Below are positions 1 through 64,000 of a stretch of 64,000 nucleotides of DNA, piece after piece. The stretch covers positions 155,918 to 219,917 of the forward strand of contig DYIF01000001.1 in NCBI GenBank assembly GCA_020723765.1, in the 5' to 3' direction. Below the pieces are notes generated by a model. That model was not told the DNA's origin. It searched no databases and worked only from the letters and a program-made list of their open reading frames with translations. This stretch comes from Elusimicrobium minutum (GTDB taxonomy: Bacteria > Elusimicrobiota > Elusimicrobia > Elusimicrobiales > UBA9959). Positions within the stretch are counted from its first letter, which is position 1, and each line of letters begins with the position of its first letter. Position numbers and translations under genes: made by a program.

Positions 1-394
1 CCACATCGTAATATCCGTCGTTTACTCCCCTCCACACATTATCACCGCTCTGGTTGTCGGTTATAGTAGGAGCCAGAACGTCCTTCCTGATATAAAAAAC
101 ATCCGTAGATACAAAAATATTTCCAGCATTATCAAAAACCCTTACGCTAACATAGTTAGTCCCGTTTTGCATTAAATCATATACGACGTTCGGTATCTGC
201 CAGTTCGCGATGTAATTAGGCTGGTTTATGTTGGTTATAACATCCGTCCAGTCCGCTATCACCGTCCCACTTTGATTTAAACCCGTCGTCACCTTTATCT
301 GAAACTTATTTAATCCCGAAGGACCGTTATCGTTAAAATCCACATCGTAATATCCGTCGTTTACTCCCCTCCACACATTATCACCGCTCTGGTT
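1..394 (-). repeat. 113-residue module repeat at the left edge
   Basis: Bases 1-55 recur unchanged at 340-394, an offset of 339 bp or 113 codons, which is one copy of the DVYYSV-type module. The sequences between and beyond have diverged. The array clearly continues past the left edge. Confidence 0.85.
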
Positions 395-3300
395 ATTTGT
401 TATCGTCGGAGTTTGAGTATCTTTTTTAACATAAAAAGCGTTATTTAAAACCGAACTATTTCCCGCCAAATTATAGACTCTTACAGAGACATAGTTATAG
501 CTTGAAACCAAATTATTAAAATCAACCTGCCAATTGGAAGTATATGAGTTAGAATTTATAACCGCTATAGTACTCCAGTTTATAACGGTATTTCCTAAAC
601 CGTCTTTAACCAGGTAATCCGCCCTTGTAAGAGGAGTTATCCCCGCGGCGTAAAAATCTACATCGTAAAAAGCGACTTGAGTATTTCTCCATACATCGTC
701 TCCGCTCTGGTTGTTTGTGATAATCGGAGATGTTAAATCTATTGCCGTTGTAAACTCGGGTGCCGTATTAATAGAAGGCAAAACTTCTTCCTGATTTTTG
801 GCATTATCGTAAGCTATAATTTTAAAACCTATACTTCCGGTTCTTGTGGATGTAAAGACAATAGGAGAGTTATAAAACTTATCTCCGAATTTTATCCAGT
901 TATAAGGAGTTTGAGTCTCGTATGTATAATAAAGATTAACATACTCTACTCCCGAGGCGTTATCGAACGTGGAATAATAAAGGTCGAAAGTGTAGCTGTT
1001 TGAGTACTGAGGAGACACTGGATATCCCTGTGGCGGAGCCGTATCTTTTTTAATATAAAAAACATTATCGGAAACCGAATTATTCCCAGCATCGTTCCAG
1101 ACTCTAACGCTTATATAATTTACGCCGTTTGGAAGCAAATTAAAGAAACTACTCGGCAACTGCCAGTTTGAGTTATATGAAGGCTCGTTAATATTATCTA
1201 AAACCAAATTCCAATCGGCGCCCGGAGTAGAAGTTTTAACCTCAAATTTTGTTATATTTCCTAAAGGCGACTCGAAATCTACGTCGTAATATCTTGAGTT
1301 TGAACTTATCCAGACATCGTCTCCGGTTTGATTATTTATAATCCTTGGAATGTTAGGCGCTTTTACGATATAAAAAACATCGGTTGAAACCGTTATATTA
1401 CCCGCGTTATCAAAAACCCTTACGCTTATGTAATTTGTAGAATAGACGAGCAAATCGAACTGAGTATTTGTAATGCTCCAACCGCCAGGATAATTAGCGG
1501 AGTTTATGTTTATTACGACATCGCTCCAATCCAATACCAATGTTCCGGTTTGATTTGGAGCGGTGGTAGCTTTTATCTGGAATTTATTTAATAATGAACC
1601 GCCCGAATCGTTAAAGCTTAAGTTATATGTTCCGTTATTTACATACCTGATAGTATCGTCTCCGATTTGGTTATCGTTTATAACAGGCGGTATAGTGTCC
1701 ACCAACACATTAAAAACAGAGCTGTAATTGCCCAAATTTCCCGCATTATCCTTCGCTCTAACCTTCCAGTAATATTTGTACCCTCCGCTTAAAACAAAAT
1801 TGGCGCTCAAACCGGTAGAATAACCCGAACTGTATCTAACGGAAAAATCGGTCAACGTAGATATCTCTATCTCATAGCCGTTTATGCCGGATAAACCATC
1901 CGATGCTAAACCCCAGTTAAAACTAACATTAGTTATATTCGTGCTTGAACCGCTTACAGGAGTTGTTAAATTAGGCACAGTCGGAGGGATAGTGTCCTTT
2001 AATACGTAAAAAACATCGGTAGATACATTAACATTACCCGCGTTATCGTACACCCTAACCGAAACATAATTAGTACCGTTTTGCATTAAATTAAATACGT
2101 TATTCGGTATCTGCCATGCGCCATATGACGATTGATTTATATTAGTCGCCATATCCGTCCAGTCGGTTATTAACGTACCGCTTTGACCTGGACCGGTAGT
2201 TACCTTTATCTGAAACTTATTTAAATAAGACAAATTATCGGTAAAAAATACGCTATAATAAACATCCGTATTTGTGCTTCGCCATACATCGTCTCCGATT
2301 TGGTTATCGTTTATAACCGGCGGTATAGTGTCCACCAATACATTAAAAACAGAACTGTAATCGCCCAAATTCCCCGCATTATCCTTCGCTCTGACCTTCC
2401 AGTAATATTTGTACCCTCCGCTTAAAACAAAATCCGCGCTTAAACCGGTAGAATAACCCGAACTGTATCTAACGGAAAAATCGGTCAATGTAGATATCTC
2501 TATCTCATAACCGTTTATGCCGGATAAACCATCCGATGCTAAACCCCAGTTAAAACTAACATTAGTTATATTCGTGCTTGAACCGCTTACAGGAGTTGTT
2601 AAATTAGGCACAGTCGGAGGGATAGTGTCCTTTAATACGTAAAAAACATCGGTAGATACATTAACATTACCCGCGTTATCGTACACCCTAACCGAAACAT
2701 AATTAGTACCGTTTTGCATTAAATTAAATACGTTATTCGGTATCTGCCATGCGCCATATGACGATTGATTTATATTAGTCGCCATATCCGTCCAGTCGGT
2801 TATTAACGTACCGCTTTGACCTGGACCGGTAGTTACCTTTATCTGAAACTTATTTAAATAAGACAAATTATCGGTAAAAAATACGCTATAATAAACATCC
2901 GTATTTGTGCTTCGCCATATATCATCAACAGGCTGAGAATTTAATATGTTAGGCTGAGTTAAATCAACTATAAAACTTCTTGTTGAAGACCATACCCCGA
3001 TATTCCCAGCATTATCGTAAGCTCTTACTCTCCAGTAATATTTATTCTGGGCTAAATTCGAAAAAGCGAATGTCGAAAAAGGCATGGAAGAAAAAGTTAT
3101 TACGGAAAAATCCGTCTTTGTGGAAACCTGAAGCTCATAATTTTTTATACCCGAACCTCCTGTGTCAGCACCGGAATCAAAAGAAAAAGAAACGCCTGTG
3201 TAATTAAAAGAAGAGCTGTCTACTGGTGTTATAGATGACATAGGAGGCGGAGTAGGGCTTGATAAATCGACTCCAAAAGACGGAGAAAAATAATCAACCC

Positions 3301-5305
3301 ACTGGCCGGCTCCGCCATCCCCAACCGCTCTCACTCTCCATTTATATACGGTGCCAGAAATAAGACCGGATGAGCTTACATAAACGACATTGTATGTGCT
3401 TGTATTTGCGTTAAAAGATGAAAAAGATGATGTAGTCAAATTTAGACCGTCGAATGAAGAAGAGTTCGGTTTTAATTCTATAGATAAAGCCAAATTATCG
3501 TATGTTTTTGAACTTGAAACAGTAGCGTAGAAATTAACCGAACCGGTATTTATCCAGCTCGATACCGGTATATCGTAGTTATTATCCGCTCTTTTTTGCG
3601 CAAGATTATAAGGAAGTTTTGGAGGCGGAGTATAGAGATAATTAATCCAGGCGGAGCCGTTAAAAATGCTATTTATGCCGGAAACATTTTGATAATTAAC
3701 GTTAAACGAACCAGTCGAAGTATTTATTTGAGAAAGATTTTGATATGACTGAAACATCATAGGAGATTCGTTTATCGTTCTATGAGTCATAGTAAAAGGG
3801 GAGTTAGAATTAAAAGCGATAGATGTCTGCTGGTCTCCGTTTAAATTTGTCGCGACTATATCTCCCAAGACATATCCTGAACTTATCGTTTTAGAACTAC
3901 CCGACTCCACCCACAAAAGAGGAATATTATTGTAAACATAAGAAGTTCCAATCGCCGTACTATTTCCGGCATAAGAGCCGTAAAAGACGGTATGAGCGGC
4001 GTTATTTTTATATTTATACGTAATAAAAAGCTCCATACCGTAACCGCCCGCGTTTGTGTTTGCGGATATCGTGGAGGCGACTACCGACCCGTTTGAAAAA
4101 CCAGCCAAAGCGGATGTAAAAGAATAAATAAACTTCCAATCGCTTATAAGAGCGCCGCCGTAATAAGCTATATAATTAATGGAAGGAGCTGTTACCCCCC
4201 CCAAAGAAGAGGTAATAGAAAATTGGTTTGTAGAGGTAGTAGAGTCGTTGCTCCCGTTTATCTTTGAATACACTTCTATCGGTATAATATCTTCCTCGTT
4301 TAAAAATATTTTAGAATTAAAAACGCTTGCGGATGTCCCTACCGCGGTTTGGCCGATAAATTGCCTTACAGTATCCACTTTATATGTTGCGTTATTTAAA
4401 GCCTCGTATGTTATAACCACCTCGCCGCTTAAAAAATGTATGGGGTCGTTAACGGTTGTAATATTAACCGATTTTAAACTGCCGGTAGAAAAACCGGGGA
4501 CTATAGTAGAAGAAGAAAGATATCTAAAATAAAAAGAATCCTGTAAAGAAGAATTTATATACATAGTCGGTTCCTGAGTTAGACCCATATTCAAAGAAAT
4601 CTGGCCGTTTGTTAAATTTACATATCTTTTAAACCCTGTTAATTCCACCCATTGATATCTTATCTGAGACATATCGGGAATATCCGCAAAATACCACATA
4701 GAAGTGGTTGTAGGAGCCAAAGCCCCGGTAGACACTGCGACTTTCGCTGACCAGTTTGAATAAAGCGGAAATCTTACTGTTTTAAGCTGTATGGGAGACT
4801 CGTCGTCATACGAATAAGTTATATAAAGTTTTGCCGTATGCATGTTGGAGGTAGGCCCGGTAATTCTAACCCCGGCTGTAAAATTAACTCCGGACGGCAA
4901 AGAAGATATTTGAGAAGATATGACGGATGTAACATCCGCCTTTGCGCTTAAAACTACAGATTCTCCGCTTTGAGTCGTATACTGGGCCGAAGTAAATCTC
5001 GCGGTATTTGCGGAAATACCTGGGTCGAAATATATAACAATCGGATTTATGTTTACCGCTGATACCGCAAGACCGTAGTACTCCACCCATGCGGAGATTA
5101 TATTTATTGAATTTTCGGGTATTTTAATGTTTCTTGTCTGGAAATTAAACTGAGTATTTGAAGCCAAATTGGTTGCGCTATAATAACCGCCCAGATTAAA
5201 CTCCACGGTTTTAACTCTCGTTTCGGAAAAGGATAAAGAAGAAAATAAAAATAATAAACCTATTGTTTTGAGCGAAATAAGTTTTATAAAAACTTTTTTA
5301 ATCAT
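1..5305 (-). CDS. Giant secreted Ig/fibronectin-like repeat protein, N-terminal part (runs off left edge)
   Basis: The frame opens at ATG 5305 after an AGAGGA ribosome site and stays open to base 1, giving at least 1,768 residues; the C-terminus is outside the window. Residues 1-27 form a signal peptide (two Lys, hydrophobic stretch, then SFS-ET). Roughly the first 800 residues are beta-rich, Ser/Thr/Asn-rich sequence with no family I recognise. After about residue 750 two module types alternate. One is fibronectin-like, about 98 residues, ending in YYWKVRAKDNAGN. The other is about 113 residues and contains DVYYSVFFTDN and a VSVRVYDNAGNV end. Repeats are very similar at DNA level near the left edge. 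The start overlaps the Rrf2 regulator stop as ATGA, so translation is probably coupled. Secretion and a surface role are inferred; ligand and anchoring are unknown. Confidence 0.85.
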   Translation of the reverse strand, partial: MIKKVFIKLISLKTIGLLFLFSSLSFSETRVKTVEFNLGGYYSATNLASNTQFNFQTRNIKIPENSINIISAWVEYYGLAVSAVNINPIVIYFDPGISANTARFTSAQYTTQSGESVVLSAKADVTSVISSQISSLPSGVNFTAGVRITGPTSNMHTAKLYITYSYDDESPIQLKTVRFPLYSNWSAKVAVSTGALAPTTTSMWYFADIPDMSQIRYQWVELTGFKRYVNLTNGQISLNMGLTQEPTMYINSSLQDSFYFRYLSSSTIVPGFSTGSLKSVNITTVNDPIHFLSGEVVITYEALNNATYKVDTVRQFIGQTAVGTSASVFNSKIFLNEEDIIPIEVYSKINGSNDSTTSTNQFSITSSLGGVTAPSINYIAYYGGALISDWKFIYSFTSALAGFSNGSVVASTISANTNAGGYGMELFITYKYKNNAAHTVFYGSYAGNSTAIGTSYVYNNIPLLWVESGSSKTISSGYVLGDIVATNLNGDQQTSIAFNSNSPFTMTHRTINESPMMFQSYQNLSQINTSTGSFNVNYQNVSGINSIFNGSAWINYLYTPPPKLPYNLAQKRADNNYDIPVSSWINTGSVNFYATVSSSKTYDNLALSIELKPNSSSFDGLNLTTSSFSSFNANTSTYNVVYVSSSGLISGTVYKWRVRAVGDGGAGQWVDYFSPSFGVDLSSPTPPPMSSITPVDSSSFNYTGVSFSFDSGADTGGSGIKNYELQVSTKTDFSVITFSSMPFSTFAFSNLAQNKYYWRVRAYDNAGNIGVWSSTRSFIVDLTQPNILNSQPVDDIWRSTNTDVYYSVFFTDNLSYLNKFQIKVTTGPGQSGTLITDWTDMATNINQSSYGAWQIPNNVFNLMQNGTNYVSVRVYDNAGNVNVSTDVFYVLKDTIPPTVPNLTTPVSGSSTNITNVSFNWGLASDGLSGINGYEIEISTLTDFSVRYSSGYSTGLSADFVLSGGYKYYWKVRAKDNAGNLGDYSSVFNVLVDTIPPVINDNQIGDDVWRSTNTDVYYSVFFTDNLSYLNKFQIKVTTGPGQSGTLITDWTDMATNINQSSYGAWQIPNNVFNLMQNGTNYVSVRVYDNAGNVNVSTDVFYVLKDTIPPTVPNLTTPVSGSSTNITNVSFNWGLASDGLSGINGYEIEISTLTDFSVRYSSGYSTGLSANFVLSGGYKYYWKVRAKDNAGNLGNYSSVFNVLVDTIPPVINDNQIGDDTIRYVNNGTYNLSFNDSGGSLLNKFQIKATTAPNQTGTLVLDWSDVVININSANYPGGWSITNTQFDLLVYSTNYISVRVFDNAGNITVSTDVFYIVKAPNIPRIINNQTGDDVWISSNSRYYDVDFESPLGNITKFEVKTSTPGADWNLVLDNINEPSYNSNWQLPSSFFNLLPNGVNYISVRVWNDAGNNSVSDNVFYIKKDTAPPQGYPVSPQYSNSYTFDLYYSTFDNASGVEYVNLYYTYETQTPYNWIKFGDKFYNSPIVFTSTRTGSIGFKIIAYDNAKNQEEVLPSINTAPEFTTAIDLTSPIITNNQSGDDVWRNTQVAFYDVDFYAAGITPLTRADYLVKDGLGNTVINWSTIAVINSNSYTSNWQVDFNNLVSSYNYVSVRVYNLAGNSSVLNNAFYVKKDTQTPTITNNQSGDNVWRGVNDGYYDVDFNDNGPSGLNKFQIKVTTGLNQSGTVIADWTDVITNINQPNYIANWQIPNVVYDLMQNGTNYVSVRVFDNAGNIFVSTDVFYIRKDVLAPTITDNQSGDNVWRGVNDGYYDV
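1655..2920 (-). repeat. 633-bp tandem duplication inside the left giant gene
   Basis: Bases 1655-2287 are repeated as 2288-2920, offset exactly 633 bp (211 codons), so the frame is kept. Each unit holds one 113-residue and one 98-residue module. By eye I count 11 mismatches, all in the first 223 bp; 1878-2286 and 2511-2919 appear identical over 409 bp. This uneven pattern suggests recent duplication or gene conversion. Confidence 0.93.
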
Positions 5306-5706
5306 CTATCCTCTATTTTATTCTCCTTATTATCAAGCTCTGCGCTCATTATAACATCTTTTACCGTAAGCCCCACAAGCCATCTGTCTATATGTTCTCT
5401 CATATTTTTATAAAGTTTTATGGCTATGCTTTTTGAATCTATATCCGGAGCGGAGTTATAAGTAAAAGCCTCTATCAAATCGCTTACGTTTATATCGTCT
5501 AAATTTTTCACCAATCTAAACCTTTTTCCTTTCTTAGACTCGACCCAGCCGGTATGAACAAGGGTCTGCATAACTTTATTACAATAGGCCATAGGAAGCT
5601 TTTCCATTTTAGATATATCGCTTATCTGAACCCAATTGTTGTGTCCGTATTTATCTAAATACCTTAAACAACAAAGCCCGTAAGCTAAAGTTTTATTTAT
5701 CTTCAT
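5302..5706 (-). CDS. Rrf2-family transcriptional regulator lacking the iron-sulfur cysteines
   Basis: Small winged-helix regulator of 134 residues. The N-terminus (MKINKTLAYGLCCLRYLDKY) followed by a recognition-helix region (ISDISKMEKLPMAYCNKVMQ) and a wing (GWVESKKGKRFRLVK) match the Rrf2/BadM layout. I chose ATG 5706 because AAAGGCGG lies 6 nt upstream; an ATG at 5730 would add eight residues. Rrf2 members that sense iron-sulfur clusters carry three Cys in the C-terminal third. This protein has none there, only CC near the start and one Cys in the recognition region, so it probably senses something else. Its stop overlaps the start of the giant secreted protein (ATGA), making that gene its likely main target. 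Autoregulation is suggested by the palindrome over the promoter. Confidence 0.85.
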   Translation of the reverse strand: MKINKTLAYGLCCLRYLDKYGHNNWVQISDISKMEKLPMAYCNKVMQTLVHTGWVESKKGKRFRLVKNLDDINVSDLIEAFTYNSAPDIDSKSIAIKLYKNMREHIDRWLVGLTVKDVIMSAELDNKENKIEDR

Positions 5707-5720
5707 AAATCCGCCTTTAA

Positions 5721-5743
5721 CATCGGACATTTTTTATCCGATG
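5721..5743 (-). promoter_or_regulatory. Inverted repeat in the leader of the Rrf2 gene
   Basis: CATCGGA at 5721-5727 pairs with TCCGATG at 5737-5743 around a 9-nt loop. In the mRNA this hairpin sits just before the AAAGGCGG ribosome site, so it could modulate translation; it could equally be a DNA operator half-site pair. Confidence 0.4.
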
Positions 5744-5759
5744 TATAAACATAAAAAAA

Positions 5760-5777
5760 TTGGCATAATGATGCCAA
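5760..5777. promoter_or_regulatory. Operator-like palindrome at the Rrf2/giant-gene promoter
   Basis: TTGGCATAATGATGCCAA is a perfect inverted repeat with 7-bp arms and a 4-bp centre. It lies directly downstream of the -10 box (5785-5790) on the minus strand, over the expected transcription start. A repressor binding here would block initiation. The Rrf2 protein encoded just downstream is the natural candidate, which is an inference. Confidence 0.55.
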
Positions 5778-5784
5778 TAAGTAT

Positions 5785-5812
5785 AGTATAGCAGAAATTA
5801 AAAATAAATCAA
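5785..5812 (-). promoter_or_regulatory. Sigma70-type promoter for the Rrf2-giant protein operon
   Basis: On the minus strand TTGATT (5812-5807) and TATACT (5790-5785) are separated by 16 nt. A second TATACT follows at 5785-5780. The promoter lies across the end of the upstream nucleotidyltransferase gene, so the Rrf2 gene need not be read from that gene's promoter. Confidence 0.6.
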
Positions 5813-5815
5813 TAG

Positions 5816-6631
5816 CTAACTTGATAACTTTTCTTTTATTTTGTTAAACTCATAAAAAAACGGAAGAATATACTCGTTTAATTCAAAATGTTTATAAAAA
5901 CACATCTTTATAAAAGGATAAGATAAACGTTCTTTAAAACCGATTTTAGTTTTTTTGAAATCTATCCCGCATTTTTTAAGAGCCAGCGAAACAATTAGAG
6001 AAACTCCGTATTGTCGGGCTCTATTCAAAATTTCCAAATCTATACCTTGATTATTAATTTTGGCTTTAGAATAAACCGAAATGAAATCTTTTTTGTCTTT
6101 TTCGCTAAAAAAACCGTGTTTTATAATAGGATGAACCGCCAATATTATTAAAGTATCAGAATCGGCTAATAATTTAATTTTTCTATATTCTTTTGTTTCT
6201 TCGCAATTAAAATCTTCAAACTTAAAATTTGAAAAATAAGTATGTATGTCGAGTATTACCGGCGCAAATTTTTCCCCTACGATTTTATAATAAGAATGCC
6301 TTCCTTTTGTGATTTTTTTAAATCCTAAAAGTTTAATACCTTCCTCAACCGCCAAAAAATCTTTCTCTTTTACTATAAGATCCGCATCGCTCATCTCCCT
6401 CTCGTCTAAACCTAAATATCCTTTCAAAATAAGAGATGCTCCTTTAAAAAGAATTACATCCATATTTTTTTTAAAAAGCAGCTCGTCCAATTTTTTTAAC
6501 TCGCTTAAAATCAAAACGTTCCTTATTTTTATTTTATATCTATCTTCTTGCGCCATTTCTATCATATAACCAAAACCTAATTTGCTTTTTTGGGGCGATA
6601 GCTTATTTTTAGCGAATTTAGTTTTAGGCAT
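5816..6631 (-). CDS. Nucleotidyltransferase-fold family protein (NTP_transf_5 type)
   Basis: 271 residues. The stretch LILSELKKLDELL...MDVILFKGASLI...REMSDADLIV fits the uncharacterised nucleotidyltransferase family often called NTP_transf_5: helix, FKGASL, then an R-x-x-x-D-x-D metal-binding-like motif. Substrate and role are unknown; relatives often occur near surface polysaccharide or peptide-modification genes. The first 20 or so residues are encoded by a short DNA repeat that also occurs outside any gene at 6683-6717, so ATG 6565 (MIEMAQEDRY) may be the original start and 6631 an extension gained by repeat insertion. The gene is divergent from mntP. A promoter for the next gene lies over its 3' end, so it is probably a single-gene transcript. 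Confidence 0.72.
   Translation of the reverse strand: MPKTKFAKNKLSPQKSKLGFGYMIEMAQEDRYKIKIRNVLILSELKKLDELLFKKNMDVILFKGASLILKGYLGLDEREMSDADLIVKEKDFLAVEEGIKLLGFKKITKGRHSYYKIVGEKFAPVILDIHTYFSNFKFEDFNCEETKEYRKIKLLADSDTLIILAVHPIIKHGFFSEKDKKDFISVYSKAKINNQGIDLEILNRARQYGVSLIVSLALKKCGIDFKKTKIGFKERLSYPFIKMCFYKHFELNEYILPFFYEFNKIKEKLSS
6584..6616. repeat. Short interspersed repeat, copy 1 (inside a coding region)
   Basis: A 33-bp sequence recurs 101 bp away at 6685-6717. Read on the minus strand it encodes KFAKNKLSPQKSK near the N-terminus of the nucleotidyltransferase-fold protein. In this copy one terminal base has changed (TTGCT instead of TTCGCT). Confidence 0.85.
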
Positions 6632-6682
6632 TTAATAATACTTATCCTGTCCCGATCCATTTTAATATTATATAAATTAAAT

Positions 6683-6717
6683 TCGCTTTTTTGGGGCGAT
6701 AGCTTATTTTTAGCGAA
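6683..6717. repeat. Short interspersed repeat, copy 2 (intergenic)
   Basis: About 35 bp bounded by TTCGCT and AGCGAA, which are reverse complements, with a GGGGCGATAGC core. It lies in the 138-bp divergent spacer between the nucleotidyltransferase gene and mntP. Size and terminal inverted repeats suggest a REP-like or miniature element; only two copies are visible here. Confidence 0.8.
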
Positions 6718-6754
6718 ATTATAAACGGGTATAGCGAAAGATATAAGACAAAAA

Positions 6755-6769
6755 TGCTAAAATTATTCT
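6755..6769 (+). promoter_or_regulatory. Extended -10 promoter for mntP, probably giving a leaderless mRNA
   Basis: TGCTAAAAT (6755-6763) is an extended -10 element (TGn plus TAAAAT). It ends 6 nt before the ATG at 6770, so initiation about 7 nt downstream would fall on the start codon. No ribosome-binding site precedes the ATG and no good -35 is visible. Confidence 0.5.
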
Positions 6770-7336
6770 ATGAGTTTCATAGAAATAATGCTTATAGCTT
6801 TAAGCCTTTCTTTGGATTGTTTCGCCGTAAGCATCTCAAGCGGCGGAACGATGAAATTTTTTAGTTTTAAAAATTTGTTTAAAATGTCTTTTTTCTTCGG
6901 ATTTTTCCAGAGCATGATGCCTGTAGTCGGGTATCTGGCGGGAAGAGGTTTTGTGGAGTATATACAAAAGTTTGACCACTGGATAGCCTTTTTTTTGCTT
7001 TTTGCCGTAGGAGCGAAGATGGTATATGAAAGTTTTAAACTGGAGGATTTAAACTGCGACGAAAATGAAAAATGCCCTTTCGGCATTCAAACTCTTATAA
7101 TTTTGTCCTTTGCCACCAGCATAGACGCTTTAGCTATAGGATTTTCTTTTTCACTCCTAAAAATCTCAATAATAACCCCGGTAATAATAATCGGAATCGT
7201 TTCTTTTGTTATGAGCGTGATAGGAATAAACTTAGGATATAACGGGAAAAAACTATTCGGGAACAAAATGGAATTAATAGCCGGGATAATACTCATCGGT
7301 ATAGGATTAAGGATACTTTTAACTCATTTAATTTAA
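6770..7336 (+). CDS. mntP: Manganese efflux pump MntP
   Basis: 188-residue membrane protein of the MntP (formerly YebN/DUF204) family, which exports Mn2+ across the inner membrane. The two halves carry the family motifs: IALSLSLDCFAVSISSG near residue 10 and LSFATSIDALAIGFSF near residue 115, each with the conserved Asp in a membrane helix. About six hydrophobic helices are seen and the length is typical. No Shine-Dalgarno sequence is seen and the -10 box is only 6 nt away. The stop TAA abuts the start of the ABC ATPase, so this and the next two genes form one operon. I see no yybP-ykoY (manganese) riboswitch upstream; the leader is essentially absent. Confidence 0.9.
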   Translation: MSFIEIMLIALSLSLDCFAVSISSGGTMKFFSFKNLFKMSFFFGFFQSMMPVVGYLAGRGFVEYIQKFDHWIAFFLLFAVGAKMVYESFKLEDLNCDENEKCPFGIQTLIILSFATSIDALAIGFSFSLLKISIITPVIIIGIVSFVMSVIGINLGYNGKKLFGNKMELIAGIILIGIGLRILLTHLI

Positions 7337-7963
7337 ATGATTTTATTGAAAAACATATGCTTTTCATATTATTCCGAGCTTTTTAAATTAAAAACCAAAG
7401 TTTTTGAAAATTTTAACGCTCAATTTGATAAAGACAAAATATATACCCTTACCGCTCCAAACGGTTACGGAAAAACCACTCTTCTAAAAATAATCGCGGG
7501 TTTTTTAGTCCCTCAAAAAGGAGAGTTGAGAATAGAAAATTCAGTAGTAGATTTTAAAAATTTTCCATACGATAAAATATCTATTTTTTATAATCAGGAA
7601 AGGGTTTTTTATAATCAGTTAACCGTAAAAGAAAATTTATATTTCTACGGTTTTTCAAATATGGAAGGAATAATAAACGGGTTAACTTATGTTAACCTAA
7701 AAACGGAGTTTTTATATGAAAAATTCGAAAATCTCTCCTCGGGAAATAAGGCCAAAGCGGTTTTAATTAAAAATATTATGGAAAACAAACCAATCATGCT
7801 GCTTGACGAGCCTTTTTCTTATCTCGACCCGGAGAGCAAAGAATCGATTAAAAGATATTTAACCGAAATAAAAAAAGAAAGATGCGTAATAATAGCCACA
7901 AACAACGAAAAAGAAATAAAAGAGATATCGGACGAGACGATAAGGATGATAGATGTTAAATAA
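7337..7963 (+). CDS. ABC transporter ATP-binding protein with degenerate motifs
   Basis: 208 residues, one ABC ATPase domain. Walker A is APNGYGKTT (first Gly replaced), the signature is LSSGN instead of LSGGQ, Walker B is IMLLDEP, and the switch region reads ATNNE where a His is usual. It should still bind ATP through GKTT, but turnover may be slow, as in some CcmA-like or ABC-2 systems. It begins at the base after the mntP stop and overlaps the permease by 11 bp, so it pairs with the permease as a simple ABC-2 exporter. The substrate is not evident. An 18-bp near-perfect palindrome lies within the gene at 7680-7697. Confidence 0.88.
   Translation: MILLKNICFSYYSELFKLKTKVFENFNAQFDKDKIYTLTAPNGYGKTTLLKIIAGFLVPQKGELRIENSVVDFKNFPYDKISIFYNQERVFYNQLTVKENLYFYGFSNMEGIINGLTYVNLKTEFLYEKFENLSSGNKAKAVLIKNIMENKPIMLLDEPFSYLDPESKESIKRYLTEIKKERCVIIATNNEKEIKEISDETIRMIDVK
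7680..7697. repeat. Near-palindrome GGTTAACTTATGTTAACC inside the ABC ATPase gene
   Basis: Differs by one base from the perfect palindrome at 8755-8772 at the end of the same operon. It codes for part of NGLTYVNLK, so coding need alone does not explain the match. It may be a protein-binding site pair or chance. Confidence 0.6.
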
Positions 7964-8744
7964 AACAAAAATTTTTTTAGCAAAGAATTTTTTAATAGAC
8001 AAACATTACAAATTTTCGTTTATGGCTCAGTTGTTTTCTTTATTATTAACATTACTAATATTCTTTTTCATAGACAGTTTTTTTAAATCCGAAGTTCAAA
8101 AACATATCGATTTAAACATAAATTATTTCTCTTACATATTCGTTTCATTCGTCATTTTTAACTACTCCGGAGGCGGAAACTTAATATATCAGAAAATAAA
8201 CTTCGATATAACTTCGGGTGTATTTGAGTTTATAGTAAACGACAAAAATACCGTAATCCCTTATTTAATTTCTCTCTGGATATACTCTTTCTTATTATCC
8301 ACTTTGGAATCTTCGGTTTATTTCATAATAGCTTATTCTTTAGGTTTAATAAAACCGAATTTAAATTTAATTTCTTTTTTTGCGTTAATACTTATATCTT
8401 CCGCGGTATTTTCCTCGGTTTATATAATAACATCATCTTTTGCGATTTTATTTAAAAAAGGAGATATTTTTTCGTTTATATTTTCGGTTTTTGAAAGCTT
8501 ATTTGCGGGGGTTTATTTTCCAATATCGGTACTTGGAGATTTTTCAGGATTATCCGAAATGATTCCTCTTACACATTCGATAAAAGCAGCCCAGAAAATA
8601 TTTTATGAAAACGCTTACTTTTGGGAATTAAAAGAATTTTATATTATTTTATTTTTTTCACTAATCCTTTGTCCTTTATCTATATATATATTCAAAAAGT
8701 CGGTTTATACAGCAAGAAAATTGGGAAATCTAAATAAATACTAA
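7953..8744 (+). CDS. ABC-2 type transporter permease
   Basis: 263 residues with about six hydrophobic segments (roughly 20-42, 58-75, 105-130, 140-168, 172-200, 228-248), typical of ABC-2 permeases. The segment FAGVYFPISVLGDFSGLSEMIPLTHSIKAAQ matches the conserved region before the last helix in drug or polysaccharide ABC-2 exporters. The start overlaps the ATPase stop by 11 bp, so the two are coupled and form the exporter. It is the last gene of the mntP operon and ends 32 bp from the convergent hutU. Why an ABC-2 exporter is joined to a manganese pump is unclear. Confidence 0.88.
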   Translation: MLNKTKIFLAKNFLIDKHYKFSFMAQLFSLLLTLLIFFFIDSFFKSEVQKHIDLNINYFSYIFVSFVIFNYSGGGNLIYQKINFDITSGVFEFIVNDKNTVIPYLISLWIYSFLLSTLESSVYFIIAYSLGLIKPNLNLISFFALILISSAVFSSVYIITSSFAILFKKGDIFSFIFSVFESLFAGVYFPISVLGDFSGLSEMIPLTHSIKAAQKIFYENAYFWELKEFYIILFFSLILCPLSIYIFKKSVYTARKLGNLNKY

Positions 8745-8754
8745 AAAAGCTTTT

Positions 8755-8772
8755 GGTTAACTTAAGTTAACC
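8755..8772. terminator. Perfect 18-bp palindrome between convergent genes, possible bidirectional terminator
   Basis: GGTTAACTTAAGTTAACC is perfectly palindromic and lies in the 32-bp gap between the permease (plus) and hutU (minus). A 7-bp stem with a TTAA loop is possible in both RNAs. An AAAAGCTTTT block flanks one side, but the stem is AT-rich and a clean U-tract is missing, so an operator is also possible. Confidence 0.45.
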
Positions 8773-8776
8773 CGTC

Positions 8777-10420
8777 TTACCTTTTCATCGGTATTTTTAT
8801 ATTCTTTTTCCTGGCAAATTTTACGGCGGTATCGTAGCCGGCGTCGTAATGCCTTAATACTCCCATAAGAGGGTCGTTGGTCAAAACCCTTTCTATCCTC
8901 TTTGACATCTCTTTGGTTCCATCGCAAACCACAACCTGGCCCGCATGCAAGGAATACCCCATACCGACCCCGCCTCCGTGATGAAAACTTACCCAGCTCG
9001 CTCCGCTTGCGGTATTTAACAAAGCATTCAAGATCGGCCAGTCGGCTATGGCGTCGGAGCCGTCTTTCATAGATTCGGTTTCTCTAAACGGGCTTGCCAC
9101 CGAGCCGGAATCCAAATGGTCTCTTCCTATTACCAGCGGAGCGGATATTTTGCCTTTCTTAACCATCTCGTTAAACTTAAGGCCCAAAATATGCCTTTCG
9201 TCGTAACCCAACCAGCATATTCTTGCTGGAAGCCCCTGGAAATGGACTTTCTTTGAAGCCATTTTTATCCATCTTACCATTGTCTCGTTTTTTGGAAATG
9301 TTTCAAGAGCCAATTTATCCGTAACCTCTATATCCTTGGGGTCTCCGCTTAAAACCGCCCATCTAAAAGGGCCTTTTCCTTCGCAGAAAAGTTCTCTTAT
9401 ATATGCGGGGACAAAACCGGGAAAATCGTACGCGTTTTGAACCCCCTCTTTATAAGCCATTGTCCTTATGTTATTTCCGTAATCGAATACTATGGTTCCT
9501 TTTTTCATAAAACCCAGCATAGCCTGCACGTGCTCGGCCATGGATTTCATAGACATTTTTACATATTTATCCGGGTCTTTTTTTCTCAAATCCGCCGCTT
9601 CTTTTAAACTCAAACCATTTGGCACATAGCCGTTTAACGGGTCATGAGCCGATGTTTGGTCGGTCAAAACATCTATTTTAACTCCCATTTTAAGCATCTT
9701 CGGCAACAACTCCGCGCAGTTACCCAAAAGCCCTATAGATATCGGTTTTTTTTCTTTAATGTATTTTTCGGCGGTATTCAAAGCCTCATCAAGCCTTTCG
9801 GTCATGGTATCGAGATAACCGGTTTTTAACCTCTTTTGTATTCTTTCCGGATCTACTTCTATTATTATCGCAACCCCGTTGTTCATAGTAACGGCAAGAG
9901 GCTGAGCCCCGCCCATTCCTCCAAGACCGCCGCTTACCACAAGTTTTCCGGTAAGATCCGATTTAAAATGTTTCTTCGCGCAAGCGGCAAACGTCTCGTA
10001 TGTTCCTTGAAGTATACCCTGCGTTCCTATATAAATCCATGAACCGGCCGTCATCTGCCCATACATCATTAAACCCTTTTTTTCAAGCTCGTTAAAAACA
10101 TCCCAGTTGGCCCAGTTGCCCACAAGATTAGAGTTTGCTATTAAAACCCTCGGCGCATACTCGTGAGTTTTAGCTATGCCTACCGGTTTTCCGGACTGAA
10201 CCAAAAGGGTTTCGTCGTTTTCTAACTCCTTTAAACTTTTTATTATCGCCTTATAACACTCCCAGTTTCTTGCGGCTTTTCCTCTTCCGCCGTATACTAT
10301 CAAATCCTCGGGCTTTTCCGCAACCTCGGGATCCAGATTATTCATAAGCATTCTCATCGCGGCTTCCTGATTCCATCCTTTACAGCTAAGCTTATTTCCT
10401 CTCGGAGCTCTTATAACCAT
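8777..10420 (-). CDS. hutU: Urocanate hydratase
   Basis: Second enzyme of histidine breakdown: adds water to urocanate to give 4-imidazolone-5-propionate, using tightly bound NAD+ as electrophile; cytoplasmic. Length 547 is typical. Visible family features are the Gly-rich NAD-binding segment [12 protein letters not shown] at about 163-174, the catalytic-Cys region [15 protein letters not shown], and the family signature [15 protein letters not shown] followed by [17 protein letters not shown]. Strong GGAGG ribosome site 5 nt before ATG 10420. It follows hutH by 12 bp and is the last gene of the long minus-strand operon. Imidazolonepropionase (hutI), needed for the next step, is not in the window. 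Confidence 0.97.
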
Positions 10421-10432
10421 AATTCCTCCTTT

Positions 10433-11938
10433 TTATAATATAAATTCTCCGTTTAAAATCGCGTCGCTAACCGCTTCTATCTTCGACGAAAATTCCACAT
10501 CCCCTTCCACCTCGCCGGCTATAGCTTTCAGTTTTTCGATCACTTTTTCAAGCTTTGGAGAAGTTTTTAAAGGCCTATGAAATCCAACGGCCTTTGTAGA
10601 AGCTATTAGTTCTATTGCGACTATTCTCGAAACATTTTCAACTACGGTTCTCAATTTCAATGCCGCGTTTGTACCCATTGAAACAAAATCTTCTTTATTG
10701 GCGGATGTCGGGACCGAGGAAGCGGAGGCGGGGTGAGAGAGTAAGTTGTTTTCGTTGCATAATGCGGCCGCCGTTACATGAGCTATCATAAAACCGCTTT
10801 CAAGTCCCGGGTTTTTGGCTAAAAAAGGCGGAAGAATTTTAAAATCGCTTACAAGCTGGGCTATCCTTCGCTCGGAAATATTCCCGTTTGCGGTCATAAC
10901 CATAGCGGCTATGTCGAAAGCGAAAGCCAAAGATTGGGCGTGAAAGTTTCCGCCGGAGACCACATCTATATCCTTGCCGTCGAAAAATACTAAGGGATTA
11001 TCGGTCACGCTTTTAAATTCTCTCTCGACTATATTGACGCAATGATACAAATTATCCATAACTCCGCCCATAACCTGAGGCATACATCTTAAAGAATAAG
11101 GGTCCTGGACTCTGGAGTCGTTTATTTTATGAGATTCTCTTATCTCGCTTTTTTCCAATAGCGCCAAAAGCTTATCCGCAACATAACTCTGGCCGGGGTG
11201 AGGTTTTAAATCCGAAATTCTCGGGTCGAATGCCCGAGGGGTACCCTTAAGCGCATCCACAGTCAAGGCTCCCGCGACTATGGAAGAATGGAAAACCCTT
11301 AAAGCTTTTAAAAGCGAAATGGAACCTATCGCGCTTGTGGCCTGAGTTCCGTTTATTAAAGCAAGACCCTCCTTTTCTTCCAAAACAAGAGGTTTTATTT
11401 TAAGTTTCTTTAATATTTTATCGGAAGGTTCGAACTTTTCTTCTCCAAAAATCTTGCAAAAACCCTCGCCGCACAAAGCCAAAGCCATATGGGAGCTCGG
11501 GGCTAAGTCCCCGCTTGCTCCTACCGAACCTTTTTCGGGTATAAAAGGAATTACTCCTTTATTTAAAAATTCGCAAATCTTATCTATAACCTCGGCTCTT
11601 ACTCCGCTTGCGCCTCGAGAAAGCTCGTTTGCCCTTATAAACATTAAAAGCCGTGCCTCCTCGTCGCTTAAAGCGTATCCCACTCCGCATGAGTGGCTTC
11701 TTATAAGATTTAGCTGAAGCTGTTTTAGGTTTTCTTTTGAAATGCTTTTGCTCGCAAGCTCGCCGAAACCCGTATTTATGCCGTACATCGTTTTACCGCT
11801 GTCTATCAAACTTACAAGTTTTTTCCTCGCCAAATTTATCTTTTTGCGGGCTTTGGAAGAAAGAGAAAATTCGGATTTGTCCGAAATTATTTCTTCCAGC
11901 TCTTCTATTTTAAATTCGTAAGGCAGAGAATATTTCAT
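10433..11938 (-). CDS. hutH: Histidine ammonia-lyase
   Basis: Deaminates L-histidine to trans-urocanate and ammonia, the committing step of the Hut pathway. 501 residues, normal for the family. The Ala-Ser-Gly at 141-143 in GSVGASGDLAPSSH is the tripeptide that cyclises to the MIO electrophile. YGINTGFGEL near residue 52 holds the catalytic Tyr loop. Start ATG 11938 has AAAGGAG a few bases upstream. It lies between the DnaQ-like exonuclease gene and hutU with 10-12 bp gaps, so it is transcribed with both. Phenylalanine/tyrosine ammonia-lyases share the fold, but the hutU neighbour makes histidine the likely substrate. Confidence 0.97.
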   Translation of the reverse strand: MKYSLPYEFKIEELEEIISDKSEFSLSSKARKKINLARKKLVSLIDSGKTMYGINTGFGELASKSISKENLKQLQLNLIRSHSCGVGYALSDEEARLLMFIRANELSRGASGVRAEVIDKICEFLNKGVIPFIPEKGSVGASGDLAPSSHMALALCGEGFCKIFGEEKFEPSDKILKKLKIKPLVLEEKEGLALINGTQATSAIGSISLLKALRVFHSSIVAGALTVDALKGTPRAFDPRISDLKPHPGQSYVADKLLALLEKSEIRESHKINDSRVQDPYSLRCMPQVMGGVMDNLYHCVNIVEREFKSVTDNPLVFFDGKDIDVVSGGNFHAQSLAFAFDIAAMVMTANGNISERRIAQLVSDFKILPPFLAKNPGLESGFMIAHVTAAALCNENNLLSHPASASSVPTSANKEDFVSMGTNAALKLRTVVENVSRIVAIELIASTKAVGFHRPLKTSPKLEKVIEKLKAIAGEVEGDVEFSSKIEAVSDAILNGEFIL

Positions 11939-11948
11939 ATTAACTCCT

Positions 11949-12554
11949 TTATTCCAAAAGTTTTAAAAGGTCTTTAAGCGTTACCACCCCGTTTTCTTTT
12001 ACAAGCGTCATCAATATATTTTCGAAAATTTTAGCGGTCATCTGAACGTCGTTTTCGGCTCTGTGCCAATCGCTTGAAAAAAGGTTCATGGACCTTGCCA
12101 CGGTCTCAAGTTTATAGTCGCAAAGGCTTTTACAAAATCTTCTCGAAAGCCTTAGAGTATCCACCCTGTAAACGTCGGGCATGGAATAACCTATTCTTTC
12201 CAATTCGCTTTTTAAAAAATTAAAATCGAAATCTATGTTATGTCCGACAAGAACTCCGTCGTAGATTATATCGAGTATCCGATTTACCACATTTTCAAAC
12301 GAGGGGCTTTTTGCCACCATATCGTCTGTTATGCCGTGTATGGCGGAAACCTCCTTCGGTATATCGACCCCCGGGTTTATCAGAGTTGTAAAAGAGTTTA
12401 TTTCTTTAAAATCCTTTACCACGCTCATTGAAATTTCGCATATTCTATCCCGCCTGAAATTTAATCCGGTCGTCTCCACGTCCATTACGACAAACCTTAC
12501 ATCTTCTATCGGCGTAAGGCTATTTATTTTCATATCTTTTAAGCTCTCTTTCAT
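11949..12554 (-). CDS. DnaQ-like DEDDh 3'-5' exonuclease
   Basis: 201-residue exonuclease of the PolIII-epsilon/DnaQ superfamily. Motif I is FVVMDVETTGL (Asp, Glu), motif II LVGHNIDFDFNFLK (Asp) and motif III HRAENDVQMTAKIF (His and Asp), so all DEDDh catalytic residues are present. It has no polymerase or helicase fusion, so it could be a proofreading subunit-like or repair/RNA-turnover enzyme; the substrate is not shown. ATG 12533 (MKINSLTPIED) is an alternative start, and either choice overlaps the end of the macrodomain gene. Coupled to a macrodomain gene upstream and hutH downstream, it looks like a passenger of the operon rather than part of histidine metabolism. Confidence 0.88.
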   Translation of the reverse strand: MKESLKDMKINSLTPIEDVRFVVMDVETTGLNFRRDRICEISMSVVKDFKEINSFTTLINPGVDIPKEVSAIHGITDDMVAKSPSFENVVNRILDIIYDGVLVGHNIDFDFNFLKSELERIGYSMPDVYRVDTLRLSRRFCKSLCDYKLETVARSMNLFSSDWHRAENDVQMTAKIFENILMTLVKENGVVTLKDLLKLLE

Positions 12555-13041
12555 AAATTTCTAAATCGTAATCCGAAAACAAAACCATTCTTATCTCGTC
12601 AAAGTTTTCCTCTAAATTCATAATCGTTTTAACGGCCACCGCCGCCGCTTTTTCAACGGGATAGCCGTAAGCGCCGGTGGATATGGAAGGGAAAGCTATA
12701 GATTTTAGGCCGTTTTGAGCGGCTATTTTAGCCGATTTTAAATAACATTGAGCCAATTTTTTGTCCTCTTCAAAATTCCCGCCTTGCCATATCGGGCCGA
12801 CGGTGTGTATTATATATTTGACATTTTTTATGTTATAAGCCGGGGTTATAACGGCCTCCCCGGTATTTAGTTTTTTAATTTTAGATATTATTTTCCGGCA
12901 TTCAGTAATAAGCTCGGGGCCGGCCGCTTTATGAATCGCTCCGTCGACCCCACCTCCTCCAGATAGCCATGGATTTGCCGCGTTTACTATGGCATCTACG
13001 GACTCTTTGGTTATGTCGGATTTTTTTATGGTAATCTTCAT
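12520..13041 (-). CDS. Macrodomain protein, probable O-acetyl-ADP-ribose deacetylase
   Basis: 173-residue stand-alone macrodomain of the MacroD/YmdB class, which binds ADP-ribose and usually hydrolyses O-acetyl-ADP-ribose or ADP-ribosyl-carboxylate. Diagnostic motifs are DAIVNAANPWLSGGGGVDGA (adenosine and catalytic loop; Asn and Asp-Gly-Ala), HTVGPIW, and the phosphate loop FPSISTGAYGYPVEKA. I chose ATG 13041 because it makes a standard N-terminus (MKITIKKSDITKE) and an ATGA overlap with the DUF3307 gene; a longer frame to 13077 adds an unlikely N-terminus. In this operon it may remove ADP-ribose-type products or protein marks; its partner is unknown. Confidence 0.92.
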   Translation of the reverse strand: MKITIKKSDITKESVDAIVNAANPWLSGGGGVDGAIHKAAGPELITECRKIISKIKKLNTGEAVITPAYNIKNVKYIIHTVGPIWQGGNFEEDKKLAQCYLKSAKIAAQNGLKSIAFPSISTGAYGYPVEKAAAVAVKTIMNLEENFDEIRMVLFSDYDLEIYERELKRYENK

Positions 13042-13742
13042 AAATAATAATAGTATCTGGATATGAGACCCAAACAAACGGAGATTATTACGCTAAGCCA
13101 GAAGTTGATATTAGAAATATCTATTATCTTTTTCTTTTTAAAATAATAAAGCTGATAAACCCATGCGGCCAAAAACACTAACCACCACCAGCCTTTTAAA
13201 AAGAAAAAAGCCCATATTATTATTCTTTCGAATATCATAAAATACTTCTGGTCGAAGCTCGGGAAAGGGATATTATCGATATCTTTTTCTATATAATAAA
13301 TCAAAACCGTAGCCGTATGAGTGACAAGGACAAAGAATGTTAATATCATAACCGCTTTTTCTCCGGCGAAGTTGGGCGAAACGTTTTTGAAAGGCGTGAA
13401 GATGAAAATAAAATAAAAGTGAAAAATCTGGTCTATTATAAAACTCAACGTATTGTCCGGATATATCTTTTTGTTTATAACATAAACTCGCGTCTGGTCA
13501 ACCATAAAATGCAAAGCGCATATTATAAAAAGCATTTGATATCCTTTTATCTCAAAACCGGCCAAATTAAACCAAACGACGTTAAGGTAAGGCATTAAAA
13601 TTAAAAAAGTGGTTATTATATGAATTAAAACATGAATCAAAACGCCGATAGCGTTTTTTCTCTTCATCCGATTTATCCAGTTTGTCTGAAGCGTAAAATC
13701 CGCTATCAAATGGCTTAAAGCCAACCGCCAGAATATATCCAT
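13038..13742 (-). CDS. DUF3307 family integral membrane protein
   Basis: 234 residues. The opening segment (WRLALSHLIADFTLQTNWI, then NAIGVLIHVLIH) is characteristic of DUF3307 proteins, with conserved His and Asp in the first helices and HFMVDQTRVYVI further on. About six to seven hydrophobic segments. Function unknown; the conserved His/Asp pattern within helices hints at metal or lipid chemistry, but this is unproven. Its start overlaps the cyclase stop by one base (TAATG) with AAGGAG upstream, and its end overlaps the macrodomain start (ATGA), so it is tightly coupled to the cyclase and macrodomain genes. Confidence 0.85.
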   Translation of the reverse strand: MDIFWRLALSHLIADFTLQTNWINRMKRKNAIGVLIHVLIHIITTFLILMPYLNVVWFNLAGFEIKGYQMLFIICALHFMVDQTRVYVINKKIYPDNTLSFIIDQIFHFYFIFIFTPFKNVSPNFAGEKAVMILTFFVLVTHTATVLIYYIEKDIDNIPFPSFDQKYFMIFERIIIWAFFFLKGWWWLVFLAAWVYQLYYFKKKKIIDISNINFWLSVIISVCLGLISRYYYYL

Positions 13743-15835
13743 TACTTGCTCCTTATGTTAAAAACGCCGTCAAAGCCTCCGTCTCCTTTTTGAGAAAACT
13801 CTTCGGCTATTTTTAAATAAAATTCGGTCAAAGAATCTCCCGGCAATATCCCGTACGCATTTCTAAAATACCCGGCGCTTTTAACATAATCCTTATCATA
13901 AAAATATTTTATACCATTTTCAAAATTTTTAATAAATTCCTGATCTTTTTCGCCCATTTTTTCTTTTAATTTATAAGGCTCCCATACCTTTACCGACTGC
14001 GTTTTACCTACAACCAAAACATCTCCTATATACTTAAAAACAATTTCGTTTTTAGCTTCCGCATAAACATCGTCGCTTACCATTATCTTCGTATGAAAAT
14101 ATTTATTGGCTCCTTCAAGCCTGGAAGCGAGATTAACATTATCGCCCAAAACGGTATAAGAAAATCTTTTATTTGAACCCATATTACCTACTACGGTCTG
14201 GCCGCTGTTTATCCCTATTCTAACATTCACTTCGGATGTTCCTTGATTTCTATCGTTTAACTCTTTTATTTTTTCAACGCACTCTATCGCCGCTCTGGTA
14301 GCCCAAGTCCTGTGATTAGACACATCTACGGGAGCGTTCCAAAAAGCCATTATGCAGTCTCCGATATATTTATCTATAACTCCTTTGTTTTTCAATATCA
14401 CTTCGCTAAGCTCGGAAAGATAGTTATTTAACAAGTTGGTAACCTCTTCCGGCGACAATTTTTCGCTCATAGTGGTAAAACCGGCTATATCCATAAAAAA
14501 TATGCTCATATCTTTCTTATCTCCCCCCAATTTCAGCTTGGAAGGATCTTTTACCACTATATCCACAACCTCCGGAGAAAGATACTGCGAAAAAGTATTT
14601 TTAATCCATCTTTTTTGCCTATCCTCGACTATCGATTTATAGGCTATGACATATATATAGCTTACCAGATTTGGTATAAAAAAAGTCGTGAAATAAAAAT
14701 CGTATCTATAACTGACCATAACCAGGCTTAACCACATTAAAAAGAATAACGCAAAAAAATTGTAAACCGATAAAACCGGAACCGATTTTTTTATTAAAAA
14801 CCCGGGCAACCATATATAAAAAAGCATTATAGATATTACTAAATACCATTTGACTCCCATAAGATAATCGTTATTCAAAAGGTTATCGGCGCAAACCGCA
14901 TGTATTTCGACTCCGGGGGTATGATCTTTGACGGGAGTGGGATAATGATCGAACGCTCCTTGAGCTACGGAGCCCACCAAAACCATAGAATCTTTCAATC
15001 TTTTTTTAGCCTCTTCGGATATTTTATCTTCTATTACGTCTTTAATCGAAATATAATAATACATTGCGGTAACCGAGTCGTATAAAGGTTTTCTGAAATT
15101 TATAACAAATGATTTATCTCCGAACTCCGAGTGCCATCTTTCGTATAAAGAAGACAAATCGTTGCCGGAATAAAAAGAATAAATATAGGCGCCAAGCAGC
15201 GGAAAGCCTATCGAAGGGCAGTTTGAGCATATTTTATCGTAAGAATAAGTTATCTCTTTGTCTTTTAAAAAAATCTGGCTCATAAAAGGATATATCTTTC
15301 TCATTTTCCCGTCGCCGTCTAACATCATCGCGGCGGATAAGCTTGCGAGATTTGTGGTACTTTCAAGAAGTTTTTGGGTGGGCGGGATAACCTCTCCGGC
15401 GGAGTTTAGGGAAAAACCCAAAACGACATTTTTGTTTTTTTTAATCGCATCGGAAAATATCGTATCGTTTTCCGGATTTGTTCTGTCCGGATCCATCAAA
15501 AGAATGTCAAATCCTATTACTTTTGCTCCGTATTTGTTTAGATTTTCTATGACGTTTTTATAATATTTTCTCGGCATAGGCCAGCCGTAAGCCTTTAAAG
15601 TATCGTCGTCTATTCCGGCTATTATTATTCTTTTGTCCCCCTCTTTTAATTCAGGGACCAGTTTGCCTCTTAAAAATCCGAATTCCCCGAATTTTATGTC
15701 GTACCATTTTCTCTCCGCAGAAGACAAATACAAAGAAGTTCCGACAAGAAAATCTATTACGTAAAAAATAATGAAAAACAAACTCAAAGCTATCATCACG
15801 TAATAAACCGATTTGTATTCTTTTTTAAAAATCAT
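13742..15835 (-). CDS. CHASE2-domain class III adenylate/guanylate cyclase
   Basis: 697 residues, membrane-bound nucleotide cyclase. An N-terminal helix (about 13-35) is followed by an extracytoplasmic CHASE2 sensor (about 45-325; IIIAGIDDDTL, VIGFDILLMDPDRTN, PGVEIHAVCADNLL are typical), three membrane helices (about 330-400), a linker YLSPEVVDIVVKDP, and the catalytic domain (about 440-620). Metal-binding Asp residues are in FFMDIAGFT and DKYIGDCIMAFW, and the closing motif is VLGDNVNLASRLEG. The Lys of DKYIGD is the type seen in ATP-using enzymes, so cAMP is the likely product. The tail is TPR-like. It follows the sensor kinase by 13 bp with a GGAGAGG ribosome site. The ligand is unknown and no cAMP effector gene is in the window. 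Confidence 0.93.
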   Translation of the reverse strand: MIFKKEYKSVYYVMIALSLFFIIFYVIDFLVGTSLYLSSAERKWYDIKFGEFGFLRGKLVPELKEGDKRIIIAGIDDDTLKAYGWPMPRKYYKNVIENLNKYGAKVIGFDILLMDPDRTNPENDTIFSDAIKKNKNVVLGFSLNSAGEVIPPTQKLLESTTNLASLSAAMMLDGDGKMRKIYPFMSQIFLKDKEITYSYDKICSNCPSIGFPLLGAYIYSFYSGNDLSSLYERWHSEFGDKSFVINFRKPLYDSVTAMYYYISIKDVIEDKISEEAKKRLKDSMVLVGSVAQGAFDHYPTPVKDHTPGVEIHAVCADNLLNNDYLMGVKWYLVISIMLFYIWLPGFLIKKSVPVLSVYNFFALFFLMWLSLVMVSYRYDFYFTTFFIPNLVSYIYVIAYKSIVEDRQKRWIKNTFSQYLSPEVVDIVVKDPSKLKLGGDKKDMSIFFMDIAGFTTMSEKLSPEEVTNLLNNYLSELSEVILKNKGVIDKYIGDCIMAFWNAPVDVSNHRTWATRAAIECVEKIKELNDRNQGTSEVNVRIGINSGQTVVGNMGSNKRFSYTVLGDNVNLASRLEGANKYFHTKIMVSDDVYAEAKNEIVFKYIGDVLVVGKTQSVKVWEPYKLKEKMGEKDQEFIKNFENGIKYFYDKDYVKSAGYFRNAYGILPGDSLTEFYLKIAEEFSQKGDGGFDGVFNIRSK

Positions 15836-15848
15836 ATCCTCTCCGAAT

Positions 15849-17813
15849 TCAAATGCTCAAAATAAAAGTCGTTCCTTTCCCCGGTTCGGAAAAAACTTCT
15901 ATTTTGCCTTTATGAAGCTCTATTATGGTTTTGGCTATGTTTAGTCCGAGACCAAACCCGTCTTTGGAATAACTTTTAAATCTTTCAAATATTTCTCCAA
16001 GCCTTTGTTTTTCTATTCCTCTTCCGGTATCGGAAACGATTATTTTTATTTCCTCTTCCTTTTTAAGTTCCAGTTTCACCGTTCCCCCGTTATCCGTATA
16101 CTTAAATGCGTTGGTTAAAATATTTTCTACCGCCCTTTGAAAAAGCTCCGGGTCTATTAAAGCATAGACCTCGAAATCCGGGATATTTTTTTCAAATTTT
16201 ATATTCTTAACCTCCGCCCTCACTTCAAACCTCTCTGAAAGGTTTTTTAGCAAAGACGAAATGTCCGTTTGTTTAAGGTCAAGCTCTAATTTCTTATTTT
16301 CTATCCTCGAAATATCCAGTATATTTTCTATCATTTTAAAAACGATATCGCTTTCTTCTTTTAAACCCTTCGAGTACCTTCTAATCTTTTCATCCTCCGT
16401 ATAAGAAAGCAGCTTTATATATCCCTGCATATTCAAAAGAGGACTCCTTATATCGTGAGCTATGGACCTGAAAACCTCTTCCTTCATCTTCTGCATATTG
16501 ACCGTCATGGTCACGTCCTCCGCGACAAAAAGTATCAGAGGTTTTTCTCTTTGGAATTTTATGATATCTATGTTTATATCGAAATATTTCTCTTTTATTT
16601 TGACTATTTTCGATTTGTTTTTTGAAATTTCGTATATTTTTTCATGGATAAATTCTCTTATTTCTTCCTGGTTTTCTCCCAGAATTTCTTTCGCTTTGGG
16701 ATTTAAATAAACCGGATAGCCCGATATGTTGGAAAGCGCTATGACTATATTGAGATTTTGAGTAATTATATTTAATTTTTCTCTTTCGTCCATTATTTTT
16801 TCTATCTGTATCTTGCTGTACTCGTCGAGTTTTAAACTCATTTTATTAAAAACCGATATCAATTCGTTAAGCTCGGTAAAATCGCTTTTTTCTTCTATTT
16901 GCTTATCGAATATGCCGTTGGCTACGTTTTTGCTTGCTTCGACCAGAGAGGATATCGGCATTGCAAGTTTTTGGGAGGCGTTTAAAGCTATAAAATAAGA
17001 GACGGTCAAAACCATAAATATTAAAAACAAAAGAGAGTAAAAAATAAGGTTTACGTCTCTAAAAAATTCTCTTTTTTCCTGAGATACTACCACATATATA
17101 TCGAGTTCCCCGACTTTTCTAAAAACCGCCATATATTCTTTTTCGTTTATATCCATCTCCGAATAACCGTAGGAATTTTTAACTATCTTTTCTATCTCCC
17201 GATACCCCAATCTTTTTATCTCGTCGCTTAAAACCACCCCGTTTTCGGATATAAAAAAAACAAACCCCGTCTCTCCTATTCTCGTTGTATATATATGAGA
17301 AAAAAACTTCTTTAAATTAACGGCCACATATATAAAATCTTTTCCCAAGGGATAGACTATGGTGGCAAGAGGCACAGTTCCTATTATTCTAAAATCTCCT
17401 ATTACTCCTTCTTTTTTATTTTTTAATCTGCCGAAATATTCCTCGGAGGATAAGTCCAGTTTTTTAAATAATCTTGAGAAACCGCCGTCCGAATATCTGG
17501 CTCTTTCTATGCCTTTTTCGTCTAAAATCGCTACAAACTCGACTTCTTCGTATTTGTCCGATATTTTTTTTAAAAATTCGCCGTCGTTTTTATATATCTC
17601 TCTGAGGTAATAAAGATAATCCAGCCTTTTTGCGAAATTGTCTATGCTTTGGTAAGAACTTATGGCGAAAGAATCGCAAAGTTTTTGCCAGTTATTTATA
17701 AGATTTTTTTTAGACGCGGATTGGAAATAAAATATCGCAAATACCGCAAAAATTACCGGGATAAATCCGACGGTTATTATGGTGTTAAAAAATTTTTTAA
17801 AGATTTGACCCAT
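15849..17813 (-). CDS. Membrane sensor histidine kinase (extracytoplasmic sensor-HAMP-PAS-HisKA-HATPase)
   Basis: About 654 residues. A membrane helix near 10-28, an extracytoplasmic Cache-like sensor to about 250, a second helix near 260-285, HAMP to about 340, a PAS-like region, then HisKA with the phospho-acceptor in SIAHDIRSP (about residue 453) and a HATPase domain with N box NILTNAFKYTD, G1 DTGRGI and G2 GFGLGLNIAK. I took ATG 17813; an in-frame TTG at 17822 would add three residues. No response regulator is encoded next to it or elsewhere in the window, so its partner is distant. The cyclase follows by 13 bp, so both signalling proteins are probably made together and may sense a related signal. 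Confidence 0.93.
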   Translation of the reverse strand: MGQIFKKFFNTIITVGFIPVIFAVFAIFYFQSASKKNLINNWQKLCDSFAISSYQSIDNFAKRLDYLYYLREIYKNDGEFLKKISDKYEEVEFVAILDEKGIERARYSDGGFSRLFKKLDLSSEEYFGRLKNKKEGVIGDFRIIGTVPLATIVYPLGKDFIYVAVNLKKFFSHIYTTRIGETGFVFFISENGVVLSDEIKRLGYREIEKIVKNSYGYSEMDINEKEYMAVFRKVGELDIYVVVSQEKREFFRDVNLIFYSLLFLIFMVLTVSYFIALNASQKLAMPISSLVEASKNVANGIFDKQIEEKSDFTELNELISVFNKMSLKLDEYSKIQIEKIMDEREKLNIITQNLNIVIALSNISGYPVYLNPKAKEILGENQEEIREFIHEKIYEISKNKSKIVKIKEKYFDINIDIIKFQREKPLILFVAEDVTMTVNMQKMKEEVFRSIAHDIRSPLLNMQGYIKLLSYTEDEKIRRYSKGLKEESDIVFKMIENILDISRIENKKLELDLKQTDISSLLKNLSERFEVRAEVKNIKFEKNIPDFEVYALIDPELFQRAVENILTNAFKYTDNGGTVKLELKKEEEIKIIVSDTGRGIEKQRLGEIFERFKSYSKDGFGLGLNIAKTIIELHKGKIEVFSEPGKGTTFILSI

Positions 17814-17835
17814 AAAACCCAAAAGAAGCCGGAAA

Positions 17836-17872
17836 AGGGAACTTTAAAATGTTTTATACGGGTTAGTTCCCT
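17836..17872 (-). terminator. Hairpin between etfA and the kinase, possible attenuator
   Basis: AGGGAACT (17836-17843) pairs with AGTTCCCT (17865-17872) around a 21-nt loop that includes the etfA stop. In the minus-strand RNA the hairpin is followed by TTTTCC, a short U-run. It could reduce read-through from the metabolic genes into the signalling genes. The U-run is weak, so full termination is doubtful. Confidence 0.45.
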
Positions 17873-19080
17873 ACTTTTTCTTTTCTCTCGGATAGTTTTT
17901 CTATAAGTTTTTTAAGTATATCGTACCCGTCTCCGACTACGGCATACTTTGAAACGCCGAATATCGGGGCGTTTGGATCTTTGTTTATAGCTATTATTAT
18001 ATCCGAATTTTTCATTCCGACAAGATGCTGTATGGCTCCGCTTATACCGAATGCCAGATAAAGCCTCGGCCTTACGGTCGTTCCGCTTTGTCCCACCTGA
18101 TGTTTTTTATCTATAAAACCGCTATCCACCGCGGCTCTGGAAGCTCCGACACTTGCGCTTAAAATTTCGGCAAGCTCATGCAAAACATCGAATCTTTCCT
18201 TCGTTTTAAGCCCTCTTCCGCCCGAGACTATAATCTCGGCGTTTTCTATTTTAACATGACCGGTATGCTCTTCTTTATTTCTTCTTACCACGCTGACTCT
18301 TCTTATGTTTTTACCTATTTTAATGTCTTCTTTTACTATTTCAACATTTCCGCTTTTTCTTTTTTCTATTTTCATCACGTTGGGTCTTACCGTAGCCATC
18401 TGAGGCCTTGAGTTTGGCGATAAAATATCCGCCATAATATTTCCGCCGAAAGCCGGCCTTGACTGAACCAAAAGCCCGTCTTTGTTTATATCGAGCGCCG
18501 TACAGTCGGCGGTAAGCCCCACATAAAGGTTTGCGGCGATTCTCGGCGCTAAATCTCTTCCTTTATAAGTGGCCGGGTACAAAAACACGGCGGGTTTATA
18601 CTTATTTATCAAAGCCATAACGGCGGTTGAGTAAACATCGGTATCGTAGGGCAAAAACTCGTCGTTTTCAACCAGATAAACTTTATCGACTCCGTAATCG
18701 GATAATATCTTTTCGTAATCTCTGTTTTTATCGGTCAACAAAACCGCACAAAGCTTATTGTTAAGCTTATCGGCAAGCTTTCTTCCTTCGGATAACAACT
18801 CGAAAGAAACCTTTTTAATCTCTCCCTGTTGCTTGGGGTCGGAGTTATCGGAAAACTCAACAAAAACCCAAACATCTTTATACCCCGAAAGATCTTTTTT
18901 TTCGGCTTCTCTGGATATCACTATGGATTTTACCGGACAAACGCTTACGCAGGCTCCGCACAAAGTACATTTGGTTAAATCTATAACCGCTTTTTTATCG
19001 ACCATAGATATCGCGCCGAACGGACAAACCGTAACGCATTTGGTGCAACCTATGCAAGTTTTTAAAACTTCTATTCCCAT
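17863..19080 (-). CDS. etfA: Electron transfer flavoprotein alpha subunit with N-terminal two-[4Fe-4S] ferredoxin domain
   Basis: 405 residues. Eight Cys at 9, 12, 15, 19 and 38, 41, 44, 48 form two CxxCxxCxxxCP clusters, then the Etf alpha domain follows, ending with the FAD-binding region GRGLKTKERF, VGASRAAVDSGF, VGQSGTTVRPRLYLAFGISGAIQHL and INKDPNAPIF. Ferredoxin-type EtfA proteins are known from CarE (caffeyl-CoA reductase) and LctC (lactate dehydrogenase) complexes, where electron bifurcation to ferredoxin occurs. That supports, but does not prove, bifurcation here. It follows etfB by 15 bp with a GGGAGGA site, and the acyl-CoA dehydrogenase is one gene further upstream, so the three probably form one complex. 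Confidence 0.95.
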   Translation of the reverse strand: MGIEVLKTCIGCTKCVTVCPFGAISMVDKKAVIDLTKCTLCGACVSVCPVKSIVISREAEKKDLSGYKDVWVFVEFSDNSDPKQQGEIKKVSFELLSEGRKLADKLNNKLCAVLLTDKNRDYEKILSDYGVDKVYLVENDEFLPYDTDVYSTAVMALINKYKPAVFLYPATYKGRDLAPRIAANLYVGLTADCTALDINKDGLLVQSRPAFGGNIMADILSPNSRPQMATVRPNVMKIEKRKSGNVEIVKEDIKIGKNIRRVSVVRRNKEEHTGHVKIENAEIIVSGGRGLKTKERFDVLHELAEILSASVGASRAAVDSGFIDKKHQVGQSGTTVRPRLYLAFGISGAIQHLVGMKNSDIIIAINKDPNAPIFGVSKYAVVGDGYDILKKLIEKLSERKEKVGN

Positions 19081-19095
19081 CGATTCCTCCCGAAA

Positions 19096-19887
19096 TTATT
19101 TAATAAAGTTTTCCTGCTTCATTATTTCTATTATCTTCTCCACCGCCTCGACCGAAGTCGTGTTTATTACGGTCGTTTTTACTTCCTTAGAAGGCGGATA
19201 AATTCTATTAACCTGAGTAGGAGAGCCTTTTAAGCCTATATATTCTTTTTTTGCCCCTATATCGTCGGCGGAATAAGTTATTATCGTTTTAGAAGAAGCC
19301 TTATGAATATCCACAAAAGAAGGGAAAGGCAATTCGTAATCTTTCGGCATAACCATCGTAACCACGCAAGGGGTATTTGCTTCGACTATATCGTAACCGT
19401 CGTCTATGTGCCTTTTGGCTATTACTTTTTTGCCTTCAAGATCCACATTATCGCAGAAAGTAATCTGAGGTATGTTCAGCTGAGAAGCTATTCCGGGCCC
19501 CACCTGTGCGGTATCCCCGTCTATAGCCTGCATACCGCATATTATCAAATCGGCTTTGCCTATTTTTTTTATCCCCTGAGAAAGCGCGTAAGAAGTGGCC
19601 CATGTATCGGAACCCGCAAAAGCGACGTCGCTTAAAAGATATCCGTTGTCGCAACCCAAAGCCAGCGCCAATTGTATTACAGCTTTGGCCTGAGGCGGCC
19701 CCATCGTAATAACATTGATTACGGCGTCAGGATTATTTTTCTTTATGTTAAGCGCGGCGACAATCGCAAAATGATCGTAAGGGTTTAATATTGAAGGAAC
19801 CCCAGCTCTTATAAGCGTTCCGGTTTCCGGATTTATTTTTACCTCCGAGCTATCGGGAACCTGTTTTATGCAAACAAATATATTCAT
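19096..19887 (-). CDS. etfB: Electron transfer flavoprotein beta subunit
   Basis: 263 residues, typical of EtfB. MNIFVCIKQVPDSSEVKI at the start and IICGMQAIDGDTAQVGPGIASQLNIPQIT in the middle are the conserved nucleotide-binding signature of the beta subunit. It pairs with EtfA to carry electrons between an acyl-CoA dehydrogenase and other carriers; in bifurcating forms the beta-subunit FAD splits electrons from NADH. Start ATG 19887 has AAAGGAGAAAG. It lies 11 bp after the acyl-CoA dehydrogenase and 15 bp before etfA. Whether it is the bifurcating type needs structural alignment of the FAD site. Confidence 0.95.
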   Translation of the reverse strand: MNIFVCIKQVPDSSEVKINPETGTLIRAGVPSILNPYDHFAIVAALNIKKNNPDAVINVITMGPPQAKAVIQLALALGCDNGYLLSDVAFAGSDTWATSYALSQGIKKIGKADLIICGMQAIDGDTAQVGPGIASQLNIPQITFCDNVDLEGKKVIAKRHIDDGYDIVEANTPCVVTMVMPKDYELPFPSFVDIHKASSKTIITYSADDIGAKKEYIGLKGSPTQVNRIYPPSKEVKTTVINTTSVEAVEKIIEIMKQENFIK

Positions 19888-19898
19888 AACTTTCTCCT

Positions 19899-21539
19899 TT
19901 ATCTCGATTTAAAAACCTGGACCAGAGATTTGGAAATGATATCCATATCGTTTATTATTCCATACTGTCTTTTCTCTATTTCCGCAAGATTTATTTTATC
20001 GGCTAAGTTGGTCGACTTATCGTTTGCTCCCAAAACTAAAGCGCTTCCTTCTTGAGCTATTTTTAGCGCCGCGGTTTTGGCAAAAACCCTCGACATCGCT
20101 TTGTACGAGTTGGAATCGAACTTGACGCTATCCGAAAATTTCTCTTTTGAAGCGGTTTTTGAAAATATATATGCATGCTCGGCCATAGATATGAGTTTTC
20201 CCAAAACGAAAGTCACATACTGATGTCTTGTAAGCTTGTTTATTCTGCACTCCTCTAAAATAACGCTTAAAGCCTTAAGACCCAAAGCCGCCTCATACAT
20301 GCCGCTGTCGTTGTTGTTTTTAGACGACTCCTCCAATTCCTTCGCCATTTCAAGATAGTAGTTGCCTCTCGTTTTTAAATGTTCCTGCCATCTGCCTCTG
20401 TATATGGTCATCTCCATTATCTCGTTGGTGCCTTCGTATATGCAGGTAATTTTAACGTCCCTTTTTATTTTCTCTACGGGAAAATCTCTCGTATAACCGT
20501 ATCCGCCTAATGCCTGTATAGAATCCTCGCTTGCTTTATTCCCGCTTTCGGTGGCCCAGTACTTGGCTATCGCTCCTTCGGTCTGAAGGCCGTGCTCCCC
20601 CGAATCCAGTCGGTTTGCAACATACTCAATGTAGGATCTTGCGGCTTCCAGATTTACGGCATGCGGAACTATCAATTTATTCATATAACCCTGCTTTTCA
20701 GATAACGGTCCGCCGGCCTGTATTCTTTGCTGAGAATATCTTATGGCGGTCTCTAAAGCCGACCATCCGCAACCCAGACCGAACGCCGCAACCATAAGCC
20801 TGGTGTAACCGAAAACCGCCTGAGCCTGCAAAAGCCCCTGACCTTCAACTCCGCCTATTAAGTTTTCGGCTGGAACATAAACCTGGTCCAAGGATAGCCC
20901 GGCCGTATTTGAAAGCCTTATTCCGTGTTTATCTTCGTGATGAGCCGGCGAAAAACCTTCCATATTACGCTCTACCACGAACCAGCTCGGCCCGCCGGGA
21001 GCCATTGCGAGTATGGTATATAAGTCGGCTATTCCGCCGTTTGAAATCCATTGTTTTAAACCGGTTATTTTGTATCCTACGATTTTGCCGTCTTTTACGA
21101 CATGTTCAGCTTTTGTTTTTAAATTGACGAGGTCGCTACCGGCGTCCGGCTCGGTCGCGCCGTATGCCACCATCAATCTCTCTCTGGCTATTCTTCCAAG
21201 CCAGTACGCTTTTTGTTCTTTTGTACCGCCGACGTTTATCGGGTCGATACCTAAATAAGTCGCAAATACGCTTGTCGCTATGCCCAAATCTATTCTGGCC
21301 AAAAGCTCGCATATCCTATAAAGGTCCAACGTGCCTCCGCCTATACCGCCGTACTCCTCGGGTATGGAGATTAGATGAACGCCCAATACCTTCGGGTCGT
21401 ACATCTCTTTTAAAATCTCTACAGGACACTCGTTTAATCTGTCCATTTCTCTTATAAAATCGTAATTTATTTTTCTCTTGGCGTACTCTTTCAAGCTATC
21501 CAACATTAGATTCCTTGTTATTAAATCCAGCTGTGCCAT
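19899..21539 (-). CDS. Acyl-CoA dehydrogenase with extended C-terminus
   Basis: 546 residues, an FAD enzyme that forms or reduces the alpha-beta double bond of an acyl-CoA. Core motifs: YGATEPDAGSD for the flavin and substrate, ITGLKQWISNGG, and the C-terminal QALGGYGYTRDFPVEKIKRD then IYEGTNEI, whose Glu369 fits the catalytic base of short-chain acyl-CoA dehydrogenases. The core normally ends near residue 385; about 160 further, largely helical residues resemble long members that often work with Etf in anaerobes. Gene order with ftcD, etfB and etfA suggests use of electrons or acyl-CoA from amino-acid fermentation, for example crotonyl-CoA/butyryl-CoA. Chain length cannot be told from sequence alone. 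Confidence 0.95.
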   Translation of the reverse strand: MAQLDLITRNLMLDSLKEYAKRKINYDFIREMDRLNECPVEILKEMYDPKVLGVHLISIPEEYGGIGGGTLDLYRICELLARIDLGIATSVFATYLGIDPINVGGTKEQKAYWLGRIARERLMVAYGATEPDAGSDLVNLKTKAEHVVKDGKIVGYKITGLKQWISNGGIADLYTILAMAPGGPSWFVVERNMEGFSPAHHEDKHGIRLSNTAGLSLDQVYVPAENLIGGVEGQGLLQAQAVFGYTRLMVAAFGLGCGWSALETAIRYSQQRIQAGGPLSEKQGYMNKLIVPHAVNLEAARSYIEYVANRLDSGEHGLQTEGAIAKYWATESGNKASEDSIQALGGYGYTRDFPVEKIKRDVKITCIYEGTNEIMEMTIYRGRWQEHLKTRGNYYLEMAKELEESSKNNNDSGMYEAALGLKALSVILEECRINKLTRHQYVTFVLGKLISMAEHAYIFSKTASKEKFSDSVKFDSNSYKAMSRVFAKTAALKIAQEGSALVLGANDKSTNLADKINLAEIEKRQYGIINDMDIISKSLVQVFKSR

Positions 21540-21551
21540 TTTACCTCCGAA

Positions 21552-23036
21552 TTATTTTAAACTGACCGCTTTTACAAGATTTTCGGCTTCCGATAAAAGA
21601 TTTTTCTTAACCGTTTCGTCTTCTATGGATTTGGCGTTTATATAGACATTCTCTAAAGCGCATTTGACTCCGCACTCAAGCATATAAAGCCCGCTTCTGT
21701 AATCGGATATGACATCCTGTTTCACTTCGCCTTCCAGAACTTCCCTTGCGACCGACGATATTTCGGCGCAAATTTTAGCCGTTTTAAGCGGAATATTGGC
21801 CGCATAAACAAGGGCTTTTTGTATCTCCGATTTTCTATTGGGGTCTTCTTTAGGCAACTTAAAAGCCGCCATAACAGTATCGAAAGAAGCGGCGTCTTCC
21901 GCGGTTTGAGACTGAAGTTCGTTTCTCATATTTCTTATCTTTAAAAGATAGCCGTTTAGTTTGTTTTTTAAATCTTCCGGAGTTTTTTTAGCTTTTACCG
22001 TTATGCCCAGAGCCATCTCTATCAAAGCCGCCCCCATAGAACCGCATATCGCGGCGGCCGAACCGCCTCCCGGAGTGGGATTTGTATTTGAAAGAGCGTC
22101 GACCACGAAATTTGCTCCCATCTCCCATCCGGAAAGTAGCTTTGCTATTTTATTTTCAAGAACCTGATTTTCATAGCTAAAATTAGACACATTAAGGCTT
22201 TCTATTGAATAATCTACTAAGGGTTTTTGGGCGGTAAGGCCTATCAACTCTGTATCCGTTATTTTTATCCCTTTGGGCTCTATTTCCTTTTTTATCTCGT
22301 CAATGACCTTTTTTATCGAAGTAACTCCGTAATTTGTAAGCACCGTAGATATCTGGACCTGATTTTTAGATTCTAAAAATATTTCTTTGGCCCTTAAAGC
22401 CGGAAGTCCGCCGCCGCTTGTTCTTATTTTTTTCGCCAAAGCTTTGGCAAAATCCATATCGGTTGTATCGAGATTTACGTTAAAATTAACTATCTGAAAT
22501 CTAGCCCCTACCGCCACCGCTCCGGCCGTCGGATGGATTTTATTGGGTCCAAAATCCGGGACTCTGTCCGGGTTTTTCCCTATCTCATCTTTAAGCCCCT
22601 CAAACTGCCCTTTTCTAACCTTGGCCAGATCTTTCCTATCTTCTCTTTGAGCCGCCTGATCGTAAAGATAAACCGGTATAGAAAGTTCCTCGCCTATTCT
22701 TCTGCCCAATTCCTTGGCTAAAGCCACACATTCGTCTATACTCGTATCCATTATTGGGATGAAAGGAGCGACATCTAACGCCCCCATCCTCGGATGTTCA
22801 CCTTTGTGATAGTTCAAATCTATAAGTTCGGCGGATCTTTTGGCGACTCTAAACATAGCCTCAACCGCCTTATCTAAAGGAGCTATGAAGGTCAAAACCG
22901 TTCTGTTGTGGTCCGAATCGCTTTCCACATCTAAAATAGAAACCCCGCTTACGCTTTTTGCGGCGTTTACAATATCGTTTATCTTATTTTTGTCTTTTCC
23001 TTCCGAAAAATTAGGCACGCACTCCACAAATTTCAT
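21552..23036 (-). CDS. ftcD: Bifunctional glutamate formimidoyltransferase / formimidoyl-THF cyclodeaminase
   Basis: 494 residues, a fusion as in animal FTCD. The N-terminal half (about 1-300) transfers the formimino group from formiminoglutamate to tetrahydrofolate: CVPNFSEGKD, DHNRTVLTF and NYHKGEHPRMGALD with the likely catalytic His81. The C-terminal half (about 310-494) is the cyclodeaminase, with NTNPTPGGGSAAAICGSMGAAL, and yields methenyl-THF and ammonia. Strong CGGAGG ribosome site before ATG 23036. It is the first gene of the operon that ends with hutH and hutU, so it completes the folate-linked Hut route to glutamate. In many bacteria the two activities are on separate proteins. Confidence 0.96.
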   Translation of the reverse strand: MKFVECVPNFSEGKDKNKINDIVNAAKSVSGVSILDVESDSDHNRTVLTFIAPLDKAVEAMFRVAKRSAELIDLNYHKGEHPRMGALDVAPFIPIMDTSIDECVALAKELGRRIGEELSIPVYLYDQAAQREDRKDLAKVRKGQFEGLKDEIGKNPDRVPDFGPNKIHPTAGAVAVGARFQIVNFNVNLDTTDMDFAKALAKKIRTSGGGLPALRAKEIFLESKNQVQISTVLTNYGVTSIKKVIDEIKKEIEPKGIKITDTELIGLTAQKPLVDYSIESLNVSNFSYENQVLENKIAKLLSGWEMGANFVVDALSNTNPTPGGGSAAAICGSMGAALIEMALGITVKAKKTPEDLKNKLNGYLLKIRNMRNELQSQTAEDAASFDTVMAAFKLPKEDPNRKSEIQKALVYAANIPLKTAKICAEISSVAREVLEGEVKQDVISDYRSGLYMLECGVKCALENVYINAKSIEDETVKKNLLSEAENLVKAVSLK

Positions 23037-23073
23037 AAAAAACCTCCGAATCGTTAGAAAAACTCATATTTTA

Positions 23074-23082
23074 ATTATACCA
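23074..23082 (-). promoter_or_regulatory. Extended -10 promoter of the ftcD-to-hutU operon
   Basis: TGGTATAAT on the minus strand is an extended -10 element (TGn plus consensus TATAAT) lying 37 nt before the ftcD start. No convincing -35 is seen, which an extended -10 can tolerate. It precedes the longest co-directional gene run in the window. Confidence 0.6.
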
Positions 23083-23181
23083 TTTTTGAAAATTGAGCCC
23101 GCTCATTAAATAATTCAAAATCTCATAGAAAGGCATATCGTTGGATATACCTAATCAAAATATACTATTATGTTTTATCAT

Positions 23182-23847
23182 CTAAGGGATAAAAACCGTA
23201 GTATTGGGGCCTATATCCCGTATTATCTTCCTTATATCTTTAATTTTCGCTTTTTTAACATATTCTTTGGATTTTAAAAAATCGTAAGCGATAAGATACA
23301 AATTACGGGATTTATTGAAACTTTTAAAAACAAATTTTATAAATTCTTCTCTATATGAACCATCTATTTTATTGAAAGCGTCGAGATTAAATATCAACGA
23401 ATTTTTAAAATCGCAAGAATTATGTTTAAGCATATTCATCGGATAAAAAAACACTGAAAACTCAAAAACTCTAATTTTGAATTTTTTCATAACCATATTT
23501 ATCACATAATCAAAAGACGAAACCGCGGGAATTACTTCCACTTTTATTCTTTTTTTGCGAAAATAAGAATAAATATTTAGAGAAACGATATTCAAAAAAA
23601 GAGGATTACCCCGAGTAAGATACACGACGGTTTTATAATTATAAAACAATTTTTCTATTTGTTTTATTAAATCCGTATCGGAAGAACCGTTATTAATAAA
23701 CCTATAACCGTCCGGCTTAAGTTTTTTAAGCTCATTTTCCGAGTAAAAATTGCTAACCAATATATCGGATTGAGAAATAATTTTAATAACCTTTAAAGAC
23801 AAATCGTCCCAATCCAACCCTACCGAACAAATATACAATTTTTTCAT
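23182..23847 (-). CDS. Tetrapyrrole-methylase-fold SAM-dependent methyltransferase (OphMA/borosin-like?)
   Basis: 221 residues. The fold is seen in LYICSVGLDWDDLSLKVIKI at the start, VVYLTRGNPLFLNIVS (the GDP-type loop) and VEVIPAVSSFDYV (the PG-SS loop), all in the order of tetrapyrrole methylases. The usual GxGPG loop is degenerate. The ending NTTVFIP resembles the ...STLxIPP end of the OphMA-like/borosin alpha-N-methyltransferases as I remember them, not a cobalamin-pathway enzyme; no other corrin gene is present. I see no precursor peptide in the flanking 145 and 84 bp. It is divergent from a three-gene exporter. Methyltransferase fold is likely; a peptide substrate is speculation. Confidence 0.68.
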   Translation of the reverse strand: MKKLYICSVGLDWDDLSLKVIKIISQSDILVSNFYSENELKKLKPDGYRFINNGSSDTDLIKQIEKLFYNYKTVVYLTRGNPLFLNIVSLNIYSYFRKKRIKVEVIPAVSSFDYVINMVMKKFKIRVFEFSVFFYPMNMLKHNSCDFKNSLIFNLDAFNKIDGSYREEFIKFVFKSFNKSRNLYLIAYDFLKSKEYVKKAKIKDIRKIIRDIGPNTTVFIP

Positions 23848-23854
23848 AAAAACT

Positions 23855-23860
23855 ATTATA
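23855..23860 (-). promoter_or_regulatory. -10 box directly before the methyltransferase start
   Basis: Minus-strand TATAAT ends 7 nt before ATG 23847, with no ribosome-binding site in between. This predicts a transcript that begins at or one base before the start codon. Confidence 0.45.
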
Positions 23861-23919
23861 TAAATTTACAAGACACATTATTTGTTTTCAAGCTTAAAAC
23901 TATTCTTGTAATATAAAGT

Positions 23920-23925
23920 TATAAT
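23920..23925 (+). promoter_or_regulatory. -10 box directly before the TolC-like gene
   Basis: TATAAT lies 6 nt before ATG 23932 with no ribosome-binding site. The predicted start site coincides with the ATG, so the exporter mRNA may be leaderless. The divergent methyltransferase promoter is 60 bp away in the same 84-bp spacer. Confidence 0.5.
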
Positions 23926-23931
23926 ATATTT

Positions 23932-25164
23932 ATGAGATTTTTATTTTCTTTTTTTTTATTTATGATAGTTTCTCTTAATATTTATCCGGCCGAAAACCAG
24001 AACACGCTTAACTTTGAAAAGGCGAAACAAATATTAATAAACGAAAACAAAGAACTTAAAGCCATAAGATATCAAATAGAAAAAGCGAAATTAGAAAAAC
24101 AAAATTCTTATAAAAAATCATACCCCGATATAAAAGGCGTTTTTTCTTATTCCAGAACCGGAACTCAATTATCATCATCAAATTTATATTCTTTGGGCGC
24201 AAATTTGACTATGCCGATAATAAACTATGAAATAAATTATTTGAAAACATATTCCGATATAGAGATATCCAAAATAGAAGCGGAGTATAAAACCAAATTA
24301 TCTCAACTGCTATATGAACTCAGAGTTTTGTTGGCAAACATAACAGAATACAAAGAACTATATAATATATCGATTTCAATAGCCGAAAAAAGAAAAAAGA
24401 ATTACGATATAATAAAAATGAAATACAATTCTGGACTGGAAAGCAGATCGGCTTTGCTTGAGACCGAAACCGCCCTAAAGTTAGCTTTATGGGAAATGGA
24501 TAACTATAAAAACAAAATATCAATATATGAAAAAAAACTAAATCTATTGTTAAATAGGCCAATAGACAATAAAATAGAAGAAATAGAAATTGCTCTGCCG
24601 GATTCTGAACTTAATTTAAACTTAAATGAGATTGTAAATCTACATCCTGAAGTTTTAAAAACCAGACTATGGATAAGCCAGCAAAAGGCTTTGATAAAAT
24701 TAAAAACAAACGAAAGGCTTCCACAACTTAATTTTTCTTCCAGCATATCCAAATCTGGCGCAGATATAAAGCTACAGAACAAAAGCTGGGACATATCCGC
24801 ATCTCTTTCGGTACCGATATTTTCAAGCGGAAAAATATCTTTAGAGGAAACTATAGAAAAGAAAAATCTTTCTAAATTAGAAGAAGATTTAAATACACTG
24901 ATAGAAACCATTTATGTAAATTCCTACGAAAAATTAATAGATTTCAACCAATCCCTATCATATTATGAAATCGCTAAATCTTCTTTAGAATCGGCTAAAA
25001 CCAGGGCATGGCTTGTAGAAACACAATACTTAAACGGGCAAAGCTCTTATTTTGAGTGGAAAACCGAACAGGACAGGGTTATAAATGAAGAAAAAAATCT
25101 TATAATATCAAAAAGTGGAATAATTATAAAATATGCTGATTTTTTAAGATCTATCGGAGAATAA
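23932..25164 (+). CDS. TolC-family outer membrane efflux protein
   Basis: 410 residues with a signal peptide (RFLFSFFLFMIVSLNIYPA). Two OEP-type halves: the first begins FEKAKQILINENKELKAIRYQIEKAKLEKQ and contains YPDIKGVFSYS; the second begins LNEIVNLHPEVLKTRLWISQQKALIKLKTNERLPQLNFSSS. These are the usual entry points of the barrel strands and long coiled coils of TolC channels. It is the first gene of the exporter operon, one base before the membrane-fusion gene. It would form the outer-membrane exit for the MacB-type transporter. Confidence 0.9.
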   Translation: MRFLFSFFLFMIVSLNIYPAENQNTLNFEKAKQILINENKELKAIRYQIEKAKLEKQNSYKKSYPDIKGVFSYSRTGTQLSSSNLYSLGANLTMPIINYEINYLKTYSDIEISKIEAEYKTKLSQLLYELRVLLANITEYKELYNISISIAEKRKKNYDIIKMKYNSGLESRSALLETETALKLALWEMDNYKNKISIYEKKLNLLLNRPIDNKIEEIEIALPDSELNLNLNEIVNLHPEVLKTRLWISQQKALIKLKTNERLPQLNFSSSISKSGADIKLQNKSWDISASLSVPIFSSGKISLEETIEKKNLSKLEEDLNTLIETIYVNSYEKLIDFNQSLSYYEIAKSSLESAKTRAWLVETQYLNGQSSYFEWKTEQDRVINEEKNLIISKSGIIIKYADFLRSIGE

Positions 25165-25165
25165 A

Positions 25166-26110
25166 ATGAGAAAAATATTTAAATCAAAAAAGATTGTTAT
25201 AATTTTAACAATATTTTTTTTAATATCTATAATATACGCTCACTCAAGAATAAAAAACAAAAAACAATTAAATAATATTTTAAAGACAATGCAAGAATTT
25301 ACCATAAAAAAATCAAATCTCACTATAAAGACGCAGGTTAACGCAATAGTAGAATCGGATAATAGGGTAGGAGTAATGCCTACGGTAAACGGGAGATTAG
25401 AAGAACTATACGTAAAAGAGGGAGACAAGGTTGAATGCGGGCAAATATTAGCAAAAGTCAGTTCAAGCGAAAGAACCGCTCTTTTAGATTCCATTAAAAC
25501 CTCCTCATATACGGAATATGAAAGAAAGATAATAGAAGAATCTTATAAATTGACGCCGGTGGTATCCCCAATAAATGGAACCGTAATAAAAATATACGGA
25601 GAGGTCGGGCAGTCGGTATCGGTTTCAAAAGAAATACTTGTAATATCTCATAAGCTTATAATAAAAGCATTTGTAGATGAAATAGATATAGGTAAGATAA
25701 AAGAAGGACAGGACGTAGAGTATTATCTGGACTCTTTTCCCGAGTTAATATTAAAAGGAAAAGTGGCTTCCATATCCCTCGACTCTGTCGAAAAAAACGG
25801 CGTAAATGTATACGAAGTCAAAATAATACCGATTGACAAAAAAGAGATATTACGCTCGGGAATGAACGCTAACGTAAATATATTAACCGGGTTTAAAAAA
25901 AACGCAATAACAATACCAAAAAAAGCAATTACATATATATCAGCAAATCCTTATGTGAAAATAAAAGAAAATGATAAATTAAAAGACATTCAAATAACCT
26001 TGGGAGATTCCGACGAAAATATGATAGAAGTGAAATCGGGATTAGAAGAAAATATGAAAATATATTATTCAACTCACGTAAAAGAAGAATCATTTCGTTT
26101 TATAAACTGA
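25166..26110 (+). CDS. HlyD/MacA-type periplasmic membrane fusion protein
   Basis: 314 residues: N-terminal membrane anchor (about 9-27), a split lipoyl-like domain (GRLEELYVKEGDKVECGQILAKV about 75-97, and PVVSPINGTVIKIYGEVGQSV about 130-150), then beta-barrel and membrane-proximal parts. Only about 30 residues separate the lipoyl halves, so the alpha-hairpin that normally reaches TolC is very short. Its start lies one base after the TolC-like stop, with GGAG upstream overlapping the previous gene, and it ends one base before the MacB-type gene. It links inner-membrane ABC pump and outer channel. Confidence 0.9.
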   Translation: MRKIFKSKKIVIILTIFFLISIIYAHSRIKNKKQLNNILKTMQEFTIKKSNLTIKTQVNAIVESDNRVGVMPTVNGRLEELYVKEGDKVECGQILAKVSSSERTALLDSIKTSSYTEYERKIIEESYKLTPVVSPINGTVIKIYGEVGQSVSVSKEILVISHKLIIKAFVDEIDIGKIKEGQDVEYYLDSFPELILKGKVASISLDSVEKNGVNVYEVKIIPIDKKEILRSGMNANVNILTGFKKNAITIPKKAITYISANPYVKIKENDKLKDIQITLGDSDENMIEVKSGLEENMKIYYSTHVKEESFRFIN

Positions 26111-26111
26111 A

Positions 26112-28070
26112 ATGAAGAGATTAATAAATATAAAAAATGCGTCCAAGATATACTCTAACGGAAGGTTTTATGTTAAAGCATTAGATAATGTAAACTTAAC
26201 AATAGATCAAGGAGAATTCATATCTATAGTAGGACCTTCCGGATCAGGGAAATCCACATTACTTCATATAATAGGATTTTTAGATAGGTTAGACGAAGGG
26301 GAATATTATTTCTCCGGAGAAAACGTATCTAATTTCACGGATATAAAATTAAGTTTTTTAAGATCGAAAACAGTTGGATTTGTTTTTCAATCTTTTCATC
26401 TTTTAAAAAATACCACCGCATTAGACAACGTCATGCTGGCAATGAGCTACGGTGGAAACCAAAAAGACAAGAACAAAGCTTTAAAAAGTCTCGAAATGGT
26501 GGGACTTTTGGATAGAATAACCCATAAACCGAACGAACTATCCGGTGGGCAATTACAAAGAGTCGCCATAGCAAGAGCTCTTGTCAAAGATCCTATATTA
26601 ATACTCGCCGATGAACCAACCGGAAATCTCGATTCAAAATCAAGAGCTGAAGTCATGCAAATATTTAGGGAGTTAAATAAACTCGGTTTTACCATAATTA
26701 TAGTTACACACGATGAGGATATAGCGAGAGAAACCGACAGAATAATTAGAATGAAGGACGGAAAAATAACAAATCAGGAGATTATTAAAACCTCGAAAGA
26801 ACCCTCAATAACAACAGGAAACAAAATAGTATACGAAAAATCTTATTTTTCCTTTTTTGAATTAAAAGAGCAGATATCTTCAGCTCTTAAATCAATATTT
26901 ACAAACAAACTTAGAAGCTTGCTTACCATACTCGGGATATTTATAGGGGTTTCTTCCATAATATCTTTAATGACCGTAAGCGATGGATTAATGAAAATGA
27001 TACTTTCCTCAACCACCTCGGAAGATAGTAAAAAATTATGGGTTTCTACAAAATATCATCACATCAAAAAACCAAAAAAACTTACGATAAAAGAAGTTGA
27101 AGCGATAAAGACAATGGTACCTCTTGCCGAGAAAGTAAATCCTTCCATATACAGAAAAGTTAAAACTTCTTATATGGATAGAAAAATAGAAGCATACATT
27201 CATACTCCTTCAGGAGAAACCATAGAAAAACAAAGCCAACAGGATTTTAAGTTTAACGGCTTAAAAGTATACGGCAGGGTATATACTCCAGAAGAAGAAA
27301 CACAAATGGAAAAGGTGGCGGTGTTAAACAAAACAGCCGCGAGCAAGTTATTTAAAAATGATAATCCGATTAACTCTCAAATTAAGATAAACGAAATTAC
27401 TTTTAAGGTTATAGGTGTAGTAGAAGATAGAGAAATAGAGTCGCTATTTGGAACCAGCCCTCAAATATATATACCCATCAATACAGCCATGAAAAGATTA
27501 ATAGGTGAAAAATATATAGATTCTATAGAAATCATAGCACCGTCTCCACCCCAGGCCCAAATAGCAAGAGAACAAACCGTAACTGCCTTGAGAAAATTAC
27601 ATAATAAAAAAGATTATGAAGACGATGATTTTGAAGTAAATACTTTCGATGTCCAGATAAATGAATTTAAAAATATAATGTCGAAAATATCTTTGGGTGT
27701 ATATATAGTTGCGGGGATATCTCTCCTTGTCGGCGGCATAGGAATAATGAATATAATGTTTGTAAGTGTAACCGAAAGAACAAAAGAAATAGGAATAAGG
27801 AAAGCTTTAGGAGCAAAAAAAAGCGACATATTGATACAGTTTTTAATAGAATCATCCATACTTTGTTTAATAGGCGGAACTATGGGAATATTCGCAGGAT
27901 ATTTTATATCATGGATAGCGCATTTTATAATAAAAATAAAGCCTTCAATAAATATTGGAACTATATTTTTCGCTTTTGGATTTTCAACGCTAATAGGAAT
28001 AATTTTTGGAATATGGCCAGCATCTAAAGCGGCGAAATTAAACCCCATAGACGCTTTAAGATATGAATAG
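26112..28070 (+). CDS. MacB-type ABC transporter, ATPase fused to FtsX-like permease
   Basis: 652 residues. ATPase domain (1-about 230): Walker A GPSGSGKST, Q loop FVFQSFHLL, signature LSGGQLQR, Walker B LILADEPTGNLDS, His of THDED, all intact. Then an FtsX-type permease: first helix LRSLLTILGIFIGVSSIISLM (about 270-290), periplasmic MacB core domain (about 300-515) and three helices near the C-terminus (VYIVAGISLLVGGIGIMNIM; LIESSILCLIGG; FFAFGFSTLIGIIFG). This is the mechanotransmission exporter architecture; substrates in the family include peptides, lipoproteins and macrolides, and none can be chosen from sequence. Last gene of the exporter operon. Confidence 0.92.
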   Translation: MKRLINIKNASKIYSNGRFYVKALDNVNLTIDQGEFISIVGPSGSGKSTLLHIIGFLDRLDEGEYYFSGENVSNFTDIKLSFLRSKTVGFVFQSFHLLKNTTALDNVMLAMSYGGNQKDKNKALKSLEMVGLLDRITHKPNELSGGQLQRVAIARALVKDPILILADEPTGNLDSKSRAEVMQIFRELNKLGFTIIIVTHDEDIARETDRIIRMKDGKITNQEIIKTSKEPSITTGNKIVYEKSYFSFFELKEQISSALKSIFTNKLRSLLTILGIFIGVSSIISLMTVSDGLMKMILSSTTSEDSKKLWVSTKYHHIKKPKKLTIKEVEAIKTMVPLAEKVNPSIYRKVKTSYMDRKIEAYIHTPSGETIEKQSQQDFKFNGLKVYGRVYTPEEETQMEKVAVLNKTAASKLFKNDNPINSQIKINEITFKVIGVVEDREIESLFGTSPQIYIPINTAMKRLIGEKYIDSIEIIAPSPPQAQIAREQTVTALRKLHNKKDYEDDDFEVNTFDVQINEFKNIMSKISLGVYIVAGISLLVGGIGIMNIMFVSVTERTKEIGIRKALGAKKSDILIQFLIESSILCLIGGTMGIFAGYFISWIAHFIIKIKPSINIGTIFFAFGFSTLIGIIFGIWPASKAAKLNPIDALRYE

Positions 28071-28373
28071 CTCAAAGCCAAAAGTCTCAAGAAGTTCAAT
28101 GTCTAATAACAGAGAATAGAGAGGAGAGATTAGAGACTATAAGTTATATGTTTGAAGTTTAAAGTTGCACGAAAGGAATAAAAAGTCGTAAGTTTAAAGC
28201 TTAATGTTCAATGTTTTATGTTTAAAGTTGTAAGTTTTAAGTTAATTCAAATACCCAATAAAACAATACAATTTTCTATACATCCATACATCTACACATC
28301 TATACATCTAATTGTCTAATCGTCCACGCCTCCATACATCTATGCATCTATACAACTTTATTAGAGAAGGGTT
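28071..28373. other. Gene-free spacer with quasi-repetitive AT-rich DNA
   Basis: About 300 bp between convergent macB and the methionine synthase reactivation gene. No frame of plausible length or start is seen. The first two thirds are built from variants of AAGTTTAA/AATGTTTA words; the last third is an 8-bp-period array. I see no GC-rich terminator hairpin, although both flanking operons end here. Confidence 0.8.
28270..28357. repeat. Tandem array of 8-bp units, consensus ATACATCT
   Basis: Eleven consecutive octamers fit without a gap; ATACATCT occurs three times exactly and the others keep most positions (for example ACACATCT, ATACATCC, ATGCATCT, AATTGTCT). Read on the other strand the unit is AGATGTAT. 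The flanking AAGTTTAA-type words before 28270 have a similar period. Confidence 0.85.
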
Positions 28374-29123
28374 TTAATAGTCTGATTTGGGGTTATGTAA
28401 AATTATGGACTGAACGGAAGATTCGGGCTCTATCATAAAACTTTCGGTTATGGACGAGCCAATCTCTTTTGCGTTTAACAAATCGTATATTTTTTTGTTT
28501 GCGGATATATCTATCGAAGGATATCCCGGCGAAAATCTTTTGCCAGACCCGTTAGAAAAAACAGAGTTTAAATTTAAACTATTATCGATACCGAAATCCA
28601 CATTAACCTGTTTATGAAGTATTTCGCAAAAAGCCTCCGCGCTCATTACGGCTATGGAGTTTATTATGTATAATTTTGAAAAGTCTTTATTGGAAAGAAG
28701 ATTTTCAAATACCCCTTCGTTTAAAAAAACGCTTACAGAACTAAAGCCCACGTAATCCTCTTCTCCTATAAAATCCGCGAGACAAATCCCTTTAGAATTT
28801 TGTTTTGTTTCTATTCGTTCAATCTCGTTTCCTTCATCGTCTTTTATTATTATAAAATTTGAGAAAGAAGAGGCTTTAAAAACTTTGGAAACGCCTTTCG
28901 GTATTATCGATTTTTTTTCTATTATCTCTTTTTTTATCTCCGATATCTGGTTTTCAAGTTTTACAAGTTTATCTTTTTGAGATTTTTTTAGATTGAAAAA
29001 ACGGAAATAAAGCATATCGTAATTGATGGCTTCAAATATTTTTTCAATATCGTAATCCTCGAATTTCCTTCTTGTTAAATTCGGATTTTTTAATTTATAA
29101 TCGGGTTTTAGATTTTTTTCCAT
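28374..29123 (-). CDS. Stand-alone methionine synthase reactivation (AdoMet-binding) domain protein
   Basis: 249 residues. The C-terminal motif RFSPGYPSIDI followed by IGSSITESFMIEPESSV is the AdoMet-binding signature of the MetH activation domain, which reductively methylates inactive cob(II)alamin. In standard MetH this is the last domain of a single chain of about 1,200 residues. Here it is a separate protein whose start overlaps the end of the catalytic gene by 16 bp, so both are translated together. A Lys/Glu-rich coiled-coil-like stretch (about 45-75) may hold the two polypeptides together. The electron donor is not in the window. Confidence 0.9.
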   Translation of the reverse strand: MEKNLKPDYKLKNPNLTRRKFEDYDIEKIFEAINYDMLYFRFFNLKKSQKDKLVKLENQISEIKKEIIEKKSIIPKGVSKVFKASSFSNFIIIKDDEGNEIERIETKQNSKGICLADFIGEEDYVGFSSVSVFLNEGVFENLLSNKDFSKLYIINSIAVMSAEAFCEILHKQVNVDFGIDNSLNLNSVFSNGSGKRFSPGYPSIDISANKKIYDLLNAKEIGSSITESFMIEPESSVQSIILHNPKSDY

Positions 29124-31543
29124 TCGCAGGCTACCTTTACTCCGTCGATCGCATCTTTAGAATAAAAAGAATTTTCGTAAATCGGCTTTATTTTGGTTAA
29201 AACGAATCTTTCGGATAGTGCCGCTCCGCCTAAAAGCAAAGGAACGGCTATATTATTTTCTTTTAATTTTAAAGCGGTTTCTATCATATACTCGCAAGAT
29301 CTGGCCAAAAGCCCGGAAAGACCTATAAAATCCGGCTTTTCTTTCAATACGCTTTCGACTATTATTTCGGGCTCCACCTTTGTTCCTAAGTCCACCACAT
29401 CAAATCCGTTAGACTCAAATATTATAGAAACCAGATTTTTCCCTATATCGTGAACGTCCCCTTTAACCGTAGCGAGCAAAAGTTTGCCTCTTTTAAACGA
29501 ATCTTTTTTCATATGAGGTTTTAAAAGGTCTATCGCTTTTTGAGAAACCGAAGCGCAGGACAAAACCTCGGTAACTATATACTCCCCTTTTGAAAACTTT
29601 TCTCCGACCTCGTTCATGGCGGGTATTATAAAATTGTTTATTATAAAATCGGCTGGATATTTTAAAAGCAAAGAATCGATAACGCTTTTAATTTCCCCGG
29701 CCCCTTCCACTATTATTTTTCTAAGCGATTCTTCCTCGGACAACCTTTTTTCTTGCATATTGTTTTGAGTTTTTTTGCCCGAAGTTTTCTCTACAAGTTC
29801 CTTTATAAGATCCGGCTCTCCGTTTAAAATCTTCTCCGAAATATATCTTATTTCCTTATCTATCAAGGCGTATGGGATTTTTTCCATAACGTTTAGTATC
29901 GCAAAATCCAGACCTTTTTTAATACTCATATAAAGAAAAACCGAATTTAAATATTTCCTTGTTATTTGGGGCAGACCGAAAGAAACATTGCTTAATCCTA
30001 AGATGGTTTTAAAACCTTTTTTATTTATTTCTTCTACCGCCAAAAGAGTATCGTATGCGGATTTTTTATAATCAGCCGTAGCGATAGGAAATACCAGAGG
30101 GTCAAATATTATGTTATTTAGATCCGCATCTTTATCTTTTAAAAATTTAACGGCTCTTTCAAATATTTTCATCTTTTTTTCAAACTCGAAAGGCATTTTT
30201 TTGTCTTCGTCTATAAGCCCGCAGACCAAAACGCAACCGTATTTTTTTTGAAGATAAACAGCTTTTAAAGTTTTTTCTTCTCCGTTTTCGAAATTTATGG
30301 AATTTAATATAAGCTTTGAGCCGACAATCTTTAAAGCCGTTTCGAAAGAGTCGATATTTGTGGAATCTATCATAATTGGAATTCTAACATTAGAAGCGAC
30401 CAAAGGAAGAAATTTTAAAATATCATTTTTTTCGTCTCTTTCGGGATTTATAAAAGATATATCGAGCAAATGCGCACCTTTTTGAACCTGTTCTTTGGCT
30501 AAGCTTATTATACCGTCGGTATCGGAGTTTGAAACCATATCTCTAAATTTTTTGCTGCCTAAAGCATTTAACCTCTCTGCGGCTAAAAACGGTTTTTCTA
30601 TATCATCTTCAAATATTGAGATTTTATGCGCTATTGAAAACTTTTTTTCTTTTTTTATATCTCTCGGTTTTATGTTTTTAAGCGACTCGGAGATGGATTT
30701 TATATGTGACGGGCCCGTTCCGCAACAACCGCCCACTATATTAATAAATCCCTTATTAGCGTAATCGGTTAAGGTTTGGGAAAACGATTCGGGAGACAAA
30801 TCGTAACCGCCTTTTTCATCGGGAAAACCCGCGTTTGGCATTATCAATGTGGGAAAATGAGAGATATCCGAAAGAGTTTTTATAAAAATCTCCATATCCT
30901 TTGGACCTACGGAACAGTTTATTCCTAAAGCCAACAAATCGAAATCGGATAAGTTTGAACAAACGGATTTAATATCGTGCCCGCTTAACATAAAACCGTT
31001 TGAATTTAGTGTTACCGATGCTATAATCGGAAGTTTTTTAGGTCCGAATATTTCATACGCCGCGCAAAGACCGGCTTTTAAATTAATCATATCGTGAGCC
31101 GTTTCAAATATCGCAAAATCCACTCCGTAATTAAAAAGTATTTCCAACTGTTTTATGTAAGCGGTTTTTATTTCGTCAAAATCGTATTTTGAACCCAAAG
31201 AAAGAGATACGGTTAGAGGGCCGATACTTCCGCATATATAAATTTTTTTATTTGCCTTTTTTACGGCATTTTTGGCTATTAAAACGGCTTTTTCGTTTAA
31301 TTCTTTGAAATATTCTCTTTTACCAAATTCCGTAAGAGATATTAAGTTTGAATTAAAAGTATTCGTTTCAATGACATCCGCTCCCGCTTTTATATAAGAC
31401 AAATGTATATCTTCTATTATCTCCGGTTTGGTAAGATTTAAAAAATCGTTCGGAAGGTTATCATTTTTTTTAATTCTTTTAAAAACCTCTGTCCCCATCG
31501 CTCCGTCGAAAATCAAAATACGCTGGTTTAATTTTAAATCCAT
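29108..31543 (-). CDS. metH: Cobalamin-dependent methionine synthase, catalytic modules only
   Basis: 811 residues. Domains in order: homocysteine methyltransferase (1-about 290; zinc-binding Cys in GINCSVG and GGCCGTGPSH), methyltetrahydrofolate/pterin-binding domain (about 310-560), helical B12 cap, and B12 domain (about 680-811) with the base-off motif DVHDIGKNLV whose His binds cobalt. The reactivation domain is missing and is supplied by the next gene. It makes methionine from homocysteine and methyl-THF. No ribosome-binding site precedes ATG 31543; instead TGATATAAT ends 6 nt away, so the mRNA may be leaderless. No cobalamin riboswitch is seen in the 93-bp upstream gap. Confidence 0.94.
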   Translation of the reverse strand: MDLKLNQRILIFDGAMGTEVFKRIKKNDNLPNDFLNLTKPEIIEDIHLSYIKAGADVIETNTFNSNLISLTEFGKREYFKELNEKAVLIAKNAVKKANKKIYICGSIGPLTVSLSLGSKYDFDEIKTAYIKQLEILFNYGVDFAIFETAHDMINLKAGLCAAYEIFGPKKLPIIASVTLNSNGFMLSGHDIKSVCSNLSDFDLLALGINCSVGPKDMEIFIKTLSDISHFPTLIMPNAGFPDEKGGYDLSPESFSQTLTDYANKGFINIVGGCCGTGPSHIKSISESLKNIKPRDIKKEKKFSIAHKISIFEDDIEKPFLAAERLNALGSKKFRDMVSNSDTDGIISLAKEQVQKGAHLLDISFINPERDEKNDILKFLPLVASNVRIPIMIDSTNIDSFETALKIVGSKLILNSINFENGEEKTLKAVYLQKKYGCVLVCGLIDEDKKMPFEFEKKMKIFERAVKFLKDKDADLNNIIFDPLVFPIATADYKKSAYDTLLAVEEINKKGFKTILGLSNVSFGLPQITRKYLNSVFLYMSIKKGLDFAILNVMEKIPYALIDKEIRYISEKILNGEPDLIKELVEKTSGKKTQNNMQEKRLSEEESLRKIIVEGAGEIKSVIDSLLLKYPADFIINNFIIPAMNEVGEKFSKGEYIVTEVLSCASVSQKAIDLLKPHMKKDSFKRGKLLLATVKGDVHDIGKNLVSIIFESNGFDVVDLGTKVEPEIIVESVLKEKPDFIGLSGLLARSCEYMIETALKLKENNIAVPLLLGGAALSERFVLTKIKPIYENSFYSKDAIDGVKVACEWKKI

Positions 31544-31549
31544 AATTAA

Positions 31550-31558
31550 ATTATATCA
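31550..31558 (-). promoter_or_regulatory. Extended -10 promoter of metH, probably leaderless
   Basis: Minus-strand TGATATAAT is an extended -10 with consensus TATAAT, ending 6 nt before ATG 31543. A start about 7 nt downstream falls on the A of the ATG. No ribosome site is present. Confidence 0.55.
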
Positions 31559-31636
31559 ATATAAAAAAAAATATAATCGGATTATAACGGGAATTTAAAC
31601 GCAAGTTTTATTTTTTAAAGACTGACCGTTAAAAAA

Positions 31637-32164
31637 TCAGTTTCTAATTATTTTTTCTATATCAGCTCTGTTTATCTTTTCCCATTTATTGTCGTGTTCC
31701 ACTATTACATATTCGTTGGTATCTTCGGTAATTTTACCTTTTACCACCGTTCCGTTTTTAAGATAAACGCTGTCCGTCACTTCGGTTTTTATTATTTCTT
31801 TTTTAGATTGAGTAGCCGGCCCGGCCGTAGCCGATATAAGCTTATCCGCCCAGATATTGGACATACCGGGCATTGTTATGTCCGCGGTAACCGGAGTTTC
31901 CCCTTTGGCTCCTTTTATATTAAGCTGAGTACCTACCGGGGGATTTACAAAAAGGGCCTGTCTGCCCTGAACTTTTATGACGCCATTTGATTTATCGGCT
32001 TCATAAACCAGAAGGTCCGGATCTGAACATAAATTTTTTACCGTTCTTTTAAAAACGGTATCGTAATCGTCGTCCGGATATGTCGCGGTTCTGGTTGTCA
32101 AACAGCCGGTTAATATAGGTAGAGTTAAGGCGATAAGATAAATTTTTAAAATTGAGTTTTTCAT
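31637..32164 (-). CDS. Small lipoprotein of unknown function
   Basis: 175 residues. Signal peptide with lipobox LTGC (Cys21), so it should be lipid-anchored. The mature part begins with TTRTATYPDDDYDTVFKRTVKNLC; the C-terminal part (VYLKNGTVVKGKITEDTNEYVIVEH...INRADIEKI) resembles a short SH3-like segment found in many envelope proteins. AAAGGAGG before ATG 32164. It follows the outer-membrane-like protein gene by 21 bp and is probably co-transcribed with it. I do not recognise a defined family. Confidence 0.78.
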   Translation of the reverse strand: MKNSILKIYLIALTLPILTGCLTTRTATYPDDDYDTVFKRTVKNLCSDPDLLVYEADKSNGVIKVQGRQALFVNPPVGTQLNIKGAKGETPVTADITMPGMSNIWADKLISATAGPATQSKKEIIKTEVTDSVYLKNGTVVKGKITEDTNEYVIVEHDNKWEKINRADIEKIIRN

Positions 32165-32185
32165 AACATCCTCCTTTAATTACAA

Positions 32186-33025
32186 CTAAATTCCGCAGAC
32201 CGATCTGAATTTGGTCTGCCATCTTAAATGGAATGTGGTTGTTTTTACGTCTTTCCCGCTTCCACTTGTGCTTTTCATAGTGTTTACCGCTCCACCCAAG
32301 CTAAGCCCTATGTTCCTAAAAACTATATCAAAACCTGGAGTAGCGCTTAAAGGTGTGGATTTAATGCTTTGAGAATCGGAGTAGGTACTACCTACCATGG
32401 TGGCCGAATAAGAAACGCTACCTCCCAACTCCTGATTGAAATCCACATAGGGCACAAACTTAACCGGGCCCATATTAATTCCCGCCTGTATACCGAACTG
32501 CCAGCCTAACATCATGGCAAAGCTTGTAAGATAAGCGGTATCTTTATACCACGTTGGAGGAAAACCGGAAGGATATAAATATTCGAAACTTCCGACAAGC
32601 ATTGTAAAGTTCATATGAGGTCCGAAATAAAAAGGCAAACTGAAATCGTCCTCTTCTTTTCCGGCCAGATCAAAATAAAAATTAGGCCGCATACCGAATG
32701 TCATACCGGTCATATTCATCTCTGAATCTAAAGAACCAAGCCCGGAAGCAAAGTTTCCTTTTCCAAATACGCCGCCGAAGTTATAACCCCAGCTAAAACC
32801 CCCGCTTTCCCATTTTTTAACCGTTCTTGCGGCGGAGTAATTTATAGCTTTAAACTTAATATCGTCGACTTTAATGCTAACATAATCTATACCCCCGTCC
32901 TCTCTCGCATCTACCGACCTTAAATTCAATATATTAAACGGCGGGGGTGCAAACTGGAAAGTTTCGGAGGCTTTAATATTATTTGAAAATAAAAAAGCCG
33001 TAAATAATAACAAACGGATTTTCAT
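32186..33025 (-). CDS. Probable outer-membrane beta-barrel protein
   Basis: 279 residues with a signal peptide (RLLLFTAFLFSNNIKA-SE). The mature protein alternates hydrophobic and polar residues in strands rich in Gly and aromatic residues (GGFSWGYNFGGVFG, TFGMRPNFYFDLAG, FPFYFGPHMNFTMLVGS-like), and ends with TFHLRWQTKF then RSVCGI. This is the look of a small transmembrane barrel, though the last residues are not the standard C-terminal Phe. GGAGGAGG precedes ATG 33025. It is divergent from the plus-strand lipoprotein, with a 68-bp shared spacer. Transport or structural role unknown. Confidence 0.68.
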   Translation of the reverse strand: MKIRLLLFTAFLFSNNIKASETFQFAPPPFNILNLRSVDAREDGGIDYVSIKVDDIKFKAINYSAARTVKKWESGGFSWGYNFGGVFGKGNFASGLGSLDSEMNMTGMTFGMRPNFYFDLAGKEEDDFSLPFYFGPHMNFTMLVGSFEYLYPSGFPPTWYKDTAYLTSFAMMLGWQFGIQAGINMGPVKFVPYVDFNQELGGSVSYSATMVGSTYSDSQSIKSTPLSATPGFDIVFRNIGLSLGGAVNTMKSTSGSGKDVKTTTFHLRWQTKFRSVCGI

Positions 33026-33093
33026 AATTCCTCCTCCCTTCTAAACACACCGGATATGTGTTATAATTTGATTATACTAAAAAAAGAGGAAAT

Positions 33094-33714
33094 ATGAACA
33101 AAATATTTAAACAAACAATTAAAATGAGTTTTGTTATATTACTATATTCCTGCGCCTCCGCTCCGCTAAAGCCGAAACATACTACTCCTTTCCCGGAAAA
33201 ACTGGCACTTTTACCTTTCGATAATATGAGCGTAGATATAGATGCCTCTTTTATAATGGAAAATTTATTAGAGTCTTATATAGACTCTGCCGGTTTTGAT
33301 CTTCAGGACAGAAAAATAACTTACGAAAGACTCAAACTCATAGGCATATCCGACGGGGGACAGCTTAATTCTGTAACTACGCAGGAGCTTGGAAAAATTT
33401 TGGACGCGGACGCTTTGATATACGGAGAGGTTAGAGAATTTAACAATAAAAACATAGGCGTTTATTATTCAAGAACCGTAGAGGTTTCGATTAAATTGGT
33501 AGATTCGAAAACAGGAGAGATTTTGTTTGAAACGGTAAAACGAAAATCCAATTCAAAATTGGGGCTTTCGAAAGAAGCGGCATTGGATAACTTAAAAACA
33601 GGATATGCTCAAAAAGCTTTGGAAACCATAACAAAAAGCCCGTTAAAAGAAGAAGCGGACGAAGTAGCTCGGATGTTAGCTAAAGAACTTTCAAAATTTA
33701 GGAAAAATTGGTAA
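33094..33714 (+). CDS. GNA1162/CsgG-like lipoprotein
   Basis: 206 residues. Lipobox LYSC (Cys20) after a short signal peptide. The mature part has LALLPFDNMSVDIDASFIMENLLESYIDSAGFDLQD followed by LGKILDADALIYGEVREF and IKLVDSKTGEILFE, the pattern of GNA1162/DUF799 and CsgG-like lipoproteins, which assemble at the outer membrane. CsgG forms a secretion pore for curli; a similar export role next to giant surface proteins is tempting but unproven. AGAGGA ribosome site. Its TAA ends at 33714 and the giant gene's stop codon begins at 33715 on the other strand. Confidence 0.82.
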   Translation: MNKIFKQTIKMSFVILLYSCASAPLKPKHTTPFPEKLALLPFDNMSVDIDASFIMENLLESYIDSAGFDLQDRKITYERLKLIGISDGGQLNSVTTQELGKILDADALIYGEVREFNNKNIGVYYSRTVEVSIKLVDSKTGEILFETVKRKSNSKLGLSKEAALDNLKTGYAQKALETITKSPLKEEADEVARMLAKELSKFRKNW

Positions 33715-36700
33715 TCAGTGTATTATTCCTATTTTCTTTGTAACGGTAGTAGAGCCTTTCGGGCTTGATGCTTTAATTCTGACTATATACCCGCCTTTGG
33801 ATACAGTAGCTCCTAAATCGTTTTTCCCGTTCCATTCTATGTAATTGGAACCCATCTGAGCGCCTTTATTCCCTCTCGATATCTTGATCTCTTTTACAAG
33901 ATATCCCAATAAATCATATATACTTATAGTAACCTCGGCATCGTCGTTGAGTATATAAGCAATGGTAACTTTACCCTCTTTTCCGCCTTTTCTCAAATCT
34001 ACTGGGTTTGGATAAGCGTCTACTTTTTGGATTATCTCTTTACCTATGCTTGTAGCCGCAGGTTTGGAAACCTCAGACCAATCGGAAGACAATCCCGCAA
34101 AGTTCCATGCTCTTATTCTATAAGTATAATAATTACCTGCGGGTCTTGGAGACTCTCCTGGGATTATCGGGTCGCCTACGGTGTATAAGTTATTTATACC
34201 GCCGCCGTATTTATAACCCGGTATGCCGTTAATTGTTTTCCATATTGGGCTTGTGTTTTCTCTTTCTTGTATTTCGTAAGCCATTATGTTGGACTCGGGA
34301 TCGGTAGATTGAGTCCATTTGAGCGAGTAGCTCTGACCTGCGGCCACGCCTTCGGGAACCTGAGGCTGAGGCGCACCTGGTGTTGTGGGTTTGGTCGTAT
34401 CTATTCTAAATATTAACACAGGCGTTCCGTTTTCATTTGGTATATAACCTCCGCTGGAAGTAACGGCTCTAACCGAAACTATATATGCCCTATCGGATAC
34501 CACCTCTCCCCACGGAGTATGCATTGAAGAGTATGAGCCCTGTACTCCTCTTTCAAGTATTCTAAATGTCTGGTTGTCTATCTTTGAAACAAGCATTATC
34601 TCGCTACCGACATAAACTATACCTTCCTGAGCGAAATTAGAAGCATCTTTTACCGTAAAGCTTGAAGAATCCAAAGTTATTCTTGAAGTAAGAACGGTCA
34701 TATTACCAGGCGATAATGAAATATTTTTAACAGAACCGGATAATACGTTTCCTACAGAGTCCCAACTCTTTTTAATACCGGTAACATCTCTATAATTTTC
34801 ACCGACAGTCACCTCATACCTCACAACTGATGTTGTAGCCGGCTGCCATTTGGCAATTAATTCATTTGTTTTAGAAGACCAAACCGTAGGAACCGCTCCG
34901 ACCTGGGGCACGGAATAATAAAGTCTCTGGTTTTGATATCTGTCGCCTATGAAGTATAAAGGCTCGTTCCAACCGTTATCTACTATTCTATCCGGTATAT
35001 AATCAAGATTAGACTCAAAATCTACTATTCTATCTCCGTCTATATCGAACGAAGGATATTGAGAGTTATTAAGAGATATGTTAACACATTTGCCTTTATT
35101 AAAGAAATCGAAGTTATCCGGGACTCCGTCTCCGTTTATGTCTATCAAAGGTTCGTTGGGCTTGCAGGAAGTCATAGTGGAAGCGTATATCCATTTGGTC
35201 TCATCCGGCAGAGGATAACCATCCGAACCTACTAAAATATTTCCGCTTGAATTTACAAGCGCATAAGCGGGATAGCCGTTTGGCGCTATTATTATAGGCT
35301 GATAAACGGGGGTAAGCTTAATATTACCCGAAACTATGGCTATTTGATTTATTGAAATAGGATATCTGTCGGAAAAATACTGACCAGCAGCTAAAGGCAG
35401 GCCGTTAGGACCTTTTATATCTATAAAATTATTTATAGATAGTCCGGCTCTGTGACCTATTATGGAAGAGCCGGATAGATCGGTTTGTCCCGTATTTATA
35501 AGAACGTGCAATATTGTCGTATTGGTAGTAACGGTTATATAAGGGAGTTCGTTTTCTTTTAATGTTACGGAAATACCGTTTTTGAAAGTAGAAGTGGAAT
35601 ACCAGTAAGTAATTCCGAGCCTCTTATCAAATAGCGGAGAGAAAGAACCGTCGTTATCCATATCTTTCCATATACTTACTCCGCTAAAATCTCCGTCTCC
35701 AAGTCCCGTCGAGGATTGTTCTATAGTTCCGGTTTGAGTAAAATTGATCTGACCTATCCTTATAAAATCCTGAGTTGATTTCAGTTTAAGACTCATAACA
35801 GGCAAATCGTTTTTATTTATTTCCGCAGAAAGAGGTGATATATCGATACCAACAATATTTAAATATACTGCTCTTATAGGTATCAAGCTTGAACTAAATG
35901 GGAATGCGCTTATTCTTGTGCCCTCGGGATTAAACTTTGAAATATTTACAAATATGTTTTGATTTACATTGTGCGGGTAATTAACATTTATCCAAGAATT
36001 ATCGTTTATTAAAGCTCCCACTTTGTTTCCTGGAATCGCGGTTTCCCCTATGTCATATGCTATAAAAAAAGTCTGAGGCAAAGGAGATAGCATCTGAGTT
36101 TCGCTAAGATTTATCTCGGCCTGCAATTCCAATAATTTTTCCTGGTCGTATAAATCGACCTTTTTAACCTTAGAGCCGATGGAATGATTTATTTGCGGAG
36201 TATATCTGTCTCCGAGTTTCATACCTCTTGTAATAATGCTTATATAAGGTTTATTATATGAAGAACTCCAGCCGACTGTTGAGAAATAAACAAGCTCCGA
36301 ATCGCTTAACATCAAATATCCTTTAGACGGGAATCCTTCCGTAGATTCCACAACTAAGTTAAACGGAGTCGTTTCGGTGGCGGTATCGGTTGAAGCGAAA
36401 AGGATGGAGGATTTCGTTTCTTTTTCCGAAATATTAACATCGTTTACGTCCAACATATCGTTCTGATTTGCGTCTCTATAAATCTTTATAAACTTAACGT
36501 CGCTGTTTTTACCGAAAGGCGCCGCGGGGTCGTTTGAAGCTCCGGTTCTTCTCATCTTGATTGAATACCATTTCGCAAAACCCGCATCGGTTTTCATATT
36601 AAATCTAAGAACGGGGACATCCTGTTGAGCCTGCCCAACCCCACCGCTGACCACTACTTCATCAGCTATATCATAAAAACCTAACCTTACATCAGAAGGA

Positions 36701-39700
36701 ACTTCTTGAATTACCATAGGATAGGTTCTGACCGGATATGTGGTAAGAACTATGTCATTGGGGATAGATACGGTGAAATAAGAAGTATCGGGCAATAACA
36801 AACCTACGGTAGAGCCCAATATGCCGAACTGAGATATGTCGTAAGCGACAAAGAAACATGCGGTGGTTGTTGTTACCACAAGCGGTTTTTTAAGAGTAAT
36901 AGCAACCTGGTTTTGAGCGAAACTTTCGTTTCCGTAAGACATCAAATGCTGATATATCCCATTTTCATCTTTTGATTTATCCGCCGTGTCGAATATACAG
37001 TTATTGTTTGAGTCTTCAAAGACCTTAACAAGGTTTATATCCGTATCGTTTGCGCTTCCTATTTTATTTAACCTTATAGCCTCAACTTTCGCCGAAGTTT
37101 TATCAACCTTCATCCTCATTGAAAGAACTCCGACATCCTTATCGTTTTGTATGGTATAAGCGGGGGAAATATCTTCCGGAATTACCGTAACGGTATTTAC
37201 TTCTGGCAATATCAAATTAGCCCCGGAGAATATCGCGCCTTGAGGCAAATTGGCCTTATGACCGGCGTATGAAGGACCGAATAAGAAATGCTCGGGATCC
37301 ACTACATTCGCGCCGGTAACGTCGTTCTGAGGATCTAAAAGTATATGAGAGAAATTGGATGTGGGAGATATGTCTACGGTAACAAAAACATTTGTCGGAG
37401 TGGAACCCAATATGACATAATTTTGATTGGGTCCCAACCTCGGGTCTTTAACATAAACGGTAACTTTTCCCATCGGGTCTATATTGCCAAACCTTCCGCT
37501 TCCTATAAGATAATCGCTAAGATTTTGGCCGGAAATCGGGTCTCTGTCGAAAAGGCCGTTACCGTTATCAAGCCAAACTTTTACGTTTAACACATCAGAA
37601 TCGTATCCGTTTAAAGGAGCGGGCTGGCTTCTTGTAAACTTAACCCCTTCCCACCTGACGCCAAAGCCCGGAGTGGTTAAAGTCATTTTCATTATGGGCC
37701 AGTTTGTTTTACCTTGATAAACCGAACCCGTTAAAACGGTTCCGCTTGTGTGATTTACTATCGGCGAGCCGAACTGACCTCTATCTACGAATGTTAAAGT
37801 ATTGCCGGAGATCCCGTTATATTTTATTATTTCATTGTCTACGACCAGATAACCGCTTGGAGCAAGCCCGGTAGTAGAACTTACGTTCCACGCGGCGTCC
37901 TGAGGTCCCGGGGTTGTAACATCCTGAGTTAATAATATCGTCGGAGCGACCACTCCGTCGGTGGAAACCATTAAAGGAGTAGCAACCACCGTAATAGTCG
38001 AAGGAGCGGCTATTATTTCTCTAAGTATTGAGGAGTAAGGAAGAGTAGAAGAAGATAAATCCACATAATTTGGAAGCGAAATAGAATTTTTTGTAGGATC
38101 GTCGAAAAGCGGACTGTTTTGAGGAAGAGAATCGGATTTAATATAAGCTCCTAAATATCTTTGATTCCCAAACTGGTCGTTAGGCATTGCGCTTTCTTTA
38201 ATATCGTAGGTTACAAAATATCTCTGAGACACATTCTTTGATTGAGCTTCCAGATCGGTCATTATTCTAACGGAAGTTGAAAAATCCACTCTCGCCACAA
38301 GAGGACCGTATATAGTATTGCCGAATGTTCCGCTTCCTATGAAAACGTCTTTGGTAGCGTCTAAAAATCCATTATTATCGGCATCGTAATAAATTTTGAC
38401 TGCATCCACATCGTTTAAAGCGGAACCTTCGGAAATAACCGAACCTGTCGCATATATCATTATCCAACCCCATTTTGCGTCGGCGACATTAGTCTTAAAT
38501 TCCAGATTCAAAACCGGTTGATCTTTCGCTTTTTGTTGTAAAGTGGGACCTTGAGTGGTTTGAGTGGCTATCACTATCACTTTATCTGCATATTCTCTCA
38601 TTCTGGAGACAAGAGAAACCGATTTTCCTGGAGGCGTAACGCCAACGTTGTAAGTGGACATAATCTTTGGAGATTGTAAATTAAAATAATCCGTAGTTCT
38701 TATCGCTATACCCAAATTGGAGTAGTCGCTTACATAAGCAAGCGGAGATATATCGTAGGTTATGAAATAATCTTTTTCTTGAGGATATATAACCTGGCCG
38801 TCCGGGTTATTTTCATCTCCGACAAGTGGAATTATAGCCTGGCCGGATATAACCGTACCGCTGGACCAATCTCTGGCCATAGTTCCTTCGGCGCCTCTTA
38901 TGACCTGAGTGAAACTGTTGTTTATATAATCGACGCTCGAATAATAAATAACTTCTTTCAAATTAGGATCCGGTTGATCGTCGTTTATTATAAGTCTTCC
39001 CGGAGCTGGCGGGAAAGGGCTGTCTACGGGGAAATATTTAGATATGTCTGCGACTCTTATAACGGTATCCGCCGATGTTATCGGGCTAAATAAAGTGGAA
39101 GCTGGGAATGTCCTTTTATTTATTGACGGAAGATTGACATTCCTATCTTTTGTTTCGTCAAAAAGCCCGTCTTTATCCAGGTCGTACCAGACGTTTATGG
39201 AGGTGACATCGTCGTATTTGTTATAAACCGGAGTTCCTCCGTTTTCCAAAGATACTATCCATCTATCCAATTTAATGCCTTTCCATAAAGCCGACCCTTT
39301 TGCTGCGTTAATTTTCAAAGTCATTCTTACTATTGGTTTATTCTTATCGTTTTGTGTTAAAAAGGACGGTTTTGAAAAGTCGTTTGGAGAGGATCTGTTT
39401 ACATCCTCCAATCTTACGACGTCTCCCGTAGCTATGACCGGTATAGTGGAAGAAACTATCGGACTAAAAGACGCTACTTTTTCCGTAACTATGCCGTCTC
39501 CGTCTACTCTTGCTCCGTGATATGTGCCCGGTATGGCTGCTTCGTCAAGTTCGTATACTACAAAATATGTTCTGGTTGAGGTATCTATAAATCCGTCTAT
39601 TGAGGGATATTGTATCGGCAAAGCCCACATATTAGGGTCATTAGGATCGATAGTAGGCGGATTTAACGGGTCGGTTATTTCTTTGTCTATTGAAAATTGA

Positions 39701-42700
39701 AAGTCTCCGTCGCCCAAAGCAGGATCTCCGCCTATGGAATCTAAAAATAATCTCATTGATTTTATATCCGCGGGGTTGCCGTCTCCAGTTTTTATTACCT
39801 TTATAGTCCTAATATAACCGTAGAATTCATTTGTCCAAGCTTTTATCTTAAGCATACCCACCCTGGACTGACCTTGCTCTACATACGAATACTTATCAAG
39901 CGGCATTGCCGTAGGCTGCCACCATGCGGCTATATCCTCACCCGCTATCTGTATCTCGGCCGGTGCTCTTGTAACCGGAGATGTGGATGTGGCTATGGGG
40001 AAATTATTATAAGCAACACCTATATTGGTAGATACTGTTATAAGCGTCGGATTATCTATTGCAAGAGCTAAACTCGTAGGAACGTTCGCAGTAGTGGAAA
40101 TTCTAACCGTTATAAAATAATTTTTAGGCACATTGGTTATCAATGTGGCGGTAGAGTTTTTGGTATCTAAGCTTTCAAACCTCCACCCCTGTTGATTAAC
40201 ATCCCAAACTCCGGTGGATATAAGTATATCTTTAGGCGTGCCGCCCAAAGTATCCTCTCCGTCAAACAATCCCGCCTGACCGTCCATCGGATTATCCCAA
40301 TATAAACCTATTTCTCTTACGTCTCCTGGCGGCAGAGTGCCGCTTGATTTTACTATAAGAGCTTTTAATATTCCATCAGCGGTACCTAAGGGTTTTGTTT
40401 GTAAGGTCAAACGCAACATCGCAATAGGAGACGGAGAGCCGTTTACAAGCCCGTCTCCCTGATATATGCTTGTCCTGTAAAGTCCCATTGAAACCTTATT
40501 TGGCGGAAGCGGATTTTCTGGAGCCATATCCACTGGAGTAACGAGAACGCCGCTTAAAGGCACATCTATATCCGAATAAACCGGTTTTCCTCTTGCCATA
40601 TCGTTTGTATAACCGTATATGGCCGGGTTAAAATAATCTGTTACTCTTATATTCAAAGTTTCTATATATCTATCTACCAGCCTGAAAACTCTTACACCCT
40701 GATCGGATTCTGTAAAAGTATAATAAGTATTATTAGTATTAAGGTCTCTAAAATCTGCGCCTTGAACAGAATTGTTAGTTGAAATTATAGTACCGGTATA
40801 ATACTGACCGTTTATTGGATCCCCAGTGGCTAAATTTCCAAATTTATCTCTCATATTTAATGTAATAAAACCATTTTGCAAGACCCCTAATGGGTTTGTA
40901 GGAGTATAGGGATGATGAAGTGTTATATAATCCGCTTTATTAGGAGTTATGTAATGATACTGGGTTACTGAATTTAAAAGAACGGAATCAACACTTCCGC
41001 TCATAACCAGGCCCACTGTTCCGACAATCGTATCCCAAATATAATAATTGGCGAAAGAAGAGCCCGGAGGTATTATGGTATTTAGCGGATTTACAGACAA
41101 CAATCTCCAATTAGGATTAGAAGGAACGGTTTCCTCTTCCGGCAATATACCGCCGTAAACCGTAGTTCTTGTAGAGGTTACCGTTAAATTAACTATAGAA
41201 GAAGTTGTTGTGACATTGTCGAATATATCTCTTATCGAAACCGTTATGTTCGTGGGCGTGGTAACTCCCAAAACATAATCCGCATACTGAACCGTAGTTC
41301 CGGCTACAAGCCTTCTTGAAGGCGTTTCTATATTAAAATGATGAGGAGCCGCGGGTATAACGGAATAAGAAGTAATGGCAACCTGCCAGTTTTTCTCTAT
41401 AACCGTATCGACTGTTAAAGTATGGGTAGAGTTATAAGTAGCAAGAGTATCAATGAAATAGAAAGTAGTTGTAGATTCGCCCAATTTCATTTTAATGGTA
41501 GCGGGTCTTGTCGAAACAAAATTCTGATCATCCGGCCAGCTTACTCTAAAATTACCGCTCGATGTTGACATAACATAAAAATCAATACCGTTACCCGGAG
41601 AATCTTCGGCTATTACCGGAGTTTTGTTTCCGAAATAATCTTCTATAGAAACAATCAACATTTGAGATGTAGTTCCGGCTACCACAGACTGACCCGCACC
41701 TTGCCTGAAACCTATCTGGTAAGTGTAATCGGGAACCACTTTTACGCTTTGAGTGGAAGCCTCCCAGCCTGTTTTACCTACGACATTCGCCGATATTATC
41801 GGTTTGGTCGGCAGATATACCGAGTACTCATCGCTCGATTTTGTATCTATATAATAAAATTTAACTTTATAATTATTGGTAGTAATATCCGCGGTAGATG
41901 TAGGAGATGCAAATTTATAAGTATATGTCGAATCCGTTTGAGTCGAAAGAGAAAATCCGAAATAATCGTAATACTTCGAAGCTTCTCTTGTAAAACTGGA
42001 AAATCTTATGGTGTAAGTATAGGTCGCTATGGAGGGGTTATCGAAGATGTCTCTTAGCTGCGCCTCAAACTCCTGAGTGGTCCCGACATAATCAGTTATC
42101 TTTCCGGCCACAACGGTTCTCGGATTATTTACTATGGAAACCTTCGCCACATCTATTGGTCTTGTCTCCAAATCGTAAACCGCCGGAGCCAGAGCCCCGC
42201 TTCTTGCCTCTATTCTCCAGTACCCAGGCCTTCCGCCTTCGGCTGTGTTAGAAGACGGAGAAGTTCCGCTAAATGAAGCCACTCTGTCGTGATATCTAAA
42301 CGAAACCTGAGACTGACCGTTGTATATTACGGCCTGAGGTATAAAACCGGTGTTAGCCAAATTCCTAAATCCGTAATCTCCAAAAGTCCCAAATGTTCCC
42401 ATAATCTTTCCCAAATTGGTATGAACATCGACATGGGAAGCCAGTAAAGTTGGAAATACTACAAGATCTCCGTCGGTAGATATATTATCGAAGTCGTCTC
42501 TTCTTTCAACAGTAAACAAGCCGCCGGCCCCTGGCACCTCATCTATTCCAACAGTTATATAAGCCGGGGTTGATACCCATACCAACTTAGTAGGAGTTCC
42601 GCCTTTTGTCACAAGCCTTCCAGTAACATTTTGCTTCTTAGCTATATACCCGTCAAGCATGTTGATGGTAGTAGTTCCTATCCAGACCCTAGCCCAATCG

Positions 42701-45700
42701 TTTGATTTGGACGAAACTTTGTAAGACAACGGAACCAATCCACCTATAATACCGGAAGAGTTGGTATACCAGATTGTTGAAGTACCGATATCGTACCACA
42801 AACCGCTACCGCTATCCTGCCATTGCAAAACCCCGGTAGAACCCGAAACTTGGGCTATCTGGATATAACCGGCTACTCCGGCTGAAGATATGTTATTATC
42901 ATAAGCATCGACAGCCTGAGCTGTAAGTACTTGTCTTCCCGGGTTAGACAAAGAACCTGCGCCGACAAGCGTATCCTCATAAGGATTTACTTTAAAAGCA
43001 TATAAATCTCCCGGCAATACATATAACTCTTGAAGCGGATTAACGCTTACTAAAGGATTATATACATCCACAGCCCCTATATAATCTGTGCCAGATTTTT
43101 TAAGGGTAAACCAGAGAGGTAAATACTTAAATCCTTTATCGGATGTAAAGAAATTGGTAGTGGCAGAAATAAGCGAAGGTTGTTGATTAGGATTAGACTG
43201 ATTCGTAACTACAAAAGTTACAGTTCCCAAATAAATATTAGGTCCGGTTGAACATAAGTTATCGTATTGATCGTAAGCTCCCAAATAAGCATCAAAGGCT
43301 ACACCGGCAACAACCGTTGTTGAAGGCATCGTGTATTTAAGTTTAGAAACTGGGGCCGGCCAAACTACCAAAGAAGCCGATCCAGAAGAATAGCTTACTG
43401 AAGATGAAGAAGATGTAGAGGCTATTATGTTATAAGTATTTGAAGAAACTTTGGGTAGAGCGGAAAATAAAGCGTAACCGTTAGAAAGAGTTTGATTTGC
43501 CGGCGGAGTTATTTTGGAATCGTTCGGGAAAGACAATTTTACATCCGGCATAACGGCTATAGGATTAGTATCTTGACTAGATCCGGTCTGTTCGGTAGCT
43601 ATATTATAAAAATCGTCAACCAGATAAACCTTAACGTTTAAAGGACCTGAATCTATGGTATAAGGTAATGCGGTTCCGGATTTGCCCGGGTTTGGATTTT
43701 GTATCTGAGTAAATTTACAAGGCGGATTTATATTACAATAACCTTCCAATATATTTTCTCCGGGTAAAGTTATATGAAGTTTTGTAGCGGTAGAAGAATA
43801 TACTTTAAATATTGATTTAGCTTGTAAATCATTATTAAGACATATATTTGTAGGAGAATTGGCGGTACATATATCATTACCGACAGCTGCGGAAGGATAG
43901 AGTTTAATAAATGTTGATGTTGATTTTTTAACAAGATTAACCGGTATATCTACGCCCCCGTAAGACATCGTAACGGTAGAAGGATCTATATCATAGGGAT
44001 CGTTAGTATATATGTAAACATCCGGACCGGTCACGACATCTTTACATATATTAAAATATCTGTCTACCAAATTGGCTCTTACATAAAACATTGTTCCCGC
44101 TGTTGGAGTAGATATATTAATAGTCTTACCACCGTTAGGATAAATTCCATTACCGGGTATATTTGTTTCTCCGGGCATTAACAATTGCAATCCGTAAGGA
44201 TTATTATGTTTTACGGTAAAAGTGGAAGACTGAGGATCGGCCGCTATCCCTGAATCGTAATAATCTATCGCGGTTATATATTGTTGAGTCGCTATTCTAA
44301 GCTCTATGGGTATTAAGTCGGTATATCCGAAAGCTGTATTTATATCCACTGTAGAAACCGATGGAGCATAAGAATCGACCGGAGTATTTATTTTTACGGT
44401 TACCGCTCTTCCGGGTACCAAATTAAAATAATCGTCGACAACGCCTACTCTTACATTAAACGAAACTCCGGCGGTAATCGTCTGATTCAAACTTCCTTGT
44501 TTGCCAATATAAGAACCTTGCCACCAGTTCTCTCCGGGCAGTAAAGTTAAAAGCCTTCTCGGAACATTCGGATTTATGTTAACCGGTGTGGCCGTATCAA
44601 CACTCAAAACCGGTCCCCACACCGGCGGATCATTAACCAACTCGGCTCTTATCGAAATTGGGCCGGCTCTTCTTGGAGTTATGGCGAATGTGGCACTCGT
44701 AATTACAACCTGAGAAGAAGGAACCACAGCTCCGAAAGGATCGTCTATTAATACCCTTATCTCTTGACTTGCTCCGGGAACTAAATTCCAGAACGAATCG
44801 GTTATATCTACCGTAACATAAAAAGTATCTCCGGCTTTCAAAGTATTAGATGGAGTTCCTGTTCTTCCTTTGGTAATCGGATTGTTATCTCCCGGAACTC
44901 TCGATTCGCCCGGTAACAAAACTCTTAACTTAGTCGGAGTGTTAGGGCCAACAGGAATGTCCACAGATGTTTGAGAAATAAGAGTCGGAACTCCGGTTAA
45001 GTCGACAGCCGTGAGTTTCCTTGGAGTTGCGGTCCTGAATGTTATTCCGCTTACTACCGCCGTTCCACCGCTCATCGTAAAATTACCGACCGTAGGATAG
45101 AACGGATCGTCCGAGGTTACTCTTATGGTTCTGTCGGTTACAGTCGTCGGGTTATATCTTGAATCTACTGCATAAACATATGCGTTAAATCCTATGCCGG
45201 CAGTTTGAGTCGAAACGCTTCCGTCTACTCCGTAAGTATAAACATTTTTACCGGCAACCAAATATTGGTTTGGAATCTGCCACATAAGTCTTACCGCGGT
45301 TCCGGGGACTACAGAAATGCCGCCGACTGTGGAAGTAGAAAGTTTTGGATTTATACTGTCATTATCTATACTATTTATAACAAGATTGGATGTTGCGGCC
45401 GATGGGACAAACCCGTCGAAAAGTATCTCGCCGTTTGCCAAAGGAGCGGGTAAAGGAATATCCGCAAAAACATCGTTTGCGGTTATTTTTACGCTTCTTC
45501 CGTCGGGAGATTTATTATTATAAAGGTCTACGCTTCTTACAAGCAACTGGTAAGTTGTTCCCGCCACAAGCGTATTCAATGTTCCGGATTTTCCGGTTAT
45601 GCTTCCTTCCGATGGCGTTTCTCCAGGAGCGTAAAGCATTAAGGAAATCGGAGTATTTGGATTTACTATTATACCGCTTGCCGTATCTGTGGAATAATTT

Positions 45701-48700
45701 GTTCCTATAGCTCCGATATCGGTAGCTCTTATTGAAAGCCCAGAGGCTTGGTTTCTTGTAACCGGAATAAAAGCGAAAGTAGTTGTTCCGTTTATTAAAC
45801 TCTTAGTATATGGATTAGGAACAAGCCCTCTTAATTGGATATTCTGGTCATTTAAGAAATCTATCTTGACAATAGGATTATTATTTGCCGGATTAAGCCA
45901 CGGGGTCGTCCCTTTAACAATATTGAAATAATTATCGACTAAATTGACGGTAACATAACTTGTAACTCCCGCAGTAAGCTGAGTTTTTGTTCCGGATTTT
46001 CCGCCTGATGTAGGATTAGAGTCATAAGGCGGTTTGCCGCTATCTATAAATTCACCCTCGGCAAGTATTTGAAGTTTTACTGGCGAGTTCCACCAGACAT
46101 TTACAGGATTAGGAGTCACATAATAAGTATTTGAAAGTTGTAAAGTATAACCAAATATATTATGAGTAGAAGCCACTATCGGTGTAAGAGTAAATGTTGT
46201 TGAACCGTTTACAAGCGTCTGGGTTGGTTGTTTTATATAATATTTATCTGTGGGAATATCTATCCAAACTTGTATATTATTTGTAGAAACTATATTATAG
46301 TAGGGATCAACCGAGTATGCGTTTATATTAAAAGGAACTCCGGCTCTTTGAGGATCAGGCGTTCCGTTTTTGCCTTTCGGCTCAACGGCAAATTTACCCT
46401 GGTTAATTGTCTCTCCCGGCATTACCAATAATAACCTGTCTGCGGTATTTGGATTTACTATAACCGGCGAAGAAGGATTATTGTTATTCGGATAATTTCC
46501 TGCGCCTAAAGCGTTAACCTTCCATCCCGAAGAATTGGCTGAGACAAAAACTCTTGTTATTGTAGCCGTTCCGGTAAATACAAAGTTATTTAAATTCGGA
46601 CTTATTGAATCGTTATTTGGGTCGTCGTCCGAAACATTAACGGTAGTTGCGGAAGACATTACCGGGTTCCAGTATTTATCGGTAACCTGTAAAAGATATG
46701 TAACCGAAGCTCCAGCCAATTTTTGTCTCGGAGTTCCTTTTTTGCCGCTAACAGTTCCGGGGTCCGGCTGTTCTCCCAACAAATCGTAATCCGCTATTAT
46801 CGATATTCTATCCGCAATATCGGGGTTAACCGTAGTGTTTTGAGAACCGTAAATGGAAGGATTGTCCTGGTCCTGAACTCTTAAAGCTCTTATACCGGAT
46901 TTCCTAAGCCTTACCTTAAAAGATTTTAGTCCATAATCTCCGGGTTCGAATTTCGTAGCCGGAGGCAATCCGTAAACATCATCAAGTATATAATCGCTAT
47001 CCATAACCTCGGGTCCGCCGGGAACCCCATCAACATAGAACGTCACGGTGCTTTGATAAGCGGCGGCTCTCGCGCCTGTTCCATTATCCCCGTCTTTTGC
47101 TTCTACTATAACATCGACATCTGTTCCAGCAGTGAAATTACTTTGAGCAAAGCTAACAAGGAAACTTCTTGCTGGCGCCGCTATATAAAAACGAGGCCCG
47201 GCGGATATTATAGATTGTAGATTATTTGCGTTGTCCTGAGCTCTTATCCATGCGTGATATGGATAACCTTTAACCCAACATGTATTGTTGGTTCTTTCGG
47301 TATCGTCGTCGCAAACTAGTCCGTCATAACTCCAGTTGCCCAACTGATCCGTAAATGTAGCATCAACCCAAACCGGCCCGCCGCTTACCGCCGTCCAGGT
47401 CGATCCGTTCCAGAAATAACCCGAGCTATCCCATCCCGTACCGGCTCCGTAGGTTGCGGGACCGGATATCCCCATAAGCGGCTCGGTATCTCTAAATATA
47501 CAAACCTGAACCTTACCTTTTCCCCATCCGGCATACGGATAAACGCCGCTTCCGGTTCCATTTATACCCTGATGTATATAACCGGGATCGGAGGCGTTTC
47601 CAAGCACGACTCTGTCGTCGTTATAAACCAGACCGTTTTGAGGTATAGCGACATAAGAGTTAGGTTCCGATGTATCGTATAAGAATCTTACGCTTCCCTG
47701 AGACGATTGTATGTTTCCTATTATATCCGTTCCACTCGATTTTATTACATAATGATTACCATTAACATAACTTAACAAACCGTTTATATATGTCCAGCTT
47801 GATTGATAAATATTACTTACATCCAGCCAAACCTCGGTATTTGAATTAAACCCGGAACCATCAAAATATTTTGTAGTATCTTGATTTAATATCGAAACTT
47901 TTATCCAGTTAATCGGGCTATCATCATAAACAGTACCTATAATAGTTGGAATATTATTATAAGAAGAATTAGCCTCAGGGAAAGTAGGTTGAGTTATGGG
48001 TCCTTCATTATCGAATATAAATGTTCTTGTGGTATAAGAAAATTCCATATTGGTCGTCATATCCACAGACCTTGCCGCAATATAAAACTTTTTACCGTTC
48101 TTTCCGTCGTTAGTGGACTCCTTCCAAACGAAATCTAAGTTGCCTGGATTTGTAAAATCGGAATTTGTATAACTCCAATTGTTTATTATACCTTTCGGAA
48201 GATTATTTGTTCCGCTAACCGACCACCAGCCGGTATCGGATACGTTCCAGTGAGGAGTAGCGGGACTAAAATAATAAGTGGTTCCTCCGTTTATATACCA
48301 CATTCTAATATAAACCGAGTTTATATTCGAAGTCTGATCGTAAACAGTTCCGCTTATCGCATTCATAGATGAATATCTAACATCGTTTACCGGGGGATAA
48401 GTTATATTGGTTTGAGGCGGAGTTTTATCGAAACTGAAAGTGGAGTTAAAAATATTAAAGTTACCGGCCCTGTCTATTACCTTAACATCAGCTCTAAGCC
48501 CGTTGTCTCTATCGGGCCAATTAACCGCGGAAGTATTTAAAGACCAACCGAAAGGTGAGCCTGTAGATGATGAAGAATTTGTAACAAGCCATATTTCAGG
48601 ATAATTCGGATCGTCAGTAGTATCCTTTGCCCATATGCTCCCGTTCCAGTAAGCGTTAAGCGATATATCGTAGATTCTTACAAGCGGGAATTTTACATTA

Positions 48701-51700
48701 TAACTATCCTGAGCGGTACCTGTGATAGAGTTAAGAGAGTTATATCTGTACCCGTCTATGGGTTGAGTTATTACCGCGGTCGGACTTGATGTATCGAATC
48801 TAAAAACGGAGCCGGTAAGAAGAACCGTCTGAGTGTTTCCCGCTATATCGAAAGCTCGAGATTTTATTTCGTATAAACCGTTATCTTCAAAACCGCTCGG
48901 AGTATTATTGGGCGGAAGTTGTGTGGTTTTAGTCCAGTTAAGGCCGGAAACCGGGTTAAGCCATGTCTCAGCGCTAACCCATAAAGTCCCGTTCCAGTAA
49001 TAATTATTACCGAAAAGTTGTTGTATTCTAATTTGAGTGTTTTTTACACCGCTTGGATTTGAGTTGGGATCCGAAGATGTCCCGGTAACCGAAGATATGA
49101 AATTATAAAATTCAAGGTTAACCGGGAACGAAATATCGGATACCGGAGGAGTTACATCGTATCTTAATATAACGGTAGCGTCTCCTACCTTGGAGTTTGA
49201 AGCTTTATCTCCGGCCTTAACATAAATATTATAATTTTTATTGTCAGAAAGAGTCGGGGACAAGACGGAGAAATTATAATTCGGTCCGGTACCGGTTATA
49301 GATGCGCCTATCCATTTTTGAGTTAACGAATTAAATGTAGATGTTTGAGGATCGTAATAGTTTAAGCTGTCCGCTTCCTGCACCGCTATTGAAGCGTAAT
49401 CGATAGAAAAAGGCTCGTAAATACTTCCCGAAACAGTAGGAACAAAATTAATATTTCCTTTAGAGTCCGGCAAAGAAATAGGATATGTTATTATAGGCTC
49501 TGGCGGCGTAGTATCATATACAAAACTTATTGAGCTTATATTTACTTCCTCGTTATAAGGTACCGCATTGTCTCGGGCTTTCACCCTTACACGGTATTTA
49601 TATCCGTCCCTAAATGCGGGCGCGTTTATCTGCCACGAACCGTTTGAATAACTTCCGTTAAGCGATGCGTCGTTATCTAGCGGATAAAATACTTCCCCAG
49701 CAACAGTAAACGTCCCCGGCACCAAACCGTTCCAGCACATTCCGACAGGCTGCACCTCGCAGATGCTTAACAATATCTGAGATTTATCAGAAACTCCGGC
49801 CATATTATCGCTTACGCTTCCGGCTATTATACTTACGGCATTTACGGTGGAACCGTTTATAGGAAGAGTTACCATTGAAACCGGAGGAGTGGTATCGTAA
49901 ATTATGTTATAATTGGTAGCCACGTTAAGCATCAGGTCCGATGGATTTGGTATGGGTATGGCGTTATCCTGAGCTCTGGCTCTAACTCTATAAATCTTAT
50001 TACCGACTAATGCCGAAGAAAGTCCAGCTGGCTCAAAAGTCCAGGTTCCCGATGACGGACCCGAAGCCGACCAACCGGTAGCGTTAAAGAAAGAGTTGTA
50101 TTCGTTTAGAGTATTTATAAAAGAAGAGGCGCCGTCGAAATAATAAGTCGTTCCGCCGTCCACATAAGAAACCGAAACCTGAATATTGGAAGCTCCGTTT
50201 ATACCGCTTGCGGTATTTGGATTTTGGTCCGATGCCGTGCCGTAAACCGTAGGGAAAACCGAATATATCCCGCTTTGAGCCGGCGAGGACACTGAAACTA
50301 CGGGCATAAGTTTGTCTATTCTTATCGTATGAGAGGATGATCCTACTACGAAATTATTTTGGATATTTCCTGCTTTGTCGTATGCCTTAGAATAAAAGGT
50401 ATAGGTGTAATTGTCGGTCCAGAAAGGCATGGAAGAAACGGACCACGAGGATTGATAAATATTGGCCGAAACGTAAGTATTGGGGTCTAAACTCCAGCCC
50501 GAGCCGTTCCAGTATTGATTTTGATTATTATTTTTCAAAAATAATCTTATCTCGGATATCTGAGCCGAAGGATATCCCGAGATGTTTTCTAAAACCAAAT
50601 CTTCCAAAATATTTCCGCTTGAAATGGAGACGTCGCTTCTTATCTGACCGTTTGAAACCGAGGAGATAGTAGCGGTGGGAGTTATTATGTCGTAATTAAA
50701 ATTATACGGACCAAACCATGCGGAATCGTTTCCTTCAAAAATCGCGTCTTTATAAGAATTATCGCGAGCTTTCACTCTGACAGAGTATTTTACTCCGTTT
50801 ATCAAAGCGGCCGTAGGAACGGATATGGAATAACTCCATGTGGAAGTGACCGCGTAATAAGAGGCTATATTATTGGACTCGCTCCAGCTTGATGTAAAAG
50901 TAGACAAAACGTTATCCCAGTATTTATCTTGATAATCTCCGTTTAATGCCTTTAACTCGACAAAAACATTGTTTATGCCGGCAGACGGAGGAGTGGTTCC
51001 AGGCGGATCGGTTGCAGTACCGGTAAAAGCGGATATATTGTTGTAATACTGTTTTATACCGTCCGGAGTAGTTATTGAAACTGCCGGGGGGGTCGTGTCG
51101 AAAAATACTATATTTTCAAGGGGAGAGGCTTCGGGAACATTATAGAAGTTTATACCTTCGGATATAAAGGTATAAGATGAGCCGTCTACGAAATTAGGTA
51201 AAGACGCGGAGTAAGTCCATGCTCCGCCGGAAGGAGTAACCGATGTGGAAATTTTTGTAGCCGTAAAAGATCCAGAATAGTTCCACCACCAACTGTCCGA
51301 GTTTCGTTTGATATAAACATTCACCGATTTTGTGTCCGGGTTTGCCGTTCCGACTATATTGCTTATCTGTTTTCTATACGAATTATTGGGCGGCTGGGTT
51401 ATTGAAGTAAAAGAGGGCGGTGGAGCGAATTTAAACCTTCTTGAGCCGTAAACGCTTTGAGCATTTCCGACATTATCTGCGGCCGAAGATTTTATTATGT
51501 AATAACATAAGGGGTTTAGTTTGGTTGGGTCTATATTATAAATCCATTGTTTTGTTCCGCTGTTATACGAAGAAACTCCAAGCCACAACTCCAAACTCTG
51601 GAAACCGTTTCCGTTAAAATACTGACCGTTATAAGCAGGAGCTACGCAGTCTCCGCCCTGAGTGGTATCTTGCTGTATCCTGATTTGAACCGTGGATATA

Positions 51701-54700
51701 CCGCTTGTGAAATCATCGGCAGTACCAGTAATTTGAGCAAACGGCAGGAAACTTCCGTTTTCAACGTCGGGATAAGTTACGGTTGAAGTAGGAATTATAA
51801 TATCGAGAGTAAATGTCGATTTATTCAAATTAAAATCCAAATAATTCCCGGCTTTATCGTTAACCCTTGCTCTAAGCTCGAATGTCGCGCTTCCTCGTCC
51901 GACAGACCAGCTGTTTGCCGAGTTATCGTTTAAGGGAAGCGCCGTAATTAACCAGTTGGAAAGATTGGAGGTTATAGCCGTAGAAACATAAGTATCCGAC
52001 CAGGTTAAACTATTAAAGTTCCAGTATTTATTTCTCTCCATGTCTTTCAAATCTATTACTACGTTATTTAATCCGGATATTACTTCGCCACCGATCTCCG
52101 GATCCGAAGCGGTTCCCGAAATTTGAGTTTTAGTTTTAAAATAAGTGTTATTATCGTTAACGGTTCCTATCGGCGTAGAATAATCTATTATAAATGTAGC
52201 CGTAGAATAAACGGTTTCCACATTAGGTCCGCCGAAAAACGGTTCGGTATTATCTTTAGCGTAAGATATAACTTCAAATCTAAATCCGTTCCCTTTATCT
52301 ACCGACGGATAGCAGTTTCCGCTATTGCTTCCTTTAAACGCGGTATCCGATATAGTTCTTATCCAGTCGTTAACTGTTCCCAAGTTTCTGTTAAGCCATC
52401 CCTGATCAGTATTAACCCAGTCGTTGTTTAAAAGGTTATAATAACAGGGGACTTCGTTTTTATCTTTTCTTATAATCTTTACATAAACCTCGCCTACACC
52501 GCTTGGATAACCCGATTCGTATTCGTTTGCTGTTCCCGCTATATTATTTATCGGATAGTTATAATAAAAGGTTGAGCCGTTACCCAAAGCCGGGTATGTG
52601 GTTATTGAAACCGGCGCCCACTTGTCTATTGTAAATAAATTGTAACCGGAGGATGGAGCGGGGGTATCCGGAATATTTAAGTTATTAGCTATATCCTTAG
52701 CTCTTACAAAAACTTTAAATCTCAAAGCCCCCGAGAGAGAATTAAAATAAGTAGAAAGATTAGAGTCGGTATAAACCCATGAGGATTGATATATCTCCGT
52801 CGCATTTTTCCAGTGAGAGGAGTAATTGTAAGTTCCATCCCAACCTGTTCCATTCCAGTAAGCGCCGTCCGCATCTCTTTGTATGAGAACCTGAACGCCG
52901 TCGGAAGGAAGATAAGATATAGGTTCGCTAACCGTTCCGCTTATATACGGCAAAGAAGTATAAGCTTTTGCGTCCGATGGAGTAGATACCCCAACGGTCG
53001 GAGGAGTATTATCGTATATAAAAGATTTTTCAATGTAATTTTCCAAGTTCTCCGATCTATCTACCGCTCTAACTCTTACATAATAAGTAGTACCTTCCGA
53101 TAACTCCAAAGTCGCGGGCCACAAATCTCCGGTGTTTCCGGGATATCTCCATGTCATAGAAGAATAAATCGTTGCTCCGATATCAGCATCCGCAACTCCG
53201 ACAACGCTAACCGTAGAAACAGCTCTCCAGTTATCACCGCTTACAAACCCGCTCCCGTTAAATGTTTTTCCGGAGTTGTCAGCGATTTGAATAAATATGC
53301 CGTTAGGTTTTATACCGCTCATAGATTCGGTTGAAGCGTTTAAAACCCAATCTATGGAATTTCCGGTTATTGTTGAAATATCTATTAATTTTCTAAAACC
53401 GGAGTTAAACGAGGTTATTGAAGAGGAAGGTTTATTAACATCGTATATGAAAAATCTTCTATATGCGCCATCCGGAGTTTGATTGCCTGCGTAATCTACA
53501 GACCAAACATCCAATCTGTACTTTTTATTGTTAACCCAGTTAGAAACGGAATAATCCCAGGGATTTATATTATTTACACCCACATAAGTGGAATCCACTA
53601 CGCTCCATATGTTTCCGTCCCATTTTGGTTTTACGGCCCCCGACTCGGAAACATTTGTAATCTGAATTTTAATCGGCGGAACTATTCCGGCCGGAGTATC
53701 CGCCCCCTGGCCGTTTATCGGATTAATCGTTCTATTTGTACCGTAGAAAGCGTTTGAACCGCTCATAGGAGTCGATATTACTATTGTCGGATAGTTAAAA
53801 TCGGATGTTACTTTTATTGTCTTTAACGACTCCACATTTCCAGCCTTATCCGTTCCGTAAATACCCATCCAGTACTCTTTATTGTTTATTAAAATAGCAG
53901 GCGGATTATAACCTACCGGAGGATAAGACCAGGTTATAGTATCTTTTGAAACCGCAAAATCTACCGGAAGATCGGTAACCGTATTTAAAAGCCAGTTAGA
54001 GTTTCCATCCCAGTAATAAACATCCGCTCCTTCATAATAATAAATTCTAAGTTTCAAATCCTGTAAACCGCTCAAACCGCCATAGCTATTGCCGGAAATA
54101 CTGTTTATATTTGTCATATAACCGTTAGCGGTAGGAGTCGTTATATTAGAATTAGGAGGCGTTCCATCCACTATAAACTTAATTTCTTTGGGCGGATTTT
54201 CAACATTCCCGCTCGGTTTTGCTTTATCCGTAGCTCTTACTTTCAAACTATATTCTTTATCGGATATGAAATTAGAAGCCCCATCGAAGGGATAGCGCCA
54301 GGTGCTTGTGCCTATCGCGGTAAACCAGCTCGCAGTCTCCGTGGTATTGCTTGAAAAAGCGGAGCTTAACCAGTAATAAGTCGCGTTCCCGTCCAGATAG
54401 CTTAAGTTAAGTTCTACCTTTTCTAACTGAATGCCTACAAAAGGAAGATTAGTGTCAGTTGCGGTTCCATTAAAAGCGTTAGGTCCCGATATATCCGATG
54501 GTTTGTATGTTCCGCTTGAAACCGGGAAGATTATAGTAGAGACGGGAGGAGTTTTGTCCCATATAAAAGTTATCGAAGACTGACCCACTACAAATCCGTT
54601 CTGAGTATTTCCCGCTCTGTCTTTCGCTCTTGAATTTAATATATAGTATCTATTAGAGATAAGAGCAGAAACTAAGTTAGGATGAGTATAAGACCATGTA

Positions 54701-57700
54701 TCTGTTCCGTTTACTATATTGAAACTTGAACCCAATACGCTAAAGCCGCCGTCTCCGTCATACCACCATTTAGCCCCAACCTCGTCGTATATTTGAACTT
54801 CAACCTGTTTTAAATCCGATTTTAAAGGACCGTTTGTACCGTTAGGGTCGTATGCCGTTCCGCCGATGTAGCTTAAGCTGTTAAGTATGGCTAAATTAGT
54901 TGGAGTGGATATATAAGAATATGGAGTCGTAGTATCGTATACTATTTCAAAATTGGGAAGATTATTTTCTGTGGCCTCGTAATTACCCGCTTTATCCACG
55001 GCTCTTACAAATATCTTATAATTTTTGCCGTCCAATAAAGAATTGTTCAACAATGTGGAAGTAGACCAGTTGAGTACATTTGCGTTTATCGAGTCGTTAT
55101 TTGCCAAAATCTCCTGCACCCCCGAAACAAATCCGGTCCCGTTAAAATATGTTCCGGCTCCGGCGTCCACTACTCTAACATAAACTTTATCCATACCGTA
55201 AACATAAGCCTCGGGAAGTTCGGTTCTTTGCGGGTCGTAGGCCGTCCCGGATATATTTGAAAGATAGTTTGTATAAATATAGTTAGGTTGAGTTATTGCC
55301 GCGGTAGGCTTTGTATTATCCACTATAAAAGTTCTTATGGTAGGCGGGTTTTCTTGTTCGTTTGAAGCGTTCCAACCTCTTACTATATACTGGTATGTGG
55401 CGTTATCTACAGTAAAAGCTAAATTGGGAGTTATGGGCATAGACCAGTTGGCTCCGACGACATTTACAAAGGTATAAGTGTCGGTATTGATCCAGGACTG
55501 AGTAGGCTCGTACCAGTAAGACGCAGGTTCTTTTAATCTCTTTAAATGCACCTCGACGCTGTTTATCGCCCTTAAATTTGTACCGGTACCCTGAACGCTT
55601 CCCAAATCGCTCGACTTATAATTTCCCATCTCGTTAAGCGGTTTTGTTATAACGGTATCGGCCTGAGGAGTAACGACTCTAAATGTTATATCCGGAGAGT
55701 TTGCTCCGGGATAAGGCCTTGCATTTCCGGCTTTATCTATAGCCACCGCCTGAAGGTCGTAATCTTCGTAGTTTATCCAGTTTATGCCGCTTGTGTTCCA
55801 AGTCCAGGCCGAAGGCTGGCCCTGGACATCGGCGACAACGCCGGTAGCAACCCATATCCTGTCGTTAGGATACTCGCCCGTAGGACAGTTTGTAAAATTA
55901 TTAAGATTTGCGTCATAACACTGGACTATTCCGCTTGTTTTTCTCAAAGCTATTAAAATACCGTTTGTGGCTCTTAGTTCCCCGGGTAATGTATCCGATG
56001 CAGTTCCCCCTATCCTTGAAACGCTTTCAACGGTTCCGGTAGGATAAGTGGCTATAGATACGGGATCGGTCATATCGCCCGTAAAATAATTTGTTGTCCA
56101 GAGTTCCTGCAGGTTTCCCACTCTATCGCTAACTCTACTCATTACATAATAAGTAGTTCCGTCTTCTATCGCCGTAGGAGGCAGAGAATAACTCCATGTT
56201 CCGCTTGAAAGACCGGTAAAAGCTGCGCTACTCCATACTATAGATTCGGAAGCGAAAGATGTACCGTTCCACCACTGGTTATCCTTAAGCCTTCTAAGAG
56301 CTATACTTACTCCGTTTGAGGCTATGCCGCTTTCATAAGTTCTACCGCTTTGCGCATATCCTTTCAAATTCTCAACGCTATCGTCCGCGGTACCGGTTAT
56401 GGCGGAGGCCCCGCTTAAGAAACTATTATTTGCGGGGAATGTAACAACCGATGTGGGAGTAGTAAAATCGACAATAAAAGTGAAAGTGGATTTAACCGCA
56501 TAATTTATATTATTACCCGCAATATCTTTTGCCATCGTTATTATATCGTACTGATATCCGTCTTCCTCATCCGAAGGTATTATTCCTCTTATCCAGGATG
56601 AAAGCCCGGTTACGCCGTAGTTATCATTTGAAGTTGCATTCCATTGGGAAGTAGTAAAATTATAATAATTATTATCGCTTCTTCTTAACGATATTCTAAC
56701 TTCCGATAAACCGGAGGGCTCACCGCCGGCATTGGGATCTGTTGCGGTTCCCGATATGGTGTCGGTTGAAAATCTTATTGCAAAATTATTGGGATATGTA
56801 ACCGAAGTCGTAGGCGTAGATGAATCGAAACCGAACCAATAAGCGGGTGAGTTATCCGAATTTTGATTGTTATCTATCTGAGCGGTTGTCGGTTTTGGAG
56901 TTTCGTTTCCGGCGCTATCTTTCGCTATAGCCCATATATATAGTTTTGAGTTGTTAACCGGTGTTAAAAGCGGAAGGGTAATATTCCATGACCCTCCGGA
57001 ATAATTGGCGGTTACCCAATTGTTATATTTTGTAGTAACGGAATCGTCCCAGTCGTTGCTTGAGTTAGTGTATGTTCCTTTCCATGTAGAGTTATACATT
57101 CCAGCCGACTTAACCAAAACCTTAACCTCGGTAATATTCCCAAAATCCGAAGCGGTACCGTATAATGTCGGGACATAATTTATATAAGCCTGAGCGGGAG
57201 AAGTGGTATTTGCTAAAGGATATTGGTTATCGAATCTTACGGTTATGCCCGATCCTGTCGGAAAATCCGCAGGAGTTGGTTCGGAATATGGCGGACCGAA
57301 CTCCTTATTTAAAGCCAAATCATAAGCGTATGTTATTACAAAGTAATCTTTCGTTCCTATAGATTGTATTGCGGATTGCAAATTGGATGGAAGATTATAA
57401 ACCCAACTTACCGTAGCCTGACCCAAAGAATAAGGAGCTGTATTAACGCTTGTTTCAAACCATACCGGATTAAGCGACGTAAAACCCGTCCCATCCCACC
57501 AGTTTCCGCCGGAAATTTGCAAAGCCACTTTTACGGTATGGGTTCCCAATTTAGATTCGTAATTTCTTGTTCCATACCTTTCGTCTGTCGCATAACCAGA
57601 TATCTGAGTCCAGCTGCTTATATAAACATTATTTAAAGGATATGTTATGGCCGATGTCGGTTTTTCTATGTCGTAGTATATTGTTCTAGATACTATGGTT

Positions 57701-60700
57701 GAAGTATTTCCCGCAATATCAAAGGCTTTCGCTTCTATCTTATATTGTTTATCGTTTTCAAAATAAAGATTTGAATTATTATAAATCCATGAAGAAGTGG
57801 AACCGCCGGTATAATTTAACCATAACGAAGTTCCGCATCCCACATAATTTGTCCCGTTAAAACATTTCGAATCGGTTAAGTTTGTTATCGCAATTTGGAT
57901 ATTATTGGTCTGAGTATTTTGAGAAGTCTGAGTATTGGATGTGGTTCCCGTTATGGGGGTTGAAATTTTAATCCCGGAATAAACAGCATTATCCTGAGGA
58001 TAAGTAATGGATACGTTCGGCGGAGTTATGTCGTATGTAAAAGTATATGTAGAATAAACTTGAGATATATTTCCGGCATAATCGTAGCTTCTGACCACCG
58101 CGGTATAAACTCTGTCGTCTATAAGCATAGACTGGTCTATTGTAAACTTCCAACTCGAGGTGGAAGGATTCGGCCAATCGGTAGGAAGCCAGGTTTCCGA
58201 TGCGCTCCATGCCGAACCCGTCCAGAATCTTTCGCTTGCGCCCGTTCCGGTTGAAATCTTAATCTCCGCGTAATTAAATCCGGCTAAATTATCGGATGCG
58301 TTACCGCTTATTTCGTTTAATAAATTCAAAGCGCTTTGGGTCGGAGTCGTTATTGAAACGGTCGGAGGAGTATCGTCGACTATAAAATATCTGACATTCG
58401 TAGGCCTTGTAAGAGCGGTTTCCTGATTTCCGCTACCGCTGTCGTCTGAAAGCTTAGAATCGTCTTCGGATAATACTTCCAACTTATACTCTCTATCGCC
58501 GTCCCATGTAATATCCGGCAGATAAACCCATGACGCGTTTGGAGGATTGGGAGTAACAGAGACATTAAGCCAGGCGGTATCAGAGGATATGTTTACAAAC
58601 GAGGTTCCGTTGTAATAATAAGTGGTCCCCGAGTTTATATAACTGAGTCTTATTTTTGTAGAAGCTATGCCCGAGTTATTTTCGGTATAAAAATTATCGT
58701 AAGCGCTACCCTGTAATCTTGAGTTTGTCGCCGATTTTCCTATATGAGTCGACCTGTATCTTCCTCCGCCGGACACCGAATCGTCCTGTGGTAAAGTTAT
58801 AGTGGAATTAGGAGCGGCTTTATCTATCTTAATAACCATCGAGGATACATCGACGGTAAAAATCTGAGTTATATTTCCGGCTTTATCTATCGCTCTAACC
58901 AAAATCATATATTTTAAGCCGGTTGTTCCCGGAGTAAATTTAGAGTCAAGCCCGGAAGGCGAGAAAACGAAGTATGTTGCGTTTGGCGAAAGATAACCGT
59001 AACTACCGACATTAAGCCATAGAGGATTTACGCCGGAGTCTAAGAAATCCGAACCGTCAAACCATAACCTTGGATTTCCAAATTGCTGTATCGCTATCTG
59101 AATGTTTTGATTGGAATCCGACCAGTTGTCCGCCGAAACTCCTCTGATTTCGTTTATATATCTTATACCGCTCTTATTTGCGTCTATCGGTATTGTTATG
59201 GAAGCGGTCGGCGATGTTCTATCTATGGTAAAAACGAAAGATGCGGACGATCCTTCGTTCCCGGCCTTGTCGGTAGCGTAAGCGGTAACCTCGTAACTTC
59301 TATCCGGCTCAAAAGCTAAATCGTTTTGGAAATAAGTTGTTGTGTAATAGAGGGTTCCGGATTTATTAATATCGTCCCAGTTAAGTGTGGCGTTAAGTTT
59401 AGTATAGGGGTCGTTTAAAGCAGTAAATGTCGATGACTGCCAGTTCCAGTACTCGTTTGCTTCGTTTCTTTTTATTCTAAAATATCCACCGGTAACCGTT
59501 CCTACGGAGTTATCGGCCAATACCGCCGAAACCGAAGATATGGTTATATTATATTTTTTATTCGGGAAAGAAACATTAACGGTCGGATTAGTGTCGTCTA
59601 TTATAAATACATTTCCGACACCAGGAGTTTCTTCCATATTAAGAGTTTGATGAATCGCCTTAGACTGTACTCTATATCTTCTGTTGTTTGTCCAGGGCGG
59701 AGAATTGATGCTCCAGTTTCCTCCCGCAAAAGAATTAACCCCTATAAAATCGTTAAATATGCTTTTTAAAACCCACGAACTTCCGTTGAAACACAAATCG
59801 TCGGCCGTATTTTCGGTTAAATCCGGTCCGAAATCCACTATCTTTACGGCGACCGTTGTCGCAAAAACCGCGGTACCAGTAATTTGATTTAGGTTAGCGG
59901 ATTTAAAATGAGGAACGGTATCGTTAGGCGTAGTTATTGTAGAAGACGGCGGAGGAGGGAACAACTGAAATTGTATATACTCATATCCATTTGGAGAGGC
60001 GGGTTTTGCCGTTTCATTGCCGGCGGTATCCACCGCTTTTGCAAAAATTCTGTAATAAATACCGTTTTTATCCAGAGCCCAGGTAGGAGTGGAAATCCCG
60101 GTTGCGGTCCAGTTTGTTCCCGGCGGAACAGTATAAAAAATTTCCGAGGAACTATTCCATAAGCCGTTCGCCGAGTTCCAGTAATAACCAGTTGAACAAC
60201 CCGCATTGTCGCATTTAAAATAAGAAACCTGAATATTGCTTACGCTACCCGGCGGGGCGTCGGAAGCCTGACCGGTAACGCTTGATAAAGCCACACTTAT
60301 AACCGAATTATGAGCCGGCCATGTAATAGTAGATACGGGCGGGGTAAAATCAGCTTTTACATTGGTAACAGTGGAGTAAATAATCTGAGTATTTCCGGCG
60401 GTATCCACCGCATAAGCGTCTATGTCGTATGTTTCGCCGGTTGCCCATGGAGAAGCGTTTAAATACCAGTATGTAGCGTTCGGACTTAAATATCCGTAAG
60501 TTTTAACATCGTTAAATACGCTTGAGCCGACCCAGCCGTTGGAAGAACTTGACCAGTAAGTGGGGCCGGTGTTATTTTTAATTCTAACGTAAACATTTGA
60601 AACCTTACCAGGCGAAGCGTCGTAAGAAGTACCCGTAACCTTTCCCGTCTGAGAAACATAACCGTCCGTAACCGGGTACGTTATTGCGGATGTCGGTTTT

Positions 60701-63700
60701 GAAATATCGTATATAAAAGAAGTTCTTAAAACAAAACTTCCGGAGTTTTCGAAATTAGTCGCATTATCCTGAGCTCTTGTCCAGACCTCGTAAGTTTTAC
60801 CGTCCTCCCATGCGCCATCCGGCATGGCTCTTGTCCAGTTATCGGTGCCGGCGACCGCCAATTCGTTAGGAGAGTTAAAAACCCAGGATATTCCGCTCCA
60901 ATAATAATTATCGTCCGCTCTTCTAACATAAATCTTTACATTACCTACGCCGCTACCGTTATTCAAATCCTGGGCGGTTCCAGATATGGTTATAGGCAAA
61001 GTGTTTATATAACTTCCGCCCGTAGGAAATGTCACGGTCGATACAGGAGGATAATTATCGAATTTAAAAGTGGCCGTTGAATAAAATGTATCCATGTTAC
61101 CGGCCTGGTCGTAAGACCTTGCGGCTATTCTGAAAGTACAACCGTAACTTCCGCATGCCGCAACCCATGTACTATCGTTTATGGAGTAATTCCAGGAAGC
61201 CGATGTTTGATATAAAGTAAGGTTTGCGTTTGTCCATACCGCATTATTTTCTGTATCCGGCCCCACCCATACCGAAGATTGATTAGGATTATAATAATTA
61301 CTAAGGTCGGTATTATAAACTCTAAACTCTACTTTTGTTATTCCTATATTATCCGTCGCACTCCCCTGTATCGTCGGCAAACTGTTGTGATACAAGGCAT
61401 TTGGCATCGTTATCTGCGTAGTCGGTTTCGTGTTATCGTGCCTTATTACCCTTCCGACATAACCAGGTATGTCCGCCTCTAAAGGCTCTCCGTTTACAGG
61501 TCCGTATTCCCTGTTATCCGCCAAATCATACGCCCAGTTCACTATCCTGTACTGCACATCTTGATTCGCGGGATTTGTTAAATATGCGTTTAAACTTCCG
61601 CTAAAATTATATACCCACTGGTTGGGCGTCGTGGTAGTAGCGTTATTCGCTTCGTACCATATAGGCGTTCCGCTACTAAAATTACCGGCTAACTCGTCCC
61701 ACCATCCGCTTGGCGCGGTTATACGCTTTATCGCTACCTTCACCGTGTGCGTTCCCAACCTGGCTTCATAGCTTCTCGTTCCGTATTTCTCGTCGTTTGC
61801 AACCCCGGTTACGCTCGTTATAGTTATCACATATCCGCTATTTGGATATGTTATGGTAGATGTCGGCTCTTCTATGTCGTATTTTATCGTTACGCTTGCG
61901 GTATTTCCGTCGTTTCCCGCAATGTCCGTCGCTTTAGTTTGTATCTGATACCTGTGATCGTTTACATAGGGCAGATTAGCGGTATACGACCAGGGCGAAA
62001 ACGGCGCGGTTACGTTTATCCATTTAGGACAGCTCTGATCGAATCCGTTTGTCCCGTTATAACATTTCGCTCCGCCGGCCGCATCCAAATCCGCTACGCT
62101 TATGCTTACAGTGCTTACGCCGGTATTCGCCGATGTCTGTGTATTAACCGTATTCCCCGTTATCGGCGTTGAAAGTTTTATTCCGGAATATACCATGTTG
62201 TCCTGCGGATAGGTTATCGTTATCTGAGGTCCGGTAACGTCATATGTAAATGTGTATGTGGAATATACATTAGATACGTTCCCGGCGTAGTCGTAGGCTC
62301 GCGCTTCTATCATGTATTCTTTATCATCTACCAATATCGCGGGCGGTATCTGGTAATAATAACTTGTCTGGTATTTCAATGTTTGATTCAGCCATGTGTT
62401 TGCGTTAGTCGTCCAGCCGGTCCCGTCGTAATAATACTTAGGACTTGTCCCAGTGCTTATTCTTACCTGGCCGTAGTTAAATCCGGCTAAATTGTCGTTT
62501 GCGTTTACGTATACTTTATCTATCGCCTTTAACGCCGACGCGGTCGGGCTTGTTATAGTTACCGCAGGCGACGTGTCGTCTACTATAAATTTAACCCTGG
62601 TATACGGCGACTGCTCTATGTTTCCGCTCCCGCTTCCGTCCCATTTCTTTGTTAAATCTTCGCTCATAGCTTCAAGTATGTATTCCCTGTCGCCGGCCCA
62701 GCTTATGTCGTTCATATAGTCCCAGCTCTTTGTCTGTCCGCTTCCGCTTATGCTCGTTCCCAACCACATACTCGACGGCGTGTCCGTCGTTCTAAATACG
62801 CCACCGTCGTAATAGTATGTCGTTCCGCTTTCTATGTAGCTCAGTCTTATCTTGCTCGTACCTATTCCGGCGTATACATTATCCGGTTTGTCGGTCGCGG
62901 TCCCGCTTAGCTGCGTGGAATTAGCGGTTTTTCCTATTACATTGGATTTGTATCTTCCGCTCACCCCATCCCCGTCATCCACAGGTCTCGTTATCAAGCT
63001 CTGCGGAGCATCCTTATCCACGCCGATAACCTTAGACGATACGTTAACCGTAAATACTTCCTGTTCGTTTGTAGCCACGTCACGCGCTTTTACCATTATC
63101 AAATATCTATAATCGCTTACCATCTGGCTGTTTAATCCCGCGGGACTGTATATCCAGCTCGTAGCGTCCGAGCTTAAACTTCCGTTTATTCCGTTTTGGA
63201 TTTCTATCCAGTTAGGCGTATCCCCGGTTATTAAAAAGCTCGTCCCGTTCCACCATACCGGCGTTGCCGCTAACTTCCTTATCGCTATGTATACCTTCGA
63301 GTTTTTAAATCCGTCATACGCCGTTCCGCTTATCCAGTCTATTTGGTTTACCAAATTGGCCGTGCTCGGTATTATTATGCTGCTCGTAGGGCTTGTTCTG
63401 TCTATAGTAAAAGTCTTTTCGGTAGCTACACCCTGGTTTGCCGCTTTATCTATGGAATACAACTGCGCCACATAGCTTCTTCCTTCTTCATACGCCATTC
63501 CGTTTACAAAATAATCCGTGGTATATGTCGCTACCCCGCCCATAACCGTAGCTACAAGATTACAATCGGCTCCCCCGGTTCCGCAGCTTGCCGTAAATGT
63601 AGATAGCTTCCAGTTCCAGTATTCGTCGGCTTCCTGTCGTTTTAACCTAAAATATGTGTTCGTTATTACGCCGGGACTTATGTCGCTTACGCTACCGCTT

Positions 63701-64000
63701 AATGTGTCTATGTTTTTATAATATGCCAATGTCGGTACGGTTATAGAAACCGACGGAGCAGTCGCATCTATTATAAACTCTCTGCCCGCGGTCTCGGCTT
63801 CAGTTAAACCGTTCCCCGTATGCTCCGCTATCGATTTCACCCTGTATTGTCTATTCCCGTTCCAGTTATTTCCTATGTTTATCGACCAGTTCGTCCCGTC
63901 AAAACTATCCACATATACATATCCCGTAGTACCCGCTGCTACCCACCCGCTCCCGTTCCAGGCCAAATCGTCACCCGTCCCTTCCGTTAAATCCGCTCCG
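33715..64000 (-). CDS. Giant modular Ig-like surface protein, at least 10,095 residues (N-terminus beyond right edge)
   Basis: One frame stays open from the right edge to TGA at 33715. The codon at 63966 is TTG inside an Ig-like module (preceded by DLTEGTGDD), so it is not the start. Order from the visible N-terminus: 44 Ig-like modules of about 115-140 residues (SGTAxD ... YYWNGTSW ... YxVxSRAxDxAGN) to about 47165; about 2,200 residues of AG-x-x-F-x-V-x-V-x-D-x-Y-x-N modules joined by LLPGE-type linkers; eight calcium-motif modules with FFVAYDIS-type ends to about 35300; a DxNGDGxPD linker; two fibronectin-like domains; and a FlgD-like C-terminal domain (about 34030-33718). Probably secreted, fibre-like and cell-surface bound. 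Secretion route and ligand are unknown. Confidence 0.95.
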   Translation of the reverse strand, partial: GADLTEGTGDDLAWNGSGWVAAGTTGYVYVDSFDGTNWSINIGNNWNGNRQYRVKSIAEHTGNGLTEAETAGREFIIDATAPSVSITVPTLAYYKNIDTLSGSVSDISPGVITNTYFRLKRQEADEYWNWKLSTFTASCGTGGADCNLVATVMGGVATYTTDYFVNGMAYEEGRSYVAQLYSIDKAANQGVATEKTFTIDRTSPTSSIIIPSTANLVNQIDWISGTAYDGFKNSKVYIAIRKLAATPVWWNGTSFLITGDTPNWIEIQNGINGSLSSDATSWIYSPAGLNSQMVSDYRYLIMVKARDVATNEQEVFTVNVSSKVIGVDKDAPQSLITRPVDDGDGVSGRYKSNVIGKTANSTQLSGTATDKPDNVYAGIGTSKIRLSYIESGTTYYYDGGVFRTTDTPSSMWLGTSISGSGQTKSWDYMNDISWAGDREYILEAMSEDLTKKWDGSGSGNIEQSPYTRVKFIVDDTSPAVTITSPTASALKAIDKVYVNANDNLAGFNYGQVRISTGTSPKYYYDGTGWTTNANTWLNQTLKYQTSYYYQIPPAILVDDKEYMIEARAYDYAGNVSNVYSTYTFTYDVTGPQITITYPQDNMVYSGIKLSTPITGNTVNTQTSANTGVSTVSISVADLDAAGGAKCYNGTNGFDQSCPKWINVTAPFSPWSYTANLPYVNDHRYQIQTKATDIAGNDGNTASVTIKYDIEEPTSTITYPNSGYVITITSVTGVANDEKYGTRSYEARLGTHTVKVAIKRITAPSGWWDELAGNFSSGTPIWYEANNATTTTPNQWVYNFSGSLNAYLTNPANQDVQYRIVNWAYDLADNREYGPVNGEPLEADIPGYVGRVIRHDNTKPTTQITMPNALYHNSLPTIQGSATDNIGITKVEFRVYNTDLSNYYNPNQSSVWVGPDTENNAVWTNANLTLYQTSASWNYSINDSTWVAACGSYGCTFRIAARSYDQAGNMDTFYSTATFKFDNYPPVSTVTFPTGGSYINTLPITISGTAQDLNNGSGVGNVKIYVRRADDNYYWSGISWVFNSPNELAVAGTDNWTRAMPDGAWEDGKTYEVWTRAQDNATNFENSGSFVLRTSFIYDISKPTSAITYPVTDGYVSQTGKVTGTSYDASPGKVSNVYVRIKNNTGPTYWSSSSNGWVGSSVFNDVKTYGYLSPNATYWYLNASPWATGETYDIDAYAVDTAGNTQIIYSTVTNVKADFTPPVSTITWPAHNSVISVALSSVTGQASDAPPGSVSNIQVSYFKCDNAGCSTGYYWNSANGLWNSSSEIFYTVPPGTNWTATGISTPTWALDKNGIYYRIFAKAVDTAGNETAKPASPNGYEYIQFQLFPPPPSSTITTPNDTVPHFKSANLNQITGTAVFATTVAVKIVDFGPDLTENTADDLCFNGSSWVLKSIFNDFIGVNSFAGGNWSINSPPWTNNRRYRVQSKAIHQTLNMEETPGVGNVFIIDDTNPTVNVSFPNKKYNITISSVSAVLADNSVGTVTGGYFRIKRNEANEYWNWQSSTFTALNDPYTKLNATLNWDDINKSGTLYYTTTYFQNDLAFEPDRSYEVTAYATDKAGNEGSSASFVFTIDRTSPTASITIPIDANKSGIRYINEIRGVSADNWSDSNQNIQIAIQQFGNPRLWFDGSDFLDSGVNPLWLNVGSYGYLSPNATYFVFSPSGLDSKFTPGTTGLKYMILVRAIDKAGNITQIFTVDVSSMVIKIDKAAPNSTITLPQDDSVSGGGRYRSTHIGKSATNSRLQGSAYDNFYTENNSGIASTKIRLSYINSGTTYYYNGTSFVNISSDTAWLNVSVTPNPPNASWVYLPDITWDGDREYKLEVLSEDDSKLSDDSGSGNQETALTRPTNVRYFIVDDTPPTVSITTPTQSALNLLNEISGNASDNLAGFNYAEIKISTGTGASERFWTGSAWSASETWLPTDWPNPSTSSWKFTIDQSMLIDDRVYTAVVRSYDYAGNISQVYSTYTFTYDITPPNVSITYPQDNAVYSGIKISTPITGTTSNTQTSQNTQTNNIQIAITNLTDSKCFNGTNYVGCGTSLWLNYTGGSTSSWIYNNSNLYFENDKQYKIEAKAFDIAGNTSTIVSRTIYYDIEKPTSAITYPLNNVYISSWTQISGYATDERYGTRNYESKLGTHTVKVALQISGGNWWDGTGFTSLNPVWFETSVNTAPYSLGQATVSWVYNLPSNLQSAIQSIGTKDYFVITYAYDLALNKEFGPPYSEPTPADFPTGSGITVRFDNQYPLANTTSPAQAYINYVPTLYGTASDFGNITEVKVLVKSAGMYNSTWKGTYTNSSNDWDDSVTTKYNNWVTANYSGGSWNITLPLLTPVNNSKLYIWAIAKDSAGNETPKPTTAQIDNNQNSDNSPAYWFGFDSSTPTTSVTYPNNFAIRFSTDTISGTATDPNAGGEPSGLSEVRISLRRSDNNYYNFTTSQWNATSNDNYGVTGLSSWIRGIIPSDEEDGYQYDIITMAKDIAGNNINYAVKSTFTFIVDFTTPTSVVTFPANNSFLSGASAITGTADDSVENLKGYAQSGRTYESGIASNGVSIALRRLKDNQWWNGTSFASESIVWSSAAFTGLSSGTWSYSLPPTAIEDGTTYYVMSRVSDRVGNLQELWTTNYFTGDMTDPVSIATYPTGTVESVSRIGGTASDTLPGELRATNGILIALRKTSGIVQCYDANLNNFTNCPTGEYPNDRIWVATGVVADVQGQPSAWTWNTSGINWINYEDYDLQAVAIDKAGNARPYPGANSPDITFRVVTPQADTVITKPLNEMGNYKSSDLGSVQGTGTNLRAINSVEVHLKRLKEPASYWYEPTQSWINTDTYTFVNVVGANWSMPITPNLAFTVDNATYQYIVRGWNASNEQENPPTIRTFIVDNTKPTAAITQPNYIYTNYLSNISGTAYDPQRTELPEAYVYGMDKVYVRVVDAGAGTYFNGTGFVSGVQEILANNDSINANVLNWSTSTLLNNSLLDGKNYKIFVRAVDKAGNYEATENNLPNFEIVYDTTTPYSYISTPTNLAILNSLSYIGGTAYDPNGTNGPLKSDLKQVEVQIYDEVGAKWWYDGDGGFSVLGSSFNIVNGTDTWSYTHPNLVSALISNRYYILNSRAKDRAGNTQNGFVVGQSSITFIWDKTPPVSTIIFPVSSGTYKPSDISGPNAFNGTATDTNLPFVGIQLEKVELNLSYLDGNATYYWLSSAFSSNTTETASWFTAIGTSTWRYPFDGASNFISDKEYSLKVRATDKAKPSGNVENPPKEIKFIVDGTPPNSNITTPTANGYMTNINSISGNSYGGLSGLQDLKLRIYYYEGADVYYWDGNSNWLLNTVTDLPVDFAVSKDTITWSYPPVGYNPPAILINNKEYWMGIYGTDKAGNVESLKTIKVTSDFNYPTIVISTPMSGSNAFYGTNRTINPINGQGADTPAGIVPPIKIQITNVSESGAVKPKWDGNIWSVVDSTYVGVNNINPWDYSVSNWVNNKKYRLDVWSVDYAGNQTPDGAYRRFFIYDVNKPSSSITSFNSGFRKLIDISTITGNSIDWVLNASTESMSGIKPNGIFIQIADNSGKTFNGSGFVSGDNWRAVSTVSVVGVADADIGATIYSSMTWRYPGNTGDLWPATLELSEGTTYYVRVRAVDRSENLENYIEKSFIYDNTPPTVGVSTPSDAKAYTSLPYISGTVSEPISYLPSDGVQVLIQRDADGAYWNGTGWDGTYNYSSHWKNATEIYQSSWVYTDSNLSTYFNSLSGALRFKVFVRAKDIANNLNIPDTPAPSSGYNLFTIDKWAPVSITTYPALGNGSTFYYNYPINNIAGTANEYESGYPSGVGEVYVKIIRKDKNEVPCYYNLLNNDWVNTDQGWLNRNLGTVNDWIRTISDTAFKGSNSGNCYPSVDKGNGFRFEVISYAKDNTEPFFGGPNVETVYSTATFIIDYSTPIGTVNDNNTYFKTKTQISGTASDPEIGGEVISGLNNVVIDLKDMERNKYWNFNSLTWSDTYVSTAITSNLSNWLITALPLNDNSANSWSVGRGSATFELRARVNDKAGNYLDFNLNKSTFTLDIIIPTSTVTYPDVENGSFLPFAQITGTADDFTSGISTVQIRIQQDTTQGGDCVAPAYNGQYFNGNGFQSLELWLGVSSYNSGTKQWIYNIDPTKLNPLCYYIIKSSAADNVGNAQSVYGSRRFKFAPPPSFTSITQPPNNSYRKQISNIVGTANPDTKSVNVYIKRNSDSWWWNYSGSFTATKISTSVTPSGGAWTYSASLPNFVDGSSYTFISEGINFYNVPEASPLENIVFFDTTPPAVSITTPDGIKQYYNNISAFTGTATDPPGTTPPSAGINNVFVELKALNGDYQDKYWDNVLSTFTSSWSESNNIASYYAVTSTWSYSISVPTAALINGVKYSVRVKARDNSYKDAIFEGNDSAWFGPYNFNYDIITPTATISSVSNGQIRSDVSISSGNILEDLVLENISGYPSAQISEIRLFLKNNNQNQYWNGSGWSLDPNTYVSANIYQSSWSVSSMPFWTDNYTYTFYSKAYDKAGNIQNNFVVGSSSHTIRIDKLMPVVSVSSPAQSGIYSVFPTVYGTASDQNPNTASGINGASNIQVSVSYVDGGTTYYFDGASSFINTLNEYNSFFNATGWSASGPSSGTWTFEPAGLSSALVGNKIYRVRARAQDNAIPIPNPSDLMLNVATNYNIIYDTTPPVSMVTLPINGSTVNAVSIIAGSVSDNMAGVSDKSQILLSICEVQPVGMCWNGLVPGTFTVAGEVFYPLDNDASLNGSYSNGSWQINAPAFRDGYKYRVRVKARDNAVPYNEEVNISSISFVYDTTPPEPIITYPISLPDSKGNINFVPTVSGSIYEPFSIDYASIAVQEADSLNYYDPQTSTFNSLTQKWIGASITGTGPNYNFSVLSPTLSDNKNYNIYVKAGDKASNSKVGDATVILRYDVTPPVSDISFPVNLEFYNFISSVTGTSSDPNSNPSGVKNTQIRIQQLFGNNYYWNGTLWVSAETWLNPVSGLNWTKTTQLPPNNTPSGFEDNGLYEIKSRAFDIAGNTQTVLLTGSVFRFDTSSPTAVITQPIDGYRYNSLNSITGTAQDSYNVKFPLVRIYDISLNAYWNGSIWAKDTTDDPNYPEIWLVTNSSSSTGSPFGWSLNTSAVNWPDRDNGLRADVKVIDRAGNFNIFNSTFSFDKTPPQTNITYPPVNDVRYSSMNAISGTVYDQTSNINSVYIRMWYINGGTTYYFSPATPHWNVSDTGWWSVSGTNNLPKGIINNWSYTNSDFTNPGNLDFVWKESTNDGKNGKKFYIAARSVDMTTNMEFSYTTRTFIFDNEGPITQPTFPEANSSYNNIPTIIGTVYDDSPINWIKVSILNQDTTKYFDGSGFNSNTEVWLDVSNIYQSSWTYINGLLSYVNGNHYVIKSSGTDIIGNIQSSQGSVRFLYDTSEPNSYVAIPQNGLVYNDDRVVLGNASDPGYIHQGINGTGSGVYPYAGWGKGKVQVCIFRDTEPLMGISGPATYGAGTGWDSSGYFWNGSTWTAVSGGPVWVDATFTDQLGNWSYDGLVCDDDTERTNNTCWVKGYPYHAWIRAQDNANNLQSIISAGPRFYIAAPARSFLVSFAQSNFTAGTDVDVIVEAKDGDNGTGARAAAYQSTVTFYVDGVPGGPEVMDSDYILDDVYGLPPATKFEPGDYGLKSFKVRLRKSGIRALRVQDQDNPSIYGSQNTTVNPDIADRISIIADYDLLGEQPDPGTVSGKKGTPRQKLAGASVTYLLQVTDKYWNPVMSSATTVNVSDDDPNNDSISPNLNNFVFTGTATITRVFVSANSSGWKVNALGAGNYPNNNNPSSPVIVNPNTADRLLLVMPGETINQGKFAVEPKGKNGTPDPQRAGVPFNINAYSVDPYYNIVSTNNIQVWIDIPTDKYYIKQPTQTLVNGSTTFTLTPIVASTHNIFGYTLQLSNTYYVTPNPVNVWWNSPVKLQILAEGEFIDSGKPPYDSNPTSGGKSGTKTQLTAGVTSYVTVNLVDNYFNIVKGTTPWLNPANNNPIVKIDFLNDQNIQLRGLVPNPYTKSLINGTTTFAFIPVTRNQASGLSIRATDIGAIGTNYSTDTASGIIVNPNTPISLMLYAPGETPSEGSITGKSGTLNTLVAGTTYQLLVRSVDLYNNKSPDGRSVKITANDVFADIPLPAPLANGEILFDGFVPSAATSNLVINSIDNDSINPKLSTSTVGGISVVPGTAVRLMWQIPNQYLVAGKNVYTYGVDGSVSTQTAGIGFNAYVYAVDSRYNPTTVTDRTIRVTSDDPFYPTVGNFTMSGGTAVVSGITFRTATPRKLTAVDLTGVPTLISQTSVDIPVGPNTPTKLRVLLPGESRVPGDNNPITKGRTGTPSNTLKAGDTFYVTVDITDSFWNLVPGASQEIRVLIDDPFGAVVPSSQVVITSATFAITPRRAGPISIRAELVNDPPVWGPVLSVDTATPVNINPNVPRRLLTLLPGENWWQGSYIGKQGSLNQTITAGVSFNVRVGVVDDYFNLVPGRAVTVKINTPVDSYAPSVSTVDINTAFGYTDLIPIELRIATQQYITAIDYYDSGIAADPQSSTFTVKHNNPYGLQLLMPGETNIPGNGIYPNGGKTINISTPTAGTMFYVRANLVDRYFNICKDVVTGPDVYIYTNDPYDIDPSTVTMSYGGVDIPVNLVKKSTSTFIKLYPSAAVGNDICTANSPTNICLNNDLQAKSIFKVYSSTATKLHITLPGENILEGYCNINPPCKFTQIQNPNPGKSGTALPYTIDSGPLNVKVYLVDDFYNIATEQTGSSQDTNPIAVMPDVKLSFPNDSKITPPANQTLSNGYALFSALPKVSSNTYNIIASTSSSSSVSYSSGSASLVVWPAPVSKLKYTMPSTTVVAGVAFDAYLGAYDQYDNLCSTGPNIYLGTVTFVVTNQSNPNQQPSLISATTNFFTSDKGFKYLPLWFTLKKSGTDYIGAVDVYNPLVSVNPLQELYVLPGDLYAFKVNPYEDTLVGAGSLSNPGRQVLTAQAVDAYDNNISSAGVAGYIQIAQVSGSTGVLQWQDSGSGLWYDIGTSTIWYTNSSGIIGGLVPLSYKVSSKSNDWARVWIGTTTINMLDGYIAKKQNVTGRLVTKGGTPTKLVWVSTPAYITVGIDEVPGAGGLFTVERRDDFDNISTDGDLVVFPTLLASHVDVHTNLGKIMGTFGTFGDYGFRNLANTGFIPQAVIYNGQSQVSFRYHDRVASFSGTSPSSNTAEGGRPGYWRIEARSGALAPAVYDLETRPIDVAKVSIVNNPRTVVAGKITDYVGTTQEFEAQLRDIFDNPSIATYTYTIRFSSFTREASKYYDYFGFSLSTQTDSTYTYKFASPTSTADITTNNYKVKFYYIDTKSSDEYSVYLPTKPIISANVVGKTGWEASTQSVKVVPDYTYQIGFRQGAGQSVVAGTTSQMLIVSIEDYFGNKTPVIAEDSPGNGIDFYVMSTSSGNFRVSWPDDQNFVSTRPATIKMKLGESTTTFYFIDTLATYNSTHTLTVDTVIEKNWQVAITSYSVIPAAPHHFNIETPSRRLVAGTTVQYADYVLGVTTPTNITVSIRDIFDNVTTTSSIVNLTVTSTRTTVYGGILPEEETVPSNPNWRLLSVNPLNTIIPPGSSFANYYIWDTIVGTVGLVMSGSVDSVLLNSVTQYHYITPNKADYITLHHPYTPTNPLGVLQNGFITLNMRDKFGNLATGDPINGQYYTGTIISTNNSVQGADFRDLNTNNTYYTFTESDQGVRVFRLVDRYIETLNIRVTDYFNPAIYGYTNDMARGKPVYSDIDVPLSGVLVTPVDMAPENPLPPNKVSMGLYRTSIYQGDGLVNGSPSPIAMLRLTLQTKPLGTADGILKALIVKSSGTLPPGDVREIGLYWDNPMDGQAGLFDGEDTLGGTPKDILISTGVWDVNQQGWRFESLDTKNSTATLITNVPKNYFITVRISTTANVPTSLALAIDNPTLITVSTNIGVAYNNFPIATSTSPVTRAPAEIQIAGEDIAAWWQPTAMPLDKYSYVEQGQSRVGMLKIKAWTNEFYGYIRTIKVIKTGDGNPADIKSMRLFLDSIGGDPALGDGDFQFSIDKEITDPLNPPTIDPNDPNMWALPIQYPSIDGFIDTSTRTYFVVYELDEAAIPGTYHGARVDGDGIVTEKVASFSPIVSSTIPVIATGDVVRLEDVNRSSPNDFSKPSFLTQNDKNKPIVRMTLKINAAKGSALWKGIKLDRWIVSLENGGTPVYNKYDDVTSINVWYDLDKDGLFDETKDRNVNLPSINKRTFPASTLFSPITSADTVIRVADISKYFPVDSPFPPAPGRLIINDDQPDPNLKEVIYYSSVDYINNSFTQVIRGAEGTMARDWSSGTVISGQAIIPLVGDENNPDGQVIYPQEKDYFITYDISPLAYVSDYSNLGIAIRTTDYFNLQSPKIMSTYNVGVTPPGKSVSLVSRMREYADKVIVIATQTTQGPTLQQKAKDQPVLNLEFKTNVADAKWGWIMIYATGSVISEGSALNDVDAVKIYYDADNNGFLDATKDVFIGSGTFGNTIYGPLVARVDFSTSVRIMTDLEAQSKNVSQRYFVTYDIKESAMPNDQFGNQRYLGAYIKSDSLPQNSPLFDDPTKNSISLPNYVDLSSSTLPYSSILREIIAAPSTITVVATPLMVSTDGVVAPTILLTQDVTTPGPQDAAWNVSSTTGLAPSGYLVVDNEIIKYNGISGNTLTFVDRGQFGSPIVNHTSGTVLTGSVYQGKTNWPIMKMTLTTPGFGVRWEGVKFTRSQPAPLNGYDSDVLNVKVWLDNGNGLFDRDPISGQNLSDYLIGSGRFGNIDPMGKVTVYVKDPRLGPNQNYVILGSTPTNVFVTVDISPTSNFSHILLDPQNDVTGANVVDPEHFLFGPSYAGHKANLPQGAIFSGANLILPEVNTVTVIPEDISPAYTIQNDKDVGVLSMRMKVDKTSAKVEAIRLNKIGSANDTDINLVKVFEDSNNNCIFDTADKSKDENGIYQHLMSYGNESFAQNQVAITLKKPLVVTTTTACFFVAYDISQFGILGSTVGLLLPDTSYFTVSIPNDIVLTTYPVRTYPMVIQEVPSDVRLGFYDIADEVVVSGGVGQAQQDVPVLRFNMKTDAGFAKWYSIKMRRTGASNDPAAPFGKNSDVKFIKIYRDANQNDMLDVNDVNISEKETKSSILFASTDTATETTPFNLVVESTEGFPSKGYLMLSDSELVYFSTVGWSSSYNKPYISIITRGMKLGDRYTPQINHSIGSKVKKVDLYDQEKLLELQAEINLSETQMLSPLPQTFFIAYDIGETAIPGNKVGALINDNSWINVNYPHNVNQNIFVNISKFNPEGTRISAFPFSSSLIPIRAVYLNIVGIDISPLSAEINKNDLPVMSLKLKSTQDFIRIGQINFTQTGTIEQSSTGLGDGDFSGVSIWKDMDNDGSFSPLFDKRLGITYWYSTSTFKNGISVTLKENELPYITVTTNTTILHVLINTGQTDLSGSSIIGHRAGLSINNFIDIKGPNGLPLAAGQYFSDRYPISINQIAIVSGNIKLTPVYQPIIIAPNGYPAYALVNSSGNILVGSDGYPLPDETKWIYASTMTSCKPNEPLIDINGDGVPDNFDFFNKGKCVNISLNNSQYPSFDIDGDRIVDFESNLDYIPDRIVDNGWNEPLYFIGDRYQNQRLYYSVPQVGAVPTVWSSKTNELIAKWQPATTSVVRYEVTVGENYRDVTGIKKSWDSVGNVLSGSVKNISLSPGNMTVLTSRITLDSSSFTVKDASNFAQEGIVYVGSEIMLVSKIDNQTFRILERGVQGSYSSMHTPWGEVVSDRAYIVSVRAVTSSGGYIPNENGTPVLIFRIDTTKPTTPGAPQPQVPEGVAAGQSYSLKWTQSTDPESNIMAYEIQERENTSPIWKTINGIPGYKYGGGINNLYTVGDPIIPGESPRPAGNYYTYRIRAWNFAGLSSDWSEVSKPAATSIGKEIIQKVDAYPNPVDLRKGGKEGKVTIAYILNDDAEVTISIYDLLGYLVKEIKISRGNKGAQMGSNYIEWNGKNDLGATVSKGGYIVRIKASSPKGSTTVTKKIGIIH
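33718..34030 (-). other. FlgD-like C-terminal (sorting-type) domain of the giant protein
   Basis: The last about 100 residues begin with VDAYPNPVDLRKGG and contain VTISIYDLLGYLVKEI and YIEWNGKNDLGATVSKGGYIVRI. This is the FlgD Ig-like / C-terminal sorting-like fold common at the ends of secreted proteins in Bacteroidetes and many candidate phyla. In type IX systems a similar tail directs export, but no type IX genes are in the window. Confidence 0.85.
34490..34730 (-). repeat. RG-H-G insert module (one of four) near the giant protein C-terminus
   Basis: Encodes SSSFTVKDASNFAQEGIVYVG-type sequence, then RILERGVQG...HTPWGEVV. The layout (strand, Gly, x-Glu-I/L-V/M, Arg-Gly, His, Gly) recurs at about 36160-36410, 37730-37960 and 38830-39110 inside the calcium-motif section. 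Confidence 0.6.
35300..40550 (-). repeat. Eight tandem calcium-motif modules in the giant protein
   Basis: Each about 190-280 residue module has a core of PVLxLxLxTxxxxAxW, an acidic loop such as DADNNGFLDATKD, DANQNDMLDVND or DLDKDGLFDETKD (EF-hand/dockerin-like calcium ligands), a GSGxF turn, and a strand ending in YFVTYDIxxxA. I do not know a named family for it. Modules begin near 40540, 39960, 39440, 38600, 38010, 37220, 36700 and 35870. Confidence 0.75.
40551..47164 (-). repeat. Array of AG-type Ig-like modules joined by PGE linkers
   Basis: About 2,200 residues. Recurring unit: LLPGE, a short Gly-rich turn, GKxGTP or similar, TAGxxFxVxVxxVDxYxN, then a strand pair with DDP. Clear copies start near 46440, 46080, 45640, 45280, 44930, 44550, 44180 and 43770, followed by more divergent copies towards 40551. 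The style resembles invasin/adhesin Ig-like domains. Confidence 0.75.
47165..63768 (-). repeat. Higher-order repeat: 11 Ig-like modules per period of about 4.2 kb
   Basis: Modules equivalent in position share private features. Period starts are near 63768, 59605, 55320 and 51105. The third module of every period carries a SY-x-x-GTTYYY-like strand; the fifth of periods 1 and 2 begins VYSGIK(L/I)STPITG; the sixth of both contains LGTHTVKVA; the last of periods 1 and 3 begins with a PPP linker. Period 4 has ten modules before the array changes type. The partial module at the right edge is the last of an earlier period. Confidence 0.85.

Follow-up and report, generated by a model that had tools for sequence, protein, structure and literature searches.

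A conserved 23-bp palindrome, placed at a nearly constant distance behind a terminator-like hairpin, precedes an operon that opens with an Rrf2-type regulator and continues into a giant secreted protein. Sequence comparison indicates that regulator, palindrome and terminator-like signal are kept together in front of the giant-protein operon in at least ten Elusimicrobiota genera. We propose, with our confidence evenly divided for and against, that the leader is a self-contained switch for this one operon, autorepressed by roadblock-assisted termination. The window, the 64,000-nucleotide stretch that was analysed, lies within a 2.1-Mb genome (G000:C6:155918-219917). It was compared with a family survey (59 genomes of one Elusimicrobiota family, the window genome's own, the relatives being uncultured MAGs), 34 distinct leaders and 19 fetched relative loci. 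Features are collected in Table 1.

Table 1. Features at the regulator end of the operon, in window coordinates
Feature	Position	Strand	Remarks
5′ part of giant secreted Ig/FN3-like repeat protein gene	1..5305	-	runs on beyond the window as far as G000:C6:142,847
rrf2-like regulator	5302..5706	-	begins MKINKTLAYG...; Fe-S Cys loop absent, wing shortened
Probable ribosome-binding site of rrf2	5711..5718	-	AAAGGCGG; 4-5 nt ahead of ATG 5706
Conserved 23-bp palindrome, putative Rrf2 operator	5721..5743	.	CATCGGATAAAAAATGTCCGATG; consensus CATYGGAYA-N5-TRTCCRATG
Terminator-like hairpin and T-run	5753..5778	-	ATTGGCAT-CATT-ATGCCAAT; found by an independent scan; equals the TTGGCAT palindrome
Sigma70-type promoter, extended -10	5785..5812	-	TTGATT-16 nt-TATACT, TGC directly ahead of -10
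NTP_transf_5 (PF14907) gene	5816..6631	-	ends 4 nt ahead of the -35 box

A divergent Rrf2 regulator and its operon

The regulator belongs to the Rrf2 family by its match to PF02082 (1.5e-15, 58 bits against a cut-off of 30); it also matches TIGR00738 (1.1e-15), at 57.6 bits, under that model's stricter cut-off of 73.3. Its start is most likely ATG 5706 and not ATG 5730, because homologues begin M(K/R)xN(K/R)T, a good ribosome-binding site precedes 5706 and the 5730 ATG falls inside the conserved palindrome. The C-terminal Cys triad of Fe-S Rrf2 proteins (IscR/NsrR/RirA) is absent from every aligned homologue. Relative to other Rrf2 proteins encoded in its own and related genomes, the regulator has lost the whole cysteine loop, and two residues are missing from its wing (GKGYRL in homologues, GKRFRL in the window). 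The conserved Rrf2 helix 3/wing motif, Lx3Gx6Gx2GGx2L (PMC9338935), is altered to match, its G-x2-GG part being two residues shorter in all aligned homologues. The regulator is thus a divergent Rrf2 subgroup, for which the family HMM still holds.

Two cysteines stand out among the homologues, Cys13 in helix 1, which is invariant, and Cys42 in the recognition helix, conserved in at least 90%; thiol sensing through this pair is possible. An AlphaFold model of the regulator (mean pLDDT 78) is confident in its N-terminal half, and its best solved structural match in Foldseek is CymR (E 1e-6); the top 38 matches are Rrf2-type structures, either by their descriptions or as known members of the family. 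With a profile of 36 homologues (A1), strong matches (E < 1e-40) were found in 35 of the 59 family genomes, while genomes from other families of the order gave weak, general-Rrf2 matches only. Every taxon-named relative of the regulator in the GTDB collection is an Elusimicrobiota MAG, the others being labelled just 'bacterium'.

The rrf2 stop and the giant start overlap in an ATGA (5305-5302). The giant gene spans about 18.4 kb (G000:C6:142,847-161,222) and reads as 1,767 aa, a 100-N assembly gap immediately beyond the window's edge (approximately L038:13824-13923) and then 4,358 aa up to a stop, for a minimum protein length of about 6,100 aa. The gap is probably a collapsed repeat, and the two parts make up a single gene only if the frame runs unbroken through it; in relatives the frame is continuous over 4,500-9,500 aa. 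The giant protein carries FN3/Ig-like repeats, joined in one clade by a lamin-tail domain and a C-terminal β-propeller; 'adhesin' is at most a tentative label for it. In all 19 relative loci the giant gene follows rrf2 on the same strand, directly in 15 and after a nucleotidyltransferase, secreted-protein or transposase gene in the other four, and outside the window genome the gap between the two is usually 0-45 nt. The regulator and the giant C-terminus co-occur in 30 genomes and are both missing from 20; 5 genomes have the regulator alone and 4 the giant alone, which weighs against the switch proposed below, although several in these two groups are fragmented at contig ends.

Much of the sequence-only reading of this locus is borne out by these comparisons: it had named an Rrf2-type regulator devoid of the C-terminal Cys triad, and the regulator/giant pair, whose conservation it suggested checking in related genomes, keeps its order at every locus fetched. 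Its repeat protein of more than 1,760 residues is indeed a giant, but a far longer one, and its ATGA coupling is present, but in exact form in this genome only.

Wherever the fetched stretch reaches beyond the giant gene, a PQQ-type propeller protein of about 1,060 aa and a PorV-like barrel follow, and the order giant, propeller, barrel is kept in the window genome (L038, L075). Marks of a type IX cargo or operon are present, with PF19572 (PorV-like) at 8.5e-7 in a relative and Por_Secre_tail above cut-off on the window genome's propeller gene. The SprA translocon (PF14349) was not found in the window genome, where a divergent SprA may be missed, and classical type IX secretion was rejected on this result.

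Upstream of rrf2 the window genome has the NTP_transf_5 gene only, and related nucleotidyltransferases sit at the rrf2 locus in some relatives. Many relatives carry PqqD, radical SAM/SPASM and S24/S26-peptidase-like genes there; at L085:3-2379, L093:926-2438 and similar loci these are accompanied by a P-loop (HprK-like) gene, the set resembling a peptide-modification cluster.

Promoter, hairpin and palindrome of the leader

The 34 distinct leaders share a fixed order of promoter, hairpin with T-run, CATYGGAYA-N5-TRTCCRATG and start codon. Their promoter consensus is TTGAC(A/T)-16-TATACTAT with TGn ahead of the -10, and an extended -10 together with a TTGA box is found in 31 of the 34. In the window the boxes lie at 5812-5807 and 5790-5785, with a 16-nt spacer.

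The perfect inverted repeat TTGGCATCATTATGCCAA (5777-5760), the sole perfect copy in the genome, forms part of an 8+8 repeat that encloses a 4-nt loop and is trailed by TTTTTT (5778-5753). At dG ≤ -5, 33 of 34 leaders have a hairpin and T-run in the matching place (12% of shuffles), and at dG ≤ -8 a hairpin is present in 31 of 34 (3% of shuffles), the stem bases differing between genomes while pairing is kept. In the window, as in these 33 leaders, a GC-containing hairpin stands directly before the T-run, which makes the element an intrinsic (Rho-independent) terminator by form, and we call it terminator-like. The single leader without a hairpin, L009 of G006, has its palindrome about 12 nt past the -10, which is a classical repressor position.

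These results divide the earlier account of the leader. Its promoter is present as described, the extended -10 TGC being an addition, and its perfect 7+7 palindrome over the predicted start does exist, but as part of the hairpin and with a sequence that is not conserved. The proposal that TTGGCAT-N4-ATGCCAA is the regulator's site, to be looked for in related genomes, fails there: it is the window's variant of the terminator-like hairpin, its sequence varies, it has no second perfect copy in the genome and a T-run trails the equivalent hairpin in 33 of 34 leaders. Phase control was likewise abandoned, as the leader has no invertible element or repeat-length device; no tandem repeat is reported near it, and its inverted repeats, a hairpin and a compact palindrome, are unlike the flanks of an invertible segment.

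The site that is conserved is the second inverted repeat (5743-5721), overlooked earlier. With at most one mismatch, its consensus lies upstream of rrf2 in 34 of the 35 regulator-bearing family genomes and occurs in 0 of the 24 without the regulator; a reversed control pattern gave 0 matches in the genome survey. It is absent from G015, where the sole regulator relative is a divergent paralogue. There is one palindrome per regulator copy, and two in G003, which carries two copies. No regulon beyond the operon was seen in the window genome at two mismatches or fewer, there being no other match below three, and three-mismatch matches are at the level of the control. The suggested dedication of a regulator to one giant secreted protein thus holds as a family-wide pair, in which each regulator copy has one operator-like site and no others occur at this stringency.

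Because the palindrome always adjoins rrf2, this tie is linkage and not proof that the regulator binds it, and in principle another regulator may do so. Stronger evidence for binding is that recognition helix and half-site have changed in step: the divergent group L026/L029/L033 combines the helix AYCYKVLEAL with the altered site CATTAGATA...TATCTAATG, the AYCYKV helix thus accompanying the CATTAGATA half-site, and G025 has a mixed site. On this sequence evidence the palindrome is the probable Rrf2 operator. A regulator paralogue that has no palindrome occurs in L025 and L028 (YCVKVL) and at G074:C428, each time behind an unrelated gene; in the first two loci a pair of response-regulator-like genes comes next.

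The distance from T-run to palindrome is tight (median 7, SD 1.9 nt in 33 leaders), whereas that from palindrome to ATG is loose (11-284 nt in this same set, 11-354 nt overall). It is chiefly from this difference that we take terminator and palindrome to act jointly.

A possible roadblock at the terminator

In the mechanism that we propose, the strong extended -10 promoter would start a short leader transcript and polymerase would meet the terminator-like hairpin and T-run within about 20-60 nt. An Rrf2 dimer, product of the operon's first gene, would bind the palindrome about 7 bp past the T-run and so sit roughly one polymerase front-edge beyond the termination point. From general knowledge of polymerase size, we infer that a protein bound there would meet the leading edge of an enzyme whose active site is near the hairpin base or T-run. 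As a roadblock, the dimer would keep polymerase at the terminator and so make termination efficient. Its release, possibly through thiol chemistry at Cys13/Cys42 or through a partner protein, would allow more readthrough and hence transcription of rrf2, the giant, the β-propeller and the PorV-like barrel, an operon of about 20 kb, until freshly made regulator closed the switch again.

The more general form of this idea is a conditional terminator, in which termination is decided by a DNA-binding protein whose operator follows an intrinsic terminator at a set spacing; we put it forward tentatively and with some doubt. Against the proposed roadblock mechanism, the window hairpin begins near +1, so that an RNA of only about 27 nt would be released on termination. 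Moreover, the hairpins seem capable of termination by themselves, which weakens regulator-assisted termination; if they do terminate alone, the switch would need an antiterminator, and none was found. Were the conditional terminator real, the bacterium would commit to its giant transcript of about 20 kb only once the regulator leaves, by a general design that joins roadblock and attenuation with no RNA switch.

The L009 leader, which has the palindrome without any hairpin, would suit a simple autorepressor whose dimer alone blocks transcription, the hairpin being an independent, fixed attenuator and an insulator from upstream readthrough. The upstream gene ends so close to the promoter that one terminator could stop both transcripts, again as this explanation would have it. 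It leaves unexplained, however, why 33 of 34 leaders have retained a hairpin between conserved promoter and gene, and at a spacing from the palindrome far tighter than the other spacings; on balance we consider it rather unlikely. A conserved strong promoter that faces a terminator needs a way through, and rrf2 is the gene that comes first after it; bound Rrf2, alone or with an elongation factor, might therefore help polymerase past the terminator and turn the operon on. We judge this improbable, since L009 has a palindrome but no terminator to overcome, and since a site behind the terminator is unlike known DNA-bound antiterminators, which act at or before the pause and are not known to act behind a terminator.

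Two further explanations would change the identity of the elements themselves. The palindrome is inside the transcribed leader and able to pair, and could be an RNA hairpin serving protein binding, stability or translation in place of a DNA operator. At its two variable positions, however, C-A mismatches outnumber G-U-compatible T-G pairs (18 against 9 across 32 sites), the opposite of what an RNA stem tolerates, which argues that the palindrome acts as duplex DNA; its varying distance from the ATG also speaks against an RNA role, and the RNA stem, rejected on its mismatch pattern, has very little probability left. We give just as little credence to the hairpin being the upstream gene's terminator only, with the true rrf2 start behind it. 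The upstream gene does end just ahead of the hairpin and a weak TTGGCA-18-TATGTT match exists at 5777-5748, but 31 of the 34 leaders have the consensus extended -10 promoter ahead of the hairpin, and no second conserved promoter was seen behind it.

Relation to known systems

CymR of Bacillus and Staphylococcus is, as the window regulator would be, a repressor of the Rrf2 family without an Fe-S cluster (PMC9338935). Identity in the structural alignment is nevertheless about 20%; CymR is a global cysteine regulator, whereas the window regulator appears single-site, and Cys13/Cys42 have no established equivalent. IscR, NsrR and RsrR share the fold, and the operator fragment on which NsrR was solved (PMC9338935) has the length of the palindrome, 23 bp, but the loop that holds their cluster is deleted here and the operator sequences are unrelated by eye. 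The monothiol Rrf2 repressors SifR and YwnA also have no cluster and may sense through a cysteine (PMC9218516); that of SifR is C102, in the C-terminal part, whereas C13 and C42 lie in helix 1 and the recognition helix.

LacI, CcpA and CodY provide precedents for a protein bound downstream of a promoter that stops polymerase, the stalled enzyme being released mostly by Mfd; at LacI roadblocks bound repressor halts the enzyme and termination of the stalled complex matters (PMC4132739). The window leader differs from these in its intrinsic-terminator-like hairpin at fixed distance ahead of the site, and points to a simple combination of roadblock with attenuation. In the literature library searched, no described Rrf2/adhesin pair or terminator-operator hybrid was found. 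Elusimicrobiota were already noted as rich in proteins of more than 5,000 aa, without function or regulation being given for them in the part of that source cited here (PMC11573180). To one conserved giant secreted protein of this phylum, whose giants previously had neither function nor control assigned, we can now link a dedicated, single-site regulator with a defined putative operator; this regulator also defines an Rrf2 subgroup that combines absent Fe-S ligands with a shortened wing.

A second, larger secreted giant gene runs through 33715-64000 of the window (minus strand) from a start at L154:9345 (about G000:C6:228,844), its open frame coding for about 13,077 aa and closing in a Por_Secre_tail-like C-terminal end. 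A nucleotidyltransferase gene lies less than 1 kb upstream, with no Rrf2 gene or operator near the start; that giant proteins generally need such a regulator was rejected, this one having none in the 10 kb upstream. In G003, transposase-like ORFs lie in or beside the giant locus (L082:5879-6886, L079:4249-5502), and one giant copy appears interrupted.

What the first reader, a model, noticed from the sequence alone, without database searches (positions are those of the whole stretch)
23182..28070. Possible peptide-methylating and export locus: OphMA-like methyltransferase opposite TolC/MFP/MacB
The 221-residue tetrapyrrole-methylase-fold protein has the three fold motifs but a degenerate Gly loop and an ...TTVFIP end like borosin methyltransferases, and no corrin-pathway genes surround it. 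It shares an 84-bp promoter region with a dedicated exporter. A split borosin-type peptide system is a speculative but checkable reading; no precursor gene is visible here.
Basis: inference. Interest (0 to 1): 0.58.

Follow-up and report, generated by a model that had tools for sequence, protein, structure and literature searches.

The report
Orphan methyltransferase from a peptide-tailoring family
The gene codes for a methyl-transferring enzyme shaped like those that methylate peptide backbones in mushrooms, but without their key active-site residues or partner peptide; its nearest relatives lie inside clusters that appear to modify histidine-rich peptides, so it is probably a stray copy from such a pathway, and its exporter neighbour looks accidental.

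Summary
The genes are real and correctly placed: a 221-aa tetrapyrrole-methylase (TPm) protein divergent from TolC-MFP-MacB, 84 bp apart. The split-borosin reading is not supported. The SonM residues Y58/R67/Y71 occur together in 0 of 49 relatives. No LigA/SonA-type precursor was found in 37 genomes. A tree grouping the window's clade with SonM and OphMA is rejected (AU p=7.6e-5). The exporter operon recurs in two related genomes without the methylase. The fold intuition was partly right: the window model's nearest solved structures are borosin methyltransferases (Z 20.2 against 15.5 for the next kind), though a paralogue's poorer model is equivocal. The unexpected result is that the protein belongs to a family found so far only in Elusimicrobiota. 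Its supported clade (96/96) otherwise holds copies in or beside His-Xaa-Ser (Hxs) radical-SAM peptide clusters. This genome has such a cluster on another contig, with two paralogues, an HxsA4 repeat peptide and HxsB maturases. Best reading: an accessory methyltransferase derived from an Hxs-type pathway, relocated beside an unrelated exporter. Substrate unknown.

The parts
23182..23847 (-). TP-methylase-fold protein, 221 aa; member of an Elusimicrobiota family related to but distinct from OphMA/SonM and YabN
   Evidence: PF00590 47.8 bits; AF2 model pLDDT 90.6; VIA Z 20.2 to SonM; tree; all 14 invariant or nearly invariant family positions kept
23848..23931 (.). 84-bp divergent intergenic region, AT-rich; no promoter signal above chance in the scanned region
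23932..25164 (+). TolC-family outer membrane efflux protein; judged not functionally tied to the methylase
   Evidence: PF02321 103.6 bits; orthologues beside MFP and MacB in G027:C88 and G002:C138 without a TPm
25166..26110 (+). periplasmic adaptor (MFP, MacA/HlyD-like)
   Evidence: TIGR01730 100.7 bits, cut-off 94.9
26112..28070 (+). MacB-type ABC exporter
   Evidence: PF12704, PF02687, PF00005; MacB NF007826 467 bits, below its equivalog cut-off 966

Best explanation
The window gene encodes an intact, probably active SAM-dependent methyltransferase of an Elusimicrobiota-specific branch of the TP-methylase superfamily (borosin/YabN-like fold). It descends from copies that work in expanded His-Xaa-Ser (Hxs) radical-SAM peptide-maturation clusters. 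There, a His-rich HxsA4 repeat peptide is presumably modified by HxsB/HxsC-type radical-SAM enzymes, and the methylase adds a methyl group to the peptide or to an intermediate, at an atom other than, or by chemistry other than, the borosin amide. This copy has moved away from the cluster to sit divergently beside an independently conserved TolC-MFP-MacB exporter; it either serves the Hxs locus on contig C20 in trans or has taken a related substrate. Shown: fold, family, clade, physical linkage of the relatives to Hxs genes, exporter independence elsewhere. Inferred: activity, substrate, action in trans.
For: Tree: window protein in a 96/96 clade of six with G000:C20 (two copies), G021:C76, G027:C138 and G001:C5. 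These lie in or beside radical-SAM clusters; C20, C76 and C138 hold HxsB and HxsA4, G001:C5 holds the M20, cyclophilin, rSAM and U32 flank genes. C20:99574-100239 overlaps radical-SAM genes by 4 bp on both sides; the G027 and G021 copies overlap the upstream gene by 4 bp. A distant member in another family-level group lies between HxsC4-like and HxsC genes (G171:C114, L148); another lies 85 bp after HxsB with HxsA4 about 1.4 kb on (G024:C43, L053). 8 of 47 copies of about 60 bits or more lie within 25 kb of an HxsB, 1.09 expected, P=5e-6. Window copy keeps all 14 conserved positions. Exporter operon without TPm in G027 and G002.
Against: 39 of 47 family copies are not within 25 kb of an HxsB; most sampled ones sit in other settings, e.g. 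Wzy/PLD-like genes or beside SecA, so the family is not tied to Hxs alone. All 32 TPm genomes have HxsB, but so do 35 of the 36 sampled genomes of the window's own family, so co-occurrence is confounded by kinship. 24 of 56 HxsB genomes lack a TPm copy of that strength: Hxs works without it. The window itself has no HxS repeat or HxsA leader motif. The window copy is only 25-34% identical to its clade mates and has R where 37 of 49 have Y at the SonM Y93 position. No expression or activity data.
Confidence: 0.45

Rival explanations
1. Split borosin: the protein alpha-N-methylates the backbone of a separate BBD-type precursor that the divergent TolC-MFP-MacB exports.
For: Window model is closest to SonM, OphMA and MroMA (49 of the top 50 Foldseek rows; VIA rows 1-32); ends in TTVFIP; exporter adjacent.
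Against: SonM Y58/R67/Y71 together in 0 of 49 relatives; the Y58 column is a gap in 47 of 49; those residues matter for activity in SonM (PMC8429565, passages). PF07746: none of 37 genomes over the cut-off, best in G000 12 bits, while SonA itself scores 25.3. SonA query: nothing in G000, none of 37 below E 0.09. Tree uniting the window clade with SonM+OphMA rejected, p=7.6e-5. Paralogue model does not separate borosin from corrin enzymes clearly.
Confidence: 0.05
2. Small-molecule or tetrapyrrole methyltransferase: the family methylates a cofactor or pigment intermediate, and the Hxs linkage reflects radical-SAM cofactor chemistry rather than peptide tailoring.
For: PF00590 family; best single curated match CbiE 32.8 bits. 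One member (G020:C40) overlaps a NifDK-like gene and lies near a NifH-like one next to its Hxs cluster, and nitrogenase-like reductases are known (recalled) to act on tetrapyrroles. U32-family and B12-type radical-SAM proteins are in the clusters.
Against: All corrin and RsmI matches are far below cut-off and nearly all cover only the N-terminal half. By Pfam the genome has no other TP-methylase than RsmI, hence no CobA/CbiE/CobM set. The NifDK neighbour is a single case; its sister G234:C33 lacks it in the stretch read.
Confidence: 0.25
3. The methylase and exporter form a real two-part locus: the exporter secretes the methylated product.
For: Divergent, 84 bp apart. MacB-type exporters can export modified peptides (recalled); the MacB protein scores 231 bits against the darobactin exporter ATPase model, below its cut-off of 375.
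Against: Exporter orthologues in G027 and G002 have other neighbours. The genus-mate G001 has the sister TPm but its best MacB match is only 43% identical, the same kind as a paralogue on G000:C21. Adjacency seen in one genome only. Promoter matches at chance.
Confidence: 0.15
4. Decaying orphan paralogue with no present function.
For: Low GC (27.8% against 39.1% for the window), long branch, Y to R change at the SonM Y93 position.
Against: Full-length intact frame with all 14 conserved family positions; confident fold (pLDDT 90.6).
Confidence: 0.1

Closest known systems
SonM / OphMA (borosin peptide alpha-N-methyltransferases)
   Same: Overall fold (VIA Z 20.2 to SonM 9cgw_A, rmsd 2.5 over 214 residues; 19.3 to OphMA 5n0t_A) and the C-terminal TxLxIP(P) strand.
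   Different: About 14% identity; lacks the Y58 loop, R67 and Y71; no BBD precursor, no fused core peptide; separate clade.
YabN (NF052436) TP-methylase domain
   Same: Family members match it into the C-terminal part (e.g. L048 residues 71-231 on 70-219, 30.2 bits); SonM's best NCBIfam match is also YabN, 37.9 bits. YabN ends TSLYVPP.
   Different: No MazG pyrophosphohydrolase domain; the window protein itself has no YabN match at E 0.1. YabN methylase function unknown to me (recalled).
His-Xaa-Ser system (HxsA4/HxsB/HxsC; Haft and Basu, recalled, and cited as reference 10 in PMC9062424)
   Same: The window protein's paralogues are embedded in such loci.
   Different: As far as I recall the published system has no TP-methylase; the motif is said there to rely putatively on HxsB and HxsC (PMC9062424, passages). 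The window copy is not in such a locus.
Corrin TP-methylases CbiE/CobI/CobM and diphthine synthase
   Same: N-terminal SAM-binding half (CbiE 32.8 bits; the family profile's best PDB sequence match is diphthine synthase, 41.4 bits over positions 5-111).
   Different: Far below curated cut-offs; nearly no C-terminal match; no corrin set in the genome.

Membership tests
Borosin alpha-N-methyltransferase (split) | Fold nearest to SonM/OphMA | tested here: met
   but a paralogue model is equivocal: Z 15.8 to SonM against 14.2 to CysG, and Foldseek ranks CobM first
Borosin alpha-N-methyltransferase (split) | Active-site Tyr/Arg/Tyr (SonM Y58, R67, Y71) | tested here: not met
   Window has gap, G, D; together in 0 of 49 relatives
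Borosin alpha-N-methyltransferase (split) | Groups with SonM and OphMA in a tree | tested here: not met
   AU p=7.6e-5 against it; the 49 family rows are one side of a branch, 95/83.8. Only two borosin sequences were used
Borosin alpha-N-methyltransferase (split) | BBD/LigA-type precursor in the genome | tested here: not met
   PF07746 and SonA searches of 37 genomes, own included; control SonA = 25.3 bits. A diverged BBD could be missed
Borosin alpha-N-methyltransferase (fused) | Core peptide fused to the enzyme | tested here: not met
   Protein ends at TTVFIP
Borosin alpha-N-methyltransferase | Backbone N-methylation activity | not testable with these tools
   needs enzyme assay
Corrin/siroheme TP-methylases (CbiE, CobI, CobM, CobA) | Score over the curated family cut-off | tested here: not met
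   CbiE 32.8 of 92.9 bits; others under 15 bits
RsmI | Match to the RsmI model | tested here: not met
   Not among the window protein's five NCBIfam matches at E 0.1; the genome's RsmI is another gene, TIGR00096 205 bits
YabN | TP-methylase plus MazG domain, NF052436 over cut-off | tested here: not met
   221 aa, no MazG; no match at E 0.1
His-Xaa-Ser system component | Encoded in a locus with HxsA and HxsB | tested here: not met
   No HxS repeat in the window and no HxsB or HxsA4 hit on contig C6 in the genome-wide searches; met for the paralogues on C20
Hxs-linked TP-methylase clade | Position in the clade of Hxs-linked copies | tested here: met
   96/96 clade of six
MacAB-TolC exporter | MacB ATPase plus periplasmic core plus FtsX, with adaptor and outer-membrane protein | tested here: met
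   Domains; equivalog cut-offs for MacA and MacB themselves not reached

The most novel reading that the evidence does not exclude
Elusimicrobiota use borosin-fold TP-methylases as tailoring enzymes of His-Xaa-Ser peptides, in a diphthamide-like logic: radical-SAM enzymes decorate histidines of the (Gly-Ser-His)n HxsA4 repeats, a TP-methylase (the superfamily of diphthine synthase) methylates the added group, and a Dph6-like ATP-dependent ligase (PF01902 52.1 bits; within 10 kb of HxsB in 11 of the 16 own-family genomes with a hit) amidates it. The window copy would act on the same or a related peptide, with the MacB system as a recruited exporter.
Probability: 0.08. Interest if true: 0.87.

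Novelty: new variant of a known kind. Interest (0 to 1): 0.5.

Why it matters
As far as I recall the chemistry of His-Xaa-Ser peptides is unknown, although HxsB/HxsC maturases and their repeat peptides have been annotated since Haft and Basu. A SAM-methyltransferase family embedded in these loci, overlapping radical-SAM genes by 4 bp, gives a specific, testable tailoring step and a mass signature (+14 Da steps) to look for. It also shows that a borosin-like fold and a TTVFIP end do not by themselves predict backbone N-methylation, which matters for automated RiPP mining.

Tried and rejected
Split-borosin reading: tested by residues, tree, precursor search and fold; only the fold agrees. Exporter-linked reading: synteny in G027, G002, G001 and G000:C21 does not support it; the methionine-synthase neighbourhoods read (G001 and G027) do not match the window either. 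Small precursor ORF next to the gene: only frames of about 21-33 aa lie free in the gaps, none followed further; no HxS repeat or SEEGK leader anywhere in the window. Rfam: nothing at gathering threshold in the window or in L111. PADLOC: no match for four proteins. Viral contigs: no relative of the window protein or of YabN by short peptide patterns. Genome contigs with the single window protein: nothing; with subset A2: 29 loci, 26 titled Elusimicrobia/Elusimicrobiota/Elusimicrobiales and 3 'bacterium'. These pattern scans cannot exclude members elsewhere.

Rows dropped: the linkage count used 47 copies of about 60 bits or more read off; weaker rows (RsmI- or corrin-like, and members of the tandem arrays of G207, G217 and G230) were left out. 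The 25-kb test uses uniform placement and ignores contig ends. The first tree held RsmI, which fell weakly beside two outliers (81/33); the second left out RsmI and the CbiE row for long branches. In A1, 23 of the 28 homologues were used. The second model (paralogue C20:99574) had pLDDT 83.5 and did not separate borosin from corrin folds well: told as a result against.

Literature: (all 10 searches); none of the listings showed a TP-methylase in an Hxs locus or an Hxs system in Elusimicrobiota. Seen: PMC8429565, PMC9062424, PMC11395268, PMC8692599 (passages found by term); others only as listings. Haft and Basu's paper was not read.
Full report
What is there. The window carries a 221-aa reading frame at 23182-23847 (-) and, 84 bp away on the other strand, a tight TolC (23932-25164), adaptor (25166-26110) and MacB (26112-28070) operon. 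Pfam gives TP_methylase 47.8 bits for the first and OEP, HlyD and MacB/FtsX/ABC domains for the others. Flanking genes are FTCD and a two-gene B12-dependent methionine synthase. The genome (2.1 Mb, 32 contigs, 98% complete) has four TP-methylases by Pfam: RsmI and three members of the present family. It therefore shows no corrin-methylase set, and the window protein misses every corrin cut-off by a wide margin (best CbiE 32.8 of 92.9 bits).

Family. Single-sequence search found homologues in 20 of 61 genomes (own included), most aligned over the full length. Twenty-three aligned members share [S/G]xG(L/M), TYGNPxFLN, AVSSFD and a C-terminal TLFIPA; the window protein keeps all 14 invariant or nearly invariant positions. 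The profile matches 49 of 247 phylum genomes at 1e-5, where the rows under about 60 bits include RsmI and probably corrin enzymes. A pattern scan of named genomes gave 29 loci, 26 of them titled as Elusimicrobia, Elusimicrobiota or Elusimicrobiales and 3 just 'bacterium'; so the family is, as far as seen, of Elusimicrobiota.

Is it a borosin enzyme? For: the AlphaFold model (pLDDT 90.6) has borosin methyltransferases in 49 of the top 50 Foldseek rows. On the VIA scale SonM scores Z 20.2 (rmsd 2.5, 214 aligned) and OphMA 19.3, with the first other kind, uroporphyrinogen methylase 1v9a, at 15.5. Against: the paralogue C20:99574 modelled the same way gave a poorer model (83.5) in which SonM (15.8) barely exceeds CysG (14.2) and Foldseek ranks CobM first. 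SonM Y58, R67 and Y71, shown by mutation to matter in SonM (PMC8429565, passages), are never found together in 49 relatives; the Y58 loop is a gap in 47 of 49. A tree with SonM, OphMA, YabN, CobA, CobI, CobJ, CobM, CbiE and RsmI (classical references labelled) puts SonM and OphMA together (100/99) away from the family. With RsmI and CbiE removed the 49 rows are one side of a branch (95/83.8), and forcing the window clade together with SonM and OphMA is rejected at p=7.6e-5. No LigA-type precursor exceeds the cut-off in 37 genomes, while SonA itself reaches 25.3 bits; the SonA sequence finds nothing in the own genome and nothing below E 0.09 elsewhere. The TTVFIP end is shared with YabN. So: works with a similar fold, not a member.

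Is the exporter part of it? Orthologues of all three exporter genes stand together in G027:C88 (37, 50 and 58% identity) and G002:C138 (33, 50 and 57%) with other neighbours and no methylase. The genus-mate G001 has the sister methylase on C5 but only 43%-type MacB matches. The association is seen once. Consensus promoter matches are at chance level.

Where the relatives lie. The two paralogues of this genome are on contig C20, 4.9 kb apart, in a locus of many radical-SAM proteins. That locus holds an HxsA4 His-Xaa-Ser repeat peptide (86.5 bits, cut-off 55), two HxsB above cut-off (479.7 and 485.6, cut-off 370), HxsC-like and PapB-like proteins, U32-family proteins, an M20 peptidase, a cyclophilin and a Dph6-like ATPase. 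The copy at 99574-100239 overlaps radical-SAM genes by 4 bp on each side. The same set with a methylase recurs in G027:C138 and G021:C76. Separately placed members lie 85 bp after HxsB in G024:C43, between HxsC4-like and HxsC genes in G171:C114 (another family-level group), and next to the Hxs locus in G020:C40. In all, 8 of 47 copies lie within 25 kb of an HxsB, against 1.09 expected by uniform placement (P=5e-6). All 32 genomes with such copies have HxsB and, read off the listing, HxsA4. That statement is weakened by kinship, since 35 of the 36 sampled genomes of the window's own family have HxsB, and 24 of 56 HxsB genomes lack the methylase.

The window copy belongs to that set by descent. 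In the tree it falls in a 96/96 clade of six with C20 (two), G021:C76, G027:C138 and G001:C5. The G001:C5 copy stands with the same M20, cyclophilin, U32 and radical-SAM genes near a contig end. Identity to clade mates is only 25-34%, so function may have drifted, and the Y93-equivalent is variable in this clade (R in the window).

What it most likely does. I hold that it is a SAM-methyltransferase derived from Hxs-type peptide tailoring, acting in trans on the C20 products or on a related substrate, and beside the exporter by accident (0.45). Counter-evidence is told above; in particular most family members sit elsewhere (Wzy/PLD-like operons, SecA, others). The main rival is a small-molecule role (0.25), with one NifH/NifDK-adjacent member as its best clue. 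The boldest reading not excluded is a diphthamide-like route on the histidines of HxsA4, because radical-SAM enzymes, a TP-methylase and a Dph6-like ligase meet in one locus; the Dph6-like match is weak and nothing shows histidine chemistry (0.08).

Novelty. None of the ten literature searches listed a TP-methylase in a His-Xaa-Ser locus or an Hxs system in Elusimicrobiota. PMC9062424 (passages) says that the His-Xaa-Ser motif putatively relies on HxsB and HxsC. I file this as a new variant of a known kind.

Noticed in passing
window 33715-63999 (-): One open frame of at least 10,094 codons running off the window end, repetitive and surface-protein-like by eye.
   Followed up: no
G000:C20 about 93-171 kb (L038, L111, L212, L213): Large radical-SAM region with two HxsA4 repeat peptides (near 115 kb and 170 kb), four HxsB-type hits, several B12-type radical-SAM proteins, a 398-aa membrane protein and a 356-aa protein without Pfam match.
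   Followed up: partly
L145 (G207:C10), L147 (G217:C10), L151 (G230:C83): Tandem arrays of three to four divergent TP-methylase-like genes in another family-level group of the phylum.
   Followed up: no
L055 (G020:C40) 5597-10322: A TP-methylase of this family overlaps a NifDK-like gene, itself next to a NifH/NifDK-like fusion, beside an Hxs cluster.
   Followed up: partly
L111 5983-6690 and 15 other own-family genomes: Dph6-like PF01902 ATPase within 10 kb of HxsB in 11 of 16 own-family genomes with a hit.
   Followed up: partly
window 28374-31543: B12-dependent methionine synthase split into an 811-aa catalytic part and a 249-aa activation-domain protein overlapping by 16 bp.
   Followed up: no
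window 28071-28373: Low-complexity repeats (TTTAAAGTT- and CATCTATA-like) between MacB and the activation-domain gene.
   Followed up: no
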